From: Selenomonas ruminantium AC2024
Lineage (GTDB): Bacteria; Bacillota; Negativicutes; Selenomonadales; Selenomonadaceae
Assembly (NCBI RefSeq): GCF_000687995.1
Contig: NZ_JIAC01000001.1
Coordinates: forward strand, 2,480,001 to 2,544,000
Length of the DNA stretch: 64,000 bases
Direction: 5' to 3'
A program made the position numbers and the translations under genes. Under the pieces are notes generated by a model. The model did not search any database, had not been told where the DNA came from, and saw nothing but the letters and a program-made list of their open reading frames with translations. This document shows, piece after piece, positions 1 through 64,000 of this stretch. How positions within the stretch are numbered: the stretch's first letter is position 1; the number at the start of each line of letters is the position of its first letter.

Positions 1-560
1 AATTAATCTGTTACAACTCAGTAGGGCGGAGGTGGGAATACTTTTGCGCCGCTCGCTAAAATGCCCCGCCAGCATAAAAAGCGCTTTCTAGTCACCAGCG
101 CCGGGCAGGCCGGCGGCGCATATGCTCAGCTCAACATCCAGTAACAAATGTTTGCGGGCCATCCCTCACTGCGTTCGGGCAGTCGCTCGTTTGCGCCAAA
201 GCATCCCCACCTCCGCCCAAAGTTACGGTTATATATGTTTGCCACGTTTCGGCTGAAAGCCACAATCACATCGATGTTCTTGTTACGAGAGCAACGAGTT
301 CGTGGCAATAGGCTAATCCGCATCTTGGGACGAACGGGGAGTGATTTTTCTGTAGGGAGCGACTGCCTGAACGCAGTGAAGGCCGGCCCCATGTAGAACG
401 AGGCTAAGCAAATACGCTGATAGCAGCGCCGTTGGCCTGCCCGGCGCAGGTAACTGGACATCGCTATTTAACGAGGGGGTCGTTTAGCGGAAAACAGAAA
501 AATTACTCCCCGTTCGTCCCTGACTACGCATGAACGAGATACCATAAGCACGAACTGTCA
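1..560. repeat. Large palindromic intergenic element, copy 1
   Basis: This gene-free stretch is an inverted copy of 43395-43970, with homology over almost its whole length and scattered mismatches. Each copy contains two adjacent long imperfect hairpins. One has arms built on a GGGAGTAATTTTTCTGT-like sequence, the other on GGGCGGAGGTGG...CTTTTCGCCG. The outer arms contain GCGCCGGGCAGGCC and its complement. Open reading frames inside it are in opposing frames, have no ribosome-binding site and resemble no protein. It could be a non-autonomous mobile element or a structured RNA; no transposase or target duplication was seen. Confidence 0.75.
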
Positions 561-597
561 AACTGGAAATATACGAAGGGATTTCCCTATTTGTTTC

Positions 598-1206
598 TTA
601 CGAATGAACCGGCATCATTTTTTCCACCAATCGCTTGACGGGCAATACTTTCAGAATCAGACAGCAGATGGCAAATTCCGTCAGCAGGAAGGAGCCATTA
701 AAGGTCAGAGAGTACAACACGGGACTCATGCCCTCCGGCGCATAGCTGCCGAAGAACACCACGCCGGAAATGAAATGGCACAGAAACCGCCCGCCGAAGG
801 CCAGCGCCGTTCCCCCATACAGATGATTGCGGCAGAGACCTGCCAGCCCCATGGCCATAAAGGGCAGCGGATAATCAAAAAGTACCTGCACCGGATGGAG
901 GATAAAGGGGTCCTGTATGATATTAATCATGCCATAGACAAAACCTGCCAATACTCCAGTGCCCACACCAAAGCGATAGGCAATCAGAATCAACGGCAGC
1001 ATTGCGCCCGCCGTCACACTTCCCCCCTGCGGGAGATGAAAGATATGCAGCTGGTGCAGAACCACCGCCAGCGCTAGCAGCAGCGCCGAAGTAACCATCG
1101 TGTGCGTGTCAAAGGACTCATGACGGACACGCATAAGGCCAATGGCCAGTATCAATACGCCCAGCAGCGCCAACAGCACCACTGGCTGTGCAACAATTTC
1201 CAACAA
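598..1206 (-). CDS. thiT: Thiamine transporter S component ThiT (ECF type)
   Basis: Integral membrane substrate-binding subunit of an energy-coupling-factor transporter, expected to bind thiamine and to dock on a shared EcfAAT module encoded elsewhere. The family signature is clear: LPQGGSVTAG near residues 58-67, then a Tyr/Phe-rich segment with PVQVLFDYPLPF and GLAG, then GRFLCHF. About six hydrophobic segments are present. I chose a TTG start at 1206 because GGGAAGGCAGGG precedes it at good spacing and the 202-residue length fits the family. In-frame codons continue to 1314, but that start would overlap a TATAAT at 1303-1308. No TPP riboswitch consensus was recognised upstream. Transcribed divergently from the GH114 gene. 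Confidence 0.85.
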   Translation of the reverse strand: MLEIVAQPVVLLALLGVLILAIGLMRVRHESFDTHTMVTSALLLALAVVLHQLHIFHLPQGGSVTAGAMLPLILIAYRFGVGTGVLAGFVYGMINIIQDPFILHPVQVLFDYPLPFMAMGLAGLCRNHLYGGTALAFGGRFLCHFISGVVFFGSYAPEGMSPVLYSLTFNGSFLLTEFAICCLILKVLPVKRLVEKMMPVHS

Positions 1207-1302
1207 AACTTTTCCCTGCCTTCCCCAACCATATACAATGAACAACTGCGCCCATCTAGGACAAGTTGCCCCGTCAATATCATCATAATACATACATTTA
1301 TG

Positions 1303-1308
1303 ATTATA
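1303..1308 (-). promoter_or_regulatory. Candidate -10 of thiT
   Basis: TATAAT on the minus strand lies about 97 bases before the chosen TTG start. No good -35 was found at 16-18 bases. The call rests on the perfect hexamer and the AT-rich surroundings only. Confidence 0.35.
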
Positions 1309-1366
1309 AACCACTCACCGTTATTTTTCTACCGCAATCTCAACAAAACCTTTGACCAAAGGCATC

Positions 1367-1395
1367 TTGCTCCTGGCGGGCAAACATGCTATAAT
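1367..1395 (+). promoter_or_regulatory. Sigma-70 type promoter of the GH114 gene
   Basis: TTGCTC at 1367-1372 and TATAAT at 1390-1395 are separated by 17 bases, 36 bases before the start codon at 1432. AAGGAAAGG at 1418-1426 is the ribosome-binding site. Confidence 0.7.
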
Positions 1396-1431
1396 TGCTC
1401 ATCACTAAAATATCATCAAGGAAAGGCAATC

Positions 1432-2433
1432 ATGATGAACAATGACAAGACCTGGTGGCAGCGTTTATTTTTAGGGCTCGGAATCCTGGCTGCCAGTACA
1501 GCAACCCTGTCGGGCAGCGAAGCCTCTGCTCCCGCCCGCTATGACACCGCCATGGTAGGGCTTCTGGGGGAACTCCACGACTACGCGCACAGACACAATC
1601 CCCGGTTCCAGCTGCTGGCCAATGGCGGCTCCTCCTTATATCTGCCCATCGATGGCAATACGCCTGCCAATGTCGGCAAGATGCTGCAGGTTGTGGATGG
1701 ACAGCTGGCAGAATCCGTCCATTATGGCTTTGACATGAAAGATGGCGAGAAAACGCCTCCCGAGGAAAAGGAATTTTTCCTGCAAACCTTGGATGCCGCC
1801 AAAGCAGGCGGCCTGCCCGTATTCGTGCTGGACTATGTAAAAGACGCCCCTCAGGCGGCAGATGCTGCGCAGCAATGCCTAACCAAGGGCTACATTCCGC
1901 TGGCCACCCCCTATCGCGATTTAGACCAACTGCCCCCGTACCCATCTGCCAATATAAATACGGCAGATGTTACTCGGCTGCAGGATGTCAAAAATTATTT
2001 GATTCTCCTCAATCCCGGTAAATTTTCTTCCCGCGAAGAATACCTTTCCCAGCTGCAAGCTACCGACTACGATATGCTGATTATCGACCTCTACGCCGGC
2101 GATACATTGCTGACTGCTGGTGAGGTGGAAAAACTGAAGCACAAAGCCCAAGGCGGGCGCCGCCTGGTGCTGGCCTATATGAGCGTCGGCGAAGCGGAAA
2201 CCTATCGTCACTATTGGCAGCCGGAATGGAAAAAGAAGCGGCCCCATTGGCTGGACGCCCCCAACGATGACTGGGAGGATAACTACCGCGTAAAATTCTG
2301 GATGCCGGAGTGGAAACACCTGCTCTATGGCAATCCTAATGCCTATCTGGATGAAATTTTGGCCGCCGGCTTTGACGGCGCTTTTCTCGATGTCATTGAT
2401 GTCTACCAGTATTTCAAAAATGGAAACGAATAA
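1432..2433 (+). CDS. Secreted TM1410/GH114-like glycoside hydrolase, Pel-locus associated
   Basis: A 333-residue protein with a signal peptide (positively charged start, hydrophobic segment LFLGLGILAASTATLSG). The C-terminal half resembles the MJ1477/TM1410 family of GH114-like enzymes, known for endo-alpha-1,4-polygalactosaminidase activity. Supporting motifs are YDMLIIDLY, RRLVLAYMSVGEAE, a tryptophan-rich WQPEWKKKRPHW segment and the barrel-end FDGAFLDVIDVY, whose acidic residues are plausible catalytic ones. Pel is rich in galactosaminoglycan and proteobacterial PelA carries a hydrolase domain, so this gene probably supplies that activity as a separate protein. The N-terminal half (about residues 40-180) has the look of a second ligand or regulatory domain that I do not recognise. 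The start is set by an AAGGAAAGG site and a promoter; a second ATG follows immediately at 1435. Confidence 0.75.
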   Translation: MMNNDKTWWQRLFLGLGILAASTATLSGSEASAPARYDTAMVGLLGELHDYAHRHNPRFQLLANGGSSLYLPIDGNTPANVGKMLQVVDGQLAESVHYGFDMKDGEKTPPEEKEFFLQTLDAAKAGGLPVFVLDYVKDAPQAADAAQQCLTKGYIPLATPYRDLDQLPPYPSANINTADVTRLQDVKNYLILLNPGKFSSREEYLSQLQATDYDMLIIDLYAGDTLLTAGEVEKLKHKAQGGRRLVLAYMSVGEAETYRHYWQPEWKKKRPHWLDAPNDDWEDNYRVKFWMPEWKHLLYGNPNAYLDEILAAGFDGAFLDVIDVYQYFKNGNE

Positions 2434-2434
2434 A

Positions 2435-2478
2435 AATAATCCCCTTGGCGGTTCTGATATACCTCCAAGGGGATTATT
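2435..2478. terminator. Bidirectional terminator between GH114 gene and beta-barrel gene
   Basis: AATAATCCCCTTGG pairs with CCAAGGGGATTATT around a 16-base loop, with A/T-rich flanks on both sides. It sits between two convergent stop codons (2433 and 2491), so it can serve both genes. Confidence 0.8.
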
Positions 2479-2490
2479 ATATATATGCAC

Positions 2491-4707
2491 TTAAAAGGAT
2501 TGATTCCACATCAGGCTCATCTTCCAGCCCTGGTATGAATCTGTCGCACTGCCCTGGATATAATAGCGTTCGACTTTGGCCCGCAGTTCCGAGGTATCAT
2601 CGATGCGATACGCATAGCCAAGCGTCAACGCATACAAATGACGATTGCCCCGCCAGGTATTCGTGCGCCAATTGTAGCTTTGTCCGTAGCTTCCGCCACC
2701 GTTAAGGAGTACATAGCCCCGCTGCTTTTCATCAAACTGATGTGTTAAGCCCCAACCGCCATAATAGCGATAGATGTCCTCGACATCACCCGCCTGATAA
2801 TTTCCCCATAGGTAATACTGCCAGGAATTGCGCTCGTCGATATTCTGACTACCGTAAAGCTGTAAAGTCCAATCCTCGCCATCTTCAAAGCGCCCGCTGC
2901 TATATCGGTTGCGATAGTAAGCGCTAACGGCATTTACATGGGTCAGTTTCGCCGAAAACTGCTGCTGCTCGCCGATATGACGATATTCGATTTCCTGCTG
3001 GAACTTATTGCGGGGAGATATTTCCATGGCAACATCCGGGTCATAAAGTCCTTTCTCTGTATCTTCATATTCTATCCGATAACTGTAATCCCGCCTAATC
3101 GTGTAGCTTAACCTGCCTGTCAGACTGTCCCTTTCCGTAATTCTATGGGTTGCCTCAATTTCCGGCGTAAACTGCCAGCCTTCACTGAAAGAATTAAAGG
3201 CCGCCAAATTGTCCGCCATCATGGCATTTTGATGCGCATTTTGCTCTCCTGTCGGCGCGTTGACGGTCAGCTTATAATGCACATCGTTGATTTTATGGTC
3301 ATTTTTATAGGTAAGGCCCAGCTGCGTATCCGTCCAGCCACTGACGCGGCCATGCGGAAGGCCGGTATCGGAAACCAGCCAGCCGGTAGACAGGGAAACA
3401 TCCCATTTTTTCTCCGTCGCATAAAATTCAACAGGCTGATACAGCTGGTATCCTCTGGGCAAACCAGCCCCATGCCAGGTGTAATATTCAAAGCCGGTGC
3501 TAATCCCCTTGCCTTCCCCAAAGTGCGCCAAATCATAATCGGCTTTTGTCTTCCAGTTTTGGGTTTCTGTTAAATTATTTTCCGCAATTGCAACACCGCG
3601 TATGGCTTCCTCATGCCAGTTTTCAGCCTCCGTTACATCATTGGTACTTTCCTTCACATCTATTTCTGCTTCGGCCTGCTCAGCCGTTAAATCCCGCACC
3701 AGTTCCCGGGCATCCTGTTCGGCATCTTCCGCAGCCATACGGGCATCCTGCAGGTCATCGAGCTGGCTGTTCAGTGCATCCAGCAAGGCCTCGGCATCAT
3801 CCACCTCAGCATCCAGGGATTCCAGCTGCTTTTCATAGGCCTCCCATTGGGCTTCTTCAGCCTGCCGCTCCGGTGCAGCTGCCTGTGCCCCATTCACCAT
3901 GGCCATAACATCGTTCAGCCGGTTTTGTGCATATCCCACACTTTCCCAAGCCTGACGGATACGTTCTTCCAGTCCATCGTTTTCCGTCCGCAGATGCCCC
4001 AGTTCCCTGCCGAGTCGTTCATAGGCTGCCTGTGTGCTGTTGCGGCGGGACTGCGCCTCTGCCACAGCCCCCTCCTGCGCCCATACCTGCGGGGCAAAAT
4101 CTGCCACCGCCTGTTGGGCGGCAATGGCCTCCCGAGTGCGCTGAGCACTTTCCAGCTGCGCATTCGCCAATTCCTGAGCGATACGCTGCAGATTCAGGCT
4201 GGCCTTCTCCAAATTCTGCTGTGCTTCCCGAAGGGCGCTGGCCGCATTTTCCTTATCTGCTTTTGCCTGCTGCAAATCAGCTTTAGCCTCGAGCAAGGCC
4301 TGGGCCGCTTCTGCAGCATTCTGCTGCGCCTCCTTGAAATCCCTTATTCTGTCCCTGTCATTGCGCAGGGATTCCAAAGCCGCCGGAATATCATTCATGG
4401 CATTGCTGATACCTGCCGCTTCCCCGGCCATAGGCGGCAATAAAGCCAAAGCACTGATGGAAGCCGCTTTCGCGGTCTGCCGCAGGGCCGCCTCCTCCCG
4501 CATCTTCCGCTTACGGCTGCGAGTCATGCGCATTTGCTGCAGAACAAATCTTTTGAGGCGGGGTTCTTCCCCCACTTGTGCCTTAGCCAACCTTTTACGG
4601 CGCTTGCGGCTCATGCGAAAGGCCACTGCGCCCCAGCGCTTCCGGCCCTCCTCTTCCAGCTGAGCTGCTTCTGCCAGCCGCTGTCTTGCCCTACGGCTTG
4701 TTCTCAT
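2491..4707 (-). CDS. Coiled-coil plus outer-membrane beta-barrel protein, last gene of Pel locus
   Basis: A 738-residue protein of three parts. Residues 1-75 are very rich in Arg and Lys and precede a hydrophobic Ala/Leu segment ending in GEAAG that could be a signal peptide with an extended n-region. Residues about 105-390 are an almost uninterrupted Ala/Glu/Gln coiled coil. The rest has alternating aromatic beta-strands (KWDVSLSTGWLV, ELRAKVERYYIQG) and ends in Phe (MWNQSF), typical of Bam-inserted outer-membrane barrels. The start is supported by AAGGAG at proper spacing and a 17-base overlap with pelG. By position it could be the outer-membrane export channel, filling the role of the TPR-barrel protein PelB. 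No homology to PelB is claimed; function is inferred from context. Confidence 0.7.
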   Translation of the reverse strand: MRTSRRARQRLAEAAQLEEEGRKRWGAVAFRMSRKRRKRLAKAQVGEEPRLKRFVLQQMRMTRSRKRKMREEAALRQTAKAASISALALLPPMAGEAAGISNAMNDIPAALESLRNDRDRIRDFKEAQQNAAEAAQALLEAKADLQQAKADKENAASALREAQQNLEKASLNLQRIAQELANAQLESAQRTREAIAAQQAVADFAPQVWAQEGAVAEAQSRRNSTQAAYERLGRELGHLRTENDGLEERIRQAWESVGYAQNRLNDVMAMVNGAQAAAPERQAEEAQWEAYEKQLESLDAEVDDAEALLDALNSQLDDLQDARMAAEDAEQDARELVRDLTAEQAEAEIDVKESTNDVTEAENWHEEAIRGVAIAENNLTETQNWKTKADYDLAHFGEGKGISTGFEYYTWHGAGLPRGYQLYQPVEFYATEKKWDVSLSTGWLVSDTGLPHGRVSGWTDTQLGLTYKNDHKINDVHYKLTVNAPTGEQNAHQNAMMADNLAAFNSFSEGWQFTPEIEATHRITERDSLTGRLSYTIRRDYSYRIEYEDTEKGLYDPDVAMEISPRNKFQQEIEYRHIGEQQQFSAKLTHVNAVSAYYRNRYSSGRFEDGEDWTLQLYGSQNIDERNSWQYYLWGNYQAGDVEDIYRYYGGWGLTHQFDEKQRGYVLLNGGGSYGQSYNWRTNTWRGNRHLYALTLGYAYRIDDTSELRAKVERYYIQGSATDSYQGWKMSLMWNQSF

Positions 4708-6184
4708 GGTTATCGCTCCTTGCCGTTTCCAGATTTACATACTTATCCCCGTAAAGCCACAGAGTGAACCTCGTCAGAATCCCGCTGGTGGAACGGTAAA
4801 ACACCGGCTGGGAACAGAACACCAGATAATTAATCCGCTGCGCAAAATGATTCAGCTTGACAAAGGCCCAGATAAACGACAGCGCCGCCGCCAAAAAGAA
4901 AGTGAACCCGTAACTGTAGCTGCCGCCATAGTAGAGTCCCCAGAGCCCGAGCAGCAGATTGGACAGAAAAAACACTGCCGACAAACTCTGAACGCTTTTT
5001 TGATAGTCAAAGTAAACCAGCAGAATATACACCAGCTGCAGCAATCCGGTAAAGAAGGCCCCAAAGAGCAGTACATTATACATATTCACCTGATTGTAGG
5101 TAATACCCGACCAGCTCAGAAGATAGTTGCCCACTGCCAGCGCCACCAGCGTGAACACCAACTGAAACTCCGTAATATGCCGCAGCTCAAACCAGAGTGT
5201 ATGCAGCAAATCCTTCCGGGCATCATCAATCTCCCGAAAGTTGCCCTTCTGGGTAATATAAGCAAAGTAATGCGCATAGCGCTCATAAAAATTCGTCTCC
5301 ACCGTCACCACAAACATGGTCATGAGCGGCAAAATGGACAGGAAGGCGTAAAAGGTCACCACATCATAGATGGGTGAGTAAAGATACGTACCACCTACCA
5401 TTACACCCCAATCCCCCTGCCAGATGATGATATTGGGCAAAAAGAGTCCCAGCATATAACAGGTTGCCGTAAGAAAGAGCCGCCAATGACGTTCAAAATA
5501 CGGCAGAAAGGCAAAATTCTGCCCACCTTTGTTCAGGCCAAAGTAACTGGTAATGTGCAGCAAAAAGAGCAGATTGATAAGCCCCATCCCTATATCCATG
5601 GCGAGCAGCCCGGACTGTTCCGGCTGCAGGCTGGTCTGGCTCAAAAAAATCCAGACCAGAAAAACACTCACGAGCACACCGGCCAAATAGCTGATGAGCA
5701 GGCGGGAATATCGCTTCACTGCCGACAGATAAACGCTTTCCGTCCAGGCCAGCAATAGTTCCGCAAAAAAGAGATACCCAAGCCACTTGGTCAGAAGCGG
5801 CAAGGGCTTATCCCAAAAGAAAATCCCCGCAGCCACAGCTCCCAGCACCGTGATGATAGCCCCCATGCCAAAGAGGGACGCAGTCACATTTTCAAAGCGG
5901 CCCAAGGACAGGGAATCGGCCAAATAACGGGTCAAAACCATGATAAAGCCGGCCGATAGAATCTGGGAAAACACAAAGGCGTATACCACCGAAGCCACAA
6001 AGACCTGACTGGCTTCCCCCTCAATGCCATAATAGGCAAAGAGGCTCTGCACGGCCAAGACCATACTGGTCATCAGGGCAAAGGGGCCGGCCGTGATGAT
6101 GGCCGAATAGGAATATGCTTTTATATGGCCTGCCGCCGTGCGGGCCGTAAACAATTTCTTTAACTCAAAACCTACGCCTGCCAC
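4691..6184 (-). CDS. pelG: Pel exopolysaccharide membrane transporter PelG
   Basis: A 497-residue multi-pass protein of the MOP flippase superfamily with about twelve hydrophobic segments. The start MAGVGFELKKLF closely matches the characteristic PelG N-terminus. In the Pel machine it forms the inner-membrane complex with PelD, PelE and the glycosyltransferase PelF and is thought to move the polymer across the membrane. The start is GTG, 11 bases after GGAGG inside the end of pelF. It lies 7 bases after the pelF stop and overlaps the downstream barrel gene by 17 bases, so translation of the three is probably coupled. Confidence 0.92.
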   Translation of the reverse strand: MAGVGFELKKLFTARTAAGHIKAYSYSAIITAGPFALMTSMVLAVQSLFAYYGIEGEASQVFVASVVYAFVFSQILSAGFIMVLTRYLADSLSLGRFENVTASLFGMGAIITVLGAVAAGIFFWDKPLPLLTKWLGYLFFAELLLAWTESVYLSAVKRYSRLLISYLAGVLVSVFLVWIFLSQTSLQPEQSGLLAMDIGMGLINLLFLLHITSYFGLNKGGQNFAFLPYFERHWRLFLTATCYMLGLFLPNIIIWQGDWGVMVGGTYLYSPIYDVVTFYAFLSILPLMTMFVVTVETNFYERYAHYFAYITQKGNFREIDDARKDLLHTLWFELRHITEFQLVFTLVALAVGNYLLSWSGITYNQVNMYNVLLFGAFFTGLLQLVYILLVYFDYQKSVQSLSAVFFLSNLLLGLWGLYYGGSYSYGFTFFLAAALSFIWAFVKLNHFAQRINYLVFCSQPVFYRSTSGILTRFTLWLYGDKYVNLETARSDNHENKP

Positions 6185-6190
6185 TTTCCC

Positions 6191-7615
6191 TTATGCCTCC
6201 TGCACATACATCTGATAAATCTCCCGGTACCGTTCGATGAACAGCTCATAGGTATAGCCGCGCCGGGTGCGCTCATAACCAATGTTGCCCATTTGCCGCC
6301 GCAGCTTAAAATCCTTGCCCAGACGAATCATTTCCCGAGCCATGGCTTCAAAATCCATCGGGGCCACCACAGCTCCTGCCGTGCCCAAATCATCCTGACT
6401 GTCCCCATAGATAAGTTCCCGGCAGCAGCCCACATCCGTAGCCACAAAGGGACGATGCGCCGCAAAGCCCTCCAAAATCGCCAATGGCTGCCCCTCACTG
6501 ATGCTGGACAGCATTAAGAAATCCATTTTAGGCAGATACTCTGCCACATTGACGGAGCCCGCAAACTCCACATGATTTATGCCCAACATGGAAACCGTCT
6601 GCTGGCATAATTCGTAATATTCCTTGTCCTCCCCATAGCCCCCCATAATCACCAGGCGGGCATCGGGAAATTCTTCCTGAAACAGGAAAAACGCCCGGAG
6701 CAAGGTCACAATATCCTTAATCGGCACGACCCGCACCACCGCACCGATGGTTAACGGCCCCTCATGGGGCTGCAACTCCCCGATTCCGGCGAAGCGCTCC
6801 ATATGCACACCATTGGGCACAATGCCAATCTTATGCGGGGCACAGCCCAAATCCTGCTCAATTTCGGCATTGTGTTCAAAAAGGGTATACACCCTGTCCG
6901 CCGTCTTATACGACAGCTTTGCCAAATTATAAAAATACTGAATCCAGACGGACTTAAAATCCCCCTGCGCCCAGTCACTTTTGATGATTTCCACTTCCCG
7001 CTCCCGGGAGTAGATGCCATGCTCCGTGATGATAAAAGGTTTATGGTAAATTTCGGCCGCCATGGCGCCAATCACGCCGCAGTACCCTGTAGCCACACTG
7101 TGATAGACATCTGCTTTCGGCAGTTCCTGCTGCAACAGATAAAGCAGGGGCAGCAGCATGGAGCGAATGGTCCAGAAAAAATCCGTAAAGGGCAGATAAC
7201 TGTATTTTTCCATATAGACCCGCTGAATGATGTCAAAGAAATCACTGGACATAAATATATCCAGTGAGCTGGCAAAGCGGCGGCGCTCACGGAAAATCGA
7301 AGCCAGCTTATGGATATCGAGCGGCCTGCCACCCATAACCAAATCATAGATGGCTTCCCGCTCTTCTGCCGTCAGGATATTCTCCAGCATATCCTGCGAA
7401 CGCTGGTTCAAAATCTCATCGAGAAATTCTTCCTGTATTCCCTTTAAGTTGGGTGGAAACTTATACTTGAAAGCGCCTCTATCCTTGGATTCAGCCCCGA
7501 TGGAATAGATGAAGAATTCATGCTGGGGAAGCCCCTGAATGAGCATCTGGCACCAGGAGGACACGCCCCCCACCACATAGGGATAGGAACCTTCCGTCAA
7601 CAGACAGATTCTCAT
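6191..7615 (-). CDS. pelF: Pel polysaccharide glycosyltransferase PelF
   Basis: A cytoplasmic GT4-family glycosyltransferase of 474 residues that polymerises the Pel sugar chain from UDP-activated amino sugar. The start MRICLLTEGSYPYVVGGVSSW is the hallmark PelF opening. Further motifs are EHGIYSREREVE, the nucleotide-sugar region VPNGVHMERF and SISEGQPLAILEGFAAHRPFVATDVG with its conserved acidic residues. The ATG at 7615 overlaps the upstream stop codon as ATGA and is preceded by GGAGAAAG. A longer in-frame start at 7633 is less likely because it would move the family-typical N-terminus inward. Confidence 0.93.
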   Translation of the reverse strand: MRICLLTEGSYPYVVGGVSSWCQMLIQGLPQHEFFIYSIGAESKDRGAFKYKFPPNLKGIQEEFLDEILNQRSQDMLENILTAEEREAIYDLVMGGRPLDIHKLASIFRERRRFASSLDIFMSSDFFDIIQRVYMEKYSYLPFTDFFWTIRSMLLPLLYLLQQELPKADVYHSVATGYCGVIGAMAAEIYHKPFIITEHGIYSREREVEIIKSDWAQGDFKSVWIQYFYNLAKLSYKTADRVYTLFEHNAEIEQDLGCAPHKIGIVPNGVHMERFAGIGELQPHEGPLTIGAVVRVVPIKDIVTLLRAFFLFQEEFPDARLVIMGGYGEDKEYYELCQQTVSMLGINHVEFAGSVNVAEYLPKMDFLMLSSISEGQPLAILEGFAAHRPFVATDVGCCRELIYGDSQDDLGTAGAVVAPMDFEAMAREMIRLGKDFKLRRQMGNIGYERTRRGYTYELFIERYREIYQMYVQEA

Positions 7616-9438
7616 TTGGCTTTCTCCTTCCATTGAATGATGGTTTCCGGTTTTTCCGTTTCAATCATATAGGCATCATCACCGATTTTACGGACACTTC
7701 CCCCGGTAACTTCTGCAATCTCTCTTGAAGAACGCAGCACAAACCGCAAGGGATAATGATAATTCCAGCAGTTCAGTATCAGCTTATCCTGTTCCCGCGT
7801 CACCCGGTAATCCATGTCCAGATAATCGGCAAAATAAGCCACACATTCAGAATCTGTTACAGGGCGCAGCCAGCCAAAGCGGTCATTTATCTCCGCCAGG
7901 AAGTTATGGAAGCCCTGCACCATCATCGCCCAAGTCAAATCCTTGCTTTCCTCGTAGAATAGTTCATCGGGATGCACAAAATGCGAAAAAACGCCAATGT
8001 AATTAATCACGCTGATATTTTCCCACATGTTCTGCCTATCTGGCGCATAGCCGGAGGTAAACCGGGGAATCTCATAGGTTCCATCCGCATTGCGCCCAAA
8101 GTCCTGATAATAGCCCCGCTCCGAATAAAGGCCATCAAAGAGAGACGAATACACTTTAAGCTCTGGAAATACTTCCTTTACTGCTTCGTGGCCCTCAGGG
8201 CTTAAAATATCCGAAGGCGGCACATAGGACTGAAAATCGTAGTCCGGATAGGCGCTCTTGATATAACGGCGCAATTCCTGCAGGCTCTCCACCATATCTT
8301 CCTTGCTTTCCCAAGGCACATAATCCAGTTCGTCCTGATTATATCCTGCAGGTGCCAGCGACTGATGATTGTAGCCATGCAAGCCCAATTCGCCACCCAT
8401 GTCGAGAAGTTCCCGGCCATAGACGATTAAGTTGTCCCGGGCCTGTCTTCCCTGCGTCGGCACAAACGGCCCCTTTACCTGGTCCCCATAGGACTCAATA
8501 ATCAGCCCGGTATACTTCAAGGAATACTTATCTGCACACTCCCTCATAAAGGGCCACCAGATATGACGAAAAAAATCGGCCGTATCTACATGCAGTTCGT
8601 CATATATCTTATCAAAGTTGCCCTCCGGCACAGGCGCAGGAAAATCGTCGATAAAAAACAGCTTGGTGCCCACTACGGGATAAATGCTATCTTCACCGCA
8701 ATGAGCCAGCATTGCCGTCAGCACGCCAATATTGGTCTTGTCATCCCGCACAGCGCCATTGTAGAACAGGCATTTTCCCTGACCATAAGCATGCTCCCAT
8801 AACAAGGGACTGCCATCCAAGGCAGCTATATGCACCACATCATCATCCTGCAAGGTTACCGACAGGGTATCCGTATGGTACTGCGTCCCCTCGCCAAAGG
8901 AAAAGCCCTTACCCGCAAAGAGAAAATCTGTATGCAGGCGGATGCCCAGAACACTCTTTTGCCCACCGGCCACCGTAAAGCCTGCCATTTCCTGGCAGAT
9001 ATCCGGCACGCCCACGCCAGCCTCCACTTCCGGATGCATCATAAAGGCCACCGTGCCGCCTTGGGCCGCATAGTCTGCCAGCTTAGGCAGAACGACGGTT
9101 TTATTCCAGTTGCCGGCAGCCAATAATACGCCGCGATAGGAGGCATCCACCGCTGTATCCTCGTAGATGGAGCAGGAAACCGCTTCTTTCTTCTGCTGTT
9201 CCAGGAGCCAAGCCAGGCGGTGATTGGCAAAGACGCTGGGCACATCCCGCGGGTCATAGAGGATAAGGTACTTCTCTTTCTCTCCTTGCGTATGCGTACC
9301 CTGAAGGATATTCTGCGGCACGAAATTCAGATTACGGAAATAATCCAGTTTCAAAAAGCCATCCATTCTGCTGAACTGAAAGAAACAGCCCAACAGGATA
9401 ACCAGGACAATAACGCCTGCAATACCGCGCTTATCCAT
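7612..9438 (-). CDS. PelA-type DUF2194 polysaccharide deacetylase
   Basis: A 608-residue protein anchored by one N-terminal membrane segment (GIAGVIVLVILLGCFFQF), with the rest outside the cytoplasmic membrane. It carries a flavodoxin/GATase-like N-terminal part and a C-terminal NodB-like deacetylase. Candidate metal ligands are the Asp pair in FFIDDF near residues 262-266 and the two His of HGYNH near 354-358. It probably removes acetyl groups from Pel in the way the PelA deacetylase domain does; the hydrolase half of PelA is absent here and seems to be the separate GH114 protein. ATG at 9438 follows GGAGGAGG and overlaps pelE by 8 bases; an upstream in-frame extension to 9513 is unlikely. 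Confidence 0.85.
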   Translation of the reverse strand: MDKRGIAGVIVLVILLGCFFQFSRMDGFLKLDYFRNLNFVPQNILQGTHTQGEKEKYLILYDPRDVPSVFANHRLAWLLEQQKKEAVSCSIYEDTAVDASYRGVLLAAGNWNKTVVLPKLADYAAQGGTVAFMMHPEVEAGVGVPDICQEMAGFTVAGGQKSVLGIRLHTDFLFAGKGFSFGEGTQYHTDTLSVTLQDDDVVHIAALDGSPLLWEHAYGQGKCLFYNGAVRDDKTNIGVLTAMLAHCGEDSIYPVVGTKLFFIDDFPAPVPEGNFDKIYDELHVDTADFFRHIWWPFMRECADKYSLKYTGLIIESYGDQVKGPFVPTQGRQARDNLIVYGRELLDMGGELGLHGYNHQSLAPAGYNQDELDYVPWESKEDMVESLQELRRYIKSAYPDYDFQSYVPPSDILSPEGHEAVKEVFPELKVYSSLFDGLYSERGYYQDFGRNADGTYEIPRFTSGYAPDRQNMWENISVINYIGVFSHFVHPDELFYEESKDLTWAMMVQGFHNFLAEINDRFGWLRPVTDSECVAYFADYLDMDYRVTREQDKLILNCWNYHYPLRFVLRSSREIAEVTGGSVRKIGDDAYMIETEKPETIIQWKEKAK

Positions 9439-10342
9439 GGATTGCCTCCTCCTGTCTGTGTCCATCTTTGTCCCAATAGCGTATAGCCCGCAAGGCCTCC
9501 TGCGACAACTCAATCGGGCAGGCCTTTAGTTCCCGGATTTTCTGCTGTAATTGTCGGGGCTTACGCCAGCTCTGATAGAGCCGGATATACATCATATAGC
9601 TTTCCTCGTTCTCTGGAAAACGTTCCTTCAATTCCGCACAAACCAGCTCTGCCTCCACATAATTCTTCGTAGCCAAAAGATGGTCTATTTCTTCAATATA
9701 ATATTCCATCTTATCCGGGCAGGCTTTTTTCAAATAATCCAATAAACCGATATAATCTCCCTGCTTCTTGGCATAGGTTACATGGTCGATAAATTTCTCC
9801 TGTGCCAGATAGTTCTTTAGCAGCTGGGCGTATTCCTCCAGCCGGGGCACATTCTCCTGCCCTTCACCACTTACCATCATGGTTTCGCGGGAAAACAGTT
9901 CATTTTCCAGTTTTTCCATGCGGGCCGTCAGCAGTGCCACCGCATAATAGGCGATTTCCCTGTCCCGGTCGTGCATGGCCATTTGCAAAATGCTTTCATT
10001 ATCCACCACAGCCTGCTTGATGGCTCCGGTAAAAAACTGGCGCTTCTTCTGGACATCATCCACCAGAAAGGCATCGTTCAAAGGAATGATATCCGCATTC
10101 AGATGGGTTCCCTGAAAGAACGCCTCTCCCTCCTGCTCTGCTTCAGCCTGGCGGCCTCCATTCAACGCCAGCAGCAGGCAGCAAAGACGATAGCTCACCA
10201 TCAGCAACACACCAAAGAAGGGAATGGCCAAAGCGATTACCGTTTCCGTCACCACCTGCAAGCGGGGCTTGCGCCATGAGTTCCCGAGAAAATAAATCAA
10301 GGTCACAGCCAGATGCAGCAATAAAATTGCATAAAAATCCAT
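9431..10342 (-). CDS. pelE: PelE-like inner-membrane TPR protein
   Basis: A 303-residue protein with two hydrophobic segments at the N-terminus (FYAILLLHLAVTLIYFLG and VIALAIPFFGVLLMVSYRLC), then a helical cytoplasmic region with TPR-like helix pairs (NYVEAELVCAELKERFPENEE). This architecture and its place between pelD and the pelA-type gene match PelE, a scaffold linking PelD to the synthase complex. The primary sequence alone would not identify it, so the name rests on architecture and synteny. The ATG overlaps the pelD stop by one base (TGATG). Confidence 0.75.
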   Translation of the reverse strand: MDFYAILLLHLAVTLIYFLGNSWRKPRLQVVTETVIALAIPFFGVLLMVSYRLCCLLLALNGGRQAEAEQEGEAFFQGTHLNADIIPLNDAFLVDDVQKKRQFFTGAIKQAVVDNESILQMAMHDRDREIAYYAVALLTARMEKLENELFSRETMMVSGEGQENVPRLEEYAQLLKNYLAQEKFIDHVTYAKKQGDYIGLLDYLKKACPDKMEYYIEEIDHLLATKNYVEAELVCAELKERFPENEESYMMYIRLYQSWRKPRQLQQKIRELKACPIELSQEALRAIRYWDKDGHRQEEAIHG

Positions 10343-12444
10343 CAGCCCACCGCCTCACAAACCGTTGTTGCCACACCAGCTCCCTGCAAGCGCTCCTGCA
10401 CCATGGCTGTAATCTTCTTATCCGCATCCGGCAGCAGGATGTAGACACCATCGCCGCCTACCCCCACAAAATCCTCGTTACGGATAACATGCCCCAGGCG
10501 TCTGTCAAGGCCTTCGTAATCCAAATCTCCCATAACCACTTTCAACACGGCCACAGTCAAATCCTCCTGCAGCGTACGCCGGTTTTGCAGTTCCTGAATG
10601 ATTTTCCGGAACTCTTCCGCCTGCAGGATACGGGTTCCTGCCACGAAGCGCTTCTCCTGCACCTCCTGCTCATAGCGGTAAGCTCTGGCCATAGACGCCG
10701 AAATCAGGCGCGTGGTAATGGATAACAGATTCTGCTGATAAAGGCTCCACTGCTCGAAGCCCAGACCAAAAATGGTAATAACGGCAATGACCTTATCCTG
10801 ATATACGATGGGAGCGGCCAAATCCGGTGTATCCTTGAGCAAATCCTTATTCACAAAAATCGTCTGTTCCTGTAACAGAACCTGCAGATAGGAATAGTCC
10901 TCCACGCGCAAAGAACGGGGCTGACGTCCGGCCAGCTTGCCCATGCGCACCTTTTGCCGCAAAAAGTGGCCGTCTGTTCCCACCACATAGATGGCAATAT
11001 CGTCCACATTGAGGATTTGCGCGGTTACCGCCGTTGCCTGCGTGAAGATATTTTCCTGCTCCACACTGTCGAGCTGCTTGATAATGCGGTACAAGCGTCC
11101 GATACTGTCATCAGTATTGACAATCTGCCGATAGAGCTTATCCTTTACCGCCAGATTATCCTCATAGAGCTCCTTCATAAAGGACTGGCGCTCCTGACTC
11201 TGGCGCTTCTGCCACTCCACAGCCTCTCGCTCAAAACGCCGGGCATCGGCAAAGTATCCGGTCAGGGCCGCCGTAAAGAGATAGGCCGTCAGATGCAGGA
11301 TATTTTCCGGTACATAGGTAAGGGAAATAAGCTCCCCGCCACGAGCCAGGGAGCCCATAATAAAGATAAACGCCGCCGCCACCATGGCGATAAAGGACTG
11401 TCTCTTGCCGTAGAGCAGTCCCATGGCACCGATATAGACAAAATTCAAATCCAGCTGCGTCTGCGGATTTACCGTGGTCCCCTGCTGCCAATAAGCAATA
11501 CCTGCCATCAGAATTGCTCCTACGGCATTTTCCACATAGGGAATGATTTCCCTGCCCAAAACCCGCCATTTAATCCGCTGCTTCCGGGCCTGTGCCTCCA
11601 GCTGGTCAGCTTCCACCTTGGCCTGAATATAGTCCCAGGTTTGGGCCAGGCCGGACTTCCGGTCATACTTTAACCGCCAGCCCAATTCATGCTGAGCCTT
11701 TTTACTCTCCAACACCGGCTGCACATAGGAAAAGGATTTGAAGCTGGCCGCATCATCATAAATATCCGGGATTTCCGTTACATTTCTGACCCAATCCGCA
11801 AAGCCTCTTGCCGACAGGCCTTCCCCCGTGCCAAGGTTCAGTTCCTCCCCCTGGCAGCCACGGGCCACCGCCCGATAGATGCCGTATACGGCATCTGCCG
11901 AATACAAAAAGTCGCGGGGTGTTGTTTCATCATCCATGCGCGGCAGGACTTTCTTTTTCAAGCTGGCATAGAGTGTACGCGCCACCAGTCCGTCCTGCGG
12001 GCCACTGTCCGGGCCATAGACCTCCGGCAGGCGGATAATGGTCAACGGAATAACGGCCCACTCCGACCAGACCTTAACAGCCTTTTCCGCCACCAGCGCC
12101 ATGCCATCAGCCGCCCGTTCAGACGTTTCACCTCGTACAGCAGCTGCCGTGGAAATAAAATACACCGCTTCCACCGCATACTCATAGGCCAGTGCCAAGA
12201 CATCCGCCAGCCGCTGCAGGGCATTCATGCGCTCAGCTGCCTGCCGTTCCGCCGGCCACACATAAATGAGCACAGGTATATTGTAAATGCGCAACATTTC
12301 CCGAGTCTGTTCCAGACTATCCGTGCCCCGGAAAAATTCCCAATTTTCCTTGATGAACAGCCGTTCCAGCTGCTCATCCCAGAAAGGTTTTACACCTGTC
12401 AGGATAACTCTGCGTTTTAGCTGATTAACCTTCTCCTCAGCCAT
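10342..12444 (-). CDS. pelD: PelD with N-terminal SDR-like domain, GAF and degenerate GGDEF
   Basis: A 700-residue regulator of the Pel synthase. Residues about 10-290 resemble an NAD-dependent epimerase (RLPEVYGPD, DFLYSADAVYGIYRAV, LNLGTGEGLS). The Gly-rich nucleotide loop reads TGVKPFWDEQL and the catalytic Tyr-x-x-x-Lys is not evident, so this part is probably inactive. About four membrane segments follow (residues 320-400), then a coiled linker, a GAF-like domain and a C-terminal GGDEF fold. Its active-site loop is GDGVY instead of GGDEF, so no cyclase activity is expected. The RxxD inhibitory-site motif upstream is kept (RNED, residues 655-658), which fits c-di-GMP binding as in PelD. 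ATG at 12444 follows AAAGGAG, 20 bases after holA. Confidence 0.88.
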   Translation of the reverse strand: MAEEKVNQLKRRVILTGVKPFWDEQLERLFIKENWEFFRGTDSLEQTREMLRIYNIPVLIYVWPAERQAAERMNALQRLADVLALAYEYAVEAVYFISTAAAVRGETSERAADGMALVAEKAVKVWSEWAVIPLTIIRLPEVYGPDSGPQDGLVARTLYASLKKKVLPRMDDETTPRDFLYSADAVYGIYRAVARGCQGEELNLGTGEGLSARGFADWVRNVTEIPDIYDDAASFKSFSYVQPVLESKKAQHELGWRLKYDRKSGLAQTWDYIQAKVEADQLEAQARKQRIKWRVLGREIIPYVENAVGAILMAGIAYWQQGTTVNPQTQLDLNFVYIGAMGLLYGKRQSFIAMVAAAFIFIMGSLARGGELISLTYVPENILHLTAYLFTAALTGYFADARRFEREAVEWQKRQSQERQSFMKELYEDNLAVKDKLYRQIVNTDDSIGRLYRIIKQLDSVEQENIFTQATAVTAQILNVDDIAIYVVGTDGHFLRQKVRMGKLAGRQPRSLRVEDYSYLQVLLQEQTIFVNKDLLKDTPDLAAPIVYQDKVIAVITIFGLGFEQWSLYQQNLLSITTRLISASMARAYRYEQEVQEKRFVAGTRILQAEEFRKIIQELQNRRTLQEDLTVAVLKVVMGDLDYEGLDRRLGHVIRNEDFVGVGGDGVYILLPDADKKITAMVQERLQGAGVATTVCEAVG

Positions 12445-12464
12445 AAAAACATTCGCTCCTTTTC

Positions 12465-13508
12465 CTATGCCTCCCCACGGCATAAGTCAATCACTATGTG
12501 CTCTAAAACTTCGTCTCCTGCTTGTCCTGTTTTCAAAAAATAATCTGCGTCTATTAGTTCTAACATATTGCGTTTGAGCACGGCAGCGGGAAACTGCATA
12601 GCCGCCCGCCCCAACTTCTCGGCAATAAAGGGATTCAGCTCCAAAGGCTTGGCCAATGCTTTTCCCCGGATGCCCTGTTGCTGCAGTACCTGCGCCTGCC
12701 AAAGCTGCCGCACATGGCGGGTAAGCAGTGCCAGAATCACCGTAAAATAAGTGCCATCATTTAACTGCCGCCGCAAAAGCTGCAAGGCCTTTTTCGCCTT
12801 GCGCTCGCTGATGGCATCCAACAGGGCAAATACCGACACCTCTGGCAACCCCGCAAAGACCTTTTCCAAAAGCGCCCGGGTGATGCGCCTGTCCTGGGAA
12901 AACAGCGCCAGCTTGTCAAACTCCCTGTCCAAAAATTCCAGGGAAATCGTCTGCATGGTGCTGACGACACCACTGAAATAGGCCATGGCCTCTCCATCCA
13001 TATCCTTGTTAATGGTTTGGAGCTTGCCTTGCAGCCAGTCATTGATGTTCCAAGCCCGGATAGCTTCTGCCTCCAGCACCATGCCATTTTTTTCTATGGT
13101 CTTGTAAATTTTCCGCCGCTTATCGGCCTTGCCATTCTGGACAAAAATCACATAGCTGAACTCCGGCATATCCGCCAAAGTGGCCAGCAGCCGTTCCAGC
13201 TTTTTGTCCTTGCCAGCTTTTTTCTCCTCCCCCTCGTTCTTATCCTTGAACAAGCTCGTGTCCTGCAGCAGCAGCACATTCTTGCTGGCAAAAAAAGGCG
13301 CGGTCTCGATAAGCCCCACTAAATCATCAGAGTCAACAACCCCCGATATTTTCTGCATTGCCTCACCCTGCTCCTGCGGGTTGGCAAACAATCGTGAAAG
13401 AATTCGCTCCTGCGCCTTTTCAATATAATAATGTTCCTCGCCTGCCAGTAAATAAACGTGTTTCAGTTCACCCCGCTGCAGGCTGGCCATAAAATCGCCA
13501 AATTTCAA
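12465..13508 (-). CDS. holA: DNA polymerase III subunit delta
   Basis: A 347-residue clamp-loader subunit that opens the beta sliding clamp. It shows the family start KHVYLLAGEEHYYIEKAQERI, the segment FFASKNVLLLQD and the C-terminal RRQLNDGTYFTVILALLTRHVRQLWQAQ and EHIVIDLCRGEA. The start is TTG, eight bases after GAGG. A TATAAT on the minus strand at 13541-13546 could be its promoter. Only 20 bases separate it from pelD, so the pel genes may be transcribed through holA; no separate pel promoter was found in that gap. Confidence 0.92.
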   Translation of the reverse strand: MKFGDFMASLQRGELKHVYLLAGEEHYYIEKAQERILSRLFANPQEQGEAMQKISGVVDSDDLVGLIETAPFFASKNVLLLQDTSLFKDKNEGEEKKAGKDKKLERLLATLADMPEFSYVIFVQNGKADKRRKIYKTIEKNGMVLEAEAIRAWNINDWLQGKLQTINKDMDGEAMAYFSGVVSTMQTISLEFLDREFDKLALFSQDRRITRALLEKVFAGLPEVSVFALLDAISERKAKKALQLLRRQLNDGTYFTVILALLTRHVRQLWQAQVLQQQGIRGKALAKPLELNPFIAEKLGRAAMQFPAAVLKRNMLELIDADYFLKTGQAGDEVLEHIVIDLCRGEA

Positions 13509-13540
13509 CGTTTCTACCTCAACATTAAGATTATCTTAGT

Positions 13541-13546
13541 ATTATA
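13541..13546 (-). promoter_or_regulatory. Candidate -10 for holA-pel transcription unit
   Basis: Perfect TATAAT on the minus strand, 33 bases before the holA TTG, with no convincing -35. It is the only promoter-like element seen between the gdhA terminator and pelD. Confidence 0.4.
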
Positions 13547-13582
13547 GCGTAGTCTGAGAAGTTTTTCCATTAAAAAAAGATT

Positions 13583-13614
13583 AAAAAATGACCGGCCAAC
13601 AAATTGACCGGTCA
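13583..13614 (-). terminator. Rho-independent terminator of gdhA
   Basis: On the minus strand TGACCGG pairs with CCGGTCA around a short loop and is followed by a run of six T and further T-rich sequence. It lies 22 bases after the gdhA stop. Confidence 0.85.
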
Positions 13615-13635
13615 GAGGAAAATCACGTATTACTA

Positions 13636-14985
13636 TCAGACTAACCCATGAGCCAGCATAACATTAGCCACCTTGACAAAGGCGGTGATGTTGGCACCGG
13701 CTACCAAATCGTCGGGGTCAGCATATTTTTCAGCATTGGCCTTGGCATTCTTGTAGATGTTGGCCATGATGTCCTGCAGCTTGCCATCAACTTCTTCAAA
13801 CGTCCACTGGAGTCTTTCGGAGTTCTGGGCCATTTCGAGAGCGGATACGGATACGCCGCCGGCATTGGCTGCCTTGCCCGGTGCAAAGAGCACCTTGTTC
13901 TGCTGGAAGTAAGCGATAGCATCCAGCGTGGACGGCATATTGGCACCTTCACCAACAGCGATTACGCCGTTAGCCACAAGGGCCTTCGCACTTTCGAGGT
14001 CGATTTCGCCCTGGGTTGCACACGGCAGAGCCACATCGCATTTGACCGTCCAAACGCCCTTGCAGCCTTCATGGTATTCAGCCTGCGGATGCGTTTCCAC
14101 ATATTCCTTGATGCGGCCGCGGCGAACCTGCTTGATTTCCTTAACGGCATCGAGGTCAATGCCATTCGGGTCATAGACATAGCCGTTGGAGTCGGAGCAG
14201 GTAACAACCTTGGCACCGAAAGCCTGTGCCTTTTCGATGGCGTAGGTTGCCACGTTACCGGAACCGGAAACTACAACCGTCTTATCCTTAAGGCTGATAT
14301 CCTTGGCATCGAGCATATTCTTGACGAAATAGAGCAGGCCGTAACCGGTAGCTTCGGTACGGGCAAGGCTGCCCCAATAGTCCACGCGCTTACCCGTCAG
14401 GACGCCTGCATCATAGCTGTCGCGGATGCGCTTGTACTGACCGTAGAGATAGCCGACTTCACGGCCACCTACGCCGATATCACCAGCCGGAACGTCCACA
14501 TCCGGGCCAATATGGCGATAGAGCTCGGTCATAAAGCTCTGGCAGAAATGCATGACTTCATTGTCGGATTTGCCATGCGGGTCAAAATCCGAGCCGCCTT
14601 TGGCACCGCCAATCGGCAGACCGGACAGGGCATTCTTGAACACCTGCTCAAAGGCCAGGAATTTCAAAATATCGAGATTTACGCTGGGATGGAAACGCAG
14701 ACCGCCTTTGTAGGGGCCAATGGCGCTGCTCATCTGCACGCGGAAGCCGCGGTTTACATGAACTTCGCCCTTATCGTCCTGCCAGGGTACGCGGAAGGTA
14801 ATCACGCGTTCTGGCTCGATAATACGTTCCAAAATCTTCTGTTCCTTGAATTCAGGATGTGCTTCCAGCACAGGAATAACGCTTTCCAGAACCTTCGATA
14901 CCGTATTTTTGAACTGCGGCTGGTCCGGGTCGCGTTTTGCAATCAGGTCTAATGTGTCTTGTACATACTGTTTCATGTCTGCCAA
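13636..14985 (-). CDS. gdhA: Glutamate dehydrogenase (NADP type, hexameric)
   Basis: Catalyses the reversible reductive amination of 2-oxoglutarate to glutamate, the main ammonia-assimilation route in many rumen and gut Negativicutes. At 449 residues it has the normal length of bacterial hexameric GDH. Motifs include RGFRVQMSSAIGPYKGGLRFHP with the catalytic-region lysines, LPIGGAKGGSDFDP, VDVPAGDIGVGGREVGYLYGQYK and the Rossmann loop GSGNVATYA. The start is TTG at 14985, eight bases after GGAG; the next in-frame ATG (14976) is too far from that site. Monocistronic: its own promoter at 15044-15072 and its own terminator. Confidence 0.96.
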   Translation of the reverse strand: MADMKQYVQDTLDLIAKRDPDQPQFKNTVSKVLESVIPVLEAHPEFKEQKILERIIEPERVITFRVPWQDDKGEVHVNRGFRVQMSSAIGPYKGGLRFHPSVNLDILKFLAFEQVFKNALSGLPIGGAKGGSDFDPHGKSDNEVMHFCQSFMTELYRHIGPDVDVPAGDIGVGGREVGYLYGQYKRIRDSYDAGVLTGKRVDYWGSLARTEATGYGLLYFVKNMLDAKDISLKDKTVVVSGSGNVATYAIEKAQAFGAKVVTCSDSNGYVYDPNGIDLDAVKEIKQVRRGRIKEYVETHPQAEYHEGCKGVWTVKCDVALPCATQGEIDLESAKALVANGVIAVGEGANMPSTLDAIAYFQQNKVLFAPGKAANAGGVSVSALEMAQNSERLQWTFEEVDGKLQDIMANIYKNAKANAEKYADPDDLVAGANITAFVKVANVMLAHGLV

Positions 14986-15043
14986 AGTAATCGCTCCTTT
15001 GTCATTTGCCTATAAAACTCATACAATCTTACCAACAAACAAT

Positions 15044-15072
15044 AGTATACTACAAACCCGCCTAAATGTACA
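15044..15072 (-). promoter_or_regulatory. Promoter of gdhA
   Basis: TGTACA (15067-15072) and TATACT (15044-15049) on the minus strand with a 17-base spacer, about 60 bases before the TTG start. Confidence 0.6.
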
Positions 15073-15131
15073 TAATTTTGTCATAAAAGAGAAAATATCC
15101 AAAACACTGTATACAAGGCAGAATATTTGTA

Positions 15132-17720
15132 TCAGCCATTTTGCAGATATTTCCGCGGGATATTCTTCACGAGTCCGCTCATATGGCGATAACGGCCATA
15201 AAGAGTCTGCGACCAGGACAGGAACAGACGCTTTTTGGCCCGGGTCATCGCCACATAGAAGAGGCGAGATTCCTCGGCCAGCCGCCCGCTTTTCTCCGCC
15301 TGAAAGCCCGGGAAGGTTCCTTCCTGCAGCCCTGCTAAAAACACGTAATCAAACTCCGAGCCCTTGGCCTGATGAATGGTGATAATGGGAATCTGCTGGC
15401 GGCGGGTCAGCGTATCCAGCTCCGTATTGGACAAGGTTGTATAACGCAGGAACCGCTCAATGGCATCCAAGGGACGGATGGCTTCATCATCAAGCTCCTT
15501 GGCCTGCCGGAATAAATCCCGCAGATGTTCTACCCTCTGAGGCTCCTTATGGGCTTCGTAATAATCCTTCATGCCGCAGTCGAGCACAATCTGCCCTAGC
15601 AGCTGCCAGGGGCGAAGCCGTCTTGCCTCACGGCGGATAACGGTCAACTTCTCCCCCCACTCGCTAAACAGCTCTTGATACTTTTCCATGATTTCCCGCC
15701 GTGCTTCCACCTTGGGCCGCAAATCCCGCTCCACCGCATAGAGCAAAATTTCCGCCGTGGCCAAAATATCATCCAGCGCATCATGGGAGGAAGGATGGCT
15801 GACCTGGCAATACTTGCCCAAAAATTCCAGCTTGTGATTGGGCAAATTCGGATAGAACCGCCGGAAGATATCCAAAGTATCATAGAACTGAGGATATTCA
15901 AGCGGCGGCATCTCCAGCCGCGAAAGCTCGCTGCCCAGAATCCGCAAGTCATAGGTCACATTATGCCCCACCAGCACAGCACCGTGTGCAAAGGCACAAA
16001 ACTCCTGCAAAACCTTGCGCGGGTCGTCCCCATTTTCCGCCAGAAATTCATCGGAAAGGCCATGAACATGCACAGAATCGCCCACTTTGGAGAGGGGCTT
16101 AATGAGCCGTACGAACTCTTCCTTGACGCCGCCGTTTTTATCCAGCCGAATGCCGGCAATCTGGATGATTTCATCCCGCGTGGTGTCAACACCGGTGGAC
16201 TCCACATCGAAAACCACCACATTTTCAGCCTCCAGTGCCGCAAGCAGCCCCGCATAGGGGTCGCCGCTCCTGCGGGCATCTTCATCCACAAAATCCGTCA
16301 GCCGAATACCCACACCGCGGATTTCATCGCTGGAGAGTTTCTTGATGGTGGCAGGGCCAATGCCCTTGGCATAGCGGTTCAGCACCCGCACCAGACTCGA
16401 CACATCATGCTTGTTCACCGCTAATTTGAGCACCGCCAGCGCGTCCTTTATCTCCTGCCGCCGGAAGAACTTCTGCTCGTCAATGAGCATAAAGGGCAGA
16501 CGCTCATTTTCCGGCAGCAGCCGCCCCAAAGAGCGGAACTGCGCCGATAAATCCTTGTTATAGCGGTTGCTGCGGGTCAAAATGCAGACCCGGCTGTAAT
16601 CGGTCACCGGCAGCTGCTGGATGGCATAGTAAATCCACTGGGCCTCCTCGGCAAAATCCATGGCGCCCTTCAGCACGATAGGTTCCCCATGGTCAGGACT
16701 CACCGCCTGCAAACCGTCCGGATAGAGCAGATTCACCCGCTCGGGAAAGGAATTGCGCAGCCAGTCAAAGGAAGCGTTCAACAGCACCTGCGTAGCCCGG
16801 TAATTCTCGTGCAGCACAATGCGCCGGGGATTGTAGTCCTGCTGATATTTGCGCAGCACGAGCTCCGGATGGGAGCCCCGCCATTCGTAGATAGTCTGGA
16901 AGTAATCCCCGCACAACAGCAGATGGCTGGCCCCAAAAATCTGCGAGATTATGCGGTATTCCAAAAGACTGGTATCCTGCACCTCGTCAATATTGATGTA
17001 GACAAAACGCCTAGCCCATTTGGAAGCCACACTGTCCTGACGAAACAGTTCATCCACCTGCACCAGTAAATCCGCAAAGTCCAAACCGTGGAGCTCATGC
17101 AGCCTTTCATCATAAAGGGCCGCCGTCTGCGGCCCCCACTGCTGCCAGCCCTCAAACAGCCGCTGATGGAATTGGTAGCTGTCATCCAAGGCCAAGGCCT
17201 TGACACTTTGCCCATCTTCCTTTAGCAGGCGCTTCAAGGTATCTTCGTAATCCTTAACCAAATCCCCACTGTTTACGGCAAACTCCGCCTTTTTCTCCTT
17301 GAGTTGGTTCACCAGATTCTGCACCGCCCGCAGCGGCCACTCCTCGGCCACGATTTCCTTCAACAGCCCCTGACAGTCCGTCTCATCAAAGATGGTAAAA
17401 TCCGTAAACAAATCCGAATGGCGCTTGGCCTCGGTCTTAATCACCTCATAACAGAAGCCATGAAAGGTCTTGACCATCACCTGGCTGCCATTGTCCCCGG
17501 CCCGGGCCTCCACCCGTTCCCGCATCTCGCGGCAGGCCTTGTTGGTAAAGGTCAGACAGAGAATTTCCTCCGGCAGCGCGCGATTTTCGGCGATAATATG
17601 TGCAATGCGGCAGGCCAGGGTATTGGTTTTGCCCGTCCCTGCGGGAGCCAGAAGCAAGATATTTGCCTCCAGCTCCTCCACTGCCTGCCGCTGTTCTTTA
17701 TTCAGTTCTATCTCAGCCAT
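15132..17720 (-). CDS. UvrD/PcrA-like helicase with inserted DEDDh exonuclease
   Basis: An 862-residue superfamily 1A DNA helicase. Walker A is APAGTGKT (residues 25-32), motif Ia LTFTNKACREMRE, Walker B NIDEVQDTS, then GDYFQTIYEWRG and the late motifs TIHQAKGSEFDYVFL and RLFYVAMTRAKKRL. Between the helicase halves, about residues 497-660, is a complete DnaQ/RNase T-type 3'-5' exonuclease: VVVFDVESTG, GHNVTYDLRIL and SHDALDDILAT supply the four acidic ligands and the catalytic His. Both modules look active. It probably unwinds and trims DNA in repair or recombination. Its ATG overlaps the upstream small gene by 8 bases. Neither AddA nor RecB, since there is no C-terminal RecB-type nuclease. 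Confidence 0.85.
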   Translation of the reverse strand: MAEIELNKEQRQAVEELEANILLLAPAGTGKTNTLACRIAHIIAENRALPEEILCLTFTNKACREMRERVEARAGDNGSQVMVKTFHGFCYEVIKTEAKRHSDLFTDFTIFDETDCQGLLKEIVAEEWPLRAVQNLVNQLKEKKAEFAVNSGDLVKDYEDTLKRLLKEDGQSVKALALDDSYQFHQRLFEGWQQWGPQTAALYDERLHELHGLDFADLLVQVDELFRQDSVASKWARRFVYINIDEVQDTSLLEYRIISQIFGASHLLLCGDYFQTIYEWRGSHPELVLRKYQQDYNPRRIVLHENYRATQVLLNASFDWLRNSFPERVNLLYPDGLQAVSPDHGEPIVLKGAMDFAEEAQWIYYAIQQLPVTDYSRVCILTRSNRYNKDLSAQFRSLGRLLPENERLPFMLIDEQKFFRRQEIKDALAVLKLAVNKHDVSSLVRVLNRYAKGIGPATIKKLSSDEIRGVGIRLTDFVDEDARRSGDPYAGLLAALEAENVVVFDVESTGVDTTRDEIIQIAGIRLDKNGGVKEEFVRLIKPLSKVGDSVHVHGLSDEFLAENGDDPRKVLQEFCAFAHGAVLVGHNVTYDLRILGSELSRLEMPPLEYPQFYDTLDIFRRFYPNLPNHKLEFLGKYCQVSHPSSHDALDDILATAEILLYAVERDLRPKVEARREIMEKYQELFSEWGEKLTVIRREARRLRPWQLLGQIVLDCGMKDYYEAHKEPQRVEHLRDLFRQAKELDDEAIRPLDAIERFLRYTTLSNTELDTLTRRQQIPIITIHQAKGSEFDYVFLAGLQEGTFPGFQAEKSGRLAEESRLFYVAMTRAKKRLFLSWSQTLYGRYRHMSGLVKNIPRKYLQNG

Positions 17721-17907
17721 TTACGCCCAGCGCCGCCTCGAACACTTCCACACAGGATTTCTTCTGCTTCGCTGCCAGTATCTCCTCATAGCTGGCCGGA
17801 GTCATGCCCATGCGCAGAAACTTCTCGTGCAGTTCAATGGCCTGGTCAGCTGCCGCTTCCGTAATGCCCAGCTTTCTAGCTTCATCTTTGAATTCTTCTG
17901 CTGTCAT
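17713..17907 (-). CDS. Small acidic helical protein, unknown function
   Basis: A 64-residue soluble protein, mostly predicted helix (MTAEEFKDEARKLGITEAAADQAIELHEK), that I do not recognise. AGAAGGG precedes ATG 17907 by nine bases, which makes that start better than the ATG nine bases upstream. It overlaps the helicase start by 8 bases, so the two are translationally coupled and the small protein may be a helicase partner. That role is inference from position only. Confidence 0.6.
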   Translation of the reverse strand: MTAEEFKDEARKLGITEAAADQAIELHEKFLRMGMTPASYEEILAAKQKKSCVEVFEAALGVNG

Positions 17908-18026
17908 AAAAATCATCCCTTCTGCTGTTTCATACTAACACTATTTTTAACAATTCCACATTCTGAGGCAAAATCCTGCCCGTTCCCCGCAAAAACTTCA
18001 TACCACCATGTTTAGCATCTTTGGTG

Positions 18027-20417
18027 TCAGTTATAGGTTTCCACCCGCATTCTCTCCCCATCCGTATAAAACACCACAGCACCATCTTCATCCGTGCGGT
18101 ATGTCTTGATTCCCAGCTGGCGGAAGCGCTTGACAATCTCCGGCTTTGGATGGCCGAAGGAGTTATCGGCACCCGCGCAAAAAATACCGAACTTAGGGTG
18201 GACGGCCTCTAAAAATTCCGGCGAACTTGACGTATCACTGCCATGATGGCCTGCCTTCAACACAGTGCTTTGCGAATTTATTCCTGCCGCCAAAAGTTCT
18301 GCTTCCCGTTCTTTGGTCAAATCCCCGGTAAAGAGAAAACTGGCTTTTCCGTAGCTCACGCGATAGACATTCGAGGCTTCGTTGCCGGTCTTGTTTTCTC
18401 CGCCACTGACACTTGGCGCATAGAGGACTTCAATCCGCACACCATCAACCGTGAGTTCCTCCCCCTGCCGGGCAGTATGGAACTTATGCAACAGCGGGTC
18501 ATTGTCCCCCAACCGCATACTGCGGGCATAATCGCTAATTCCCTCATCTGCCGTGACCACCTGCTTCACCGGGATTTTTTTCATCAGCGAGCCGCAGCCT
18601 GCCGCATGGTCCTCATGGGCATGGGTAAGGAATACAGCATCCAGCTTCAAAACACCATAATGCAGCAGATAGGGCACATCCACCTTGGCTCCCACATCAA
18701 AGGCCCCATCTCTGGTGCCGCCACAGTCAAACATAAAAGCATGACCATGCGGCGTGATGAGAAGCGCCGCATCTCCCTGCCCCACATCGATAAAATGCAC
18801 CTGCATTTCCTTGGGTCTTGCCATTTGCCAGCTGACGACAAAGACCAATAAGACCAGCGCCCCCATCCCCAGCACTTTACGCCGGGCTTTCAGTCCCTCC
18901 CATAATTTTTCCCGCTGTTCTGCCGTCAACAAAAACAGCCCCAGCCAAACGTAGTAAAGCAATCCCCCGCTGAAATGCAAAGAAGGAATCCAAATGGCAC
19001 TAGCTGGCAGAGCCGCGATTAGGGCGGTCAATTCTTCCACAACACCTAGGAGCAGACTGTCACAGGCAAAGACCACACTGCCAGCAAACGGCAGGACGAA
19101 GGCCAACATGCCGGCAAAGAGTCCTAGCACAATCAAAATCTCCACCAAGGGCACCACCACCAGATTGGCCAGCAATGAGGACAGGGACAGCTGATTGAAA
19201 TACCAGGCTAGTATAGGCAGGGTAGCCAGCTGCGCCGCTAGCGTAATCGAAAGCCCCGCCGCCACAAAAGAGTTTACGCCGCGCTCCCGCAGAAAACTCT
19301 GCCATTTCGGTGCCAAATACAACAAGCCCGCCGTAGCCAAAAAAGACAGCTGAAAACTGATATGAAAGAGCAATAACGGCCAGATTACGAGCATCACCAA
19401 CCCAGTTACGAGCAAAATCCGCTGGGCATCCCGTTCCCTGTCCAACGCCAAAGCCACAAAGGCCAGTCCGCCCATAATCGCAGAACGGATAACCGGCGGT
19501 ACCGCCCCAGCCAGCAGACTATAGATAACGATAAGCCCAACCACCAGCACTGCCGTTGCGGCTCTAGGCAGGCGCAGCAATGTGCCCAGCCCTGCCATCA
19601 CCGCCGCCAGCAGACTGATATGCGAGCCGGATACCGAAAGCAGATGAATGAGTCCTGTGAGCGTAAAATTCTGCACCAAATCTTCATTAACACCATCATA
19701 GCCGCCAAAGAGCATGGCAAAGATAGCCGCCACATCCTCTTTGGGCATGACCGCCTGCATTCGTTCCCGATAATGGCTGCGCACTTCTGCCAGCTTGCGA
19801 GCAAAAGCGGCGGTTTCCACCGGTTCTACTTTGATGCCTTGCTTGCCTGCTGACAATGAAGCCGTTATTCCCTGACTCTTGAGCAGCAGTTTCGTATCCA
19901 GCTGGCCGGGATTTTGATAGCCATGCGGCGAGCGCACCTTTCCCGCAGCCGTCACCTTATCGCCAATGCGCACGGCAGGCGCCTCACGATGGCGGGCATA
20001 GACATAGATTCCCCCGCTGGCTTTCTGCCATTCCTGCCCTTTAAGTCTTACCCGCGTCACATCCAGCAGATAACGCTGCTTCTTCTGTCCCTGATTGTCT
20101 TCCGTCAGCCGCGGTTCCTCCCGCAGAATCCCCTCCACCTTCACCGTCTCTCGCGCAAAATTGCCGATATCCTGCTCCGACAGATAATCCGCCGCCATAA
20201 AGCGCAGCATACCCACGCAAAAAAACGCAGCCAGCACGGCTAGCCACGTCCATTGCCGTCCCTGCCAAGCGCCAAAGATAGATAAGCTCAATGCCAAGAG
20301 CAGCAACGGCAGAATGATGCTTCCAGGCAATGTCAGCAGGCTCGCACAACCAATCCCTGCACCCAAGGCTACGAGCAGTCCCGCTAAAAATATCTCCTGC
20401 CCCTGACCGATTTTCAT
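18027..20417 (-). CDS. comEC: DNA uptake channel ComEC/Rec2
   Basis: A 796-residue inner-membrane protein forming the channel that brings single-stranded DNA into the cell during natural transformation. The N-terminal part has membrane segments and an OB-like domain. The central competence domain shows GLIHLLSVSGSHISLLAA and AVPPVIRSAIMG. From about residue 540 there is a metallo-beta-lactamase domain: VHFIDVGQGDAALL, LTHAHEDHAAG and KAGHHGSDTSSSPEFL, all metal ligands present. ATG 20417 is chosen over an upstream GTG (20432). It follows comEA by 16 bases. Confidence 0.93.
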   Translation of the reverse strand: MKIGQGQEIFLAGLLVALGAGIGCASLLTLPGSIILPLLLLALSLSIFGAWQGRQWTWLAVLAAFFCVGMLRFMAADYLSEQDIGNFARETVKVEGILREEPRLTEDNQGQKKQRYLLDVTRVRLKGQEWQKASGGIYVYARHREAPAVRIGDKVTAAGKVRSPHGYQNPGQLDTKLLLKSQGITASLSAGKQGIKVEPVETAAFARKLAEVRSHYRERMQAVMPKEDVAAIFAMLFGGYDGVNEDLVQNFTLTGLIHLLSVSGSHISLLAAVMAGLGTLLRLPRAATAVLVVGLIVIYSLLAGAVPPVIRSAIMGGLAFVALALDRERDAQRILLVTGLVMLVIWPLLLFHISFQLSFLATAGLLYLAPKWQSFLRERGVNSFVAAGLSITLAAQLATLPILAWYFNQLSLSSLLANLVVVPLVEILIVLGLFAGMLAFVLPFAGSVVFACDSLLLGVVEELTALIAALPASAIWIPSLHFSGGLLYYVWLGLFLLTAEQREKLWEGLKARRKVLGMGALVLLVFVVSWQMARPKEMQVHFIDVGQGDAALLITPHGHAFMFDCGGTRDGAFDVGAKVDVPYLLHYGVLKLDAVFLTHAHEDHAAGCGSLMKKIPVKQVVTADEGISDYARSMRLGDNDPLLHKFHTARQGEELTVDGVRIEVLYAPSVSGGENKTGNEASNVYRVSYGKASFLFTGDLTKEREAELLAAGINSQSTVLKAGHHGSDTSSSPEFLEAVHPKFGIFCAGADNSFGHPKPEIVKRFRQLGIKTYRTDEDGAVVFYTDGERMRVETYN

Positions 20418-20433
20418 GGCCTCACATCCCACA

Positions 20434-21027
20434 TCAAATGCAAATCTTATCCTTCAGCTTCTCGAACTTGGCATCGCCAATGCCCCGAATCTTTTTGATA
20501 TCCTCGATGGACTGGAACAGACCTTCCGTCTCCCGGTACTCGATAATCCGTTTGGCCATGGCAGGGCCAATGCCCGGCAGGGTGTCCAAAACCTTTTCAT
20601 CCGCGGTATTGATGTTGACCAGTTCGCCGCTGCCGCCATTCTTTGACATGTCAGCTTTTGACTTGTCAATTTTTGACTTGTCAACATTGCTATTTGACCG
20701 TTCTTTTTCCGGCACTTTTAACTGCTGGCCATCCTTCAGATTCTGGGCCAGATTGATTTTCTCGCTGTCCGCGATGGGCAGCAGTCCCCCGCAGGCATTG
20801 ATGGCATCAGCGGCCCGCGCACCTTCGGCCACTTTCACCAATCCCGGTTTATTGACCGCCCCTGTGACATAGATGGTTATTTCCTTAACAGGCAATGCAT
20901 TCTCAGCAGGCGGAGATGATTCCAGCACTGCAGACTGCTCCTCGCTATACAAGCCGTAATAAGTGCCGCCAATAGCCGCCAGCAGAATAATTATTAAGAC
21001 AAACAGCTGCTTCTTGTACATTGGCAT
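20434..21027 (-). CDS. comEA: Competence DNA receptor ComEA
   Basis: A 197-residue membrane-anchored DNA-binding protein. It has one N-terminal membrane segment (residues about 6-24), a SLBB domain (ITIYVTGAVNKPGLVKVAEG...) and C-terminal helix-hairpin-helix motifs (LVNINTADEKVLDTLPGIGPAMAKRIIEYRE split over the domain, then IRGIGDAKFEKLKD). The linker between them is built of DKSK-type repeats encoded by tandem copies of TTGACAAGTCAAAA, a motif also found elsewhere in the window. It hands double-stranded DNA to ComEC, encoded just downstream. Confidence 0.93.
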   Translation of the reverse strand: MPMYKKQLFVLIIILLAAIGGTYYGLYSEEQSAVLESSPPAENALPVKEITIYVTGAVNKPGLVKVAEGARAADAINACGGLLPIADSEKINLAQNLKDGQQLKVPEKERSNSNVDKSKIDKSKADMSKNGGSGELVNINTADEKVLDTLPGIGPAMAKRIIEYRETEGLFQSIEDIKKIRGIGDAKFEKLKDKICI

Positions 21028-21056
21028 AATACAACCACCATCCTTTATCCCCTGTC

Positions 21057-21085
21057 ATTATACATCAATGCTTCGCGGGCAATAA
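21057..21085 (-). promoter_or_regulatory. Candidate promoter of comEA-comEC
   Basis: TATAAT on the minus strand at 21057-21062 with a weak TTATTG at 21080-21085, 17 bases away, overlapping the T-tract of the upstream terminator. Confidence 0.45.
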
Positions 21086-21108
21086 AAAAACTCCTGCTAA
21101 CTGCAGAA
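21084..21108 (-). terminator. Terminator of the 21141-21494 gene
   Basis: On the minus strand CTTCTGC pairs with GCAGGAG over a five-base loop, followed by seven T. Confidence 0.8.
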
Positions 21109-21140
21109 GTTTTTGCATAAAATATAATGATTGCTTATGA

Positions 21141-21494
21141 TTACGCGATTTCCGTGCGGAAGAAATCTTCCACCCAGCTGTTCCAGCCCAAATCGTAGAT
21201 ATTATCCTCGCCCAGTTCGTTCTGGTATTCTGCCAGAGCAATGGACATCAAAGAGTCTGCCACGCAGCCATCGTCAGCATTCCCCGCTTCGGCGTAGCCG
21301 TCATAGACAGTCGTTACTACCTCCGCCAGACGCTCCGGACGCATGTAGGAAATCCCCTCATACATGGCATCCAGATAGTCCCGCGTATCCTTGCGGAAAT
21401 CGCCCGGGCTTTCCAGCACCGCCTCCCCAATCTGACGAATCCGGCTCAGAGCAATCAGTTTAATTCTCGTTATATAAAGTTCTTTTGTATACAT
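21141..21494 (-). CDS. Conserved-looking cytoplasmic protein, unknown function
   Basis: A 117-residue soluble acidic protein with no signal or membrane segment (MYTKELYITRIKLIALSRI at the start, WNSWVEDFFRTEIA at the end). I do not recognise the family. It is a convincing gene: GGAGGT seven bases before ATG 21494, a promoter of TTGCGT-17-TATTAT at 21520-21548, and its own terminator. It is monocistronic between serA and comEA. A GTG nine bases upstream is less likely. Confidence 0.7.
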   Translation of the reverse strand: MYTKELYITRIKLIALSRIRQIGEAVLESPGDFRKDTRDYLDAMYEGISYMRPERLAEVVTTVYDGYAEAGNADDGCVADSLMSIALAEYQNELGEDNIYDLGWNSWVEDFFRTEIA

Positions 21495-21519
21495 ACACAG
21501 CACCTCCTACCGTGGATAT

Positions 21520-21548
21520 ATAATAGCACAAGTTTACACTGTACGCAA
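21520..21548 (-). promoter_or_regulatory. Promoter of the 21141-21494 gene
   Basis: TTGCGT (21543-21548) and TATTAT (21520-21525) on the minus strand, 17-base spacer. Just upstream, GTATGCATGTATAC around 21552-21565 is an imperfect palindrome that might be an operator. Confidence 0.6.
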
Positions 21549-21633
21549 ATTGTATGCATGTATACTTAAAATTTTGTTTACTGAATTGTGTGAATGTTAG
21601 CGATGCGTATACATAATGCAAACCTTCCCAAAC

Positions 21634-21670
21634 AACAAAGCTCTGTGTCCATTGAACACAGAGCTTTGTT
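21634..21670 (-). terminator. Terminator of serA
   Basis: AACAAAGCTCTGTGT pairs with ACACAGAGCTTTGTT around a short loop, 26 bases beyond the serA stop, followed on the minus strand by GTTTGGG. The T-tract is weak, so efficiency is uncertain. Confidence 0.65.
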
Positions 21671-21696
21671 TTAGCTTTATATACAGTTTTGACTTG

Positions 21697-23283
21697 TCAA
21701 ATGGCGTAGAAATTGACCAGCTTGGCATCAATGATGCCGTCAATGCCCTTGACATCTTTGAGCACACTTGCCGGAATGTCATGGTCAACGGTCAGCACCA
21801 TCAGGCTCGTGCCTTCGACTTCCGTCTTGCCCACCTGCATGCCGGAGATGTTGATGCCATGCACGCCGAGGAAGGTACCAATCGTACCGATAACGCCGGG
21901 CTTGTTGATATGCGGGCACACGAGAATGCGAGCCTGCGGGTCAACATCCACACGGAACTTGTTGATGCGCACAATGCGGGCTTCACTGCCAAAGAGTGTG
22001 CCCTGCACTGTGAGGTTCTTGCCACCGCCAATATCGGCTTTGACCGTAATGAGGTTGGCAAAGTCTTCGGCTTCTTTCTTCTTGACTTCCGTCACTTTGA
22101 TGCCGCGTTCTTTAGCCAAGCCAGGAGCGTTGACGTAGTTCACATCGTTTTCCATAATGGGATTCAAGAGGCCTTTGATTACGGCCGTGGTCAGCATGCC
22201 CGTGTTGACTTCCGTAATCTCGCCGTTGTAGGTAACCTCCACCTTCTTGACGGGAGCTTCAGCCAAAGATGCCACAGTGCCGCCCAGGCGTTCAGCCAGC
22301 GTAAGATACGGCGCAATAACCTTCATAACCTGCGGGGAAACCGGCGCCATATTGACTGCCGTTGCCACCGGCTCACCCTTGAGGGCTGCCAAGATACCTT
22401 CGGATACATCCAGAGATACACCGACCTGCGCTTCTACCGTGGATGCACCCAGATGCGGCGTCAGCACAATGCCCGGCACACCGACGAGCGGATGGTCAGC
22501 ACCGACAGGCTCGCTGGTGAATACGTCGATGGCTGCACCGGCCACAATCCCCTGCTTCACGGCTTCGGCCAAATCTTCCTCGACGATAATGCCGCCACGG
22601 GCGCAGTTCACCAGACGCACGCCCTTTTTCATCTTCTTCATCTGTTCCATGCCAATCATGCCCTTGGTGTCAGGCGTCAGCGGCATATGCACCGTGATGA
22701 AGTCCGACTGCGTGATGACATCGTCGAGCGTGCCGACCGTCACACCCAAATCTTTGGCACGGTCTTCGTTGATATAGGGGTCATAGGCGATGACATTCAT
22801 ATCGAAGGCCATGGCGCGTTTGGCCACCCCAGAACCGATACGCCCCATGCCGATAACGCCCAGCGTCTTATTCCGCAGTTCCACACCCACATACTGCTTG
22901 CGATTCCACTCGCCCTTCTGCATGGTTTCATTGGCAATGGGAATATTGCGGGACATGGCCAGCATCATGGCCATGGTATGTTCCGTAGCGGCGATGGTGT
23001 TGCCGCCGGGAGAGTTAATAACGATAATGCCCTTGGCCGTAGCTGCCGGAATGTCGATATTATCCACGCCAACACCAGCACGGCCGATTATCTTGAGCTT
23101 CTCTGCCCGATTGATGACTTCAGCCGTCACCTTAGAGGCAGAGCGCACCATCAATGCATCATACTGCGGAATTACTTCCAACAGTTCCTCAGCGGAAATC
23201 TTGTCCCGCACATCTACTTCAAACTCCTTCTGCAAAAGCTCAATGCCCTTGGGCGAAATGCCATCAGCAGCCAAAACCTTCAT
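21697..23283 (-). CDS. serA: D-3-phosphoglycerate dehydrogenase
   Basis: First step of serine synthesis, oxidising 3-phosphoglycerate with NAD. The 528-residue length marks the long form: catalytic and NAD-binding domains (GRAGVGVDNIDI, GMGRIGSGVAKRA, catalytic Arg in NCARGG, Glu and His toward LTPHLGASTVEAQ), an allosteric-substrate-binding domain and a C-terminal ACT domain (GVIGTIGTFLGVHGINISGMQVG). ATG 23283 is placed eight bases after AGGAG; the ATG at 23289 is too close to that site. Its stop TGA lies inside a TTTGACAAGTCAAAA motif copy. The partner serC is at 42244. Confidence 0.95.
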   Translation of the reverse strand: MKVLAADGISPKGIELLQKEFEVDVRDKISAEELLEVIPQYDALMVRSASKVTAEVINRAEKLKIIGRAGVGVDNIDIPAATAKGIIVINSPGGNTIAATEHTMAMMLAMSRNIPIANETMQKGEWNRKQYVGVELRNKTLGVIGMGRIGSGVAKRAMAFDMNVIAYDPYINEDRAKDLGVTVGTLDDVITQSDFITVHMPLTPDTKGMIGMEQMKKMKKGVRLVNCARGGIIVEEDLAEAVKQGIVAGAAIDVFTSEPVGADHPLVGVPGIVLTPHLGASTVEAQVGVSLDVSEGILAALKGEPVATAVNMAPVSPQVMKVIAPYLTLAERLGGTVASLAEAPVKKVEVTYNGEITEVNTGMLTTAVIKGLLNPIMENDVNYVNAPGLAKERGIKVTEVKKKEAEDFANLITVKADIGGGKNLTVQGTLFGSEARIVRINKFRVDVDPQARILVCPHINKPGVIGTIGTFLGVHGINISGMQVGKTEVEGTSLMVLTVDHDIPASVLKDVKGIDGIIDAKLVNFYAI

Positions 23284-23319
23284 GTCCATCGCTCCTTATA
23301 ATCAAAATAACACTATTCC

Positions 23320-23348
23320 ATTATAGTTTATCCACTTTATATCAGCAA
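23320..23348 (-). promoter_or_regulatory. Promoter of serA
   Basis: TTGCTG (23343-23348) and TATAAT (23320-23325) on the minus strand with a 17-base spacer. Confidence 0.75.
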
Positions 23349-23418
23349 GTGTATTTTGCAGAAAAACAAGATTTATTTTTTGTTTTAGTCTTATGCTATT
23401 AATTTATTCTTTATGTAA

Positions 23419-25602
23419 CTATCCCCTGCCCGCATAATTCAGCGCCACCATGGTGATATCATCCGACTGCTCCGCCGCCCCTGCATGACGCTGAACCTCC
23501 AGCAGCACATCTTCTATGACTTCACCTGGCTCCGCCTTGACAGATAGCAGGGACAGTTTCCTTTCCAGACGCTCCTTGGTAAACATCTGCCCACTCACAT
23601 CCATGGCCTCTGTCACACCATCTGTATAAAGGAAGAGCCGGGTGCCTTTGCCCAGGCACATCTTTTTTTCCTCGAAGGGAATTCCTTCCATCATGCCCAG
23701 AACAGGACTTTTCTTGGTCAGAGGCAAATAGGACAAAGCATCTCCCTCCAACAGCAATGGCGGATTATGACCGCCATTGACATAGGTAAAATCTCCCGTG
23801 TTCAGCTCTAAAATGCCCGCAAACACCGTCACAAAGAGTCCCTCTTCATTTTCGGCCGACAGTTGGTCATTGGCCAGAGCCACAGCTTCAGCCAAACTGC
23901 TTTCCGTCTTGCCCGACAAGATGGAATTTTTGAGCACCGTTTTGGCCACGGCCATGAACAGGGCGGCTGATACGCCTTTATCCGACACATCCGCAATGAT
24001 TACTGCCAGATGATTCTGGTCAACGTAAAAGAAATCATAGAAATCGCCGCCCACTTCCTTCGCAGGATACATGGCCGCGGCCAGCTGAAACGCCTCATTT
24101 TTTGGCAGCGGTGCCGGCAGCAGACTGATTTGAATTTGAGCTGCCGCAGCCAGCTCTGCCTCGATGCGGGAAGTTTCAAAGGATATGCGGGCAATTTCAT
24201 CTTCGTAGCGTTCCAGCTCATCCGTCATGCCGTTGAAGCAGGCGGCCAGATGATTGATTTCATCCCCCTCGGGTATCACATCCAATTTATGCGAAAAATT
24301 CCCCTTAGCAATTTCTTTGGCCGCCTCCATTAACTTGCGCAGCGGGCGGCAGAAGAATTCCGATGCACGGGCACTTCCATAGGATACCAAGGCTACAGCC
24401 AGCATTACACTGATAATCAGCAGCCCGGCGAAAAGCGCCACCATTCGCTGCAACGAGGCATTCAGTTCATCCATCTTGCCCATCATCCGTCCCTGGGCAT
24501 CCTTAGCTGCCTTTGTCACCCTGGCTTTCTCCATCAAGGTGCCTACACTCCAAGTCTGCCTTGGCACAGGTGCATACGAAAGATAATATTCCTCCCCCTC
24601 AAAATTTAATTTTCGATAGCCAATATTGCCCTTCACCATACGGCGGGCTGCAAAGGACAAACTGGTGATATTGCTTTTCTGCAAATCCTGTCCCAAGGGA
24701 AAGTCCGCAGTAAATTTCTCTTCTAACTCCTTTAATAGAACTTCGCCGTTGCTCCCCAAGGCAAAGAAATTAATATTGCCTTCCTCTTCAACCGGCAGAA
24801 AGTTGTCGGGTTTGCAATCCACGCCTACCACACCTGCAATACCATCGGCATCATAATAAGGCGTGACGCAGGGCAGCACCAACTCGCCATCCGTCCCCAG
24901 GTAACTCTCGGTATACGCAGGTGACGAATGTTTTAAGCCGCTGCTATACCAATTTCCCTTTCTGGCATCATACGTATGCCGCCAAGGTTCTTTACTCAGC
25001 TGCGAAATAGCATCTGCTTCTTTTTTCGCATCGAAGCGGATAATATAACCATGTTTGGAAACCACAAATACGCATTGATAATATTCGCCCAGTTTGGTCA
25101 TGGTCGTCGCGATATTGGCGACTCTCCGTATTTCCTGCTCCAACTCCGGCGAAACACCTTTCTGTACCAGTTCGGGGCTAAAATGGACATAAACCGTCCC
25201 CCGCGGAACCTCCTCATAAAGTGCATTGGGAATTGTCTTGGGCGAATACTTGCCGGGTTCCTGCAGAATGCTGTTCAATTCATCGCAAATATACTGCACA
25301 TCTGCCTGCACCATCCCCGCTTCATACCCCATTATGCCGGCACGGATTTCCGCTTCCCCCTCAATCTGTTCCTGCGCCTGCTCCTTGGCAAAATCCGTTG
25401 TATAGTAGGAAACGGCGCGTGAGATAATCTCGTCTTTCCCGCTAACCAGGGATTGCATTTCATAAATGCCATAAAGCATAGGCATTCCCAAAAAGAGAAT
25501 GCCCAAAGTACACCCCAATAACATGAGCAGGAACAGCCGCTTTCTTATGCCCGGCCTCATTGTCAACACATCCTTTTCCCACCAGTCTGTCATGATTTTC
25601 AC
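23419..25602 (-). CDS. dCache-HAMP-SpoIIE sensor phosphatase
   Basis: A 727-residue membrane phosphatase of the PPM/SpoIIE (RsbU-like) class. Order: N-terminal membrane segment (LFLLMLLGCTLGILFLGMPML), an extracytoplasmic dCache sensor (YDARKGNWYSSG, LVLPCVTPYYDADGIAGVVGVD), a second membrane segment near residue 390, HAMP, a coiled linker and the catalytic domain. The catalytic motifs are all intact: GGDFYDFF, IADVSDKGVSAALF, LYTDGVTEAMD, SDDITMV. It should dephosphorylate a STAS protein, most likely the one encoded at 27775. The GTG at 25602 overlaps the upstream stop codon; ATG 25560, ten bases after AAGGA, is an alternative start. Confidence 0.88.
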   Translation of the reverse strand: MKIMTDWWEKDVLTMRPGIRKRLFLLMLLGCTLGILFLGMPMLYGIYEMQSLVSGKDEIISRAVSYYTTDFAKEQAQEQIEGEAEIRAGIMGYEAGMVQADVQYICDELNSILQEPGKYSPKTIPNALYEEVPRGTVYVHFSPELVQKGVSPELEQEIRRVANIATTMTKLGEYYQCVFVVSKHGYIIRFDAKKEADAISQLSKEPWRHTYDARKGNWYSSGLKHSSPAYTESYLGTDGELVLPCVTPYYDADGIAGVVGVDCKPDNFLPVEEEGNINFFALGSNGEVLLKELEEKFTADFPLGQDLQKSNITSLSFAARRMVKGNIGYRKLNFEGEEYYLSYAPVPRQTWSVGTLMEKARVTKAAKDAQGRMMGKMDELNASLQRMVALFAGLLIISVMLAVALVSYGSARASEFFCRPLRKLMEAAKEIAKGNFSHKLDVIPEGDEINHLAACFNGMTDELERYEDEIARISFETSRIEAELAAAAQIQISLLPAPLPKNEAFQLAAAMYPAKEVGGDFYDFFYVDQNHLAVIIADVSDKGVSAALFMAVAKTVLKNSILSGKTESSLAEAVALANDQLSAENEEGLFVTVFAGILELNTGDFTYVNGGHNPPLLLEGDALSYLPLTKKSPVLGMMEGIPFEEKKMCLGKGTRLFLYTDGVTEAMDVSGQMFTKERLERKLSLLSVKAEPGEVIEDVLLEVQRHAGAAEQSDDITMVALNYAGRG

Positions 25603-27728
25603 CCGTTCCAGCGCAGTACCATCAGGGCAATATCGCCTTCCTGCCCGGACTTCTGCCGATAAGATTTCATGGCCGCTTCCATGGTAAGCGTAATATTCTC
25701 GGCAGATTCAGCGGCAATCGGCGCCATTATCTTTTGGAACCAGGCCAAATCCAAATGGCTCCTGTCCGCTCCGCTATGGCTCCATACATTGTCCGTATAG
25801 AGGAAAAGTACATTGCCCTGCGCAAGAACTGCCCTGCCTTGCTTTAACTCGCCCACATCTTCCCGCTTAGCCAGTTCCTCAATATCCTCCCCATGACATA
25901 AGAGCGCCGGCGTCGGCGAAGTATTGGCATATGAAAGCTCGCCTGTCCCGGTATCGAGAATCCCGACAAAAACATTGACGGATAATTTTTCCACATTTTC
26001 CTCCGCCAGCCGTTCCATGGCCTGCTGCAAGGCAGCCGCTGGATTTTTTCCCCGACTCGTATTCAGACAATTTCTGAGAATATTCTTTGCTACCGCCATA
26101 AAGAGTGCCGCAGGTATGCCCTTCCCCATATCATGGGAACTGCTATCGACACTGGCCATAGTCAGAACCAGACGATTTTTGTCCAGATAGTAAAAATCAT
26201 AAAAATCCCCGCCCACTTCTTTAGCCGGTTCCATGCGGGCAAACAAAGAAAATTTTTCGCTTTTAGGGAACGCTTTAGGCAGCAGGCCCTTTTGAATGCC
26301 AATGGCCACGTCCAGCCCTGCTGCAGCCTGGGCCTTTTTCGCCTGTGCCTCAGAAAGCTCCTGCATATATACGTTCAAGTCATCTGTCATGGCATTGAAA
26401 CTATCTGCCAATTTCTCGATCTCATCCCCGGTGGAAATATGGATTTTCTCATCGAAATGACCACCTGCCACCCGGCGCATACCTTCTGCCAGTTCCGTAA
26501 AGGGCCGCGTAAAATTCTTTGCCCAGCGCCAGCTCACCCAAAATAATACCACAAGCAAAATGCCCATAGCGCAGAATAAATAAATGCGAATTTTTTCCAG
26601 CAACGGCGCCGCTATCCCCTGCAGTTCCTGCAGTTCCTTTTTCGTCGAAAGGCCAATGAACTGCGCATCCGACCGGACTTCCTCCAGCTTCACCAGTTCC
26701 CCATAACTCCAGCCCTTATCGCCCACATGGGCATATACGAGATAACAATCTTCCCCGTCAACCTGCACACGCTTTGAATTATTGTTCCCGGCAATCATAT
26801 CCTCTGCTGCCTGCGAAAGCGCCTGATTATCCGTTTTCCGCAAGTCAAAGTCGGGACGATTCGGTGCAAAGGTTCCCTCTTTTGCGGAGGATAAGACAAT
26901 CTGCCCTTGAGGATTTATGAGAAAACTGATATTGTCCTCAGTGAGTACCTCTTTTTTTATTTCCTGCTGCAAAACAACAGGTGCGATGGAAATACCCACC
27001 ACACCGGCAAAGCCGTCTGCATCCTCATAAGGCATGACACAGGCCAGCAGTGTCTCACCACCCAGAGACGCGTATATGGGAATAATCTCCGCCACATCTT
27101 TGCCCACGGCTTCCTTCCCCAGCTTATACCAATACCTGTCTCTGGTATCATAAGCAGGCGTAAGAGCCTCCGCAGGCAGAACAATCAATTCATCCGGATT
27201 CGACATAAAATCCATGCGCAGGCTCCAGCCATCCTTGGAACCAATATAGAACAGCATGGGAGCTGCCTCATAACTTTTGGCCAAGCGATGCATAACATCA
27301 CCAATATTGGCACTTTGCAAGGCCTTTGGTGAAGGACTGCCTCCGGAAGCGCCTGCGAGAAAATACAGCTGCCCGGAGCGCACATTCTCCTGTCGCGGGT
27401 CATAGATACGGTATGTGGAAGCAGCGCTATTCTCCTGCGTAAGATTTGTCATGCTCTTGGCCAGGATAGCGACATCGCCTTCCAGTTCCTGCATAAATAT
27501 TTCCACATAATAGGCCTTTTGCAAAATGACAGATTCCATGCGCTTCCGCACTTCGTCTTCGGCAAAGTTCTCTGCTTCCTGCGTAATATTCCCCGCCAGA
27601 GTGACCACCTGACGGTCGAGCAGATTCTCCGCTTCTTTCAGCCCTAGGAAGAACATACTCCCCAGCAACAAGGAAGTGGAAATACCTGCCGCACAAATAA
27701 AGAGCAGGGCCTTGCCGTGGATATTCAT
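25599..27728 (-). CDS. Paralogous dCache-HAMP-SpoIIE protein with degenerate catalytic site
   Basis: A 709-residue paralogue of the next gene with the same domain order: membrane segment, dCache sensor (YDTRDRYWYKLG, LACVMPYEDADGFAGVVGIS), membrane segment, HAMP, SpoIIE fold. GGDFYDF is kept, but the second metal motif (ADVSDKG in the partner) reads ASVDSSSHDMGKG, with the Asp replaced by Ser and an insertion. TDG is TDN, and the final DDIT is GDIA. At least two predicted metal ligands are lost, so it is probably a pseudophosphatase or has altered activity. It may still sense the same ligand and regulate the active partner. ATG 27728 is favoured over 27734 by spacing from AGGGG. Confidence 0.82.
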   Translation of the reverse strand: MNIHGKALLFICAAGISTSLLLGSMFFLGLKEAENLLDRQVVTLAGNITQEAENFAEDEVRKRMESVILQKAYYVEIFMQELEGDVAILAKSMTNLTQENSAASTYRIYDPRQENVRSGQLYFLAGASGGSPSPKALQSANIGDVMHRLAKSYEAAPMLFYIGSKDGWSLRMDFMSNPDELIVLPAEALTPAYDTRDRYWYKLGKEAVGKDVAEIIPIYASLGGETLLACVMPYEDADGFAGVVGISIAPVVLQQEIKKEVLTEDNISFLINPQGQIVLSSAKEGTFAPNRPDFDLRKTDNQALSQAAEDMIAGNNNSKRVQVDGEDCYLVYAHVGDKGWSYGELVKLEEVRSDAQFIGLSTKKELQELQGIAAPLLEKIRIYLFCAMGILLVVLFWVSWRWAKNFTRPFTELAEGMRRVAGGHFDEKIHISTGDEIEKLADSFNAMTDDLNVYMQELSEAQAKKAQAAAGLDVAIGIQKGLLPKAFPKSEKFSLFARMEPAKEVGGDFYDFYYLDKNRLVLTMASVDSSSHDMGKGIPAALFMAVAKNILRNCLNTSRGKNPAAALQQAMERLAEENVEKLSVNVFVGILDTGTGELSYANTSPTPALLCHGEDIEELAKREDVGELKQGRAVLAQGNVLFLYTDNVWSHSGADRSHLDLAWFQKIMAPIAAESAENITLTMEAAMKSYRQKSGQEGDIALMVLRWNG

Positions 27729-27774
27729 CTTCATCGCCCCTGCCCCCTATCTTTTAATAGTTTCTGCCCTATGT

Positions 27775-28104
27775 TCAGGCCAATTCATCCAGACTATCAT
27801 AAACTTTGACCAGCATATCCATATTGGAATCTTCCAGCACTTCTTTCACAAAGCCGTCCCCGCAGCAAAGAGCAAATTCCTTGCCCTCCGCTTTTGCCTT
27901 TTTGGACAGGCGCAGCAAAATCCGAATGCCCGCACTGGAAAGATAATCCATTTCGGAAAGCTCCAGAACCATTTTCTGGCTTTCTTCCTGAATCTTCTCC
28001 CACTCCACGCTGACATCGGCAGCGTTCAATCTGTCCAGCCGCCCCTTGGCTTTCACCACTACCCAATCGTTCTGCTTGCCCGTTTCAAATTCCAGTGTAT
28101 CCAT
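27775..28104 (-). CDS. STAS-domain anti-sigma factor antagonist
   Basis: A 109-residue cytoplasmic STAS protein of the SpoIIAA/RsbV type. The phosphorylation site lies in SEMDYLSSAGIRILL (Ser about 56-57). In partner switching the unphosphorylated form binds an anti-sigma kinase and frees the sigma factor; the SpoIIE phosphatase downstream would activate it. No RsbW-type kinase gene is visible in the window, so the kinase must be elsewhere or the target differs. ATG 28104 sits eight bases after GGAGG; 28110 is too close. Confidence 0.9.
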   Translation of the reverse strand: MDTLEFETGKQNDWVVVKAKGRLDRLNAADVSVEWEKIQEESQKMVLELSEMDYLSSAGIRILLRLSKKAKAEGKEFALCCGDGFVKEVLEDSNMDMLVKVYDSLDELA

Positions 28105-28122
28105 CTTCATTTCCTCCGTTCC

Positions 28123-28157
28123 AAAAGCAGAGCCAATTTGCTATTTGGCTCTGCTTT
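28123..28157. terminator. Strong hairpin between peptide gene and STAS gene
   Basis: AAAAGCAGAGCCAA pairs with TTGGCTCTGCTTTT around an eight-base loop. In the minus direction the T-tract is four long and is followed within 7 bases by the STAS ribosome-binding site. It may reduce rather than stop transcription into the STAS-SpoIIE genes. Confidence 0.75.
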
Positions 28158-28171
28158 TTATCCTATTCATT

Positions 28172-28399
28172 TTATTTTTCCTTCTTTTTTTCCTGACATC
28201 CAGGAGTGCCTGCAGCTGCTGCATAGTCCAGTTCGTCCTCGCTGAGTCTCTTATCGTTCCACTTGGAGCGGAAGGACAGGACGGTTTGATTATCCCGGCG
28301 GTGCATGGCCAGAAGTTTGTCTTTCAGATTATCTTTAACAGTATCCAATGTCGTATAATCAAAGGCTCTCAGTTTCTGTTCCAGTTCCATTTCGTTCAT
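28172..28399 (-). CDS. Candidate secreted peptide precursor with double-glycine-like leader
   Basis: A 75-residue protein with strong GGAGGG seven bases before its ATG. The N-terminal part is charged and helical and has no Sec signal. Residues 52-64 read LSEDELDYAAAAG, like the C-terminal end of leaders cut by C39 peptidases (LSxEEL...GG). Cleavage after Gly64 would release an 11-residue, Lys-rich tail with one Cys (TPGCQEKKKEK). The same operon encodes a C39-peptidase exporter and no modification enzyme, so it is a plausible cargo. Alternatively it is a small cytoplasmic regulator of the sigma factor. Cargo status is inference. Confidence 0.6.
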   Translation of the reverse strand: MNEMELEQKLRAFDYTTLDTVKDNLKDKLLAMHRRDNQTVLSFRSKWNDKRLSEDELDYAAAAGTPGCQEKKKEK

Positions 28400-28438
28400 C
28401 TTTCTCCCTCCTTTGCTTGTTCTCTATCTTTCTTGTCC

Positions 28439-28474
28439 TTTATATCCCTGGCAGCAAAAACTGTGAGGGGTTTT
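28439..28474 (-). promoter_or_regulatory. Possible ECF-type promoter before the peptide gene
   Basis: On the minus strand AAAACCCCTCACA (28462-28474) and GGGATATAAA (28439-28448) are about 13 bases apart, between the sigma-factor stop and the peptide start. It does not fit the TTGACA consensus. That it is read by the adjacent sigma factor is a guess. Confidence 0.3.
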
Positions 28475-28483
28475 CAAAAAAAA

Positions 28484-29038
28484 TTAATTTTCTTTCGCCG
28501 ACAATAGCACCCGCAGCTTCTTCCGGGCCTCCATGAGCACATGCCGCACGTTATCCGGGGTCATGCCGAGCGCTTTGGCCACTTCTCCCGACTTCATGTC
28601 CAGCCAGTAGGTCATCTCCAAAATTCTCTGTTCGCGCTCAGAGAGCTGCATAATGGCCTCGCGCAATTCCGTCATTTCCTCCGTGTTAAGCGTCTGCTGC
28701 TCCGGGGTAGCCGTATCTGCGGCCGGGTCGAAATTATCTTCCCAGGTAGCGTGCATGGTGACAGCCTTGCTACCAAAATGTTTGTTCAGCGCATTCTGGG
28801 CAATGCGGAAAAGCCAGGTAGAGAAAGCGCCCTTGTCCGGGTCGTACTGGGAGAGTTTCTCATACATGCTGATGAAGGTTTTTTCCACCAGTTCGTCTGC
28901 CAGATGATGGTCACAGGTTTTCTTCAAAAGATACTGGTAGACTCTGGGGAAATAATGCTCATACAGCTCCGTGAAGGCCTGCTCATCCTTGACGGCGTTC
29001 TGGGCCACCTGGCTCCAATAAGCAATATCCTTGGTCAT
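28484..29038 (-). CDS. ECF-type RNA polymerase sigma factor
   Basis: A 184-residue sigma-70 family protein with regions 2 and 4 only. Region 2 runs from AFTELYEHYFPRVYQYLLKKT through ADELVEKTFISMYEKL to GAFSTWLFRIAQNALNKHF. Region 4 is LREAIMQLSEREQRILEMTYWLDMKSGEVAKALGMTPDNVRHVLMEARKKLR with a clear helix-turn-helix. Its ATG overlaps the stop of the TolC-like gene (ATGA), so it belongs to the exporter operon. No adjacent membrane anti-sigma factor is present; control may come through the STAS/SpoIIE genes. Confidence 0.9.
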   Translation of the reverse strand: MTKDIAYWSQVAQNAVKDEQAFTELYEHYFPRVYQYLLKKTCDHHLADELVEKTFISMYEKLSQYDPDKGAFSTWLFRIAQNALNKHFGSKAVTMHATWEDNFDPAADTATPEQQTLNTEEMTELREAIMQLSEREQRILEMTYWLDMKSGEVAKALGMTPDNVRHVLMEARKKLRVLLSAKEN

Positions 29039-30396
29039 GTATGTTCCTCCTTTGCCTGGATGTCCTCTGTCCGGTTTCTCTCCTTATCAGAGCGTATCAC
29101 AGGGATTCCCATGGCCTTTTCCAACGTCGCACGGTAGAGATTATATTGATAAAGAGCTGTGCTGTAGTTTGACCGGGCCTGCGTGAGCTTTTCCTGCGCA
29201 TCTGCGACACTCAGCAGGATGTCCACACCTTCTTCATAGCGCACCTGCGCTATGGTATAGCTTTCTTCAGCCTGCTTCACTGCTGCCGCCGCCGCTTTTA
29301 TATTATCCTCCGCCGTCTTCATCTGAATGTAGGCCGAGCGTGTTTCGAGCTGAATGGTCTTTTTGATGCGGTTGGCCTCAGCCTGATATTGGTTAACATC
29401 GGCCTTGGCCTGCTGTACCTTCGCTGCCGTGACGCCGTTATCAAAGATGTTCCAGGACAGGGTAATCCCCGCCTCCCAGCTGTCACTGCGCTCATTTTGG
29501 AAAGCATTGGTGCCGGTAATGCTCTTGCCTGCCACACCATTGACTCTGGGGCGGTAGCCGGACTTGGCCGCATCTTTTTCCGCTTCGGCACTCTTGACTG
29601 CCAGTTCAGCTGCCTTGCCATCCGGACGGTGCGCCAGCGCATATGCCTCACAGGCTGGCAAATCTTTTTCATACGGCTCATAGGAAAAGACATCCACGGC
29701 TTCGATATCTGTATTCTGGGGCAGCCCCAGCTTGCTGGCCAGAGTTGACTCTGCCACTTCCAAGGCCGCCTGGGCTGAATTGAGATTCTGCTGGTAATTG
29801 GCCAGCCGGACCTGCATCAAGAGCACATCAGCCTTGGCTACCGCCCCTTCGGTGTACTGATCGTTGATGAGTTTCAGCTGGGCGCCCCCCATGTCCACCG
29901 CCTTTTGGGCAATGCGTTCCAGATTGACCCGATGAACCAGATTGGCGTAAGCCTCCGCCGCCTGAAAGCGCACGGTCTGCCGGGTATTCTCCAGCGTCAT
30001 GTCCGCCCGGTTCAGCGCATAGCCCTTGGCTTCCTGCTGATTTTCCAGCTGGCCGCCGGTATAGAGGGGCACCGTGAGGTTCCAACTGTTGGCAAAGGTG
30101 CTGCGAAAGCCGGAAAGCCTGTAGTTTTCGCCGCCGATGCGGTAGGCCTGGCTGTTCCATGTGACACTTGGCCCTGTGGACCGCCGCGTGGCCGACAGGT
30201 TCCACTTGGCAGCATCCCTGCCCGCCTGGGCCGCCTCAATGCGCTCATCCGTTGCCAGCGCCATCTCGATGGATTGGGCCAGAGTCAGCTGCACCGGCTC
30301 ATTGTTCTCCCCGTACATCTCCCCGTAGGGTACGGCACTAACCGGAGTCATAACACAGGACAGCGCCGTCAATGTCAGTAAAATCGTCTTTTTCAT
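29035..30396 (-). CDS. TolC-like outer-membrane efflux protein
   Basis: A 453-residue outer-membrane channel of the TolC family with a signal peptide (KKTILLTLTALSCVMTPVSA). Two internally similar halves carry long heptad-rich helices, each with the family-like pattern seen in ISLSWNIFDNGVTAAKVQQAKAD and SYTIAQVRYEEGVDILLSVADAQEKL. It would form the outer-membrane exit for the ABC exporters and membrane-fusion proteins encoded upstream. ATG 30396 lies seven bases after GGTGAG; the GTG at 30408 is less likely. Overlaps the sigma gene by 4 bases. Confidence 0.92.
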   Translation of the reverse strand: MKKTILLTLTALSCVMTPVSAVPYGEMYGENNEPVQLTLAQSIEMALATDERIEAAQAGRDAAKWNLSATRRSTGPSVTWNSQAYRIGGENYRLSGFRSTFANSWNLTVPLYTGGQLENQQEAKGYALNRADMTLENTRQTVRFQAAEAYANLVHRVNLERIAQKAVDMGGAQLKLINDQYTEGAVAKADVLLMQVRLANYQQNLNSAQAALEVAESTLASKLGLPQNTDIEAVDVFSYEPYEKDLPACEAYALAHRPDGKAAELAVKSAEAEKDAAKSGYRPRVNGVAGKSITGTNAFQNERSDSWEAGITLSWNIFDNGVTAAKVQQAKADVNQYQAEANRIKKTIQLETRSAYIQMKTAEDNIKAAAAAVKQAEESYTIAQVRYEEGVDILLSVADAQEKLTQARSNYSTALYQYNLYRATLEKAMGIPVIRSDKERNRTEDIQAKEEHT

Positions 30397-30442
30397 GGGA
30401 AGTCTCACCTTCTAAATCTATCTGCTATAACTTTTGTGTCAA

Positions 30443-33205
30443 TCATGCTACCTGGCGTTTTACCAATTCTGAGAACAGACCGCCCTTTTCCAATAGCTCA
30501 TTGAAAGTCCCCTGTTCGGCTACCTTGCCATCATCCATGACGATGATGCGGTCACAATTTCGGATGGTAGAAAGACGATGCGCCACGATGATGCGGGTTG
30601 CTCTGAGGCGGTCCAGACTCTTGGTAACAATGGCCTGCGAGCGGTTGTCCAAAGCACTCGTTGCCTCATCAAAAATCAACAGGCGGGGTTTTCCCACCAG
30701 AGCACGGGCAATGAGCAAGCGCTGGCGCTGACCGCCGGAAATATTGCTGCTGCCCTCGCTGATGACCGTCTGCATGCCCATGGGCATCTCGGCGATGTCC
30801 TCGGCAATGCCCGCCGCTTCCGCTGCCTGCCAGGCATCTTCCTGCGTCAGCAGCCGCGTCCCGACAATATTGGTATAAATATCTCCTGTCATGAGCTGGC
30901 CATTCTGCAGCACTACGCCCATCTGCGAGCGCACGGAGGGCAGGGACAGTTCCGATAAATCCTGCCCATCAAAAGAAACGCTGCCCCGCTTGGGTTCCTC
31001 GAAGCCCAGCAGCAGACGCACCAAAGTGCTCTTGCCACTGCCGGATTTGCCCACGATGGCCACGTTTTCTCCTGCCGCCACAGAAAAACTCACATCCGAA
31101 AGCACTTCCTTGCCCTCGACTTCCTTGACGCCGCCCTTATCATCAGGCACCATATGGGTATAGGCAAAGGAGACATGGCTGACTTCGAGAGCGCCGGTAA
31201 GGCGGCCGGCCTCATGCTTTTCCTCACCGCTTTCCGGCACGGCCTCCAAAATGGGCCGCAGGTTCTCCAGCTGTGGCTGGATGGCAAAATACTGGCTCAC
31301 GAGGCCAATCACACCGCCTACGACTCCGTTGAAGCTGGAGTAAGCGGCGTTAAAGGCGATGAACTGCGCATAGCCGATGCCCTGCTTCACGGTCCTGCCG
31401 TCCGGTCCTACTTCATTCATGCCATAGACGGCGATCCAGTAGAGAATCAGGGTGAGAATAAAGGGCTGGATGCTGGAAATTATGCTCGTGTAATTGTTCT
31501 GCCAGCGCAGCTTGAGGCTCCAATTCCAGTGCTCACCAAAGGCACGCGTCCAGAGATTGTACGCCTGTTCCTCGGCCCCCTGCACCCGGAATTTGGACAG
31601 TCCGGCGAAAATCTGCTGCACAGTGCCCGCAGACTTGTTGCCCGCCTCGATAATCTTCCGCTGGAAAAACAGCACCCGTCTGAGCACCAAGGCCACGAAC
31701 AAGCTATAGACAATCCAGACACCAATGGCCGCCGCCGTGAGCTTCAGGCTGTAGTAACACATGAGGAAAATGCTCCAGAAGGAGAAGATAAAGCTGAGAA
31801 TGGAGCCTACAAACTCTCCAGAAGCCAGATTCTTGGCGATGCCAATACCGGCCATGCGGCTGGCCAGTTCTCCCACGGTGAACCGGCGGAAGAACTTCGT
31901 CGGCAGACTCATGAGCCTGCCCCACATGGCAGCTTCGGCGGAAATCTCAATGCGGCTGGATATGCGCATCACCGCCACGGAGCGCACGATGCCCAGCGCC
32001 GCCGTGGTGAAGCTCGTCACCATCAGCGCCTGCGTGACTGTAGCAAGTCCCTGCCTGTCTAAAATCGGTATAATGTCCTGAAATATGGTTTCCGTGATAA
32101 TCGGTGTCGCCAAAGGAATAAGTCCCGCAAACAGGCTGCAAATGATAATCGTGCGATAGTCTGCCTTCCAGCACTGGTGAAACATGAACTTCACCAAATC
32201 CCACAGTTTCAGCGCACGGGACGGGAAGCCCGCATAGCATTGGAAGGCATCCTTGGCTATGTTCTTCACCTCCGCATCCGTAAGCGGGATGCCCTCCGGC
32301 TTTTCCCGCAGCAGAATGTGATAGCTTTCCGGGCTGTCGGGAATAAAAGCCGCCAACAGCTTCTCATGATGCCCAGGCGGAGTGTAGAAGCCAATCATGA
32401 CACCTGTGTCCTTCTTGTACCAGCCCTCGGGCAAGCTCACCAGGCGCATCTGCATATTGCCCTGTTGGATGAAGCGGCGCAATAGCGCTACAGGCTCCTT
32501 GTCCTGCACCTTATCCTTCATATTGCCCAGAAACGACGTCGGCATGGAAAGGGCCTTGGCGACCTGCTCCACCACATATTCCACTTCCGAAAGCAGATGG
32601 TTGCTGCGGTTTTGCGCCCACGTCCCGGCAAAGAGCTGTTCCTCTCCCAAAAGACTCCGGATGCCGTTTTCCACCATCGTCTTCTTGGCATTCTTCTTCT
32701 GCAAAATGCGGCGGGAGTGACGCTCATCCTCCGCTCCGAAACGCATTCCAAGCAGCGTGGATAAAAGCTCCTCATGCTGGACGAACTCCTCCAGCAGGGA
32801 TTCCCTGTCTGTAAAGTCTGCCAGCATATCTGCCTGCTGCCACTGCCGGAGCATATCATCGCCCTTGTCGGCGATAAGACGCAGCCAGGGAATACGCACC
32901 AGACTCCTGAACCAGTGCTCCATCAGCGGGCGAAGTTCAGCGGGCTCTGCCCCGGACAAGGTAGTGCAACTCAGCACAGCGTCGTTTACGGCATAAATCT
33001 GTATACGGACTTCCTCGAACTCATCCATGGCCGGAAATACTGCTTCCCCAGAGGTCAGCTCCATCAGATAACAGCGGCGGAAAGAAAGCTTGCCGCTGCT
33101 GGGCACCGCATAGACTTCCACCTGTCCGGAAAGCACCTGCCAAAAGCTCTTATCATCCTCAAGAAGAAAGCGCTGCCCTGCTAATAAACGCATATTTTCC
33201 TTCAT
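30443..33205 (-). CDS. NHLM-type ABC exporter, ATP-binding/permease
   Basis: A 920-residue half-transporter that resembles the ATP-binding partner of NHLM bacteriocin export systems. About 300 N-terminal residues form a cyclic-nucleotide-binding-like and helical region without a C39 peptidase (QRFLLEDDKSFWQVLSGQVEVYAV). Then comes a six-helix exporter domain (from LKLWDLVKFMFHQCWKADY) and a nucleotide-binding domain with GKSGSGKS, NISGGQRQRLLIARAL, LLIFDEATSALD and the H-loop VAHRLST. It probably pairs with the peptidase-containing exporter next to it as a heterodimer. ATG 33205 follows GGAGGT by seven bases. Confidence 0.88.
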   Translation of the reverse strand: MKENMRLLAGQRFLLEDDKSFWQVLSGQVEVYAVPSSGKLSFRRCYLMELTSGEAVFPAMDEFEEVRIQIYAVNDAVLSCTTLSGAEPAELRPLMEHWFRSLVRIPWLRLIADKGDDMLRQWQQADMLADFTDRESLLEEFVQHEELLSTLLGMRFGAEDERHSRRILQKKNAKKTMVENGIRSLLGEEQLFAGTWAQNRSNHLLSEVEYVVEQVAKALSMPTSFLGNMKDKVQDKEPVALLRRFIQQGNMQMRLVSLPEGWYKKDTGVMIGFYTPPGHHEKLLAAFIPDSPESYHILLREKPEGIPLTDAEVKNIAKDAFQCYAGFPSRALKLWDLVKFMFHQCWKADYRTIIICSLFAGLIPLATPIITETIFQDIIPILDRQGLATVTQALMVTSFTTAALGIVRSVAVMRISSRIEISAEAAMWGRLMSLPTKFFRRFTVGELASRMAGIGIAKNLASGEFVGSILSFIFSFWSIFLMCYYSLKLTAAAIGVWIVYSLFVALVLRRVLFFQRKIIEAGNKSAGTVQQIFAGLSKFRVQGAEEQAYNLWTRAFGEHWNWSLKLRWQNNYTSIISSIQPFILTLILYWIAVYGMNEVGPDGRTVKQGIGYAQFIAFNAAYSSFNGVVGGVIGLVSQYFAIQPQLENLRPILEAVPESGEEKHEAGRLTGALEVSHVSFAYTHMVPDDKGGVKEVEGKEVLSDVSFSVAAGENVAIVGKSGSGKSTLVRLLLGFEEPKRGSVSFDGQDLSELSLPSVRSQMGVVLQNGQLMTGDIYTNIVGTRLLTQEDAWQAAEAAGIAEDIAEMPMGMQTVISEGSSNISGGQRQRLLIARALVGKPRLLIFDEATSALDNRSQAIVTKSLDRLRATRIIVAHRLSTIRNCDRIIVMDDGKVAEQGTFNELLEKGGLFSELVKRQVA

Positions 33206-33219
33206 GGGCATTACCTCCT

Positions 33220-35451
33220 TCATTCATCCATAGTTTCCATTTCTTCTTTCTCCCGCTCCTCGATAAGCCTACGGTAGGGGCCGTCATGCTGCACCATTTC
33301 CCGATGGATGCCACGCTCCACTATCTTGCCATGGGAGAGGACGATGATTTCATCGCAGTCCCGGATAGTGGACAACCTGTGGGCCACAATCAGACAGGTG
33401 CAGCCACGATGCCGGATATTTTCTAGCACCTTCTTTTCCGTAATGGGGTCGAGGGCGCTGGTGGCCTCGTCCAGCACGAGAATCGAGGGATTCACGGCTA
33501 ACGCGCGGGCGATTTCGAGCCGCTGGCGCTGACCGCCGGAGAAATTCACGCCGCCTTCCGCCACCTGGGCCTCATAGCCACCATCCAGCTGCAGGATATC
33601 CTCATGTATGCAGGCATCCTTGGCCGCCGCGATGATGTCGCTCTTGCGCACAGTGCTGTCAAAGAGGGCAATATTTTCTGCCACCGTGCCGGTAATCAGA
33701 AAGATGTCCTGGTCTACTGCTGCCAGCGAGCTCGTGATAACCTGCCGCGGCACCTGCCGCCGAGGTGTGCCATCAAAGGCCAGCGTGCCAGACCATTCCT
33801 CATAAAGTCCCGTGATGATTTTCGCAAAAGTGGACTTCCCGCTGCCGGAGGCACCCACAACCGCTACCCAGTCGCCAGGGCTGGCATGGAGGTTAAAATG
33901 TTCCAGCAGGGGCGGCTCCAACGGACTGTAACCAAAGCTCACATCATCAAGGGTTACCTCCCCCGAAAGCCTATCCATGGGAAATTTTTTGCTCTTTTCT
34001 TCCTCATCTGCAGGAAAGTTCAGGCTGTCCACTTCATAGCAGCGCACATCATTGAGCCTCTGCATCTGCATTTCTGTGGTCTGCAGGGTGCTCCCGAGCC
34101 CCACCAATGCATTGACAGGAGCTTCAAAGCTGCGCATGAGATGCTGGAAAGCCATAAACATACCGGCAGTCATGGCGCCCTCCATGATGGAGAAGCCACC
34201 GATGGTCATGATGAGGGCACCGTTGATACCCGAGAGCAATGTGGGCAGCATCTTCACGGACATGGCCCAAAGAGCCGTCTCCTGGGAGGCGGTAAGGACT
34301 TTCGTCTGATAGCCTGCCCATTTAGTGAAGAAGTCCGACTCATCACCATTGGCCTTGATGGTCTCAATCATGCGCAATCCATTCATGGCCACACCATAAG
34401 CCTTGCCTGCATCCTGCTGTATACGCATATTGAGGTCGGTCAGATGCCGCCGCATAGCCAGGAACAACACGATTTCCACCGAGCTGAAGAGTACGCCGAT
34501 AATGGTCAGGGTCACATTGTACTGCAGCAGCAGCAACAGATAGAATAACGCTACGAAAAAGTCCAGCACAGCCGTAGCTGCAGGCCCTGAAAGGACACCA
34601 GCAATGGATTCATTGAAACCCACACGACCCGCCACTTCAGCAGCATAGCGCTGATGAAAAAATTGCATGGGCAGCTTCAACAGATGCCAGAAATAGCTGG
34701 AAGAATCCGCCAGTGTCAGCTTTCTCTGCCACTGGGTGAGCACAACCGCCCGCAGCCAGGTCATGATGCCCGACAGAATAAAGGAGGCCGTCATGGCCAT
34801 ACAAAAACTCGTCATCCAGTTCAGATGCTTCCGTGTCAGAATTTCATCCAGAAAAATCTGGCTCATGACCGGCCCGGCCAGACCGGGAATAATGGCGCAA
34901 AATTCCAGTATGAGAATGAACAGGGCTGCCCAATGGTCCTCCATGAGCTTTTTGCCCAAGTCTTTAAAAACATTGTAGCGGTGACCGGCTTTTACAAAGT
35001 CCTCTCCCGGCTCGATATAGAGAGATACGCCCGTATAGGAGGTACGAAACTCCTCTAGTGGCACGGTACGCCGCCCCATGGCGGGGTCGTTGAGATAGGC
35101 TTTGCCGTTTTTGATACCTTCCAGCACCACAAAATGATTGAATTCCCAATGAATAATCAAGGGAAAGGGATTTTCCGGCAGGAGCTCCAACAGGTCATCC
35201 GTTGACCAGCGGTAACCATCTGCCTGACACTTTCTATTCCGTGCCGCCCGTATGACACAGCTGGCTTTCGAACCATCGCGGTTTACACCGCACTCAGCCC
35301 GAAGCTTTTCCAGCGGTATCCAAAGGCCGTAATGAGCCAGCACCATGGCCAGAGCCGCCGCGCCACATTCCGTAGCCTCCATCTGCAGGATGGTCGGAAC
35401 TTTTACCCGGCTGCAGTCCCTTGTGAATATGCGTTTCACTTTCTCTAACAT
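33220..35451 (-). CDS. NHLM-type peptidase-containing ABC exporter (C39)
   Basis: A 743-residue transporter with an N-terminal C39 cysteine peptidase that cuts leader peptides after a double-glycine-type site during export. The catalytic residues appear intact: Cys29 in EATECGAAALAMVLAHYG, His106 in HWEFNHFVVLEG and Asp122 in YLNDPAMGRR. A six-helix membrane domain follows, then a nucleotide-binding domain with GASGSGKS, NFSGGQRQRLEIARAL, LVLDEATSALD and VAHRLSTIRDCD. Its stop is 14 bases before the next exporter start. The 75-residue peptide at 28172 is the best visible substrate. Confidence 0.92.
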   Translation of the reverse strand: MLEKVKRIFTRDCSRVKVPTILQMEATECGAAALAMVLAHYGLWIPLEKLRAECGVNRDGSKASCVIRAARNRKCQADGYRWSTDDLLELLPENPFPLIIHWEFNHFVVLEGIKNGKAYLNDPAMGRRTVPLEEFRTSYTGVSLYIEPGEDFVKAGHRYNVFKDLGKKLMEDHWAALFILILEFCAIIPGLAGPVMSQIFLDEILTRKHLNWMTSFCMAMTASFILSGIMTWLRAVVLTQWQRKLTLADSSSYFWHLLKLPMQFFHQRYAAEVAGRVGFNESIAGVLSGPAATAVLDFFVALFYLLLLLQYNVTLTIIGVLFSSVEIVLFLAMRRHLTDLNMRIQQDAGKAYGVAMNGLRMIETIKANGDESDFFTKWAGYQTKVLTASQETALWAMSVKMLPTLLSGINGALIMTIGGFSIMEGAMTAGMFMAFQHLMRSFEAPVNALVGLGSTLQTTEMQMQRLNDVRCYEVDSLNFPADEEEKSKKFPMDRLSGEVTLDDVSFGYSPLEPPLLEHFNLHASPGDWVAVVGASGSGKSTFAKIITGLYEEWSGTLAFDGTPRRQVPRQVITSSLAAVDQDIFLITGTVAENIALFDSTVRKSDIIAAAKDACIHEDILQLDGGYEAQVAEGGVNFSGGQRQRLEIARALAVNPSILVLDEATSALDPITEKKVLENIRHRGCTCLIVAHRLSTIRDCDEIIVLSHGKIVERGIHREMVQHDGPYRRLIEEREKEEMETMDE

Positions 35452-35455
35452 GGCC

Positions 35456-36472
35456 TCACCTGTTCCTCAGCCATTGGCTCAATTTATAGAAAACCTTCTC
35501 GATGGGCGGACGCCGCTCGATGATGATGGAACCGGTGCAGAAACTGCCCGGCGTTATGGGCTTATGCTCGCCTACGGAAGAAGTCCAGAGATAACCCGAC
35601 TGCGAACCAGGGTCTTTTACCAAATCAAAGTTCACTTCCATCACTGCACTCTGCTGACTTTGGAGAATCCACTGCGCCAGTTGTTCATTGCCGAGTTCCT
35701 TCTGCATGGCCTGCGGCGAAATGGGATACTCGGAGACGGAGCGCACAATGCCCAACAGGCTGCCCGACTGGGAAACATCCACGCCATTGGGGGCCAGCTG
35801 TATTGTCTGTCCTTTCTCCACCCGTTTGCCGCCCTTGTCCACGGGGATATAGAGCACGCCTCGAAGGTCGCCGCTGGTATTTTCCACGCGCACGTTGACG
35901 ATGGGCACCCCGCCGCCTACCACAGAACCGGCAGCCACGAGGACTTCACTCACTGTCCCGTCATAGGGGGAGTGGATATACTCCGCCGCCTCCTTCTGAT
36001 TGCGCCGCGAATCGAACTCATGCACCCGATTCACTGCATCCCGGCTGTTGGCAGCCAATTCCGGCCCATACTGGGCCATGCGGGCAGCCGTTGTCTCCTG
36101 GGACTGGTAAAGATGCGCGACAATCTCCCCTTTTTTCACCTTGACACCGGGACGGACAAAGAGTTCATCAATGGTGCCGCCGGATACCGTGGAAATCTTT
36201 GCCACGCCGGAAACATCCATGATAAGCCCCATGCCGTCAGCCTTGACGGTAAAGGAACCAAAAACAGACCAGATAACCACTGCAAAAACCATTACTGCTA
36301 CTGCCACCAGTCCCATCCAACCGAGTGGAGTGGTGATGGGCAGCACTGTATCCAGTTTCTCCGGGGAGCGCATCTTGTCTAGCGCCTCCTGGCTGAAAAT
36401 CTGATTGTTGCTGCGCGTCCAGCGCTCTGCTGCGCCCTCTGGGGATTTATTATCCTTTTCCTGCTTGTCCAT
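35456..36472 (-). CDS. NHLM-type HlyD-like secretion protein
   Basis: A 338-residue membrane-fusion protein: cytoplasmic N-terminus, one membrane segment (LGWMGLVAVAVMVFAVVIWSVFGSF), a biotinyl-lipoyl-like hairpin (KISTVSGGTIDELFVRPGVKVKKGEIVAHL) with a very short helical arm, and a C-terminal beta domain (ITPGSFCTGSIIIERRPPIEKVF). The layout matches the secretion protein found with NHLM ABC exporters. It would bridge the inner-membrane exporters to the TolC-like channel. The ATG overlaps the stop of the upstream membrane-fusion gene by one base (TGATG). Confidence 0.88.
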   Translation of the reverse strand: MDKQEKDNKSPEGAAERWTRSNNQIFSQEALDKMRSPEKLDTVLPITTPLGWMGLVAVAVMVFAVVIWSVFGSFTVKADGMGLIMDVSGVAKISTVSGGTIDELFVRPGVKVKKGEIVAHLYQSQETTAARMAQYGPELAANSRDAVNRVHEFDSRRNQKEAAEYIHSPYDGTVSEVLVAAGSVVGGGVPIVNVRVENTSGDLRGVLYIPVDKGGKRVEKGQTIQLAPNGVDVSQSGSLLGIVRSVSEYPISPQAMQKELGNEQLAQWILQSQQSAVMEVNFDLVKDPGSQSGYLWTSSVGEHKPITPGSFCTGSIIIERRPPIEKVFYKLSQWLRNR

Positions 36473-37647
36473 CAGCTATTCTCCCCTTCCAGCACAATTT
36501 CCGCCTTCATGCCATCCTCCAGGCCCTCGAAGTTGCCCACTAGCACGATATCTCCTTCAGACAGGCCCTCGCGTATCTCGATATACTTGTCATCATCCGC
36601 TCCGGTCACCACGGAACGCAGATGGATAATGCCGTCTCCATCCACGACAAAAACCGCATTGCGCGCGTTGTCATACATGGCACTTAATGGCACGGTCAGG
36701 CACTTATAAGGATTAACAGCCTGCATAATGACGCCCGTATAGGTCAATGGCTCCAACAGATGCGTGCGGTTGTCCACTTCCCATACGGCCCGCCGCACAT
36801 CAGCAGGCTCGGACAGCGGCGGCACGATTTCCCGGAGCGTCGCCTTCACCTTCTGATTCCAGCCCTGATTGCCAGCGCCAAACTCCGTATCATAAGCCTT
36901 GCCCATACTCCAGCGGTTGGGGAATTTCAGTTCGAAAGACTCTCCCAGCTCCATCCGCCGGGTACTGCTGTCTGCTACCGTCAGTGCAAAGGTCAACCGG
37001 TCGAAATTGCCCACCAGCGCCACGGGCGTGCCCGCCTGTACATAAGCACCTTCCCGCTGATAGATAAGGAGCACATCCCCATCCACCGGTGAGGTCACAG
37101 AGAGCCAGTTCTTCTGCACCAGATACTGATCCCGCTGGCTTTCAGCCTCGCGCAGAGCCTCCTTGGCAGCCAGGTAGCGGGCCTCTGCCTCCTCATATTT
37201 CTCATGGGAAGTAGCGTCCTTGGCCATAAGCCGTTGCTGCCGACGGTATGAGCTATTGGCCTGCGCCAGGGCTGCCTCGGCGCGGCTTACCGCACTGGTA
37301 GCCTGCTGTATCTTCAGCGGAATCTGGTCATTAGCCATGGAGAGCAATACCTGCCCCTTATTCACGTTGCTGTTCTTCTCCACATACCACTGCAGGATAC
37401 GTCCATCCGTGAGGGCCACCGCATCCGTCATACGCTCACTGACAAAGCGCACCGTCTCCATGGTAATGCTGGGCTGCATCTCCCGAACTTCCGCCTTGGC
37501 CGCCTTGAGCTGCAGCGTTCTGTTGTCCATGCGACTGGCTATCTGATTCTCATCACTGTAATTAAGCCATGCCCCATAACCAACAATAGCCAGAGATATC
37601 ATGAGGATAACGACAATACCAATATAAAAATATTTTTTCATAATCAT
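36472..37647 (-). CDS. Second HlyD/RND-type membrane-fusion protein
   Basis: A 391-residue periplasmic adaptor with an N-terminal membrane anchor (KYFYIGIVVILMISLAIVGYGAWL). It has a lipoyl half-motif, a longer coiled-coil hairpin (ISRAEAALAQANSSYRRQQ-like to KEALREAESQRDQYL), the second lipoyl half (SVTSPVDGDVLLIYQREGAYVQAGTPVALVG) and beta-barrel plus membrane-proximal domains. It is the first gene of the exporter operon. Two different adaptors in one operon suggest either a mixed adaptor ring or one for each partner. ATG 37647 follows AAAGGA. Confidence 0.88.
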   Translation of the reverse strand: MIMKKYFYIGIVVILMISLAIVGYGAWLNYSDENQIASRMDNRTLQLKAAKAEVREMQPSITMETVRFVSERMTDAVALTDGRILQWYVEKNSNVNKGQVLLSMANDQIPLKIQQATSAVSRAEAALAQANSSYRRQQRLMAKDATSHEKYEEAEARYLAAKEALREAESQRDQYLVQKNWLSVTSPVDGDVLLIYQREGAYVQAGTPVALVGNFDRLTFALTVADSSTRRMELGESFELKFPNRWSMGKAYDTEFGAGNQGWNQKVKATLREIVPPLSEPADVRRAVWEVDNRTHLLEPLTYTGVIMQAVNPYKCLTVPLSAMYDNARNAVFVVDGDGIIHLRSVVTGADDDKYIEIREGLSEGDIVLVGNFEGLEDGMKAEIVLEGENS

Positions 37648-37788
37648 CTATATCCTTTCCCAATCCATTTCTCCGCGGTGTTTCCCCTATTCTATAAAAA
37701 TATAAAATTATCTTTATTAGTTAATAATTTTCTCTTTAATTCGTAAAATTCCTGCTTTTAGGACATCATTCCAGATTCCTGCACATAA

Positions 37789-37827
37789 GAAAAACCCGTT
37801 GACAAGTCAATTTGACATGTCAACGGG
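37789..37827 (-). terminator. Terminator of the trp operon
   Basis: CCCGTTGACA pairs with TGTCAACGGG, the stem continuing inward with one mismatch, and the minus strand then reads TTTTT. The stem is made of two inverted copies of the TTGACAAGTCA-type motif. Confidence 0.85.
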
Positions 37828-37886
37828 CAGCTCAGCCTAGCCAGCTAATCCCAGTGTGATTCTATCTTCTGGCTACCATTTTGAAC

Positions 37887-38660
37887 TTACAGCAGATTTC
37901 GCGGATGCATAGACTTCACATAAGCTCCCACATACTCCGGCGCATCCTTCCCGTATTTTTCGAGCAATTTCACAATTGCCGACCCCACAATCACGCCGTC
38001 GGCAATCTGTGCCATGCGCTTAGACTGGTCGGGATTGGCAATGCCAAAGCCAATGGCACAGGGCACATCCGTAACCTTGCGGATTTCCTCCACCATTTCC
38101 GTCAGATTCGTGGTGATTTCCTTGCGCACACCAGTAACCCCCAGACTGCTGACCACATAGATAAAGCCCGTGGCTTCCTTGGCAATCATGGCGATGCGCT
38201 CATGAGACGTCGGCGCAATCATGGAAATCAAATCCACACCGTACTTTTCGCTGAGTGCTGAGAATTCCTCTTTTTCCTCATAGGGCAAGTCCGGCAGGAT
38301 AATGCCATCAATGCCCACTTCCTGACATTTGACAAAGAAATCCTCCCCGCCATAGGAGAACACCACATTGGCATAGGTCATAAAGACCAGCGGAATCGTG
38401 ACGTCCTGCCGCAGTTCCTTGACCATTTTGAAAATCTTGTTGGTATTGACACCATTTTTTAACGCGCCCAAAGTGGAACGCTGAATCACCGGCCCTTCGG
38501 CAGTCGGGTCAGAGAAGGGAATCCCCAGTTCGATAAGGTCAGCGCCGTTATCCACAGCCGCCTTAATCGCGGCCTTGCTCGTTTCCATATCGGGGAAACC
38601 GCAGGTAAAAAAGGGTATAAAGGCTTTGCCGTTCTTGAATGCATTTGCAATATTACTCAT
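37887..38660 (-). CDS. trpA: Tryptophan synthase alpha subunit
   Basis: Cleaves indole-3-glycerol phosphate to indole, which is channelled to TrpB. The 257 residues carry the family motifs [36 protein letters not shown] with the catalytic Glu and Asp, and [11 protein letters not shown] 38660 is preceded by GGGGAGG and overlaps trpB by 8 bases; upstream in-frame codons to 38696 lie inside trpB and are not used. Last gene of trpDCBA. Confidence 0.96.
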
Positions 38661-39843
38661 GAATATCCTCCCCCCGATAGCGGGCAATGGCGGCACAGTC
38701 TTTGTCGCCCCGTCCGGATACCGTTACAACGATGATTTTATCCTTGTCCAACTGCGGTGCCAGTTTCATGGCATGGGCGATGGCATGGGAGGACTCAATC
38801 GCAGGGATAATGCCCTCCGTCCGCGAGAGGTATTCAAACGCCTCCACCGCTTCATCATCGGTAATCGCCACATACTCTGCCCGCCCGATATCGTGCAGGT
38901 GGGCATGTTCCGGGCCGACACCGGGATAGTCAAGCCCTGCTGAAATGGAATACACTGGTGCAATCTGACCATTTTCATCCTGACAGAAATAGGATTTCAT
39001 GCCATGGAAAATCCCCACACGGCCTGTATTGATGGTCGCCGCCGTTTCAAAGGTGTCAATGCCCCGGCCGGCAGCTTCACAGCCAATCAGCCGTACCTGC
39101 TCATCCTCAATGAAGTGATAGAAACTGCCGATGGCGTTGGAGCCGCCGCCCACACAGGCCAGCACCGCATCCGGCAGGCGGCCTTCTTTCTCTAACATCT
39201 GACTTTTGATTTCCTGCGAGATAACCGCCTGGAAATCACGGACAATCGTCGGGAACGGATGCGGCCCCATAACGGAACCCAAGCAATAATGCGTGTCGCT
39301 GATACGGGTCGTCCATTCGCGCATGGCTTCGGATACGGCATCTTTAAGCGTTGCCGTACCGGAAGTAACCGCTACAACCTTGGCACCGAGCAAACGCATG
39401 CGGTAGACATTGAGCGCCTGCCGCTCCGTGTCCTCCTTGCCCATAAAGACCACGCAATCCATACCCATAAGTGCGGCCGCCGTAGCCGTAGCCACACCAT
39501 GCTGACCCGCGCCGGTTTCAGCAATCAGGCGAGTCTTGCCCATCTTCTTGGCCAGGAGTGCCTGCCCCAGCACATTGTTGATTTTATGGGCGCCGGTATG
39601 GTTTAAGTCCTCACGCTTGAGGTAGATTTTGGCGCCGCCCAAGTCACGGGTCATCTTCTCTGCATAATAGAGCCGTGACGGACGCCCGGCATAGTCATTT
39701 AAGAGTTCCGTGAGTTCCTTCTGGAACTGCGGGTCATTTTTATAGTGGTTATAGGCTTCTTCTAATTCGATAACGGCATTCATCAAGGTTTCGGGAATAT
39801 ACTGCCCGCCATGAATGCCAAATCTTCCCTGAGGATTGGTCAT
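38653..39843 (-). CDS. trpB: Tryptophan synthase beta subunit
   Basis: PLP enzyme joining indole and serine. The 396 residues include the PLP-lysine motif [21 protein letters not shown] and the phosphate-binding [10 protein letters not shown]. The start overlaps the trpC stop by four bases (ATGA). The C-terminus overlaps trpA, giving tight coupling of the two subunits of one complex. Confidence 0.97.
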
Positions 39844-40646
39844 TGCAAACTCTCCTTTACTCTATCCGCAGCGGCATAAAACTCCGCTAGTTTTCCATTC
39901 TTATCTTCCGCCCGCATCAGGGCTTCTCCCACCAACACAGCGCTGGCGCCCATCTTCACAGCGGCTTTGACATCTTCTGCATCTTTGATGCCGCTTTCGG
40001 CTACAAAGATGATATCTGCAGGCACCAGTTCACGCAAGTTGGCACTATTATTGAGGTCTACGGAAAAATCCTTGAGATTGCGGTTATTGACGCCGATTAT
40101 CCGCGCCCCCGCATTTAAGGCCATCTTTACTTCTGCTTCATCATGGACTTCCACCAGCGCCGACAGCCCCAGCTTATCGCAGATGGCCAAGTATTTCCGA
40201 ATCTGCTCCTCCGTAAGCAGGGAGCAAATCAAGAGCACCGCTGCCGCGCCCAAAAGTTTGGCTTCATAAATCATATATTCATCCACAGTGAAATCCTTGC
40301 GCAGACAGGGAATATTCACCGTCGCCGCAATCTCCCGCAGATAAGCATCACGGCCTAAAAACTCGCGTGGCTCCGTCAATACGGAAATTGCATCCGCGCC
40401 AGCAGCCTCGTATTCCTTGGCAATCTGCAAATAGGGAAAGTCCGGAGCAATCAGACCCTTGGACGGCGAAGCCTTCTTGCATTCGCAGATAAAGGACATG
40501 TCCTTTTTCCGCAAAGCCTGTTCAAAGGCAAAATCCCCTTTGGGCAAAGCCATTGCCTCCTCACGGATTTGCGCGAGCGGCTTTTCTGCTTTCGCTGCCT
40601 CCACCCGTTCGCGGGCGTAACCTGCTAATCTCTCTAATACATTCAT
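39840..40646 (-). CDS. trpC: Indole-3-glycerol phosphate synthase
   Basis: A 268-residue TIM-barrel enzyme closing the indole ring. Motifs are [14 protein letters not shown] with the catalytic Glu and Lys, [45 protein letters not shown] and [12 protein letters not shown]. The start overlaps the trpD stop by four bases. It is not fused to TrpF, and no trpF lies next to it in this operon. Confidence 0.96.
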
Positions 40647-41674
40647 GCCACCGCCTGCGCTTTCTGGCTTACTTCAATGAGTTTCTCCAATGTTGCCATG
40701 GCCTTGCCGGAGTCGATAAGCGCTGCCGCAAGTTTTATGCCTTCCGCCAAAGTCGGTGCTTTGTCGTTAATATAGAGCGCCGCTCCGGCGTTTAGGAGCA
40801 CGGCATTGCGTTTATGCCCGCGCTCGCCCTGCAAAATACTGCGGGTAATCGCGGCGTTTTCTGCGGGCGTGCCGCCCACCAAATCATCCTTCGTGCATCG
40901 CTCCATGCCGAAGTCCTCCGGTTTAATGGTATACGCCTTGACCCAGCCATCGCGGATTTCACAGACCGCCGTAGGCGCTGACAGGGAAATCTCATCCAAT
41001 TTATCCTTGCCGTAAACCACCATGCCCCGTTTAACACCAAGACTGCTGAGCACATGCGCGAGCGGTGCCACGAGGTATTCATCATAAACACCTAAAAGCT
41101 GGCGGGTCGGACTGCCGGGATTGGTCAGCGGGCCTAAGATATTGAACACCGTCCGCACACCGAGTTCCTTGCGGATAGCGCCGACATATTTCATCGAAGT
41201 ATGATACTTCTGCGCAAAGAAGAAGCACATGCCCACTTCATTGAGAAGTTTCTTGCACATCTCCGGGCTTTGCTCGATATTGACGCCCAGCGCCTCCAGA
41301 CAATCTGCCGTGCCGCATTTGGAGGATGCTGCCCGATTTCCATGCTTGGCGACTTTTACCCCGCCCGCAGCCGCCACTAAACTTGCCGTCGTGGAGATAT
41401 TGAAGCTTTGGGAATGGTCGCCGCCAGTGCCGACAATATCGCAGATATCCATGCCCGTGTCCACTTTTGTCGCATGGTCACGCATGGCCGCCGCACAGCC
41501 GGCGATTTCTTCGGTAGTTTCCGCGCGGGCACTCTTAGTGGAAAGTGCCGCGAGAAACGCCGCATTCTGCGTGGGTGAAGTCTTGCCGCTCATAATCTCA
41601 TTCATCACAGCGTAAGCTTCATCATAAGTCAAATCCTCTTTGCTGACAATCTTTACAATAGCCTGCTCAATCAT
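40643..41674 (-). CDS. trpD: Anthranilate phosphoribosyltransferase
   Basis: Transfers phosphoribose from PRPP to anthranilate. The 343 residues include the PRPP loop [20 protein letters not shown] and [24 protein letters not shown] 41674 follows GGAGG by seven bases. It is the first gene after the T-box leader. trpE and trpG, which make its substrate, are not in this window. Confidence 0.96.
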
Positions 41675-41730
41675 GGTAAATCCTCCTTCGATACAAAAAC
41701 TCCGGCACGGTTCTGCCATAACTCAGGCAA

Positions 41731-42020
41731 TAGAAAACGCCCTTGACAGAACAATCCATTCTATCAAGGACGAAAAGCTTTCACACTATCCGCGGTGCCA
41801 CCTTGTTTTCATGGCTTTCAGCCATGCGCTTTGCAGGATACAACCATATCCCCGGAAACTCACGCGTTCCTCACGTTGCAGAATACTCTGGCCTGACAGG
41901 TCAAACCATTTGACTGCACCCTCGGCGGTCCATTTGACAATTCGTTTCTTGCCTGACTTCCAGCAACGCAGGCTCTCTGTAAAGGCGTAAAAGCCGTTAT
42001 CTCCGCTTCATCGGTTTTAT
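41731..42020 (-). ncRNA. Tryptophan T-box riboswitch leader
   Basis: The minus-strand leader of trpD has the T-box core AAGGTGGCACCGCGG, an upstream stem I with AGAGAGCCTGCG...GGAAGTC, and a candidate UGG (Trp) specifier at 41930-41932 within AAATGGACC. Downstream, CCTTGATAG pairs with CTGTCAAGG and is followed by a GCGTTTTCT tract (41731-41775), which is the terminator. Uncharged tRNA-Trp is expected to favour the antiterminator and switch on trpDCBA. Confidence 0.92.
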
Positions 42021-42045
42021 ATTGTTTAATTTTGAAATTGATGTA

Positions 42046-42074
42046 AGCTTATCATTATTCCGCAGGTATGTCAA
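42046..42074 (-). promoter_or_regulatory. Promoter of the trp operon
   Basis: A consensus TTGACA (42069-42074) and a weak TAAGCT (42046-42051) on the minus strand, 17-base spacer, just upstream of the T-box leader. Confidence 0.55.
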
Positions 42075-42156
42075 GATATTTTTCGTAAATCTGTAAAATT
42101 TATCTTTTCAGTTTCGCCATCTGTATTTTATAGAGGAACAATATTTGTTTTTGCCC

Positions 42157-42185
42157 TTGCTTTTATAAAAAATTAGGGGTAAAAT
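42157..42185 (+). promoter_or_regulatory. Promoter of serC
   Basis: TTGCTT (42157-42162) and TAAAAT (42180-42185), spacer 17 bases. The serC ribosome-binding site AGGAGGT is at 42232-42238. Confidence 0.65.
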
Positions 42186-42243
42186 AGAGAAAAATATCCG
42201 CTATATGTAACATTGTAAGTTTTTTACTTTTAGGAGGTACTCC

Positions 42244-43335
42244 ATGGAAGCAAATCGCGTATATAACTTTAACCCCGGCCCGGCAACCCTGCCCCTGTCG
42301 GTACTCAAAGAAGCTCAGGCTGAATTTCTGAACTTCGGTGACAGCGGCATGTCCATTCTGGAAATCAGCCACCGTGCTAAGCCCTATGCTGCTGTGCACG
42401 CGCAGGCAAAAGCCGACATCAAGGAACTCATGGGCCTCGGTGATGATTACGAAGTCCTGTTCTGTCAGGGCGGTGCCAGCCAGCAGTTCGCCATGATTCC
42501 GCTGAACTTTGCAAGCAAAGACCATCCCGGCAGCTATGTCCTGTCCGGCAGTTTTGCCTCCAAGGCCTACAAAGAAGCGGAACTCTTAGGGGTAGGTGAA
42601 ATCGCCGCTTCCAGCAAGGACCGCGACTTCAAGCACATTCCCATTCAGGAAGAACTCAAAATCAATCCGAATGCCGCCTATGTACATCTTTGTTACAACA
42701 ACACCATTTACGGCACGGAATATCACTACATTCCCGAAACCAATGGCGTGCCCCTTTTCGCCGATATGTCCTCGGACATGCTCTCCCGCCCGCTCGATTT
42801 CAAGAAGTTTGACTTCATCTATGCCGGCGTGCAGAAGAACTTAGGCCCGGCTGGTGTCGTGCTCGTCGTTGCCAAAAAAGAACTGCTCGCCAAGAGCCCC
42901 AAGACTCTGCCGACCATGTTCCGCTACAGCACCTTCCTCGAAAAGGATTCCCTCTACAACACACCGCCTGCTTTCTGCATCTACATGGTCGGTAAAGTTG
43001 CCGCCTGGATTAAGGCTGAAGGCGGCCTTGAGGAAATGGCTAAACGCAACAAGAAGAAAGCCGCAGTAGTCTACGATGCCATCGACAATTCTGACGGCTT
43101 CTACAAAGGCCATGCCGACAAGGACAGCCGTTCCTTCATGAATGTCACCTTCCGCCTGCCCTCTGAAGAACTCGAAGCAAAATTCGTAAAAGAAGCTTTA
43201 GCGCAGGGCCTTAGTGGTGTCAAAGGCCACCGCAGCGTTGGCGGCATGCGTGCCTCCATCTACAACGCCATGCCGTATGAGGGTGCTGAAAAACTCGCCC
43301 AGTTCATGGATAATTTCCGCAAAGAAAACGCATAA
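42244..43335 (+). CDS. serC: Phosphoserine aminotransferase
   Basis: PLP enzyme converting 3-phosphohydroxypyruvate to phosphoserine, the step after SerA. The 363 residues begin with the family-typical RVYNFNPGPATLPLSVLKEAQ. They contain FCQGGASQQFAMIPLN and the PLP-lysine region FIYAGVQKNLGPAGVVLVV, and end in GVKGHRSVGGMRASIYNAM. The start is fixed by AGGAGGT five bases upstream. Monocistronic with its own promoter and terminator; one of the few plus-strand genes. Confidence 0.97.
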   Translation: MEANRVYNFNPGPATLPLSVLKEAQAEFLNFGDSGMSILEISHRAKPYAAVHAQAKADIKELMGLGDDYEVLFCQGGASQQFAMIPLNFASKDHPGSYVLSGSFASKAYKEAELLGVGEIAASSKDRDFKHIPIQEELKINPNAAYVHLCYNNTIYGTEYHYIPETNGVPLFADMSSDMLSRPLDFKKFDFIYAGVQKNLGPAGVVLVVAKKELLAKSPKTLPTMFRYSTFLEKDSLYNTPPAFCIYMVGKVAAWIKAEGGLEEMAKRNKKKAAVVYDAIDNSDGFYKGHADKDSRSFMNVTFRLPSEELEAKFVKEALAQGLSGVKGHRSVGGMRASIYNAMPYEGAEKLAQFMDNFRKENA

Positions 43336-43350
43336 GTTCCCTTTTTTCAT

Positions 43351-43382
43351 AACTGACTCGTCAATTGACGGGTCAGTTTTTA
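43351..43382 (+). terminator. Terminator of serC
   Basis: AACTGACTCGTCAA pairs with TTGACGGGTCAGTT and is followed by TTTT. The stem consists of two inverted TGACNNGTCA units. Confidence 0.85.
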
Positions 43383-43394
43383 AGTTGCAATTGC

Positions 43395-43970
43395 AGTTTG
43401 TAGGAGAGTTCAGTTCGTGATAAAGGTACCCTGTTCATACGTTGTCAGGGGCAAACGAGGGAGTAATTTTTCTGTTTTCCGCTAAACGACCCCTTCGCAA
43501 GATAGAGCTGTCCAGTTACTCGCGCCGGGCAGGCCAACGGCGCTGCTTTCAGCGTATTTGCTTAGCTAATTTCTACAGGGGCCGGCCTTCACTGCGTTCA
43601 GGCAGTCGCTCCCTACAGAAAAATCACTCCCTCGTTCGCCCCAAGTTACGGATTAGGCAATTGCCACGAACTCGTCTCTCCCGTAACAAAAACATCGATG
43701 TACTTGCTGCTTGTCACTACGAAAATGCCGTCTTATACGGGCATCGCTTAGGGCGGAGGTGGTGATGCTTTTCGCCGTGGAACGACTGTCCGAACGTAGT
43801 GAGGACTGGCCCACAAACGGCATCAGCTAGACACTGAGCTGAATATACGCGCCGCCGGTCCTGCCCGGCGCAGGTAACTAAAAAGCCCATATATTTGCTT
43901 GTGGGTCATTCAGTGCAACGGCGAAAAGTATTACCACCTCCGCCCAAACTGAGCTGTAACAAAAAATTTC
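43395..43970. repeat. Large palindromic intergenic element, copy 2
   Basis: Inverted copy of 1-560. It fills most of the 719-base gene-free gap between serC and the nucleotidase gene. First hairpin: GGGCAAACGAGGGAGTAATT at 43449 pairs with AATCACTCCCTCGTTCGCCC ending near 43641. Second hairpin: GGGCGGAGGTGGTGATGCTT from 43751 pairs with AAGTATTACCACCTCCGCCC ending near 43947. Arms such as AGTTACTCGCGCCGGGCAGG recur in inverse near 43859-43880. Confidence 0.8.
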
Positions 43971-44003
43971 AGCACGTACTGGCAAATTGTAATTAACGCA
44001 AAA

Positions 44004-44043
44004 GCCCGATGACTGAAAAACTCTTCAGCCATCGGGCGTCTTA
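44004..44043. terminator. GCCCG-type hairpin terminator of the nucleotidase gene
   Basis: AAGCCCGATGACTGAA pairs with TTCAGCCATCGGGCGTCTT. On the minus strand the hairpin ends in CTTTTGCG, 12 bases after the nucleotidase stop. Same family as the hairpins at 52726 and 62873. Confidence 0.7.
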
Positions 44044-44054
44044 GTATATAAATG

Positions 44055-45584
44055 TTACTTCATTGTAATGCGTCCAAGCTCAATCCCCTGCAACCCATTT
44101 TTCTGCAAATACTCCACAAAAATGCTTTCCAGCGGACCAAAGTCACCTTTCATCTGTGCGCCCTTCAGCATATCATAACCATCGCCTCCGGCCGCGGTGA
44201 AATCATTAAGCGCCAACGTATAGATTTTGTTCTCCTCTAACGGCTGTTCCTGCACCTTGATTTCACTGACACGCTTACCTGCAGGTGCCTTGGTATCTAC
44301 CGTAAAGGTCATGCCGCTGACATCCAAAAAGCCACCAAAAGTCGCCGGCAGATACTGCACGGATAATTCCAGCATGGACTTGAGCGTTTTGCCATCCACC
44401 GCCAAGGTTATCACCCGATTGTTAAACGGGAAAATATTCAGCACGTCCCCCTTGGTAATCTTTCCTGCGGGAAGACTGGTACGCAGGCCACCGCCATTGA
44501 CCACAGCTGCATCCGCGCCCGTTGCCTGCCGCAGAGCATCCGCCGTAAGGTTGCCCAGTTCCGACTCCTGCGTACGCACAAGCTCCCGCGCACCGTTAAG
44601 TTCCCGCGGACTTTCAGCCACTACAGTTTCGGTTTCCATTTTCACCTGCGTATTGATTTCCTGCAAAGCCTGCGCTACACCTTCATCCGGCTTTTGCGCC
44701 AGTTTTTCTACGCCCTGACGATTTAACAAGGAAGCATGTACCTTACGCAGTTTATGGTCTTTTACCACCAGTTCCACTTTGCCCAGGGCATGACCATGCC
44801 AACCGGTCTGACAAATCAACGTCTTACCCACCTTCATACCTTTGGGCAGGCTCGTATGACTGTGGCCGTCAATGATGACATCAAAGCCCGGCACCGCCTT
44901 AACAATCTGGTCCGTAGTCACCACGGAGCTCTTATCAATCCCGATATGCACAAGGCCGATTACCACATCATGCGTTGCCCGCAGCTTCGGCACCAGCTCT
45001 TTGGCCACCGCAATAGGGTCAGCAAAAGCAACATCTTTTACATTGAACGGGTTGGTCTTATAGGCAGTTTCCGGCGTCGTCAGTCCCACCACCGCTACCT
45101 TGACGCCATTAAACTCATAGCTCTTATAAGGGCGGAAGACATACTGCTTCTGCTCCTTATCCATGAGGTTTGCACTCAACACAGGAAAATTCAACATACT
45201 GGCCAATTCCACCAGCCGCTGGCTGCCAAAGTTAAAATCGTGATTTCCCGGCGTCATGGCATCATAGCCGGACAGATTCATCAGCATGGCCATATTGCTG
45301 CCCCGGCTTAGGTTGATTAACGTCACACCATGAAAAGTATCTCCGGCATCGAGCACCAGCGTATCCGCATCGGCACCCTTCTGGTTCCAAATTGCACCGG
45401 CCAGCCAGTCCATACCAATGGTCTTGCCCTCATCATCCGAACTCTGTACACGGGCATGCATATCATTGGTGTGGAGCACCGTGATATGAACCCCATCCTT
45501 CTGCACCGATGCATAGGCCGGCAACGGCAAAGCCAGCACCATGCTCAGCAATGTTGCCGCTAATTTCTTTCTCCAGTTAAACAT
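44055..45584 (-). CDS. Secreted UshA-like 5'-nucleotidase/metallophosphoesterase
   Basis: A 509-residue exported hydrolase with a signal peptide (KKLAATLLSMVLALPLPAYAS). The N-terminal metallophosphoesterase domain has HTNDMHARV, LDAGDTFHG, PGNHDFNFG and DGHSHTSLP as metal-binding motifs. The C-terminal 5'-nucleotidase domain carries NGGGLRTSLPAGKIT and NDFTAAGGDGY for substrate binding. It likely releases phosphate and nucleosides from nucleotides in the periplasm; exact substrate is not predictable. Its ATG directly follows the TAA of the methyltransferase gene. Confidence 0.9.
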   Translation of the reverse strand: MFNWRKKLAATLLSMVLALPLPAYASVQKDGVHITVLHTNDMHARVQSSDDEGKTIGMDWLAGAIWNQKGADADTLVLDAGDTFHGVTLINLSRGSNMAMLMNLSGYDAMTPGNHDFNFGSQRLVELASMLNFPVLSANLMDKEQKQYVFRPYKSYEFNGVKVAVVGLTTPETAYKTNPFNVKDVAFADPIAVAKELVPKLRATHDVVIGLVHIGIDKSSVVTTDQIVKAVPGFDVIIDGHSHTSLPKGMKVGKTLICQTGWHGHALGKVELVVKDHKLRKVHASLLNRQGVEKLAQKPDEGVAQALQEINTQVKMETETVVAESPRELNGARELVRTQESELGNLTADALRQATGADAAVVNGGGLRTSLPAGKITKGDVLNIFPFNNRVITLAVDGKTLKSMLELSVQYLPATFGGFLDVSGMTFTVDTKAPAGKRVSEIKVQEQPLEENKIYTLALNDFTAAGGDGYDMLKGAQMKGDFGPLESIFVEYLQKNGLQGIELGRITMK

Positions 45585-46169
45585 TTAATCCTCGCTCCTT
45601 TTGCGCACTTTTTCCACCACATAGGCGTAAGGGGCCGTCCTGCTATGGTTGAGCAGTCGGTAACAGCCCACCGTATAATCCTGCTTCGCCAAAGCAGACA
45701 GATAATCCTCCAACATTGCCGCTTCCTGTTCCCCTGCTTCATGGCCGGGATAAACCACCAGCACGCAGACACCATTTAGACTCAATTTCGCCAGCACCTG
45801 CCGGAGCGCTTCCTTGGTACTTTCAACCTGGGTGGTAACATTATGCCCCTCACCCGGCAGATACCCCAGATTGAACATCGCCAAGTCAATATCTTCCGCC
45901 ACAACACAATCAAGCTCCGCATGACTGCGCAGCACATACACAATCCTCTGCGCATAAGCTGCCGTCTTCATCCGGGTATTATCCAGCGCCGCCTGCTGAA
46001 TGTCAAAGGCATAAATTTTTGCCTCGTCACCAGTATGCTCGGCCAAAAACAACGTATCGTTGCCATTGCCCGCCGTAGCATCTACCACCACCTTAGCCTT
46101 AGCCAAAGCCGGTAATATTGCCGCCTTAACCAAATTCAGCACATTGCTGACTGTTTGCACATACCTCAC
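45585..46169 (-). CDS. MnmM/YtqB-like SAM-dependent methyltransferase
   Basis: A class I methyltransferase of about 194 residues, the length of YtqB (MnmM), which methylates the tRNA wobble uridine to mnm5s2U. The SAM-binding loop is VVDATAGNGNDT, followed by YAFDIQQAALDNT, MFNLGYLPGEGH (NPPY-like position) and VLVVYPGHEAGEQE, all typical of that family. The start is uncertain. GTG 46169, nine bases after GAGG, gives the family length, while GTG 46184 and an in-frame ATG at 46253 are alternatives. Confidence 0.75.
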   Translation of the reverse strand: MRYVQTVSNVLNLVKAAILPALAKAKVVVDATAGNGNDTLFLAEHTGDEAKIYAFDIQQAALDNTRMKTAAYAQRIVYVLRSHAELDCVVAEDIDLAMFNLGYLPGEGHNVTTQVESTKEALRQVLAKLSLNGVCVLVVYPGHEAGEQEAAMLEDYLSALAKQDYTVGCYRLLNHSRTAPYAYVVEKVRKRSED

Positions 46170-46277
46170 CGTCCTTTCCCTCACCTCTCCTATTCTAACA
46201 AAAAATAACGATTCCGCAACTACATAAAAGCGTAAAGCTTTAAGATTAGTCATTAATCATTAAGCATTGCACATTGA

Positions 46278-46474
46278 GCGGGGCCAGGGCGTTGACTGTC
46301 CGCAGCGTATGGCGCTTAGCGTAAAGAAACCGATTTTTGCCTACATCCGTTATATCTGTAAAAGTCTACTGTCTGAGCACAGCGAGTTTTGACTTTTACA
46401 GATACATAATTGAAAGGCAAAAATCGGTTTTAGCTAAGCACCATAGCGAAGGACAGCCAATGCCCCGGCCCCGC
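46278..46474. repeat. Long imperfect hairpin in the methyltransferase-uvrA gap
   Basis: About 200 bases form one long inverted repeat. The left arm reads GCGGGGCCAGGGC...GACTGTCCGC...AAACCGATTTTTGCC...TCTGTAAAAGTC. The right arm mirrors it as GACTTTTACAGA...GGCAAAAATCGGTTT...GGACAGCC...GGCCCCGC. The loop is about 24 bases. It has no coding potential and fills most of the 337-base gap. Its size exceeds any ordinary terminator, though it could end uvrA transcription. Confidence 0.75.
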
Positions 46475-46506
46475 GTCAACTGCCGCGAATCCAATGGTGC
46501 GTATTA

Positions 46507-49335
46507 TTATTCGTTCTTTTCTTCCAAGAGCGGCTTCAAGAACTTCCCAGTATACGAAGCCGGAACCTTCACAATATCTTCAGGTCTGCCAGAGGCCACA
46601 ATAGTACCGCCCTTGTCGCCGCCTTCCGGCCCCAAATCGATAATATAATCAGCCGTCTTAATCACATCGAGATTATGCTCAATGACCACGACCGTATCGC
46701 CACCATCGACCAGCCGCTGCAAAATGCCCAGCAGCTTATGAATATCCGCTGAATGCAGACCTGTAGTCGGTTCATCCAAAATATAAAGCGTCTTGCCCGT
46801 ACTGCGGCGGGAAAGTTCCGTAGCCAATTTTACGCGCTGCGCCTCACCACCAGACAGCGTAGTTGCCGGCTGCCCTAGCTTGATATAACCTAAACCCACA
46901 TCCTGAATCACCTGCAGCTTGCGGGCAATCTTCGGCACATTGGCAAAGAACACCACGGCTTCATCAATGGTCATATCGAGCACATCGGCAATGGTCTTGC
47001 CCTTGTAGCGGACTTCAAGCGTTTCGCGATTGTACCGCGCCCCTTTGCAGACTTCGCAGGGCACATAGACATCCGGCAGAAAGTGCATTTCAATCTTCAA
47101 AATGCCGTCGCCCTTGCAGGCTTCACAGCGGCCCCCCTTGACGTTAAAACTGAACCGTCCGGCTTTATAGCCGCGCACCTTGGACTCACTGGTCTGACTG
47201 AACAACTCCCGAATCGCATCAAAAACGCCGGTATAGGTGGCCGGATTGGAACGCGGCGTGCGGCCAATGGGCTGCTGGTCGATATCGATAATCTTATCGA
47301 TATGCTCCAAACCCTTGATTTTCTTATGTTTGCCCGGTTTGCCCTTGGCATGGTAGAGCCGTGAGGCAATGCCCTTGTAGAGGATTTCATTGACCAGCGT
47401 ACTCTTGCCCGAACCGGACACGCCCGTGACCAGCGTCAGCGTTCCCAAGGGGAACTTCACATTGATATCCTTGAGGTTGTTTTCCGCAGCCCCTACAACT
47501 TCCAGACATTTGCCATTTCCCGGACGGCGGCGGGAGGGAACGGGAATATACTTCTTGCGGGAAAGATACTGCCCCGTCACCGATTCGGGCACCTGCATGA
47601 TTTCCTGCGCTGTTCCCTGCGCTACCACCTGCCCGCCATGTTCACCGGCCCCTGGGCCGATATCGATGATATGGTCAGCGGCATACATCGTGTCTTCATC
47701 ATGTTCTACCACGAGCAGGGTATTGCCCAAATCCCGCAGATTTTTGAGCGTTTCAAGCAGGCGGTTGTTGTCCCGCTGATGCAGGCCGATACTGGGCTCG
47801 TCGAGTACATAGAGCACGCCTTGCAACCCCGATCCAATCTGCGTAGCCAAACGGATGCGCTGGGCCTCGCCGCCAGAGAGCGTACCTGCCGCCCGCGACA
47901 GCGTCAGATAATCCAGGCCGACATTTAAGAGAAAGTTCAGCCGCGCATGGATTTCCTTCAAAATCTGTTTGGCAATCTTGGCCTCCCGCGGCGTCAGTTC
48001 CAAATTCAAAAAGAAACTTTCTGCCTCGCGGATATTCATATCCGTCACTTCATGGATATTCTTGCCGCCGACTAGAACCGACAAGGTTTCCGGCTTTAAG
48101 CGCGCCCCATGGCAGGCCGAGCAGGGAATCTCGGTCATGTAATTCTCATAGGACTCCCGCATTTCATCCGAATCCGTTTCGTGGTAACGGCGGGCCAGCA
48201 GAGGCATAACACCTTCAAATTCCACATTGTATTCCTTGTTTTCACCAAACATATTGGTGTAATGGAAGCGGAATTTTTCGTCCTTGGAACCGTAGAGCAG
48301 TACCTTCTGCGTCTTTTTGTCCATATCCTTCCACGGCGTATCGAGATCATAGCCATAATCCTTGAGCACAGCTCCCATAGCACACATGGCATAGGAATGG
48401 ACGTTCTTCGACAGAGGCGCAAAGACACCGCCACCCACCGACAGCTTCGGGTCGGGAATCACGAGTTCCTCGTCAAATTCCATATGGCTGCCGAGCCCCA
48501 TACACACAGGACAGGCACCGTATGGATTATTGAAGGAAAACATGCGCGGCGTGATTTCCGGCAGGCTGATGCCGCAGTCCACACAGGCAAAGTTTTCGCT
48601 GAACATCAAGAGTTCACCGTCCACCACCTGCACATAGACCACACCTTCACCGAGTTTAAGAGCGGTTTCGAGGGAATCAGCGAGCCGCTGGTCCATACCT
48701 TCCCGCACGACCAAACGGTCAATCACGACTTCAATGGTATGTTTCTTGTTCTTCTCCAAATTGATATCATCGTTGATATCGAAGATTTCCCCATCAATGC
48801 GCACGCGCACATAGCCCTCATGACGGATATGGTCGAGAATCTTGCGGTGCTCGCCCTTCTTGCCCCGCACGACCTGTGCCATGATGAGCAGCTTCGTGCG
48901 CTCGGGCAAATCTTTTATCTGGTCCACCATCTGGTCCACCGTCTGCTGGGTAATGGGCTTGCCGCACTTGGGACAGTGAGGCCTTCCCGCCCGCGCAAAG
49001 AGCAGGCGCAGATAGTCATAGATTTCCGTAACCGTCCCCACCGTGGAGCGCGGATTATGGCTCGTGGTCTTTTGGTCAATGGAAATTGCCGGCGAAAGGC
49101 CGTCAATATTATCCACATCCGGTTTATCCATCTGCCCCAAAAACTGCCGGGCGTAAGAGGACAGCGACTCCACATAACGCCGCTGACCTTCCGCATAGAC
49201 CGTATCAAAGGCCAGCGAGGACTTCCCCGAACCGGACAGGCCAGTGACGACCACTAATTTATCCCGCGGGATATCCACATTGATGTTTTTTAAGTTATGG
49301 GCTCTTGCCCCCTTGATTCTGATATATTGTTCCAT
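46507..49335 (-). CDS. uvrA: Excinuclease ABC subunit A
   Basis: Damage-recognition ATPase of nucleotide excision repair, 942 residues, normal length. Both ATP-binding modules are present: [33 protein letters not shown] split over the first Walker A region, and [15 protein letters not shown] in the second. The signature motifs are [13 protein letters not shown] and [13 protein letters not shown]. Zinc fingers are visible as CPKCGKP, CVDCG...CPVC and CEACKGDG...CEVC. The ATG overlaps the last base of the uvrB stop. Confidence 0.98.
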
Positions 49336-51377
49336 TATTTGACTCCTTGTTTTGGCAGCGTGCCATCGAGTTCCAATATCATATCCCTAAGCTCTGCCGC
49401 CCGCTCAAATTCCATAGCACGGGAGGCCTGCTGCATTTCACGCAGCAGCGTCTTGACGAGATTTTCCTTGTCCTTCTTGGAAAGTTTTTTCTTCTTTTTG
49501 CCATTCTCCGCAGTATAACTTGCCGCCGACTCCGCAACCAACGTGGTTTCAATCAGCGGTTTAATCGGCTTGATAATCGTCTTAGGCACAATGCCGTGCT
49601 CTTTGTTGTAGGCCTGCTGGATTTCCCGGCGACGTTCCGTCTCATCCATGGCCCGCTTCATGGAATCCGTTATCCGGTCGGCATACATAATGACCCGGCC
49701 ATTGGCATTGCGGGCGGCACGGCCGATAATCTGAATCAGGGACGTATCGGAACGCAGGAAACCTTCCTTATCCGCATCCAGTATGGCAATCAAAGACACC
49801 TCCGGCATATCCAGACCTTCACGCAAGAGATTGATACCCACCAGCACATCAAATTCCCCGGCCCGCAAATCGTGGATGATTTCCGCGCGCTCAATGGTCG
49901 CAATATCGGAATGCAGATAGCGTACCTTTACGCCTGCCTCTTTCAGAAAATCGGTGAGATTTTCCGCCATCTTCTTGGTCAGGGTCGTGACGAGCACACG
50001 CTCATTGCGCTCAATGCGCAGACGGATTTCCGACAGCAAATCATCAATCTGCCCCTCCAACGGCCGCACTTCGATTTCTGGGTCAATGAGTCCCGTCGGA
50101 CGGATAACCTGTTGGGCCACCTGCTGGGCCTGTTCCTTTTCGTACTTGCCCGGCGTAGCCGACACATAGATAATCTGATTGATGCGGGCCGCAAATTCCT
50201 CAAAGGTCAGCGGCCGGTTGTCAAAAGCGGACGGCAGGCGGAAGCCATTTTCCACCAAGGACACCTTGCGGCTTCTGTCACCGGCATACATGGCATGCAC
50301 CTGCGGCAGAGTCACATGGGACTCGTCCACCACAATCAGGAAATCTTCGGGAAAGTAATCGAGCAGGGTATAAGGCGCTTCGCCCGCCTTGCGGTGCGTC
50401 AAATGACGGGAGTAATTTTCAATGCCCGAACAGTAGCCCATTTCCTGCATCATTTCCAAATCGTAGTTGGTGCGCTGTTCAATGCGCTGAGCTTCGAGCA
50501 ATTTGCCATTTTCACGGAACATTTTGAGCTGCACATCGAGCTCATCGCGGATATCCTGCATGGCAATCTTCATATCCTCGTCTTCGGTGACATAATGGGA
50601 CGCAGGGAACACCATCAGATGGGTGCGCTCGCCATAGACCTCGCCTGTCACCACATCGAACTCCACCATGCGGTCGATTTCATCACCGAAGAGTTCAATG
50701 CGCACCGCCCGGTTATTGTAGCCTGCGGGGAACACTTCGATGACATCGCCCCGCACGCGGAACCGCCCGCGTTCAAAGGCAATGTCATTGCGCTCATAGC
50801 GAATCTGCACCAGCTTGTGCAAAATATCCTCCCGCGGCACCTCCTGCCCCTTGTGCAGGGACAATACCATTTCATGGTAGCTTTCCGGCGAGCCCAGGCC
50901 ATAGATACAGGACACGGACGCGACGATAATCACATCCCGCCGCTCAAACAGCGAGCAGGTAGCCGAATGACGCAGTTCATCAATCTCATCATTGATGGAC
51001 GAATCCTTTTCGATATAGGTGTCCGTAGAAGCAATATAGGCCTCCGGCTGATAGTAGTCATAGTAGCTGACAAAATAGCCCACATAATTTTCCGGGAAGA
51101 AGGCCTTGAACTCACTGGCCAGCTGTGCCGCCAATGTCTTGTTATGGGCAATGACCAGTGTGGGCTTCTGCACCTTCTCAATGACCTTGGCAATGGTGTA
51201 TGTTTTGCCGGTGCCCGTCGCGCCCAGAAGCACCTGCGCCTGTTGGCCGTTTTCGATGCCTGCCGCCAAATCCTCAATGGCTTTTGGCTGGTCGCCCATG
51301 GGCTCGAAGGGAGCCACTACCTTGAAGGGTATCTCTTTATCAAACTGCATCGTATTTAATTTCGGCACCATAGCCAT
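49335..51377 (-). CDS. uvrB: Excinuclease ABC subunit B
   Basis: Helicase-like subunit of nucleotide excision repair, 680 residues. Motifs are [17 protein letters not shown], the beta-hairpin region [57 protein letters not shown] and the C-terminal UVR motif ([21 protein letters not shown]). ATG 51377 is seven bases after GGGAGG; the earlier in-frame codon at 51425 is upstream of the ribosome-binding site. Forms an operon with uvrA. Confidence 0.98.
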
Positions 51378-51413
51378 AGTCCATCCTCCCTGCTGATTTT
51401 CTTGGATTCTTTC

Positions 51414-51442
51414 ATTATAACGCAAAGATTAAAAGGGCTCAA
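51414..51442 (-). promoter_or_regulatory. Promoter of uvrBA
   Basis: TTGAGC (51437-51442) and TATAAT (51414-51419) on the minus strand, 17-base spacer. The -35 overlaps the preceding terminator palindrome. No LexA-type operator was recognised. Confidence 0.65.
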
Positions 51443-51460
51443 TGGAATTCCATTGAGCCT
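51435..51460 (-). terminator. Terminator of the HD-GYP gene
   Basis: GGCTCAATGGAA pairs perfectly with TTCCATTGAGCC, and the minus strand continues CTTTTAATCTTT. Confidence 0.75.
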
Positions 51461-51485
51461 CAGTCATTTTCTCTTTTCGCCAGCC

Positions 51486-52562
51486 TCACACTTCGTTGGC
51501 CGTGAGAATGCACTCTACCTTGATATCCCTGTTCTTGTTCAGGTCGATGAACTCGCCCTTTTCCGTCTGCACCACGGGCAGGGAACGCACACGGCTTTCA
51601 TCGAGATAAACAATCTGCCCCTTCTCGCCATTGCTTAAGCGCACCCAGTTGCCATTCAGGGCATGACAGAGATGCTTGATGAAGAGTACACCGTATTCCG
51701 TATCCAGCTTGCCGTCCAGAATATCATCATAAAGGGTGGCAAACACATCAAAGGGAGAACGGCGTTTGGCAAAGACACGGTCGCTGGCCATGGCATCATA
51801 CATATCCAAAATGGCCAGAATCCTGCCGAAGCGGGAAATGGTTTCCTTCTTAAGATGCAGCGGATACCCGGAACCATCACAGCGCTCGTGATGCTGCAGG
51901 ATACCCTGCATGATATCCTGATTGGCATTCAGCGTGGTACCGGCCAGCAGGTCATGACCATACTGGGAATGACGCTTGACCTGTTCAAACTCCTCATCGG
52001 TAAGTTTGCCCTGCTTCTCCAGCACTTCTTTCGGCACCTGCATCTTGCCGATATCGAGGAACAGACCGGCAATGACCAAATTGTACTGGTCGAGCATCGA
52101 CCAGCCCAGCCAGCGACCCATAAGCCCGGCCAGAATCCCTACATGGAGACAGTGATGCACCAGATAAGAGCCCTCCTGTCCCATATTGTGAATCTGTGAC
52201 ACCGCCTTGGCACCATCGCAAAGCTCGTTAAAATTCTTCTCATCCATGATGCGCTGCAAAGCATTGGCACTGAACTCGCCCCGCTGCACCAGCCCATCAA
52301 AGATAACTTCCAGCTGCTGATAAACCCACTCATAGCAGTTGAGGTAATCATCATCCAGCAAGTTTTCCTTGCTCGGAACTCCAACCACTGGGTCCTCTTC
52401 TTCCACATACACGGAAAAAATCGGCCTGTCCAGCAGCCCGTAAATCATTTCCTTCGTCAATGTGGTTCCCGTACTGATGAGGGCATTTCCCTGTTCATCC
52501 ACAATATCCCGGCCGACAACCATGCCAGCCCGCAAGCCTTCCACTGCATATACCTTCAACAC
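51486..52562 (-). CDS. HD-GYP domain protein with substituted HD motif
   Basis: A 358-residue cytoplasmic protein whose second half (residues about 120-285) is an HD-GYP domain, the family that hydrolyses c-di-GMP. HHERCDGSGYP (residues 224-234) and the YDAMASDRVF region are intact. The central HD pair reads Leu169-Asp170 (GLFLDIGK instead of the usual LLHDIGK), so a metal-binding His is lost. It may be inactive or act as a c-di-GMP receptor. The N-terminal 100 residues are not recognised. GTG at 52562; TTG at the next codon is possible. Candidate -10 TATAAT at 52617-52622. Confidence 0.82.
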   Translation of the reverse strand: MLKVYAVEGLRAGMVVGRDIVDEQGNALISTGTTLTKEMIYGLLDRPIFSVYVEEEDPVVGVPSKENLLDDDYLNCYEWVYQQLEVIFDGLVQRGEFSANALQRIMDEKNFNELCDGAKAVSQIHNMGQEGSYLVHHCLHVGILAGLMGRWLGWSMLDQYNLVIAGLFLDIGKMQVPKEVLEKQGKLTDEEFEQVKRHSQYGHDLLAGTTLNANQDIMQGILQHHERCDGSGYPLHLKKETISRFGRILAILDMYDAMASDRVFAKRRSPFDVFATLYDDILDGKLDTEYGVLFIKHLCHALNGNWVRLSNGEKGQIVYLDESRVRSLPVVQTEKGEFIDLNKNRDIKVECILTANEV

Positions 52563-52616
52563 TCGTCCTCATCCTCTCCCACTAAAATCCGATTCTATCG
52601 GTATTATTCTTCTTCG

Positions 52617-52622
52617 ATTATA
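52617..52622 (-). promoter_or_regulatory. Candidate -10 of the HD-GYP gene
   Basis: Perfect TATAAT on the minus strand, 54 bases before the start; no good -35 at the expected distance. Confidence 0.4.
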
Positions 52623-52725
52623 GCGCATTCCCTGCCGTATTGCCACAAAAATATTTAGGCAGCGGGATTTTTGTCCTAATATTTTGCGGGCACCTTAGCA
52701 TAATAGATATGTAATGCACGAAATA

Positions 52726-52813
52726 AGCCCGGGGGCTGATGATACTTTTCCGTCGCGTTAGGCAAGCCTGCATAAGCAAAGGAAAAGTATTATCAGCCCC
52801 CGGGCGTCTTATT
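52726..52813. terminator. Long GCCCG-type hairpin downstream of tkt
   Basis: AAGCCCGGGGGCTGATGATA continues into ACTTTTCC and pairs with GGAAAAGTATTATCAGCCCC then CGGGCGTCTT, leaving a loop of about 32 bases. Located 29 bases after the tkt stop. It shares its outer arms with 44004 and 62873, and its ACTTTTCCG/GGAAAAGTATTA arms with the large repeat elements. Confidence 0.7.
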
Positions 52814-52841
52814 CAATCAGATGTAAACCAACACCTGAGTC

Positions 52842-54845
52842 TTATTTATTGTCGCTGACAACCTTGCGCACAACTTCAGCCACATGGTCAACCGTGAAGC
52901 CGAACTTCTCGAAGAGCACAGCTGCCGGAGCGGAAGCGCCGAAGCCTTCCATGGAAACCGTTGCACCATCCAGGCCAACGTATTTGCCCCAGCCAAAGTC
53001 GCTGAGAGCTTCCACAGCTACGCGGGCGCGAACCTTCTTGGGCAGGATGCTTTCCTTGTAGTCAGCACTCTGCTTCTCAAAGAGGTCCATGCAGGGCATG
53101 GAAACAACGCGGACATCCACGCCTTCGCCAGCCAGTTTAGCCTGCGTATCAACAGCCAGGGAAACTTCGGAACCGGAAGCGATGATGATGCCGTCCATCT
53201 TAGCAACATCTTTTGCTTCGGATACCACATAAGCACCCTTGAGGGCTTCCTTGGAGGAACCAGCCAGCTGCGGCAGATTCTGACGGGTCAGTACCAGAGC
53301 CGTCGGCGTCTTTTCGCTGGTCACAGCCAGATACCAACCAGCAGCCGTTTCCGTAGCATCTGCCGGGCGGAATACGTTGATGTTCGGCTGGGAACGGAGC
53401 ATAGCCAGCTGTTCAATCGGTTCATGCGTCGGGCCATCTTCGCCAACACCGATGGAGTCATGCGTGAGGACATAAGTCACAGGCAGACCCATCAGAGCAG
53501 CCAGACGAGCCATCGGTTTGATGTAATCGCTGAACACGAAGAAGGTTGCGACATAGTTACGCAGACCGCCATGGAGAGTGATACCGTTAGCCATAGCTGC
53601 CATAGCCAGTTCACGTACACCAAAGTGCAGGTTGCGGCCAGCATAGTTAGCCTTGGAGAAATCACCGGCATCCTTCATGTCCGTCTTGTTGGACGGAGCC
53701 AGGTCAGCACTGCCGCCGAAGAGGTTCGGCAGGATATCCTTGAGACGGTTAATCATCGTGCCGGAAACAGCTCGCGTTGCCTGAGCCTTATCTTCATAAG
53801 CCCAGAAGCTTTCATCGTTCAGCAGAGCCTGCGCGTCAACCGGTGCATGGAACTTATCCCATTTTGCCTTGAGTTCCGGGAACTTAGCGCAGTAATCTGC
53901 AAAGAGCTTATTCCAGGCAGCTTCTGCTTCTGCACCCTTGGCAGCCTTTTCCTGATAATGGTCATAAACATTCTGCGGAATGTTGAAGGTTGCTTCCGGT
54001 TCCGGCCAGCCCAGGTTTTCCTTGAGGGCTTTGACGTTATCCACGCCCAGCGGTTCGCCATGAGCGCTGGCCTTGCCCTGCTTAGCCGGGCAGCCGTAAC
54101 CAATCTGAGTCTTAACGGTGATGAAGGACGGATGTTCCTTATCTGCCTTAGCAGCTTCGATAGCCTTGCCGATAGCATCGAGGTCGGTACCATCTTCAAC
54201 CGTCAGCGTCTGGAAGCCGAAAGCCTGCATGCGTTTTTCCACATTTTCCGTGAAGGCGATATCCGTGCTGCCTTCGATGGAAATGTTGTTGGAATCGTAG
54301 AGGATGATGAGTTTGGAGAGACCCAGCGTGCCGGCCAAAGAGAACGCTTCGGAGGAGATACCTTCCATCATGCAGCCGTCGCCGCCCAGGGCGAAGGTGT
54401 AATGGTCAACTACATCGTAACCGGGCTGATTGAATTCAGCAGCCAAATGTGCCTCTGCCATAGCCATACCAACAGCCATACCCATGCCTGCACCGAGGGG
54501 GCCAGTGGTAGCTTCTACACCGATCGTATGACCGTACTCCGGATGACCCGGCGTAAGCGAACCATCCTGACGGAAGTTCTTCATGTCATCCATGGTCAGA
54601 CCATAACCGAAGAAGTGCAGCAGAGAATACAGCAGCGTAGAACCATGACCACCGGACAGAATGAAACGGTCGCGGTTAGCCCACTGGGGGTTCTTCGGAT
54701 TGTGGTTCATATGGTTAGCCCAAAGCTCATAAGCCATGGGAGCACTGCCGAGCGGCAGGCCGGGATGACCGGAATTTGCTTTCTGAACAGCGTCAGCTGC
54801 CAGAACGCGGATAGCATTTACACAAGTGGTATCGATGTTACTCAA
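52842..54845 (-). CDS. tkt: Transketolase
   Basis: Thiamine-diphosphate enzyme of the pentose phosphate pathway, 667 residues. Motifs include NSGHPGLPLGSAPMAYELW, SGGHGSTLLYSLLHFFGYGL, the ThDP-binding GDGCMMEGISSEAFSLAGTLGLSKLIILYDSNN and the pyrimidine-domain DSIGVGEDGPTHEPIEQLAMLRS with the conserved Glu. The start is TTG at 54845, nine bases after AAGGAG; no ATG fits. An own promoter is likely. Long antisense frames over this gene are codon-bias shadows. Confidence 0.97.
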   Translation of the reverse strand: MSNIDTTCVNAIRVLAADAVQKANSGHPGLPLGSAPMAYELWANHMNHNPKNPQWANRDRFILSGGHGSTLLYSLLHFFGYGLTMDDMKNFRQDGSLTPGHPEYGHTIGVEATTGPLGAGMGMAVGMAMAEAHLAAEFNQPGYDVVDHYTFALGGDGCMMEGISSEAFSLAGTLGLSKLIILYDSNNISIEGSTDIAFTENVEKRMQAFGFQTLTVEDGTDLDAIGKAIEAAKADKEHPSFITVKTQIGYGCPAKQGKASAHGEPLGVDNVKALKENLGWPEPEATFNIPQNVYDHYQEKAAKGAEAEAAWNKLFADYCAKFPELKAKWDKFHAPVDAQALLNDESFWAYEDKAQATRAVSGTMINRLKDILPNLFGGSADLAPSNKTDMKDAGDFSKANYAGRNLHFGVRELAMAAMANGITLHGGLRNYVATFFVFSDYIKPMARLAALMGLPVTYVLTHDSIGVGEDGPTHEPIEQLAMLRSQPNINVFRPADATETAAGWYLAVTSEKTPTALVLTRQNLPQLAGSSKEALKGAYVVSEAKDVAKMDGIIIASGSEVSLAVDTQAKLAGEGVDVRVVSMPCMDLFEKQSADYKESILPKKVRARVAVEALSDFGWGKYVGLDGATVSMEGFGASAPAAVLFEKFGFTVDHVAEVVRKVVSDNK

Positions 54846-54893
54846 TGTGTATCTCTCCTTACCTGAAAAAAGATTCTTTTACATACAAACACC

Positions 54894-54922
54894 ATTCTAC
54901 AAAAAAAAATGGGAAATGTACA
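54894..54922 (-). promoter_or_regulatory. Candidate promoter of tkt
   Basis: TGTACA (54917-54922) and TAGAAT (54894-54899) on the minus strand with a 17-base spacer, inside and just after the aroH terminator. Confidence 0.4.
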
Positions 54923-54944
54923 GACCCTTTGCGCATTTCCCATT
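54908..54944 (-). terminator. Terminator of the operon ending in aroH
   Basis: AATGGGAAATG pairs with CATTTCCCATT, followed on the minus strand by a run of about nine T. Confidence 0.85.
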
Positions 54945-55005
54945 AATTTCTTTTATAATATTTTAACAAACGATTATTGATAATTACGTTTTCAAAAAAC
55001 GAAAC

Positions 55006-55368
55006 TTAGAAGTTCCGCAAATCCGGGCGTAATTCCTGTGCTTTGCCCATATAAACATGCTGAATATCTGCCTGCTTGATGTCTGTATCGACCAACAAAA
55101 GTACACGGATGCAGCGCTCCATGGATTCATCCACCTCCGGCACGCGAGTGTCAAACAGAGGCACTTTATCGAAGCCATCCATCTGGCGTGCTCCCGTTGC
55201 GGGGAAACCAGCCGTCAAATCGCTGGTGGAACTGAAAATGCAAGCCCCAATATCCTCCGGCTTCACCTTGTTGCGCCGCAAAATCTGTGACAACAGCATC
55301 TTAGCCGCCTGCCAAATCTCTTCCTTTTTGTTTTCACCTACGACAATCGCGCCGCGAATACCTCTCAT
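55006..55368 (-). CDS. aroH: Chorismate mutase, AroH type
   Basis: A 120-residue monofunctional chorismate mutase turning chorismate into prephenate for Phe and Tyr. The opening RGIRGAIVVGENKKEEI carries the conserved Arg, and FSSTSDLTAGFPATGAR and VPEVDESMERCIRVLLLV are typical of the trimeric Bacillus AroH fold. It starts 12 bases after the UbiB-family gene and ends the operon. Confidence 0.95.
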   Translation of the reverse strand: MRGIRGAIVVGENKKEEIWQAAKMLLSQILRRNKVKPEDIGACIFSSTSDLTAGFPATGARQMDGFDKVPLFDTRVPEVDESMERCIRVLLLVDTDIKQADIQHVYMGKAQELRPDLRNF

Positions 55369-55380
55369 AAGTCATTCCTC

Positions 55381-56979
55381 CTATGCTCCCTTATGAATTT
55401 CCCAAATAATTCTTAGACTGAGTACAAATGCTATCAAATATCCTAAAAAGCCCAATAGAGGGATTTCCATGATTTTCGGTGTCATCTGGGTGGTACATAT
55501 GGTACTGGACCCCAACAGCAACGCTGCCACCAGCACCGCGAGTATCACCTTGTTAATCATACGGTCGAGATGCCGCAAGGGTTCTTCCGAACCGGTCACA
55601 TCGAGATTCACCTTGGTCTGACCGCTCATGGTCATCTTGAGGATATCGGAAATCTGCTCCGGCAGCTGGGCTGATTTTTTGAGCAGCATCAAGCCCTCCT
55701 GCTTGGCCTTTTCGATTTCGTCCTTCCAGTCAAAATTCTTCTTGTAATCCACCGCCAGGCTCCGGGCAAAAATCTCCACAAAGCTGACCTTGGGGCAACA
55801 GAGTCGCATGACCCCTTCGACCGTCAGCACACCCCGCGCAAACATGGAGAGTCCCTGCGGGCAGGCGATTTTATGCACCCGCATGAGGTTCATAATCTGA
55901 CGGGTCAGAACACCCATCTGGAGTTCGCTGAAATCCAGACTGCTGTACTGGGCCAGCATAGCATCAATATCCTGATAGAGGGCCGTATGGTTGATTTTCC
56001 CCTTGGCAATCCCTAAGGAAAGCACCGCTGCCTTCATCTCGAATGTATCGTGGTGGGCCAGCGAATACACCGCCTTGCGGATAGCCGCCCGGTCACGGCC
56101 GGAAAGCCTGCCCATCATGCCCAAGTCCAGCCAGACAATGCGGCCATTGCGAATCCAGATATTGCCAGGATGCGGGTCAGCGTGGAAGAAACCGTCCTCG
56201 ATAATCTGCCGCACGTAATTTTCCCCCAAGCGGCGGCCCAGGGTATTGATATCATAGCCCCGTTCCTTGAGTTTGGCAAAGTCATCAATGCAGATACCGT
56301 CCACATACTCCATGACCAAAATATGCTGCATGGATAGATTGCGGAACACCCGGGGACATGTCACATAGTCCACATCCCGATTGAGGTGGGAAAATTCTTC
56401 AATATGGTCAGCCTCCATGAGGAAGTCCATTTCCTGTTTGGCAATGGTCCACATCTCATCGAGCACCATATTGAAGTCGATAACATCCTGAGAACGGCTG
56501 ACCACCTTTAGCAGTGTGGCCGCCCGCTTCAAGAGGACGATATCCTTGCTCATGATTTCGTAGATTCCCGGCCGCTGCACCTTCACCACTACTTTTTCGC
56601 CTGTGGTGAGCACCGCCCGATGAACCTGGGCAATGCTGGCAGAACCAATGGCTTCCTCGTCAATAAAGGAGAACACCTGATTCCAGCGGCGGTTGTATTC
56701 CCGCTCAATGACCTCCACCACGGTGGAAAAGGGCATGGGCTTGGCCTCAGTCTGCAGCTTCATCAGTTCATCGCAGTACTCCGGCGGCAAAAAGTCCGGA
56801 CGCATACTCATGACCTGCCCCAGCTTCACATAAGTCGGCCCCAGGTCCTCCAGAATCTGCCGCAGCTTTTCAGGAGTTACCCCCTTGACCACATCCCGCT
56901 TCCGCAGGACCGCCACCATTTCCTTCAACCGATTGGCGGTACCAGCATCTTCACTTTTCTTAAAGAATTGTCCCAGCAT
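55381..56979 (-). CDS. UbiB/AarF (ABC1/ADCK) family atypical kinase
   Basis: A 532-residue member of the UbiB family. Visible are the KxGQ motif in LGPTYVKLGQVMSMRPDFLP, the Ala-rich loop GSASIAQVHRA, the VKVQRPGI lysine and the catalytic DGFFHADPHPGNIWI with VWLDLGMMG. Two C-terminal membrane segments (VILAVLVAALLLGSSTI and LLGFLGYLIAFVLSLRIIW) anchor it. In proteobacteria the family supports ubiquinone synthesis; in Negativicutes a quinone or other lipid role is possible but unproven. ATG is nine bases after AAAGGAG. Confidence 0.92.
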   Translation of the reverse strand: MLGQFFKKSEDAGTANRLKEMVAVLRKRDVVKGVTPEKLRQILEDLGPTYVKLGQVMSMRPDFLPPEYCDELMKLQTEAKPMPFSTVVEVIEREYNRRWNQVFSFIDEEAIGSASIAQVHRAVLTTGEKVVVKVQRPGIYEIMSKDIVLLKRAATLLKVVSRSQDVIDFNMVLDEMWTIAKQEMDFLMEADHIEEFSHLNRDVDYVTCPRVFRNLSMQHILVMEYVDGICIDDFAKLKERGYDINTLGRRLGENYVRQIIEDGFFHADPHPGNIWIRNGRIVWLDLGMMGRLSGRDRAAIRKAVYSLAHHDTFEMKAAVLSLGIAKGKINHTALYQDIDAMLAQYSSLDFSELQMGVLTRQIMNLMRVHKIACPQGLSMFARGVLTVEGVMRLCCPKVSFVEIFARSLAVDYKKNFDWKDEIEKAKQEGLMLLKKSAQLPEQISDILKMTMSGQTKVNLDVTGSEEPLRHLDRMINKVILAVLVAALLLGSSTICTTQMTPKIMEIPLLGFLGYLIAFVLSLRIIWEIHKGA

Positions 56980-57019
56980 AGCACTGGCTCCTTTAGTCGT
57001 AGATCTGATTGTATGTTGC

Positions 57020-58642
57020 TTACTTCTTGCCGTATTTCTCTGCTAACTGCTGTTTTACCGTTTCATTAGCCAGGAAGTCATCATAAGTCGTTACACGGTC
57101 TACCACACCATCCGGCGTAATGTCGATGATGCGGTTGGCAATGGTCTGCACGAACTCATGGTCATGGGATACGAACAGAGCCGTGCCGCCGAAGGCGATA
57201 AGGCCGTTGTTGAGTGCGGTAATGGATTCCAAATCCAGATGGTTGGTGGGCTCGTCCATCAGCAGGACATTAGCGCCGGAGAGCATCATCTTAGACAGCA
57301 TGCAGCGCACGCGCTCACCACCGGAAAGTACCGATGCTTTCTTGAGGCTTTCCTCACCGGAGAAGAGCATACGGCCTAAGAAACCGCGTACAAAGGTTTC
57401 ATCCGGGTCCTTGGAATACTGACGCAGCCAGTCCACGAGCGACAGGGACACGCCGTCAAAGTAAGCAGAGTTATCTGCCGGCAGATAAGCCTGCGTAGTC
57501 GTTACGCCCCATTTGAACGTACCTTCATCCGGTTCTTCCTCGCCCATGAGAATCTTGAAGAGCATGGTCTTACCAATGCTGTTGGGACCAACGAAGGCCA
57601 CCTTGTCGCCGCGCTTCAGCGTGAAGCTGACATTCTTGAGCACCTGCTCACCGTCAACGGTCTTGGAAATGCCGTCCACCTGCAGGAGCTGGTCACCAGC
57701 TTCGCGGTCCGGCGTAAAGGCAATGTATGGATATCGGCGGGAAGACGGCTTGATGTCCTCCACCTTGATTTTATCGAGCAGCTTCTTACGGCTGGTAGCC
57801 TGCTTGGATTTAGCAGCATTAGCCGCAAAGCGGGCGATAAAGTTCTGCAGTTCCTTGATTTTTTCCTCGGCCTTCTTGTTCTGCTCTTTCTGCAGCTGCA
57901 GAGCCAGCTGACTGGACTGATACCAGAAGTCATAGTTGCCGGCGTAGAGCTGAATGGCGCCAAAGTCCACATCACAGATATAGGTGCAGACCTGATTGAG
58001 GAAGTGACGGTCATGGGATACCACGATAACGGTATTTTCAAAACCGGCCAGGAAATCTTCCAGCCAGTTAATGGACTCTACGTCCAAATGGTTGGTCGGC
58101 TCGTCCAACAGCAGGATATCCGGATTGCCAAAGAGTGCCTGTGCCAGAAGTACACGCACCTTTTCCTTGGCCGTGAGGTCTGCCATCTTCATGGTGTGTT
58201 CCTCTTCGGGAATGCCCAGACCATTTAAGAGGCGGGCCGCTTCGGATTCTGCATCCCAGCCGTTGAGTTCCGCAAATTCAGCTTCAAGTTCCGAAGCCTT
58301 CATGCCGTCTTCTTCCGAGAAATCCGGCTTGGCATAGAGGGCATCTTTTTCCTCCATGATTTCCACCAGACGCTTATGACCCATGATAACCGTGCGCAGC
58401 ACTTCGTAATCATCAAAGGCATAATGGTCCTGCTGCAGTACAGCCAGGCGCTCACCCGGGGTAATTTCGATATTGCCGCCGGTCGGTTCAATTTCCCCGG
58501 ACAACAGCTTCAAGAAAGTGGATTTACCGGCACCATTGGCACCGATAATGCCGTAGCAGTTACCCGGCGTAAATTTCAAGTTTACGTCCTTGTACAGGAC
58601 ACGCTTGCCGAACTGTAAGCTTACATTGTTTGTCGTAATCAT
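57020..58642 (-). CDS. ABC-F family ATPase (YbiT/YkpA-like)
   Basis: A 540-residue soluble protein with two nucleotide-binding domains and no membrane segments, the ABC-F class that acts on ribosomes. Walker A sequences are GANGAGKS and GPNSIGKT. Walker B regions read LLLDEPTNHLDVESINWLEDFL and LLMDEPTNHLDLESITALN. The second signature is LSGGERVRC, while the first is divergent (LTAKEKVRVLLAQ), as in YbiT/YkpA-type members. The linker between domains is charged. A housekeeping translation role is more likely than antibiotic resistance. Confidence 0.93.
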   Translation of the reverse strand: MITTNNVSLQFGKRVLYKDVNLKFTPGNCYGIIGANGAGKSTFLKLLSGEIEPTGGNIEITPGERLAVLQQDHYAFDDYEVLRTVIMGHKRLVEIMEEKDALYAKPDFSEEDGMKASELEAEFAELNGWDAESEAARLLNGLGIPEEEHTMKMADLTAKEKVRVLLAQALFGNPDILLLDEPTNHLDVESINWLEDFLAGFENTVIVVSHDRHFLNQVCTYICDVDFGAIQLYAGNYDFWYQSSQLALQLQKEQNKKAEEKIKELQNFIARFAANAAKSKQATSRKKLLDKIKVEDIKPSSRRYPYIAFTPDREAGDQLLQVDGISKTVDGEQVLKNVSFTLKRGDKVAFVGPNSIGKTMLFKILMGEEEPDEGTFKWGVTTTQAYLPADNSAYFDGVSLSLVDWLRQYSKDPDETFVRGFLGRMLFSGEESLKKASVLSGGERVRCMLSKMMLSGANVLLMDEPTNHLDLESITALNNGLIAFGGTALFVSHDHEFVQTIANRIIDITPDGVVDRVTTYDDFLANETVKQQLAEKYGKK

Positions 58643-58672
58643 AAAGTATTAATTATCCTCTCTATATCAAAC

Positions 58673-59482
58673 TTATTTCGATAACATTTCCCGGAACATG
58701 CTCATAATGCTCTGGCCATAAGAATAGCCCGGCACAGCCCAACGGCCATTCAAATCAGTCCAGCTGTTCAGGGTCTGCGCACCATAAGAGCTGCGCACGA
58801 GTCCATAGCGGGGGTCCACCACCGGCTCGCTTGGTTTGCGGGTGGAAGCATAGGCCAGCAGATGCTGAATCTGGGCACGCACCCCCATCTGTGCAGAGCT
58901 GAAATACGCTCCTTTGACATCACTGCTGGTGGTTCCTAAGCCGCAGTAATTATTCTGGTCAGGCGTTACCGTGCCGCCGTAACGGAAAAAGCCCGTTTCC
59001 TTCAAGGCCTGCGCAAAGGCCACATCCGGACGAATTCCTTCCCGTGCTCCTTCCTCATAGTAGTAGGAAACAAGTTCCTTGGGCGATACGGAAATATCCG
59101 GCTGGGGATTGACGCTCAAAAGGTATTTTACGCACTGTTCCTGACTGGCCAGCGGCGTACCGATAATGGCATCATCATAGGCCGACATGGTCTGTGGCAC
59201 CCGAAAGCCAGTCTCCTGCTTCTCCACAGGAGGATGCAGAATGGACGCAATGCGCTCCTCAAGACTCTGCTTCCCGCGTTCCACGGTGCGGGTGCTGCTG
59301 CCTCCCATTTTGAGTTTGTGATTGGTATCCACTTTGGTTTCCATTTCCGGATTCATAGCCAGATGACGAGCCTCTGTATAATGTGGCAGCGCCAATGCCA
59401 GACTGCCAGCAAAAAGGCCAGCCATAACCACTCTTGAACAACGGTTAAAAATCACGAACAGTACACTCCTTAACTTACTCAA
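58673..59482 (-). CDS. Exported glucosaminidase-domain protein
   Basis: A 269-residue protein with an N-terminal signal segment (VVMAGLFAGSLALALPHYTEA) and a C-terminal peptidoglycan glucosaminidase fold. The likely catalytic Glu lies in DVAFAQALKETGFFRYGG, followed by NNYCGLGTT and GVRAQIQHLLAYAS, a pattern seen in GH73-like enzymes. It probably trims peptidoglycan. Its ATG overlaps the stop of the upstream permease by four bases. Confidence 0.82.
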   Translation of the reverse strand: MSKLRSVLFVIFNRCSRVVMAGLFAGSLALALPHYTEARHLAMNPEMETKVDTNHKLKMGGSSTRTVERGKQSLEERIASILHPPVEKQETGFRVPQTMSAYDDAIIGTPLASQEQCVKYLLSVNPQPDISVSPKELVSYYYEEGAREGIRPDVAFAQALKETGFFRYGGTVTPDQNNYCGLGTTSSDVKGAYFSSAQMGVRAQIQHLLAYASTRKPSEPVVDPRYGLVRSSYGAQTLNSWTDLNGRWAVPGYSYGQSIMSMFREMLSK

Positions 59483-60738
59483 AACATACTTCCATAGCTA
59501 TAATAAAGGGCAAAAATGCCACTTATTAACCAGACTATTTTCGTCACCTGCCGTGCCTTGCCTGCCATGGTCATAAACAAAGCGTAGCCAATAACAGCAC
59601 TGCCTAAAGCCGTGGTAAAATTCCCGGTCAAAGGCAGAAGCAAAACCATGACACAAACAGACAGAACTTCTGCCCTTCTGTCCGCTTCCGCTTGCGATAG
59701 CGTACAGGACTTTACAGTTTCCAGCAACAGCAAAAAGCCGCTGCCCACCAACACCGGCACCACCATGGCCGGAAAATCAGCAATGGCCGCAATTACCGGT
59801 TCACAGAAGATAGCCAGTGCAAAAACAGCTCCGGCTGCCAGTACCGCCTGCCGGCTGTTTTCCGCTTCAACCTTGGCCGCCGAAGCCGGTGACGCCACCA
59901 AAGGCGAACTCCCACACAGAGCGCCAAGCGCTCCGAGGACAAAGAGTTTTTTTACGCCCACAGCTGTTTCCTTCTCCCGGCAAAATGCCTGCAAAGTGCT
60001 CCCATGAATAACACTTAGCATAACTGTCAGGCTCAGCACCGTAATCCAGAAAAACACTGTGTCCTGACTGTTCGCAGCTGCAAAATCCAGCTGGCCGAGT
60101 ACCTTATCCAGACCTGCTGGCAGGAAAAACGGCGCGGCAGGAATCACCCAAAAGCCTTCGCCGAAGGTGACCAGTCCCGTAACAGCCATACCAGCAAACA
60201 GAGCACTGCGCCAGCCTGCGGCAATCAGTGCCACCGTCAGCACGATTCCCGCCATGCTCCAAAACATCAAGGGGTCAGCGGCATCCCCGAGCATGGTCAC
60301 CTGCCAGGGAGAAGTGATGACGATGCGCCCCAGCTTGAGCCCCAAACTGATGATAAAGACAGCCAGCGCGAGCTGAATTCCCCAGGAAAAAATTTGCGGC
60401 CAGCCCCTGCGCAGAGCAGAGCCCGCAAAATGCCACAATGCCCAGCCCAGCAAAGACGCCAAAGCACAGCTGCCCAAAACCGTCTGCCATCCCAAGCCAT
60501 GCGAAACAGCGGCGATAAATACCAGATAGCCTGTCACCGTCAAAGACGGCGTCAGCACCAAATCATAGCCGCCATGCGCCAGCCACAATGTTCCCACCAG
60601 AGACAGCAACACGCTGACGATAAAGCTGGCGGCAAAATCCATGCCGGCCAGCTGCCACATGAAGGCGGTTGCCGTAAAAGCCGCCAAGGATGACATCGCC
60701 ATGGTTGCCCCCGCGAAAATATCCCGGCTAAATTTCAT
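59479..60738 (-). CDS. NCS2-like membrane permease
   Basis: A 419-residue protein with about twelve hydrophobic segments that resembles the AzgA-type branch of nucleobase permeases in layout (GATMAMSSLAAFTATAFMWQ near the start, two inverted halves). Hallmark motifs are weak, so the substrate cannot be named; another anion or nucleobase transporter is possible. ATG 60738 is 11 bases after GGAGG; the upstream codon at 60768 precedes that site. It is translationally coupled to the glucosaminidase gene. Confidence 0.6.
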   Translation of the reverse strand: MKFSRDIFAGATMAMSSLAAFTATAFMWQLAGMDFAASFIVSVLLSLVGTLWLAHGGYDLVLTPSLTVTGYLVFIAAVSHGLGWQTVLGSCALASLLGWALWHFAGSALRRGWPQIFSWGIQLALAVFIISLGLKLGRIVITSPWQVTMLGDAADPLMFWSMAGIVLTVALIAAGWRSALFAGMAVTGLVTFGEGFWVIPAAPFFLPAGLDKVLGQLDFAAANSQDTVFFWITVLSLTVMLSVIHGSTLQAFCREKETAVGVKKLFVLGALGALCGSSPLVASPASAAKVEAENSRQAVLAAGAVFALAIFCEPVIAAIADFPAMVVPVLVGSGFLLLLETVKSCTLSQAEADRRAEVLSVCVMVLLLPLTGNFTTALGSAVIGYALFMTMAGKARQVTKIVWLISGIFALYYSYGSMF

Positions 60739-60889
60739 AAACGGCTCACCCTCCACATAGTATATCAATCCTATTTTACCACAGGAAAGAGAAAAATGAC
60801 AGTTTCACCATATCTTTTTCATAAATTCTGCCCCCATTCGTGCTATACTAAACATAACTTCGATTAAATCTTGTCTGGGAGGAATTTCT

Positions 60890-61585
60890 TTGTCAAATAC
60901 GAAATCCTTGAACGTGGTAAAACTCGGCGCATTCGCTGCTATTATTTTGCTCTTTGTCATCATCCATCTGCTGAATCCTGCCTTCCTGCCGCATATGTGC
61001 GGCCTGCTGGCCCGGGGTGATATTCAGGAGACCGCCAGCTACATTGCCTCGTTTGGCTCCGGAGCAGTGGTGTTCAGCTTTTTGCTGACCCTCTTTGTCA
61101 ACGCGCTGGGCTTTCCGCCTGCCATTATCTTTTCCACCGCCAACACTTTGATTTTCGGCATCGGCTGGGGAATCTTTCTGTCGGTAGTGGCCGAGACTGT
61201 CGGCGTGGCCTTCAGCTTCATCCTGCTGCGCTTCTTCTTTCGCGAAGCGGCAGAAAAAATCATCAACCGTCACAAGACCTTGTCCGATCTTGACAAGTAC
61301 AGCGGCAGCCGGGGCTTTGTCGTCATGCTCATCGCCCGCATGGTTCCCTATCTGCCTTCGGTGATGCTCAACGCCATCGGCGCACTGTCCGCCATGAAGT
61401 TCCGGGATTATGTCATCGCCTCCTTCGTGGGCAAATTTCCCTCCACAGGTATCGAAGCCATCATCGGCCACGATGCCATCACCCATCAGGAGGACCCCAC
61501 GCGGATGATTGTCGTGATTATCTTTGCCATCGTTCTTATCGTCGGCGCCTGGCTCTATGAGCGCCACGAACAGAGAAAGAAGTGA
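60890..61585 (+). CDS. VTT-domain (TVP38/DedA-like) membrane protein
   Basis: A 231-residue inner-membrane protein of the SNARE-associated/VTT superfamily, whose members include lipid scramblase and flippase-type proteins. Segments include VFSFLLTLFVNALGFPPAIIFSTANTLIFG, GFVVMLIARMVPYLPSVMLNAIGAL and a final helix. The start is TTG, seven bases after GGGAGG. A -10-like TATACT lies at 60844-60849. It overlaps the metallophosphoesterase gene by four bases (GTGA). Confidence 0.85.
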   Translation: MSNTKSLNVVKLGAFAAIILLFVIIHLLNPAFLPHMCGLLARGDIQETASYIASFGSGAVVFSFLLTLFVNALGFPPAIIFSTANTLIFGIGWGIFLSVVAETVGVAFSFILLRFFFREAAEKIINRHKTLSDLDKYSGSRGFVVMLIARMVPYLPSVMLNAIGALSAMKFRDYVIASFVGKFPSTGIEAIIGHDAITHQEDPTRMIVVIIFAIVLIVGAWLYERHEQRKK

Positions 61586-62853
61586 TTACTTTGCAGCTTT
61601 CACGCCGTAGGTTTCTTTTTTTAACTGGAAAAATAATTCTCCTGCTGGGTCTTGGCGGCTTCTTCCCCCGGCTGGCTGCTGCCGCCGATTATTCTCTGCC
61701 TATTGAAGCACTGCGCCAGTTAATCACCAGCGACCCCCGCACGTCCCGCACCATCATGTGGCAGAGCAAAACGCCGCTCGAGGACTGCCGCCTGCAATAT
61801 CAGGCTGACGGGGCGCCGAGCCAAAGCCTGCCCGTCGCCATGGAAAGCCTGACCGAAGACCGCGTTACCAATTATTATTACACCGTTTACCTGCAGAGCC
61901 TGACACCGGGAACGACTTACCATTATCGCATTTGGCAGGGGAACGTGGCCACACCTTGGCAGGAATTTGTCACAGCACCGGCAGAGATTACGGATTTTTC
62001 CGCGCTGATTTTCTGCGATTCCCAATGCGGGCAGACTTACGCCGGTTGGGGCGAAAACTTCCGCACCGCATGGCAGCGTCATCCGGAAGCCCATTTCTTT
62101 ACCATTAACGGCGATATCGTAGACAATGGCCAGCAGGAATGGCAATGGCAGAATTTCTTTGCCGCTGTCGCAGATGAGTTACCCGGCCATCTCTTTGTTC
62201 CGGTGATGGGCAACCACGAATGTTACAGCCTGATTTGGAAATTCTGCCGCCCGCGCCGCTATGAACTCAGCTATAACCTGCCTGCCAACGGCACTCTGGA
62301 GCTGCAGAATTATTATTACTCCTACGATTACGGCCCGGTGCATTTCATCGTGCTGAATACCCAGATGTTGGAACTTCAAGACCTTCATCCGGATATGCTC
62401 GAAAAACAAAAAACCTGGCTGCGCCAAGATGTAAAAGAGCACCCGGCCCGCTGGCGGGTGGTACTCATGCACAAAGATGTACTGGCCTATGATGAATACC
62501 AGCGAGGCTCCAGAAGCATGATGAGCATCAGCGATGTTGGCTACGCCTTTATGCCCCTCTTCGACAAGCTCAACATCGACTTGGTGCTGACCGGTCATAT
62601 GCACACCTACCGCAACCGCGGTCATATCTACCAGCTGGAGCCAGCCGACAAGGGGCCTGTCTACATCATGAGCGGTCCCATGGGCAACCAGCAGTACAAC
62701 GTCCCCGCCGACAAGAATTTTGACAAGTCAGCCATCTACCAGCCCACCCCCAACAACTACCTGCTGCTCACCGCCAGTCAGGAGAAGCTGACCGTCACCT
62801 GCTACACCATAGCAGGTGAACACGTCGAAACCACTGAAATCGTTCATGCCTAA
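61582..62853 (+). CDS. Tat-exported metallophosphoesterase with fibronectin-like N-domain
   Basis: A 423-residue phosphohydrolase related to purple acid phosphatases. It opens with a twin-arginine signal (SRRRFLFLTGKIILLLGLGG), implying export of a folded, metal-loaded enzyme. Next is a fibronectin-III-like domain (TIMWQS, VYLQSLTPGTTYHYRI), then the calcineurin-like core with metal motifs IFCDSQ, INGDIVDNG, MGNHE, LMHKD and LTGHMHTY. GTG 61582 overlaps the VTT gene; TTG 61591 is an alternative. Substrate unknown. Confidence 0.87.
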   Translation: MITLQLSRRRFLFLTGKIILLLGLGGFFPRLAAAADYSLPIEALRQLITSDPRTSRTIMWQSKTPLEDCRLQYQADGAPSQSLPVAMESLTEDRVTNYYYTVYLQSLTPGTTYHYRIWQGNVATPWQEFVTAPAEITDFSALIFCDSQCGQTYAGWGENFRTAWQRHPEAHFFTINGDIVDNGQQEWQWQNFFAAVADELPGHLFVPVMGNHECYSLIWKFCRPRRYELSYNLPANGTLELQNYYYSYDYGPVHFIVLNTQMLELQDLHPDMLEKQKTWLRQDVKEHPARWRVVLMHKDVLAYDEYQRGSRSMMSISDVGYAFMPLFDKLNIDLVLTGHMHTYRNRGHIYQLEPADKGPVYIMSGPMGNQQYNVPADKNFDKSAIYQPTPNNYLLLTASQEKLTVTCYTIAGEHVETTEIVHA

Positions 62854-62872
62854 GCCATCTTAAACAAAACTA

Positions 62873-62928
62873 AGCCCGGTAACTGATAAAGATAAGATTA
62901 TCAGCCACCGGGCGTCTTTTCTTTTTAT
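62873..62928 (+). terminator. GCCCG-type hairpin terminator of the metallophosphoesterase gene
   Basis: AAGCCCGGTAACTGATAA pairs with TTATCAGCCACCGGGCGTCTT, followed by TTCTTTTT. Confidence 0.85.
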
Positions 62929-62936
62929 GTAGAACG

Positions 62937-63635
62937 TTATCTTACCGGCTGAATCGCAGGCAGTTCCACACTATTGTTCGTGATATCATTGATTACCAAC
63001 TCGATGCTGGTAGACTCCACAATGGCATCCATAATGGTTTCCACCGGCACTGCCGACTGCCCCACCGGCGTTATCGGCGGCAGTTCTGCCGTTTCCTGTG
63101 CCTTAACCTGCGGCTTAGCCTGTTGCTGCGGTGCAGCGCTTACCGGCTGAATCGGTGGCAGTTCCAAAGCATCAGCAGGTACAGACGGAGTCGCTGGCTT
63201 TTTCGGCGCTGGCTGCTGTACCGGCGTTATCTGTGGCGGCTGAATGGGCCGTGGCGAAATCAGCGCAGGGGTATCCGTCTTTTCCCCTTTCTTCTTCGCC
63301 TTCCGTTCCTTGTCGATATCCGCTGCTGTGATAATTATGGGAATGGCCTTTTTCTGTCGCTGCGCAGCCTTTTTTTCTTCTTCAAGCTCCGCCGGAGTTT
63401 TCACCGCCGACCACCGCAGCCGGGAATTGAGCTGGGGCAGATTGCTCACTGCCTCATCCACCGCCTTAGCCGCCTGTGGTGCATTGGAGCCCTTGTTATC
63501 CGTGACCAAGCGGGAACGGAACAGTTCCTGGGAATCCACAGTAGACACCGTTCCCTCTGCCGCCTGAACAAGACTTCCTGCCATTATCATGCCAATGAAC
63601 ACGGCCATACCAGCCGCTTTGCTGCGATACATCAT
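62937..63635 (-). CDS. Exported Pro-rich repeat protein, unknown function
   Basis: A 232-residue protein with a signal peptide (GMAVFIGMIMAGSLVQA) and a low-complexity tail. A charged Lys-rich middle (AELEEEKKAAQRQKKA) leads into a Pro-rich region with imperfect repeats PPQITPVQ, LPPIQPVS, LPPITPVG and LPAIQPVR, the last at the very C-terminus. I do not recognise the family. Pro-rich spacers of this sort often cross the periplasm or wall. ATG 63635 is ten bases after GGGGGA; in-frame codons extend to 63704 without a site. Confidence 0.65.
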   Translation of the reverse strand: MMYRSKAAGMAVFIGMIMAGSLVQAAEGTVSTVDSQELFRSRLVTDNKGSNAPQAAKAVDEAVSNLPQLNSRLRWSAVKTPAELEEEKKAAQRQKKAIPIIITAADIDKERKAKKKGEKTDTPALISPRPIQPPQITPVQQPAPKKPATPSVPADALELPPIQPVSAAPQQQAKPQVKAQETAELPPITPVGQSAVPVETIMDAIVESTSIELVINDITNNSVELPAIQPVR

Positions 63636-63688
63636 TATAACCATATCCCCCAATGGCTTGCGCCTAAATTTTTCTCTAACACAAACTA

Positions 63689-63724
63689 AAATTCGGCAGG
63701 ACAATCAAAAAGTCCTGCCGAATT
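63689..63724 (-). terminator. Terminator of the edge gene
   Basis: AAATTCGGCAGGAC pairs with GTCCTGCCGAATTT around a nine-base loop; the minus strand continues TTAGTTTG. Confidence 0.8.
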
Positions 63725-63738
63725 TATGACAAATTATG

Positions 63739-64000
63739 TTATTTTTCCGTGAAGCTGGCAAATCCCTGCTGGAAAGAATCCACTGCCTCGCTCCGCAGTT
63801 CAGGATTATCCATCAGCCGCATGGAGTAGCAGCCGCCCTTGTTGCCGCGGAAGAAGGTAACAATCTCCTGATTGTCTGCCTTGGCTATCGAATCCGGCTT
63901 GCCATCGCCAGTGCTGTCAAAGGCAATCTCTTTAGCCGTAAAGGCATAGACAGCTCGTTCCTTGCCGGTGCGATTGACAATTACCACACTCTCATAAGGA
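63739..64000 (-). CDS. Partial gene, unknown function, cut at the window edge
   Basis: The reading frame is open through the window end, so the 5' part is missing; the GTG at 63987 is not necessarily the start. The visible 87 codons include a calcium-binding-like loop DSTGDGKPDSIAK and the C-terminal stretch AVDSFQQGFASFTEK. No family recognised. It is followed by its own terminator. Confidence 0.55.
   Translation of the reverse strand, partial: PYESVVIVNRTGKERAVYAFTAKEIAFDSTGDGKPDSIAKADNQEIVTFFRGNKGGCYSMRLMDNPELRSEAVDSFQQGFASFTEK

Follow-up and report, generated by a model that had tools for sequence, protein, structure and literature searches.

How does the exopolysaccharide Pel leave a cell with two membranes if its locus carries neither of the known outer-membrane export genes? 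For this major biofilm polymer, export has so far been known through PelB/PelC in Proteobacteria, and in Gram-positives as a matter of crossing one membrane. The window analysed here, a stretch of 64,000 nucleotides from Selenomonas ruminantium AC2024, is contained in a single contig of 2.83 Mb (99.99% complete; genome G000). An original prediction had described within it pelD, pelE, a PelA-type deacetylase gene, pelF and pelG, followed by a gene for a coiled-coil beta-barrel protein. We regard it as probable that this locus is a Pel cluster of the Gram-positive layout with an outer-membrane exporter barrel of its own, in which long helices replace the TPR scaffold of PelB.

Gene content of the pel locus

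All six predicted genes were found at the coordinates given for them (Table 1), but the outer limit set for the locus, 12444, corresponds to an ATG inside pelD; the first start of that frame lies at 12483. Gene order, the split PelA and the epimerase-like domain of PelD are the same as in the Gram-positive pelDEADAFG cluster, and an epimerase/SDR domain on PelD occurs in many, albeit not all, Gram-positive pel clusters (PMC7112168, as far as accessible). In the available portions of two reports (PMC7112168, PMC7112194), Gram-positive pel clusters are described without an outer-membrane part, whereas the window combines their layout with an added barrel gene. The C-terminus of PelD is degenerate and GGDEF-like, as read from its motif. 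The pelE product gave no convincing family match in a Pfam scan, and the pelA deacetylase gene may really begin further downstream than the TTG at 9513. The proposed overlap of 17 bases between pelG, which ends at 4691, and the barrel gene, which starts at 4707, was reproduced exactly, and the start codon of the barrel gene is supported by an AAGGAG shortly upstream of its ATG.

Table 1 Features of the pel locus and of the barrel protein (window coordinates)
Feature	Position	Strand	Basis
pelD	10342..12483	-	epimerase-like N-terminal domain PF01370 (6.6e-8) and GAF PF01590 (3e-5), both over cut-off
pelE	9431..10342	-	named by position and similarity to counterparts in related loci
pelA, deacetylase half (DUF2194)	7612..9513	-	PF09960, E 2.7e-123
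pelF, GT4 glycosyltransferase	6191..7633	-	NF038011, E 3.2e-111
pelG, inner-membrane Pel transporter	4691..6184	-	PF16933, E 5e-121
Coiled-coil/beta-barrel gene (738 aa), proposed outer-membrane exporter	2491..4707	-	ORF
Basic N-terminal region, residues 1-80, 28 K/R, two RM[S/T]R repeats	4468..4707	-	ahead of hydrophobic segment
Hydrophobic signal-peptide-like segment, residues 81-99	4411..4467	-	read by eye
Long helix 1, residues 106-236	4000..4392	-	AlphaFold2 model
Long helix 2, residues 285-394	3526..3855	-	AlphaFold2 model
C-terminal beta-barrel, residues 399-738, ends in Phe	2494..3513	-	AlphaFold2 models
GH114-type gene	1432..2433	+	PF03537, 2.5e-16; TIGR01370, 2.8e-38, below its cut-off

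A GH114-type gene, absent from the original prediction, lies convergent with the barrel gene. Its product is probably a secreted hydrolase and, judged from sequence, likely the separate hydrolase half of PelA. GH114 relatives were present in 21 of the 28 Pel stretches fetched from PelG-containing genomes, in 20 of them on the strand of the barrel gene; the exception (L099) has the gene inverted relative to the barrel, the same arrangement as in the window. In one locus (L072, genome G191), pelG is separated from the barrel gene by two PelA-deacetylase-like genes and a GH114 gene. In the window, positions 2440-2480, where the GH114 gene and the barrel gene converge, hold an inverted repeat (CCCCTTGG...CCAAGGGG), possibly a two-way terminator.

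Predicted structure of the barrel protein

The protein had been described as a long coiled coil with a C-terminal barrel ending in Phe. AlphaFold2 predicts two helices and then a barrel, and the final residue is Phe. The full model, based on the window protein and 13 relatives (639 residues), has a mean pLDDT of 85.9; its helices span model residues 7-137 and 186-295, and its strands extend from 300 to 638 of 639. A barrel-only model with 12 relatives reached a pLDDT of 89.4 and a pTM of 0.82. With 131 and 110 residues and a rise of 1.5 angstrom per residue, the helices would measure about 20 and 16 nm, and the stretch between them is mostly of low confidence and differs in length among relatives. 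Helix 2 continues directly into strand 1, and the whole barrel is predicted from a single chain. DSSP assigned 23 strand elements to the barrel-only model; merging seven neighbouring pairs, each apparently a single strand interrupted by a bulge or a change in length, gives 16 in our reading. The barrel would then have about 16 strands with both ends on the periplasmic side, and most of the long or variable loops fall on the outer side, except at the second turn, where three relatives (L068, L088, L089) have an insertion. In S. ruminantium ATCC 12561 (L122:8840-12421), an in-frame insertion enlarges one outer barrel loop by about 400 residues or more, and a shorter in-frame insertion is found in an outer loop in G267 (L090:4998-7781).

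Compared with solved structures, the C-terminal half aligned over its full length with outer-membrane barrels. The full model aligned with CdiB, BamA, PgaA, PelB, BcsC, AlgE and porins (listed Z 16.5-19.5). For the barrel alone, the listed Z values were 16.6-19.5, with PelB not among the best 50 rows, and Foldseek placed PelB third (TM 0.52). As modelled, the protein has a real barrel of the outer-membrane type. This fold does not settle the function, because exporters, porins, BamA and two-partner secretion barrels score alike.

The PelB of Pseudomonas, which acts with PelC, resembles the window protein in its proposed place in the pathway and in joining an outer-membrane barrel to an N-terminal helical part, which in PelB is periplasmic; the PelB structure 9h80 aligned with the full model over 263 residues (Z 18.4, rmsd 3.9). 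However, PelB has a TPR superhelix and PelC as partner, whereas the window protein has two long helices, gives no TPR match and is encoded after pelG. Aligning the profile of the barrel family with that of PelB, the latter built from three sequences, gave an hhalign probability of 0.4% over 36 columns. PgaA and BcsC have a similar barrel fold (Z 18.4 and 18.0) and GT2 synthases as partners, as apparently do some members of the barrel family, but they carry TPR scaffolds, and their models matched none of 32 barrel sequences of the family at E 0.01. The amyloid secretion barrel FapF, which is likewise built of a coil and a barrel, was among the better Foldseek matches to the model, but its barrel chains are shorter and its cargo is a protein. 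AlgE, which works with AlgK, and EpsX/EpsY are barrel exporters without fused TPRs, like the window protein (Z 17.3 for AlgE). AlgE and EpsX are 18-stranded. EpsX has a short OPX protein as its partner, and pairs of this kind, with 18-stranded barrels, are put forward as a third export system (PMC9601211, in the part available). No OPX family was found among the ten proteins encoded at 601-14985, i.e. the locus and its flanks.

A crude estimate of the lumen charge, made with a cationic cargo in mind, gave 18 acidic against 17 basic residues for the window barrel. This balance does not support an exit of Pel through the barrel, since the PelB lumen is anionic (PMC12141448, accessible text). Pel-linked barrels were more acidic than others at p 0.04 only (24 vs 8 sequences, kinship ignored).

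Ahead of the helices, the hydrophobic segment forms a putative signal-like sequence, with cleavage expected near its end. Counted with a loose pattern, RM[S/T]R-type repeats occur at least once in 14 of the 32 barrel sequences, with four in L075 and L090, and gave no significant match elsewhere in the genome of the window. At E 0.1, family scans of the window protein revealed neither TPR nor SLH; the matches listed were mostly coiled-coil proteins, all below their cut-offs, and included no autotransporter family. Against solved structures, the best 60 of 177 rows for the full-length profile were coiled-coil and other long-helix proteins, and the barrel region alone had zero matches by sequence. 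When the 32 barrel sequences were scanned against barrel families, three matched Phenol_MetA_deg (best 3.4e-6) and one each DUF5755 (0.0018), PFU (0.0092) and OMP_myx_plus (7.7e-5); the barrel of the window matched none at E 0.01. Its closest named match is a protein from a Selenomonas ruminantium MAG, with 97% identity.

Linkage to pelG and the search for known exporters

In a survey of 300 sampled Negativicutes genomes, PelG was found in 47 genomes belonging to 21 of the 97 genera, and the barrel in 56 genomes belonging to 29. The barrel was present in all 47 PelG genomes compared to 9 of the 253 without PelG (Fisher p 3.3e-46, shared descent ignored). The expectation that the barrel gene would stay beside pelG across the Negativicutes held: it lies downstream on the same strand in 44 of the 47, with a gap between match ends of 0.4-2.8 kb in 43 genomes and of 6.8 kb in G191. 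In the remaining three, the barrel is on another contig, and in G261 the gene runs off two contig ends. Among 398 genomes sampled from the phylum, about 384 of them outside the class as judged by list order, five matched the barrel, all from the family of the window. The original prediction had put forward a separate outer-membrane solution for Pel in diderm Firmicutes at large; the linkage and the missing profile similarity to PelB support such a solution, but the scope covered is the Negativicutes.

In one genome (G010; L062:8899-12306), a single open frame of 1135 codons runs from PelG through an internal signal-like sequence and the coil to the barrel, possibly a fusion from inner to outer membrane or a polyprotein. 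The fusion rests on one genome, because three family mates gave no match to it at E 1e-10. It is consistent with an exit of Pel through the barrel.

The prediction that the locus has neither PelB-type TPRs nor PelC was borne out, and a search for the pair elsewhere in the complete genome G000 found neither. The PelC profile had no match there at E 0.01, while a held-out Azospirillum control was detected at 4.4e-21; among the 47 PelG genomes it gave one weak match (G117, E 0.0046). The PelB profile had no match in G000 even at E 10, and a held-out Cupriavidus control scored 3.5e-131. Built from three sequences, this profile covers only PelB proteins resembling those of beta- and gamma-proteobacteria; the first held-out control, a split Azospirillum PelB, scored only E 0.026 and was missed at E 0.01. 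The absence of PelB is weaker than that of PelC because the split Azospirillum PelB was barely detected, and a very divergent PelB in G000 could have been missed by the profile. In other genomes, three weak matches to the profile were rejected: that in G260 (9e-4) has stops inside, and those in G250 (0.0046) and G133 (0.0061) extend over no more than a piece of the TPR region (129 and 92 of 1261 positions).

Models of related exporters were searched as well. BCSC_C and PgaA_barrel had no match in G000 at E 0.001, with an E. coli control positive for both. The BcsC barrel model matched none of the 300 genomes, and the PgaA barrel model matched 12, four of them over the cut-off (G011, G034, G272, G117). 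Six of these genomes also have PelG (G011, G117, G039, G203, G263, G009), two of them with matches over the cut-off. In the genome scan, TPR proteins from three loci (L137, L138, L140), two of them from the genus of the window, matched the PgaA barrel model. In the protein scan, L137 and L138 matched both TPR and PgaA-barrel families, with the barrel score of L138 slightly under the cut-off; in L140, the TPR matches were below the cut-off and the PgaA-barrel match, 2.4e-6 in the genome scan, was absent at E 0.01. The gene after the TPR protein of L138 encodes a deacetylase with a GHL13 domain, and similar frames follow in L137 and L140. We take GHL13 to be the hydrolase half of PgaB, which would make the L138 neighbour PgaB-like. 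Negativicutes can carry TPR exporters; the PelG-linked gene is nevertheless the coil-barrel.

Instead of exporting Pel, the barrel protein might anchor Pel at the surface or tether the outer membrane to the wall, with Pel leaving through another, unrecognised pore. OmpM is an outer-membrane tether in diderm Firmicutes (PMC10628300, in the text accessible), and long helices would fit such a role. However, the barrel protein gave no match at E 0.1 to an SLH domain such as that of OmpM, its gene follows pelG in nearly all PelG genomes (44 of 47), and G000 revealed no alternative pore among PelB, PelC, BcsC barrels and PgaA barrels or, searched at the locus only, OPX proteins. We therefore consider a tether or anchor improbable. 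Trimeric autotransporters are built from a coiled coil plus a barrel, and the window protein resembles this plan; that it acts as a surface adhesin or autotransporter, binding Pel with an extracellular coiled coil, is still less probable. Veillonella uses trimeric autotransporters in biofilm formation (PMC7549365, accessible portion), but in the AlphaFold2 model one chain provides the entire barrel and helix 2 runs into strand 1, and no autotransporter family is among the matches listed. That an ordinary porin came to sit in the operon by chance is the least probable explanation, as porins equal exporters in the fold-comparison scores but a bystander would be expected neither in 47 of 47 PelG genomes from 21 genera, in 44 of them after pelG, nor, through further members, near other exopolysaccharide synthases.

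Related barrels, other Pel exits and a model of export

Eleven barrel copies do not adjoin PelG, leaving aside those PelG genomes whose only copy sits on a different contig; seven of the eleven lie near other polysaccharide synthases. Two (G049, G064) follow GGDEF, DUF2334, GT2 and BcsB-like genes, three (G053, G153:C12, G213) are near GT2 and deacetylase genes, with the deacetylase match of G053 below the cut-off, and two (G010:C19, G153:C14) lie beside a cellulose-type synthase with GT2 and PilZ domains, with an MBOAT gene nearby. Three copies (G001, G206, G248) had no synthase among the part of the neighbours that was scanned, and the match in G051 is at a contig edge. The cellulose-type synthase subfamily was found in 3 of the 300 genomes (G010, the query's own, G153 and G051), all of which have the barrel; the synthase adjoins it in two, and the third case is at a contig edge. 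One barrel family goes with several partners.

Repeated switching between partners was considered and dropped. A first barrel tree, which included the orphan copies L075 and L076 as well as L092, where barrel and PelG lie on different contigs, seemed to force at least two changes of the Pel label. With these three sequences removed, one change is forced and two occur on the best tree, while the four partner types need three changes, the minimum possible. The claim was abandoned because only one change is forced without the three sequences, and by the barrel tree the Pel-linked barrels may have a single origin.

The view that diderm Pel loci export through PelB and PelC also needs qualification, as pelFG can have other companions. 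A pelFG cluster on a Sulfitobacter plasmid (L105:7849-13924) has a Poly_export gene of the OPX type and no annotated PelB. Cetobacterium (L103) and Fusobacterium vincentii (L108), likewise diderms, have a short pelD, pelA, pelE, pelF and an extended PelG, followed by a protein of 305-316 residues; a GH114 gene comes first in L103 and last in L108. The C-terminal extension of the fusobacterial PelG (L103:10427-13451, L108:10415-13684) shows a lipobox-like segment and a repetitive tail. It comprises about 245 residues or more, with PF16933 covering positions 1-460 of 705 in Cetobacterium. We read the 305-316-residue protein as barrel-like from its sequence; that of Cetobacterium had no Pfam match. 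Like the Negativicutes barrel it is encoded right after pelG, and no PelB is seen in the locus, but it lacks the coil, and the two show no profile similarity (0.3%).

In a co-culture study of F. nucleatum, pelF, pelG, a hypothetical gene and a GH114 gene were among the changed genes; pelF, pelG and the hypothetical gene had negative values, and pelF and pelG are stated to be reduced (PMC9848294, in the accessible part). From its locus number, we infer that the hypothetical gene is the barrel-like one. PelF and PelG homologs occur in all S. sputigena strains compared, among them ATCC 35185, which was shown to form biofilm, and are absent from ATCC 33150, which formed none (PMC13339959, available sections). 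A literature search of partial coverage found no report describing the exporter proposed here.

We propose the following route for Pel. By homology, PelF would polymerise the chain, PelG together with PelD and PelE would pass it across the inner membrane under c-di-GMP control, and PelA would partly deacetylate it. The two helices, about 16-20 nm long, would reach into the periplasm as a scaffold in place of TPRs, the polymer would exit through the barrel of about 16 strands, and the neighbouring GH114 enzyme would trim the product. The gene content, the linkage to pelG and the fold prediction were observed here, as was the lack of any hit to PelB or PelC; as far as genes, linkage and fold go, the original prediction stands. 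We infer that secretion runs through the barrel, that the helices lie in the periplasm and that the protein may touch PelA or PelG.

The barrel protein probably works like PelB without being a member of the PelB family. Its own family probably represents a separately evolved outer-membrane exit channel, because it accompanies the Pel genes throughout the sampled class and also occurs beside other synthases; related barrels appear to serve other synthase-dependent polymers in Negativicutes. More broadly, Negativicutes may have evolved a general-purpose coiled-coil barrel exporter without detectable sequence similarity to PelB, PgaA, BcsC or AlgE, which was recruited by Pel, cellulose-type and deacetylase-linked GT2 synthases. 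The synthesis modules would then be older than the pore and separable from it, with the Fusobacteria having found another exit, an idea whose chances we judge to be even.

If the proposed export route is true, the outer-membrane step of Pel secretion would be replaceable independently of the synthase. The barrel gene would also mark Pel producers among oral and rumen selenomonads, and the transition between diderm and monoderm cell envelopes would become testable on one secretion machine.
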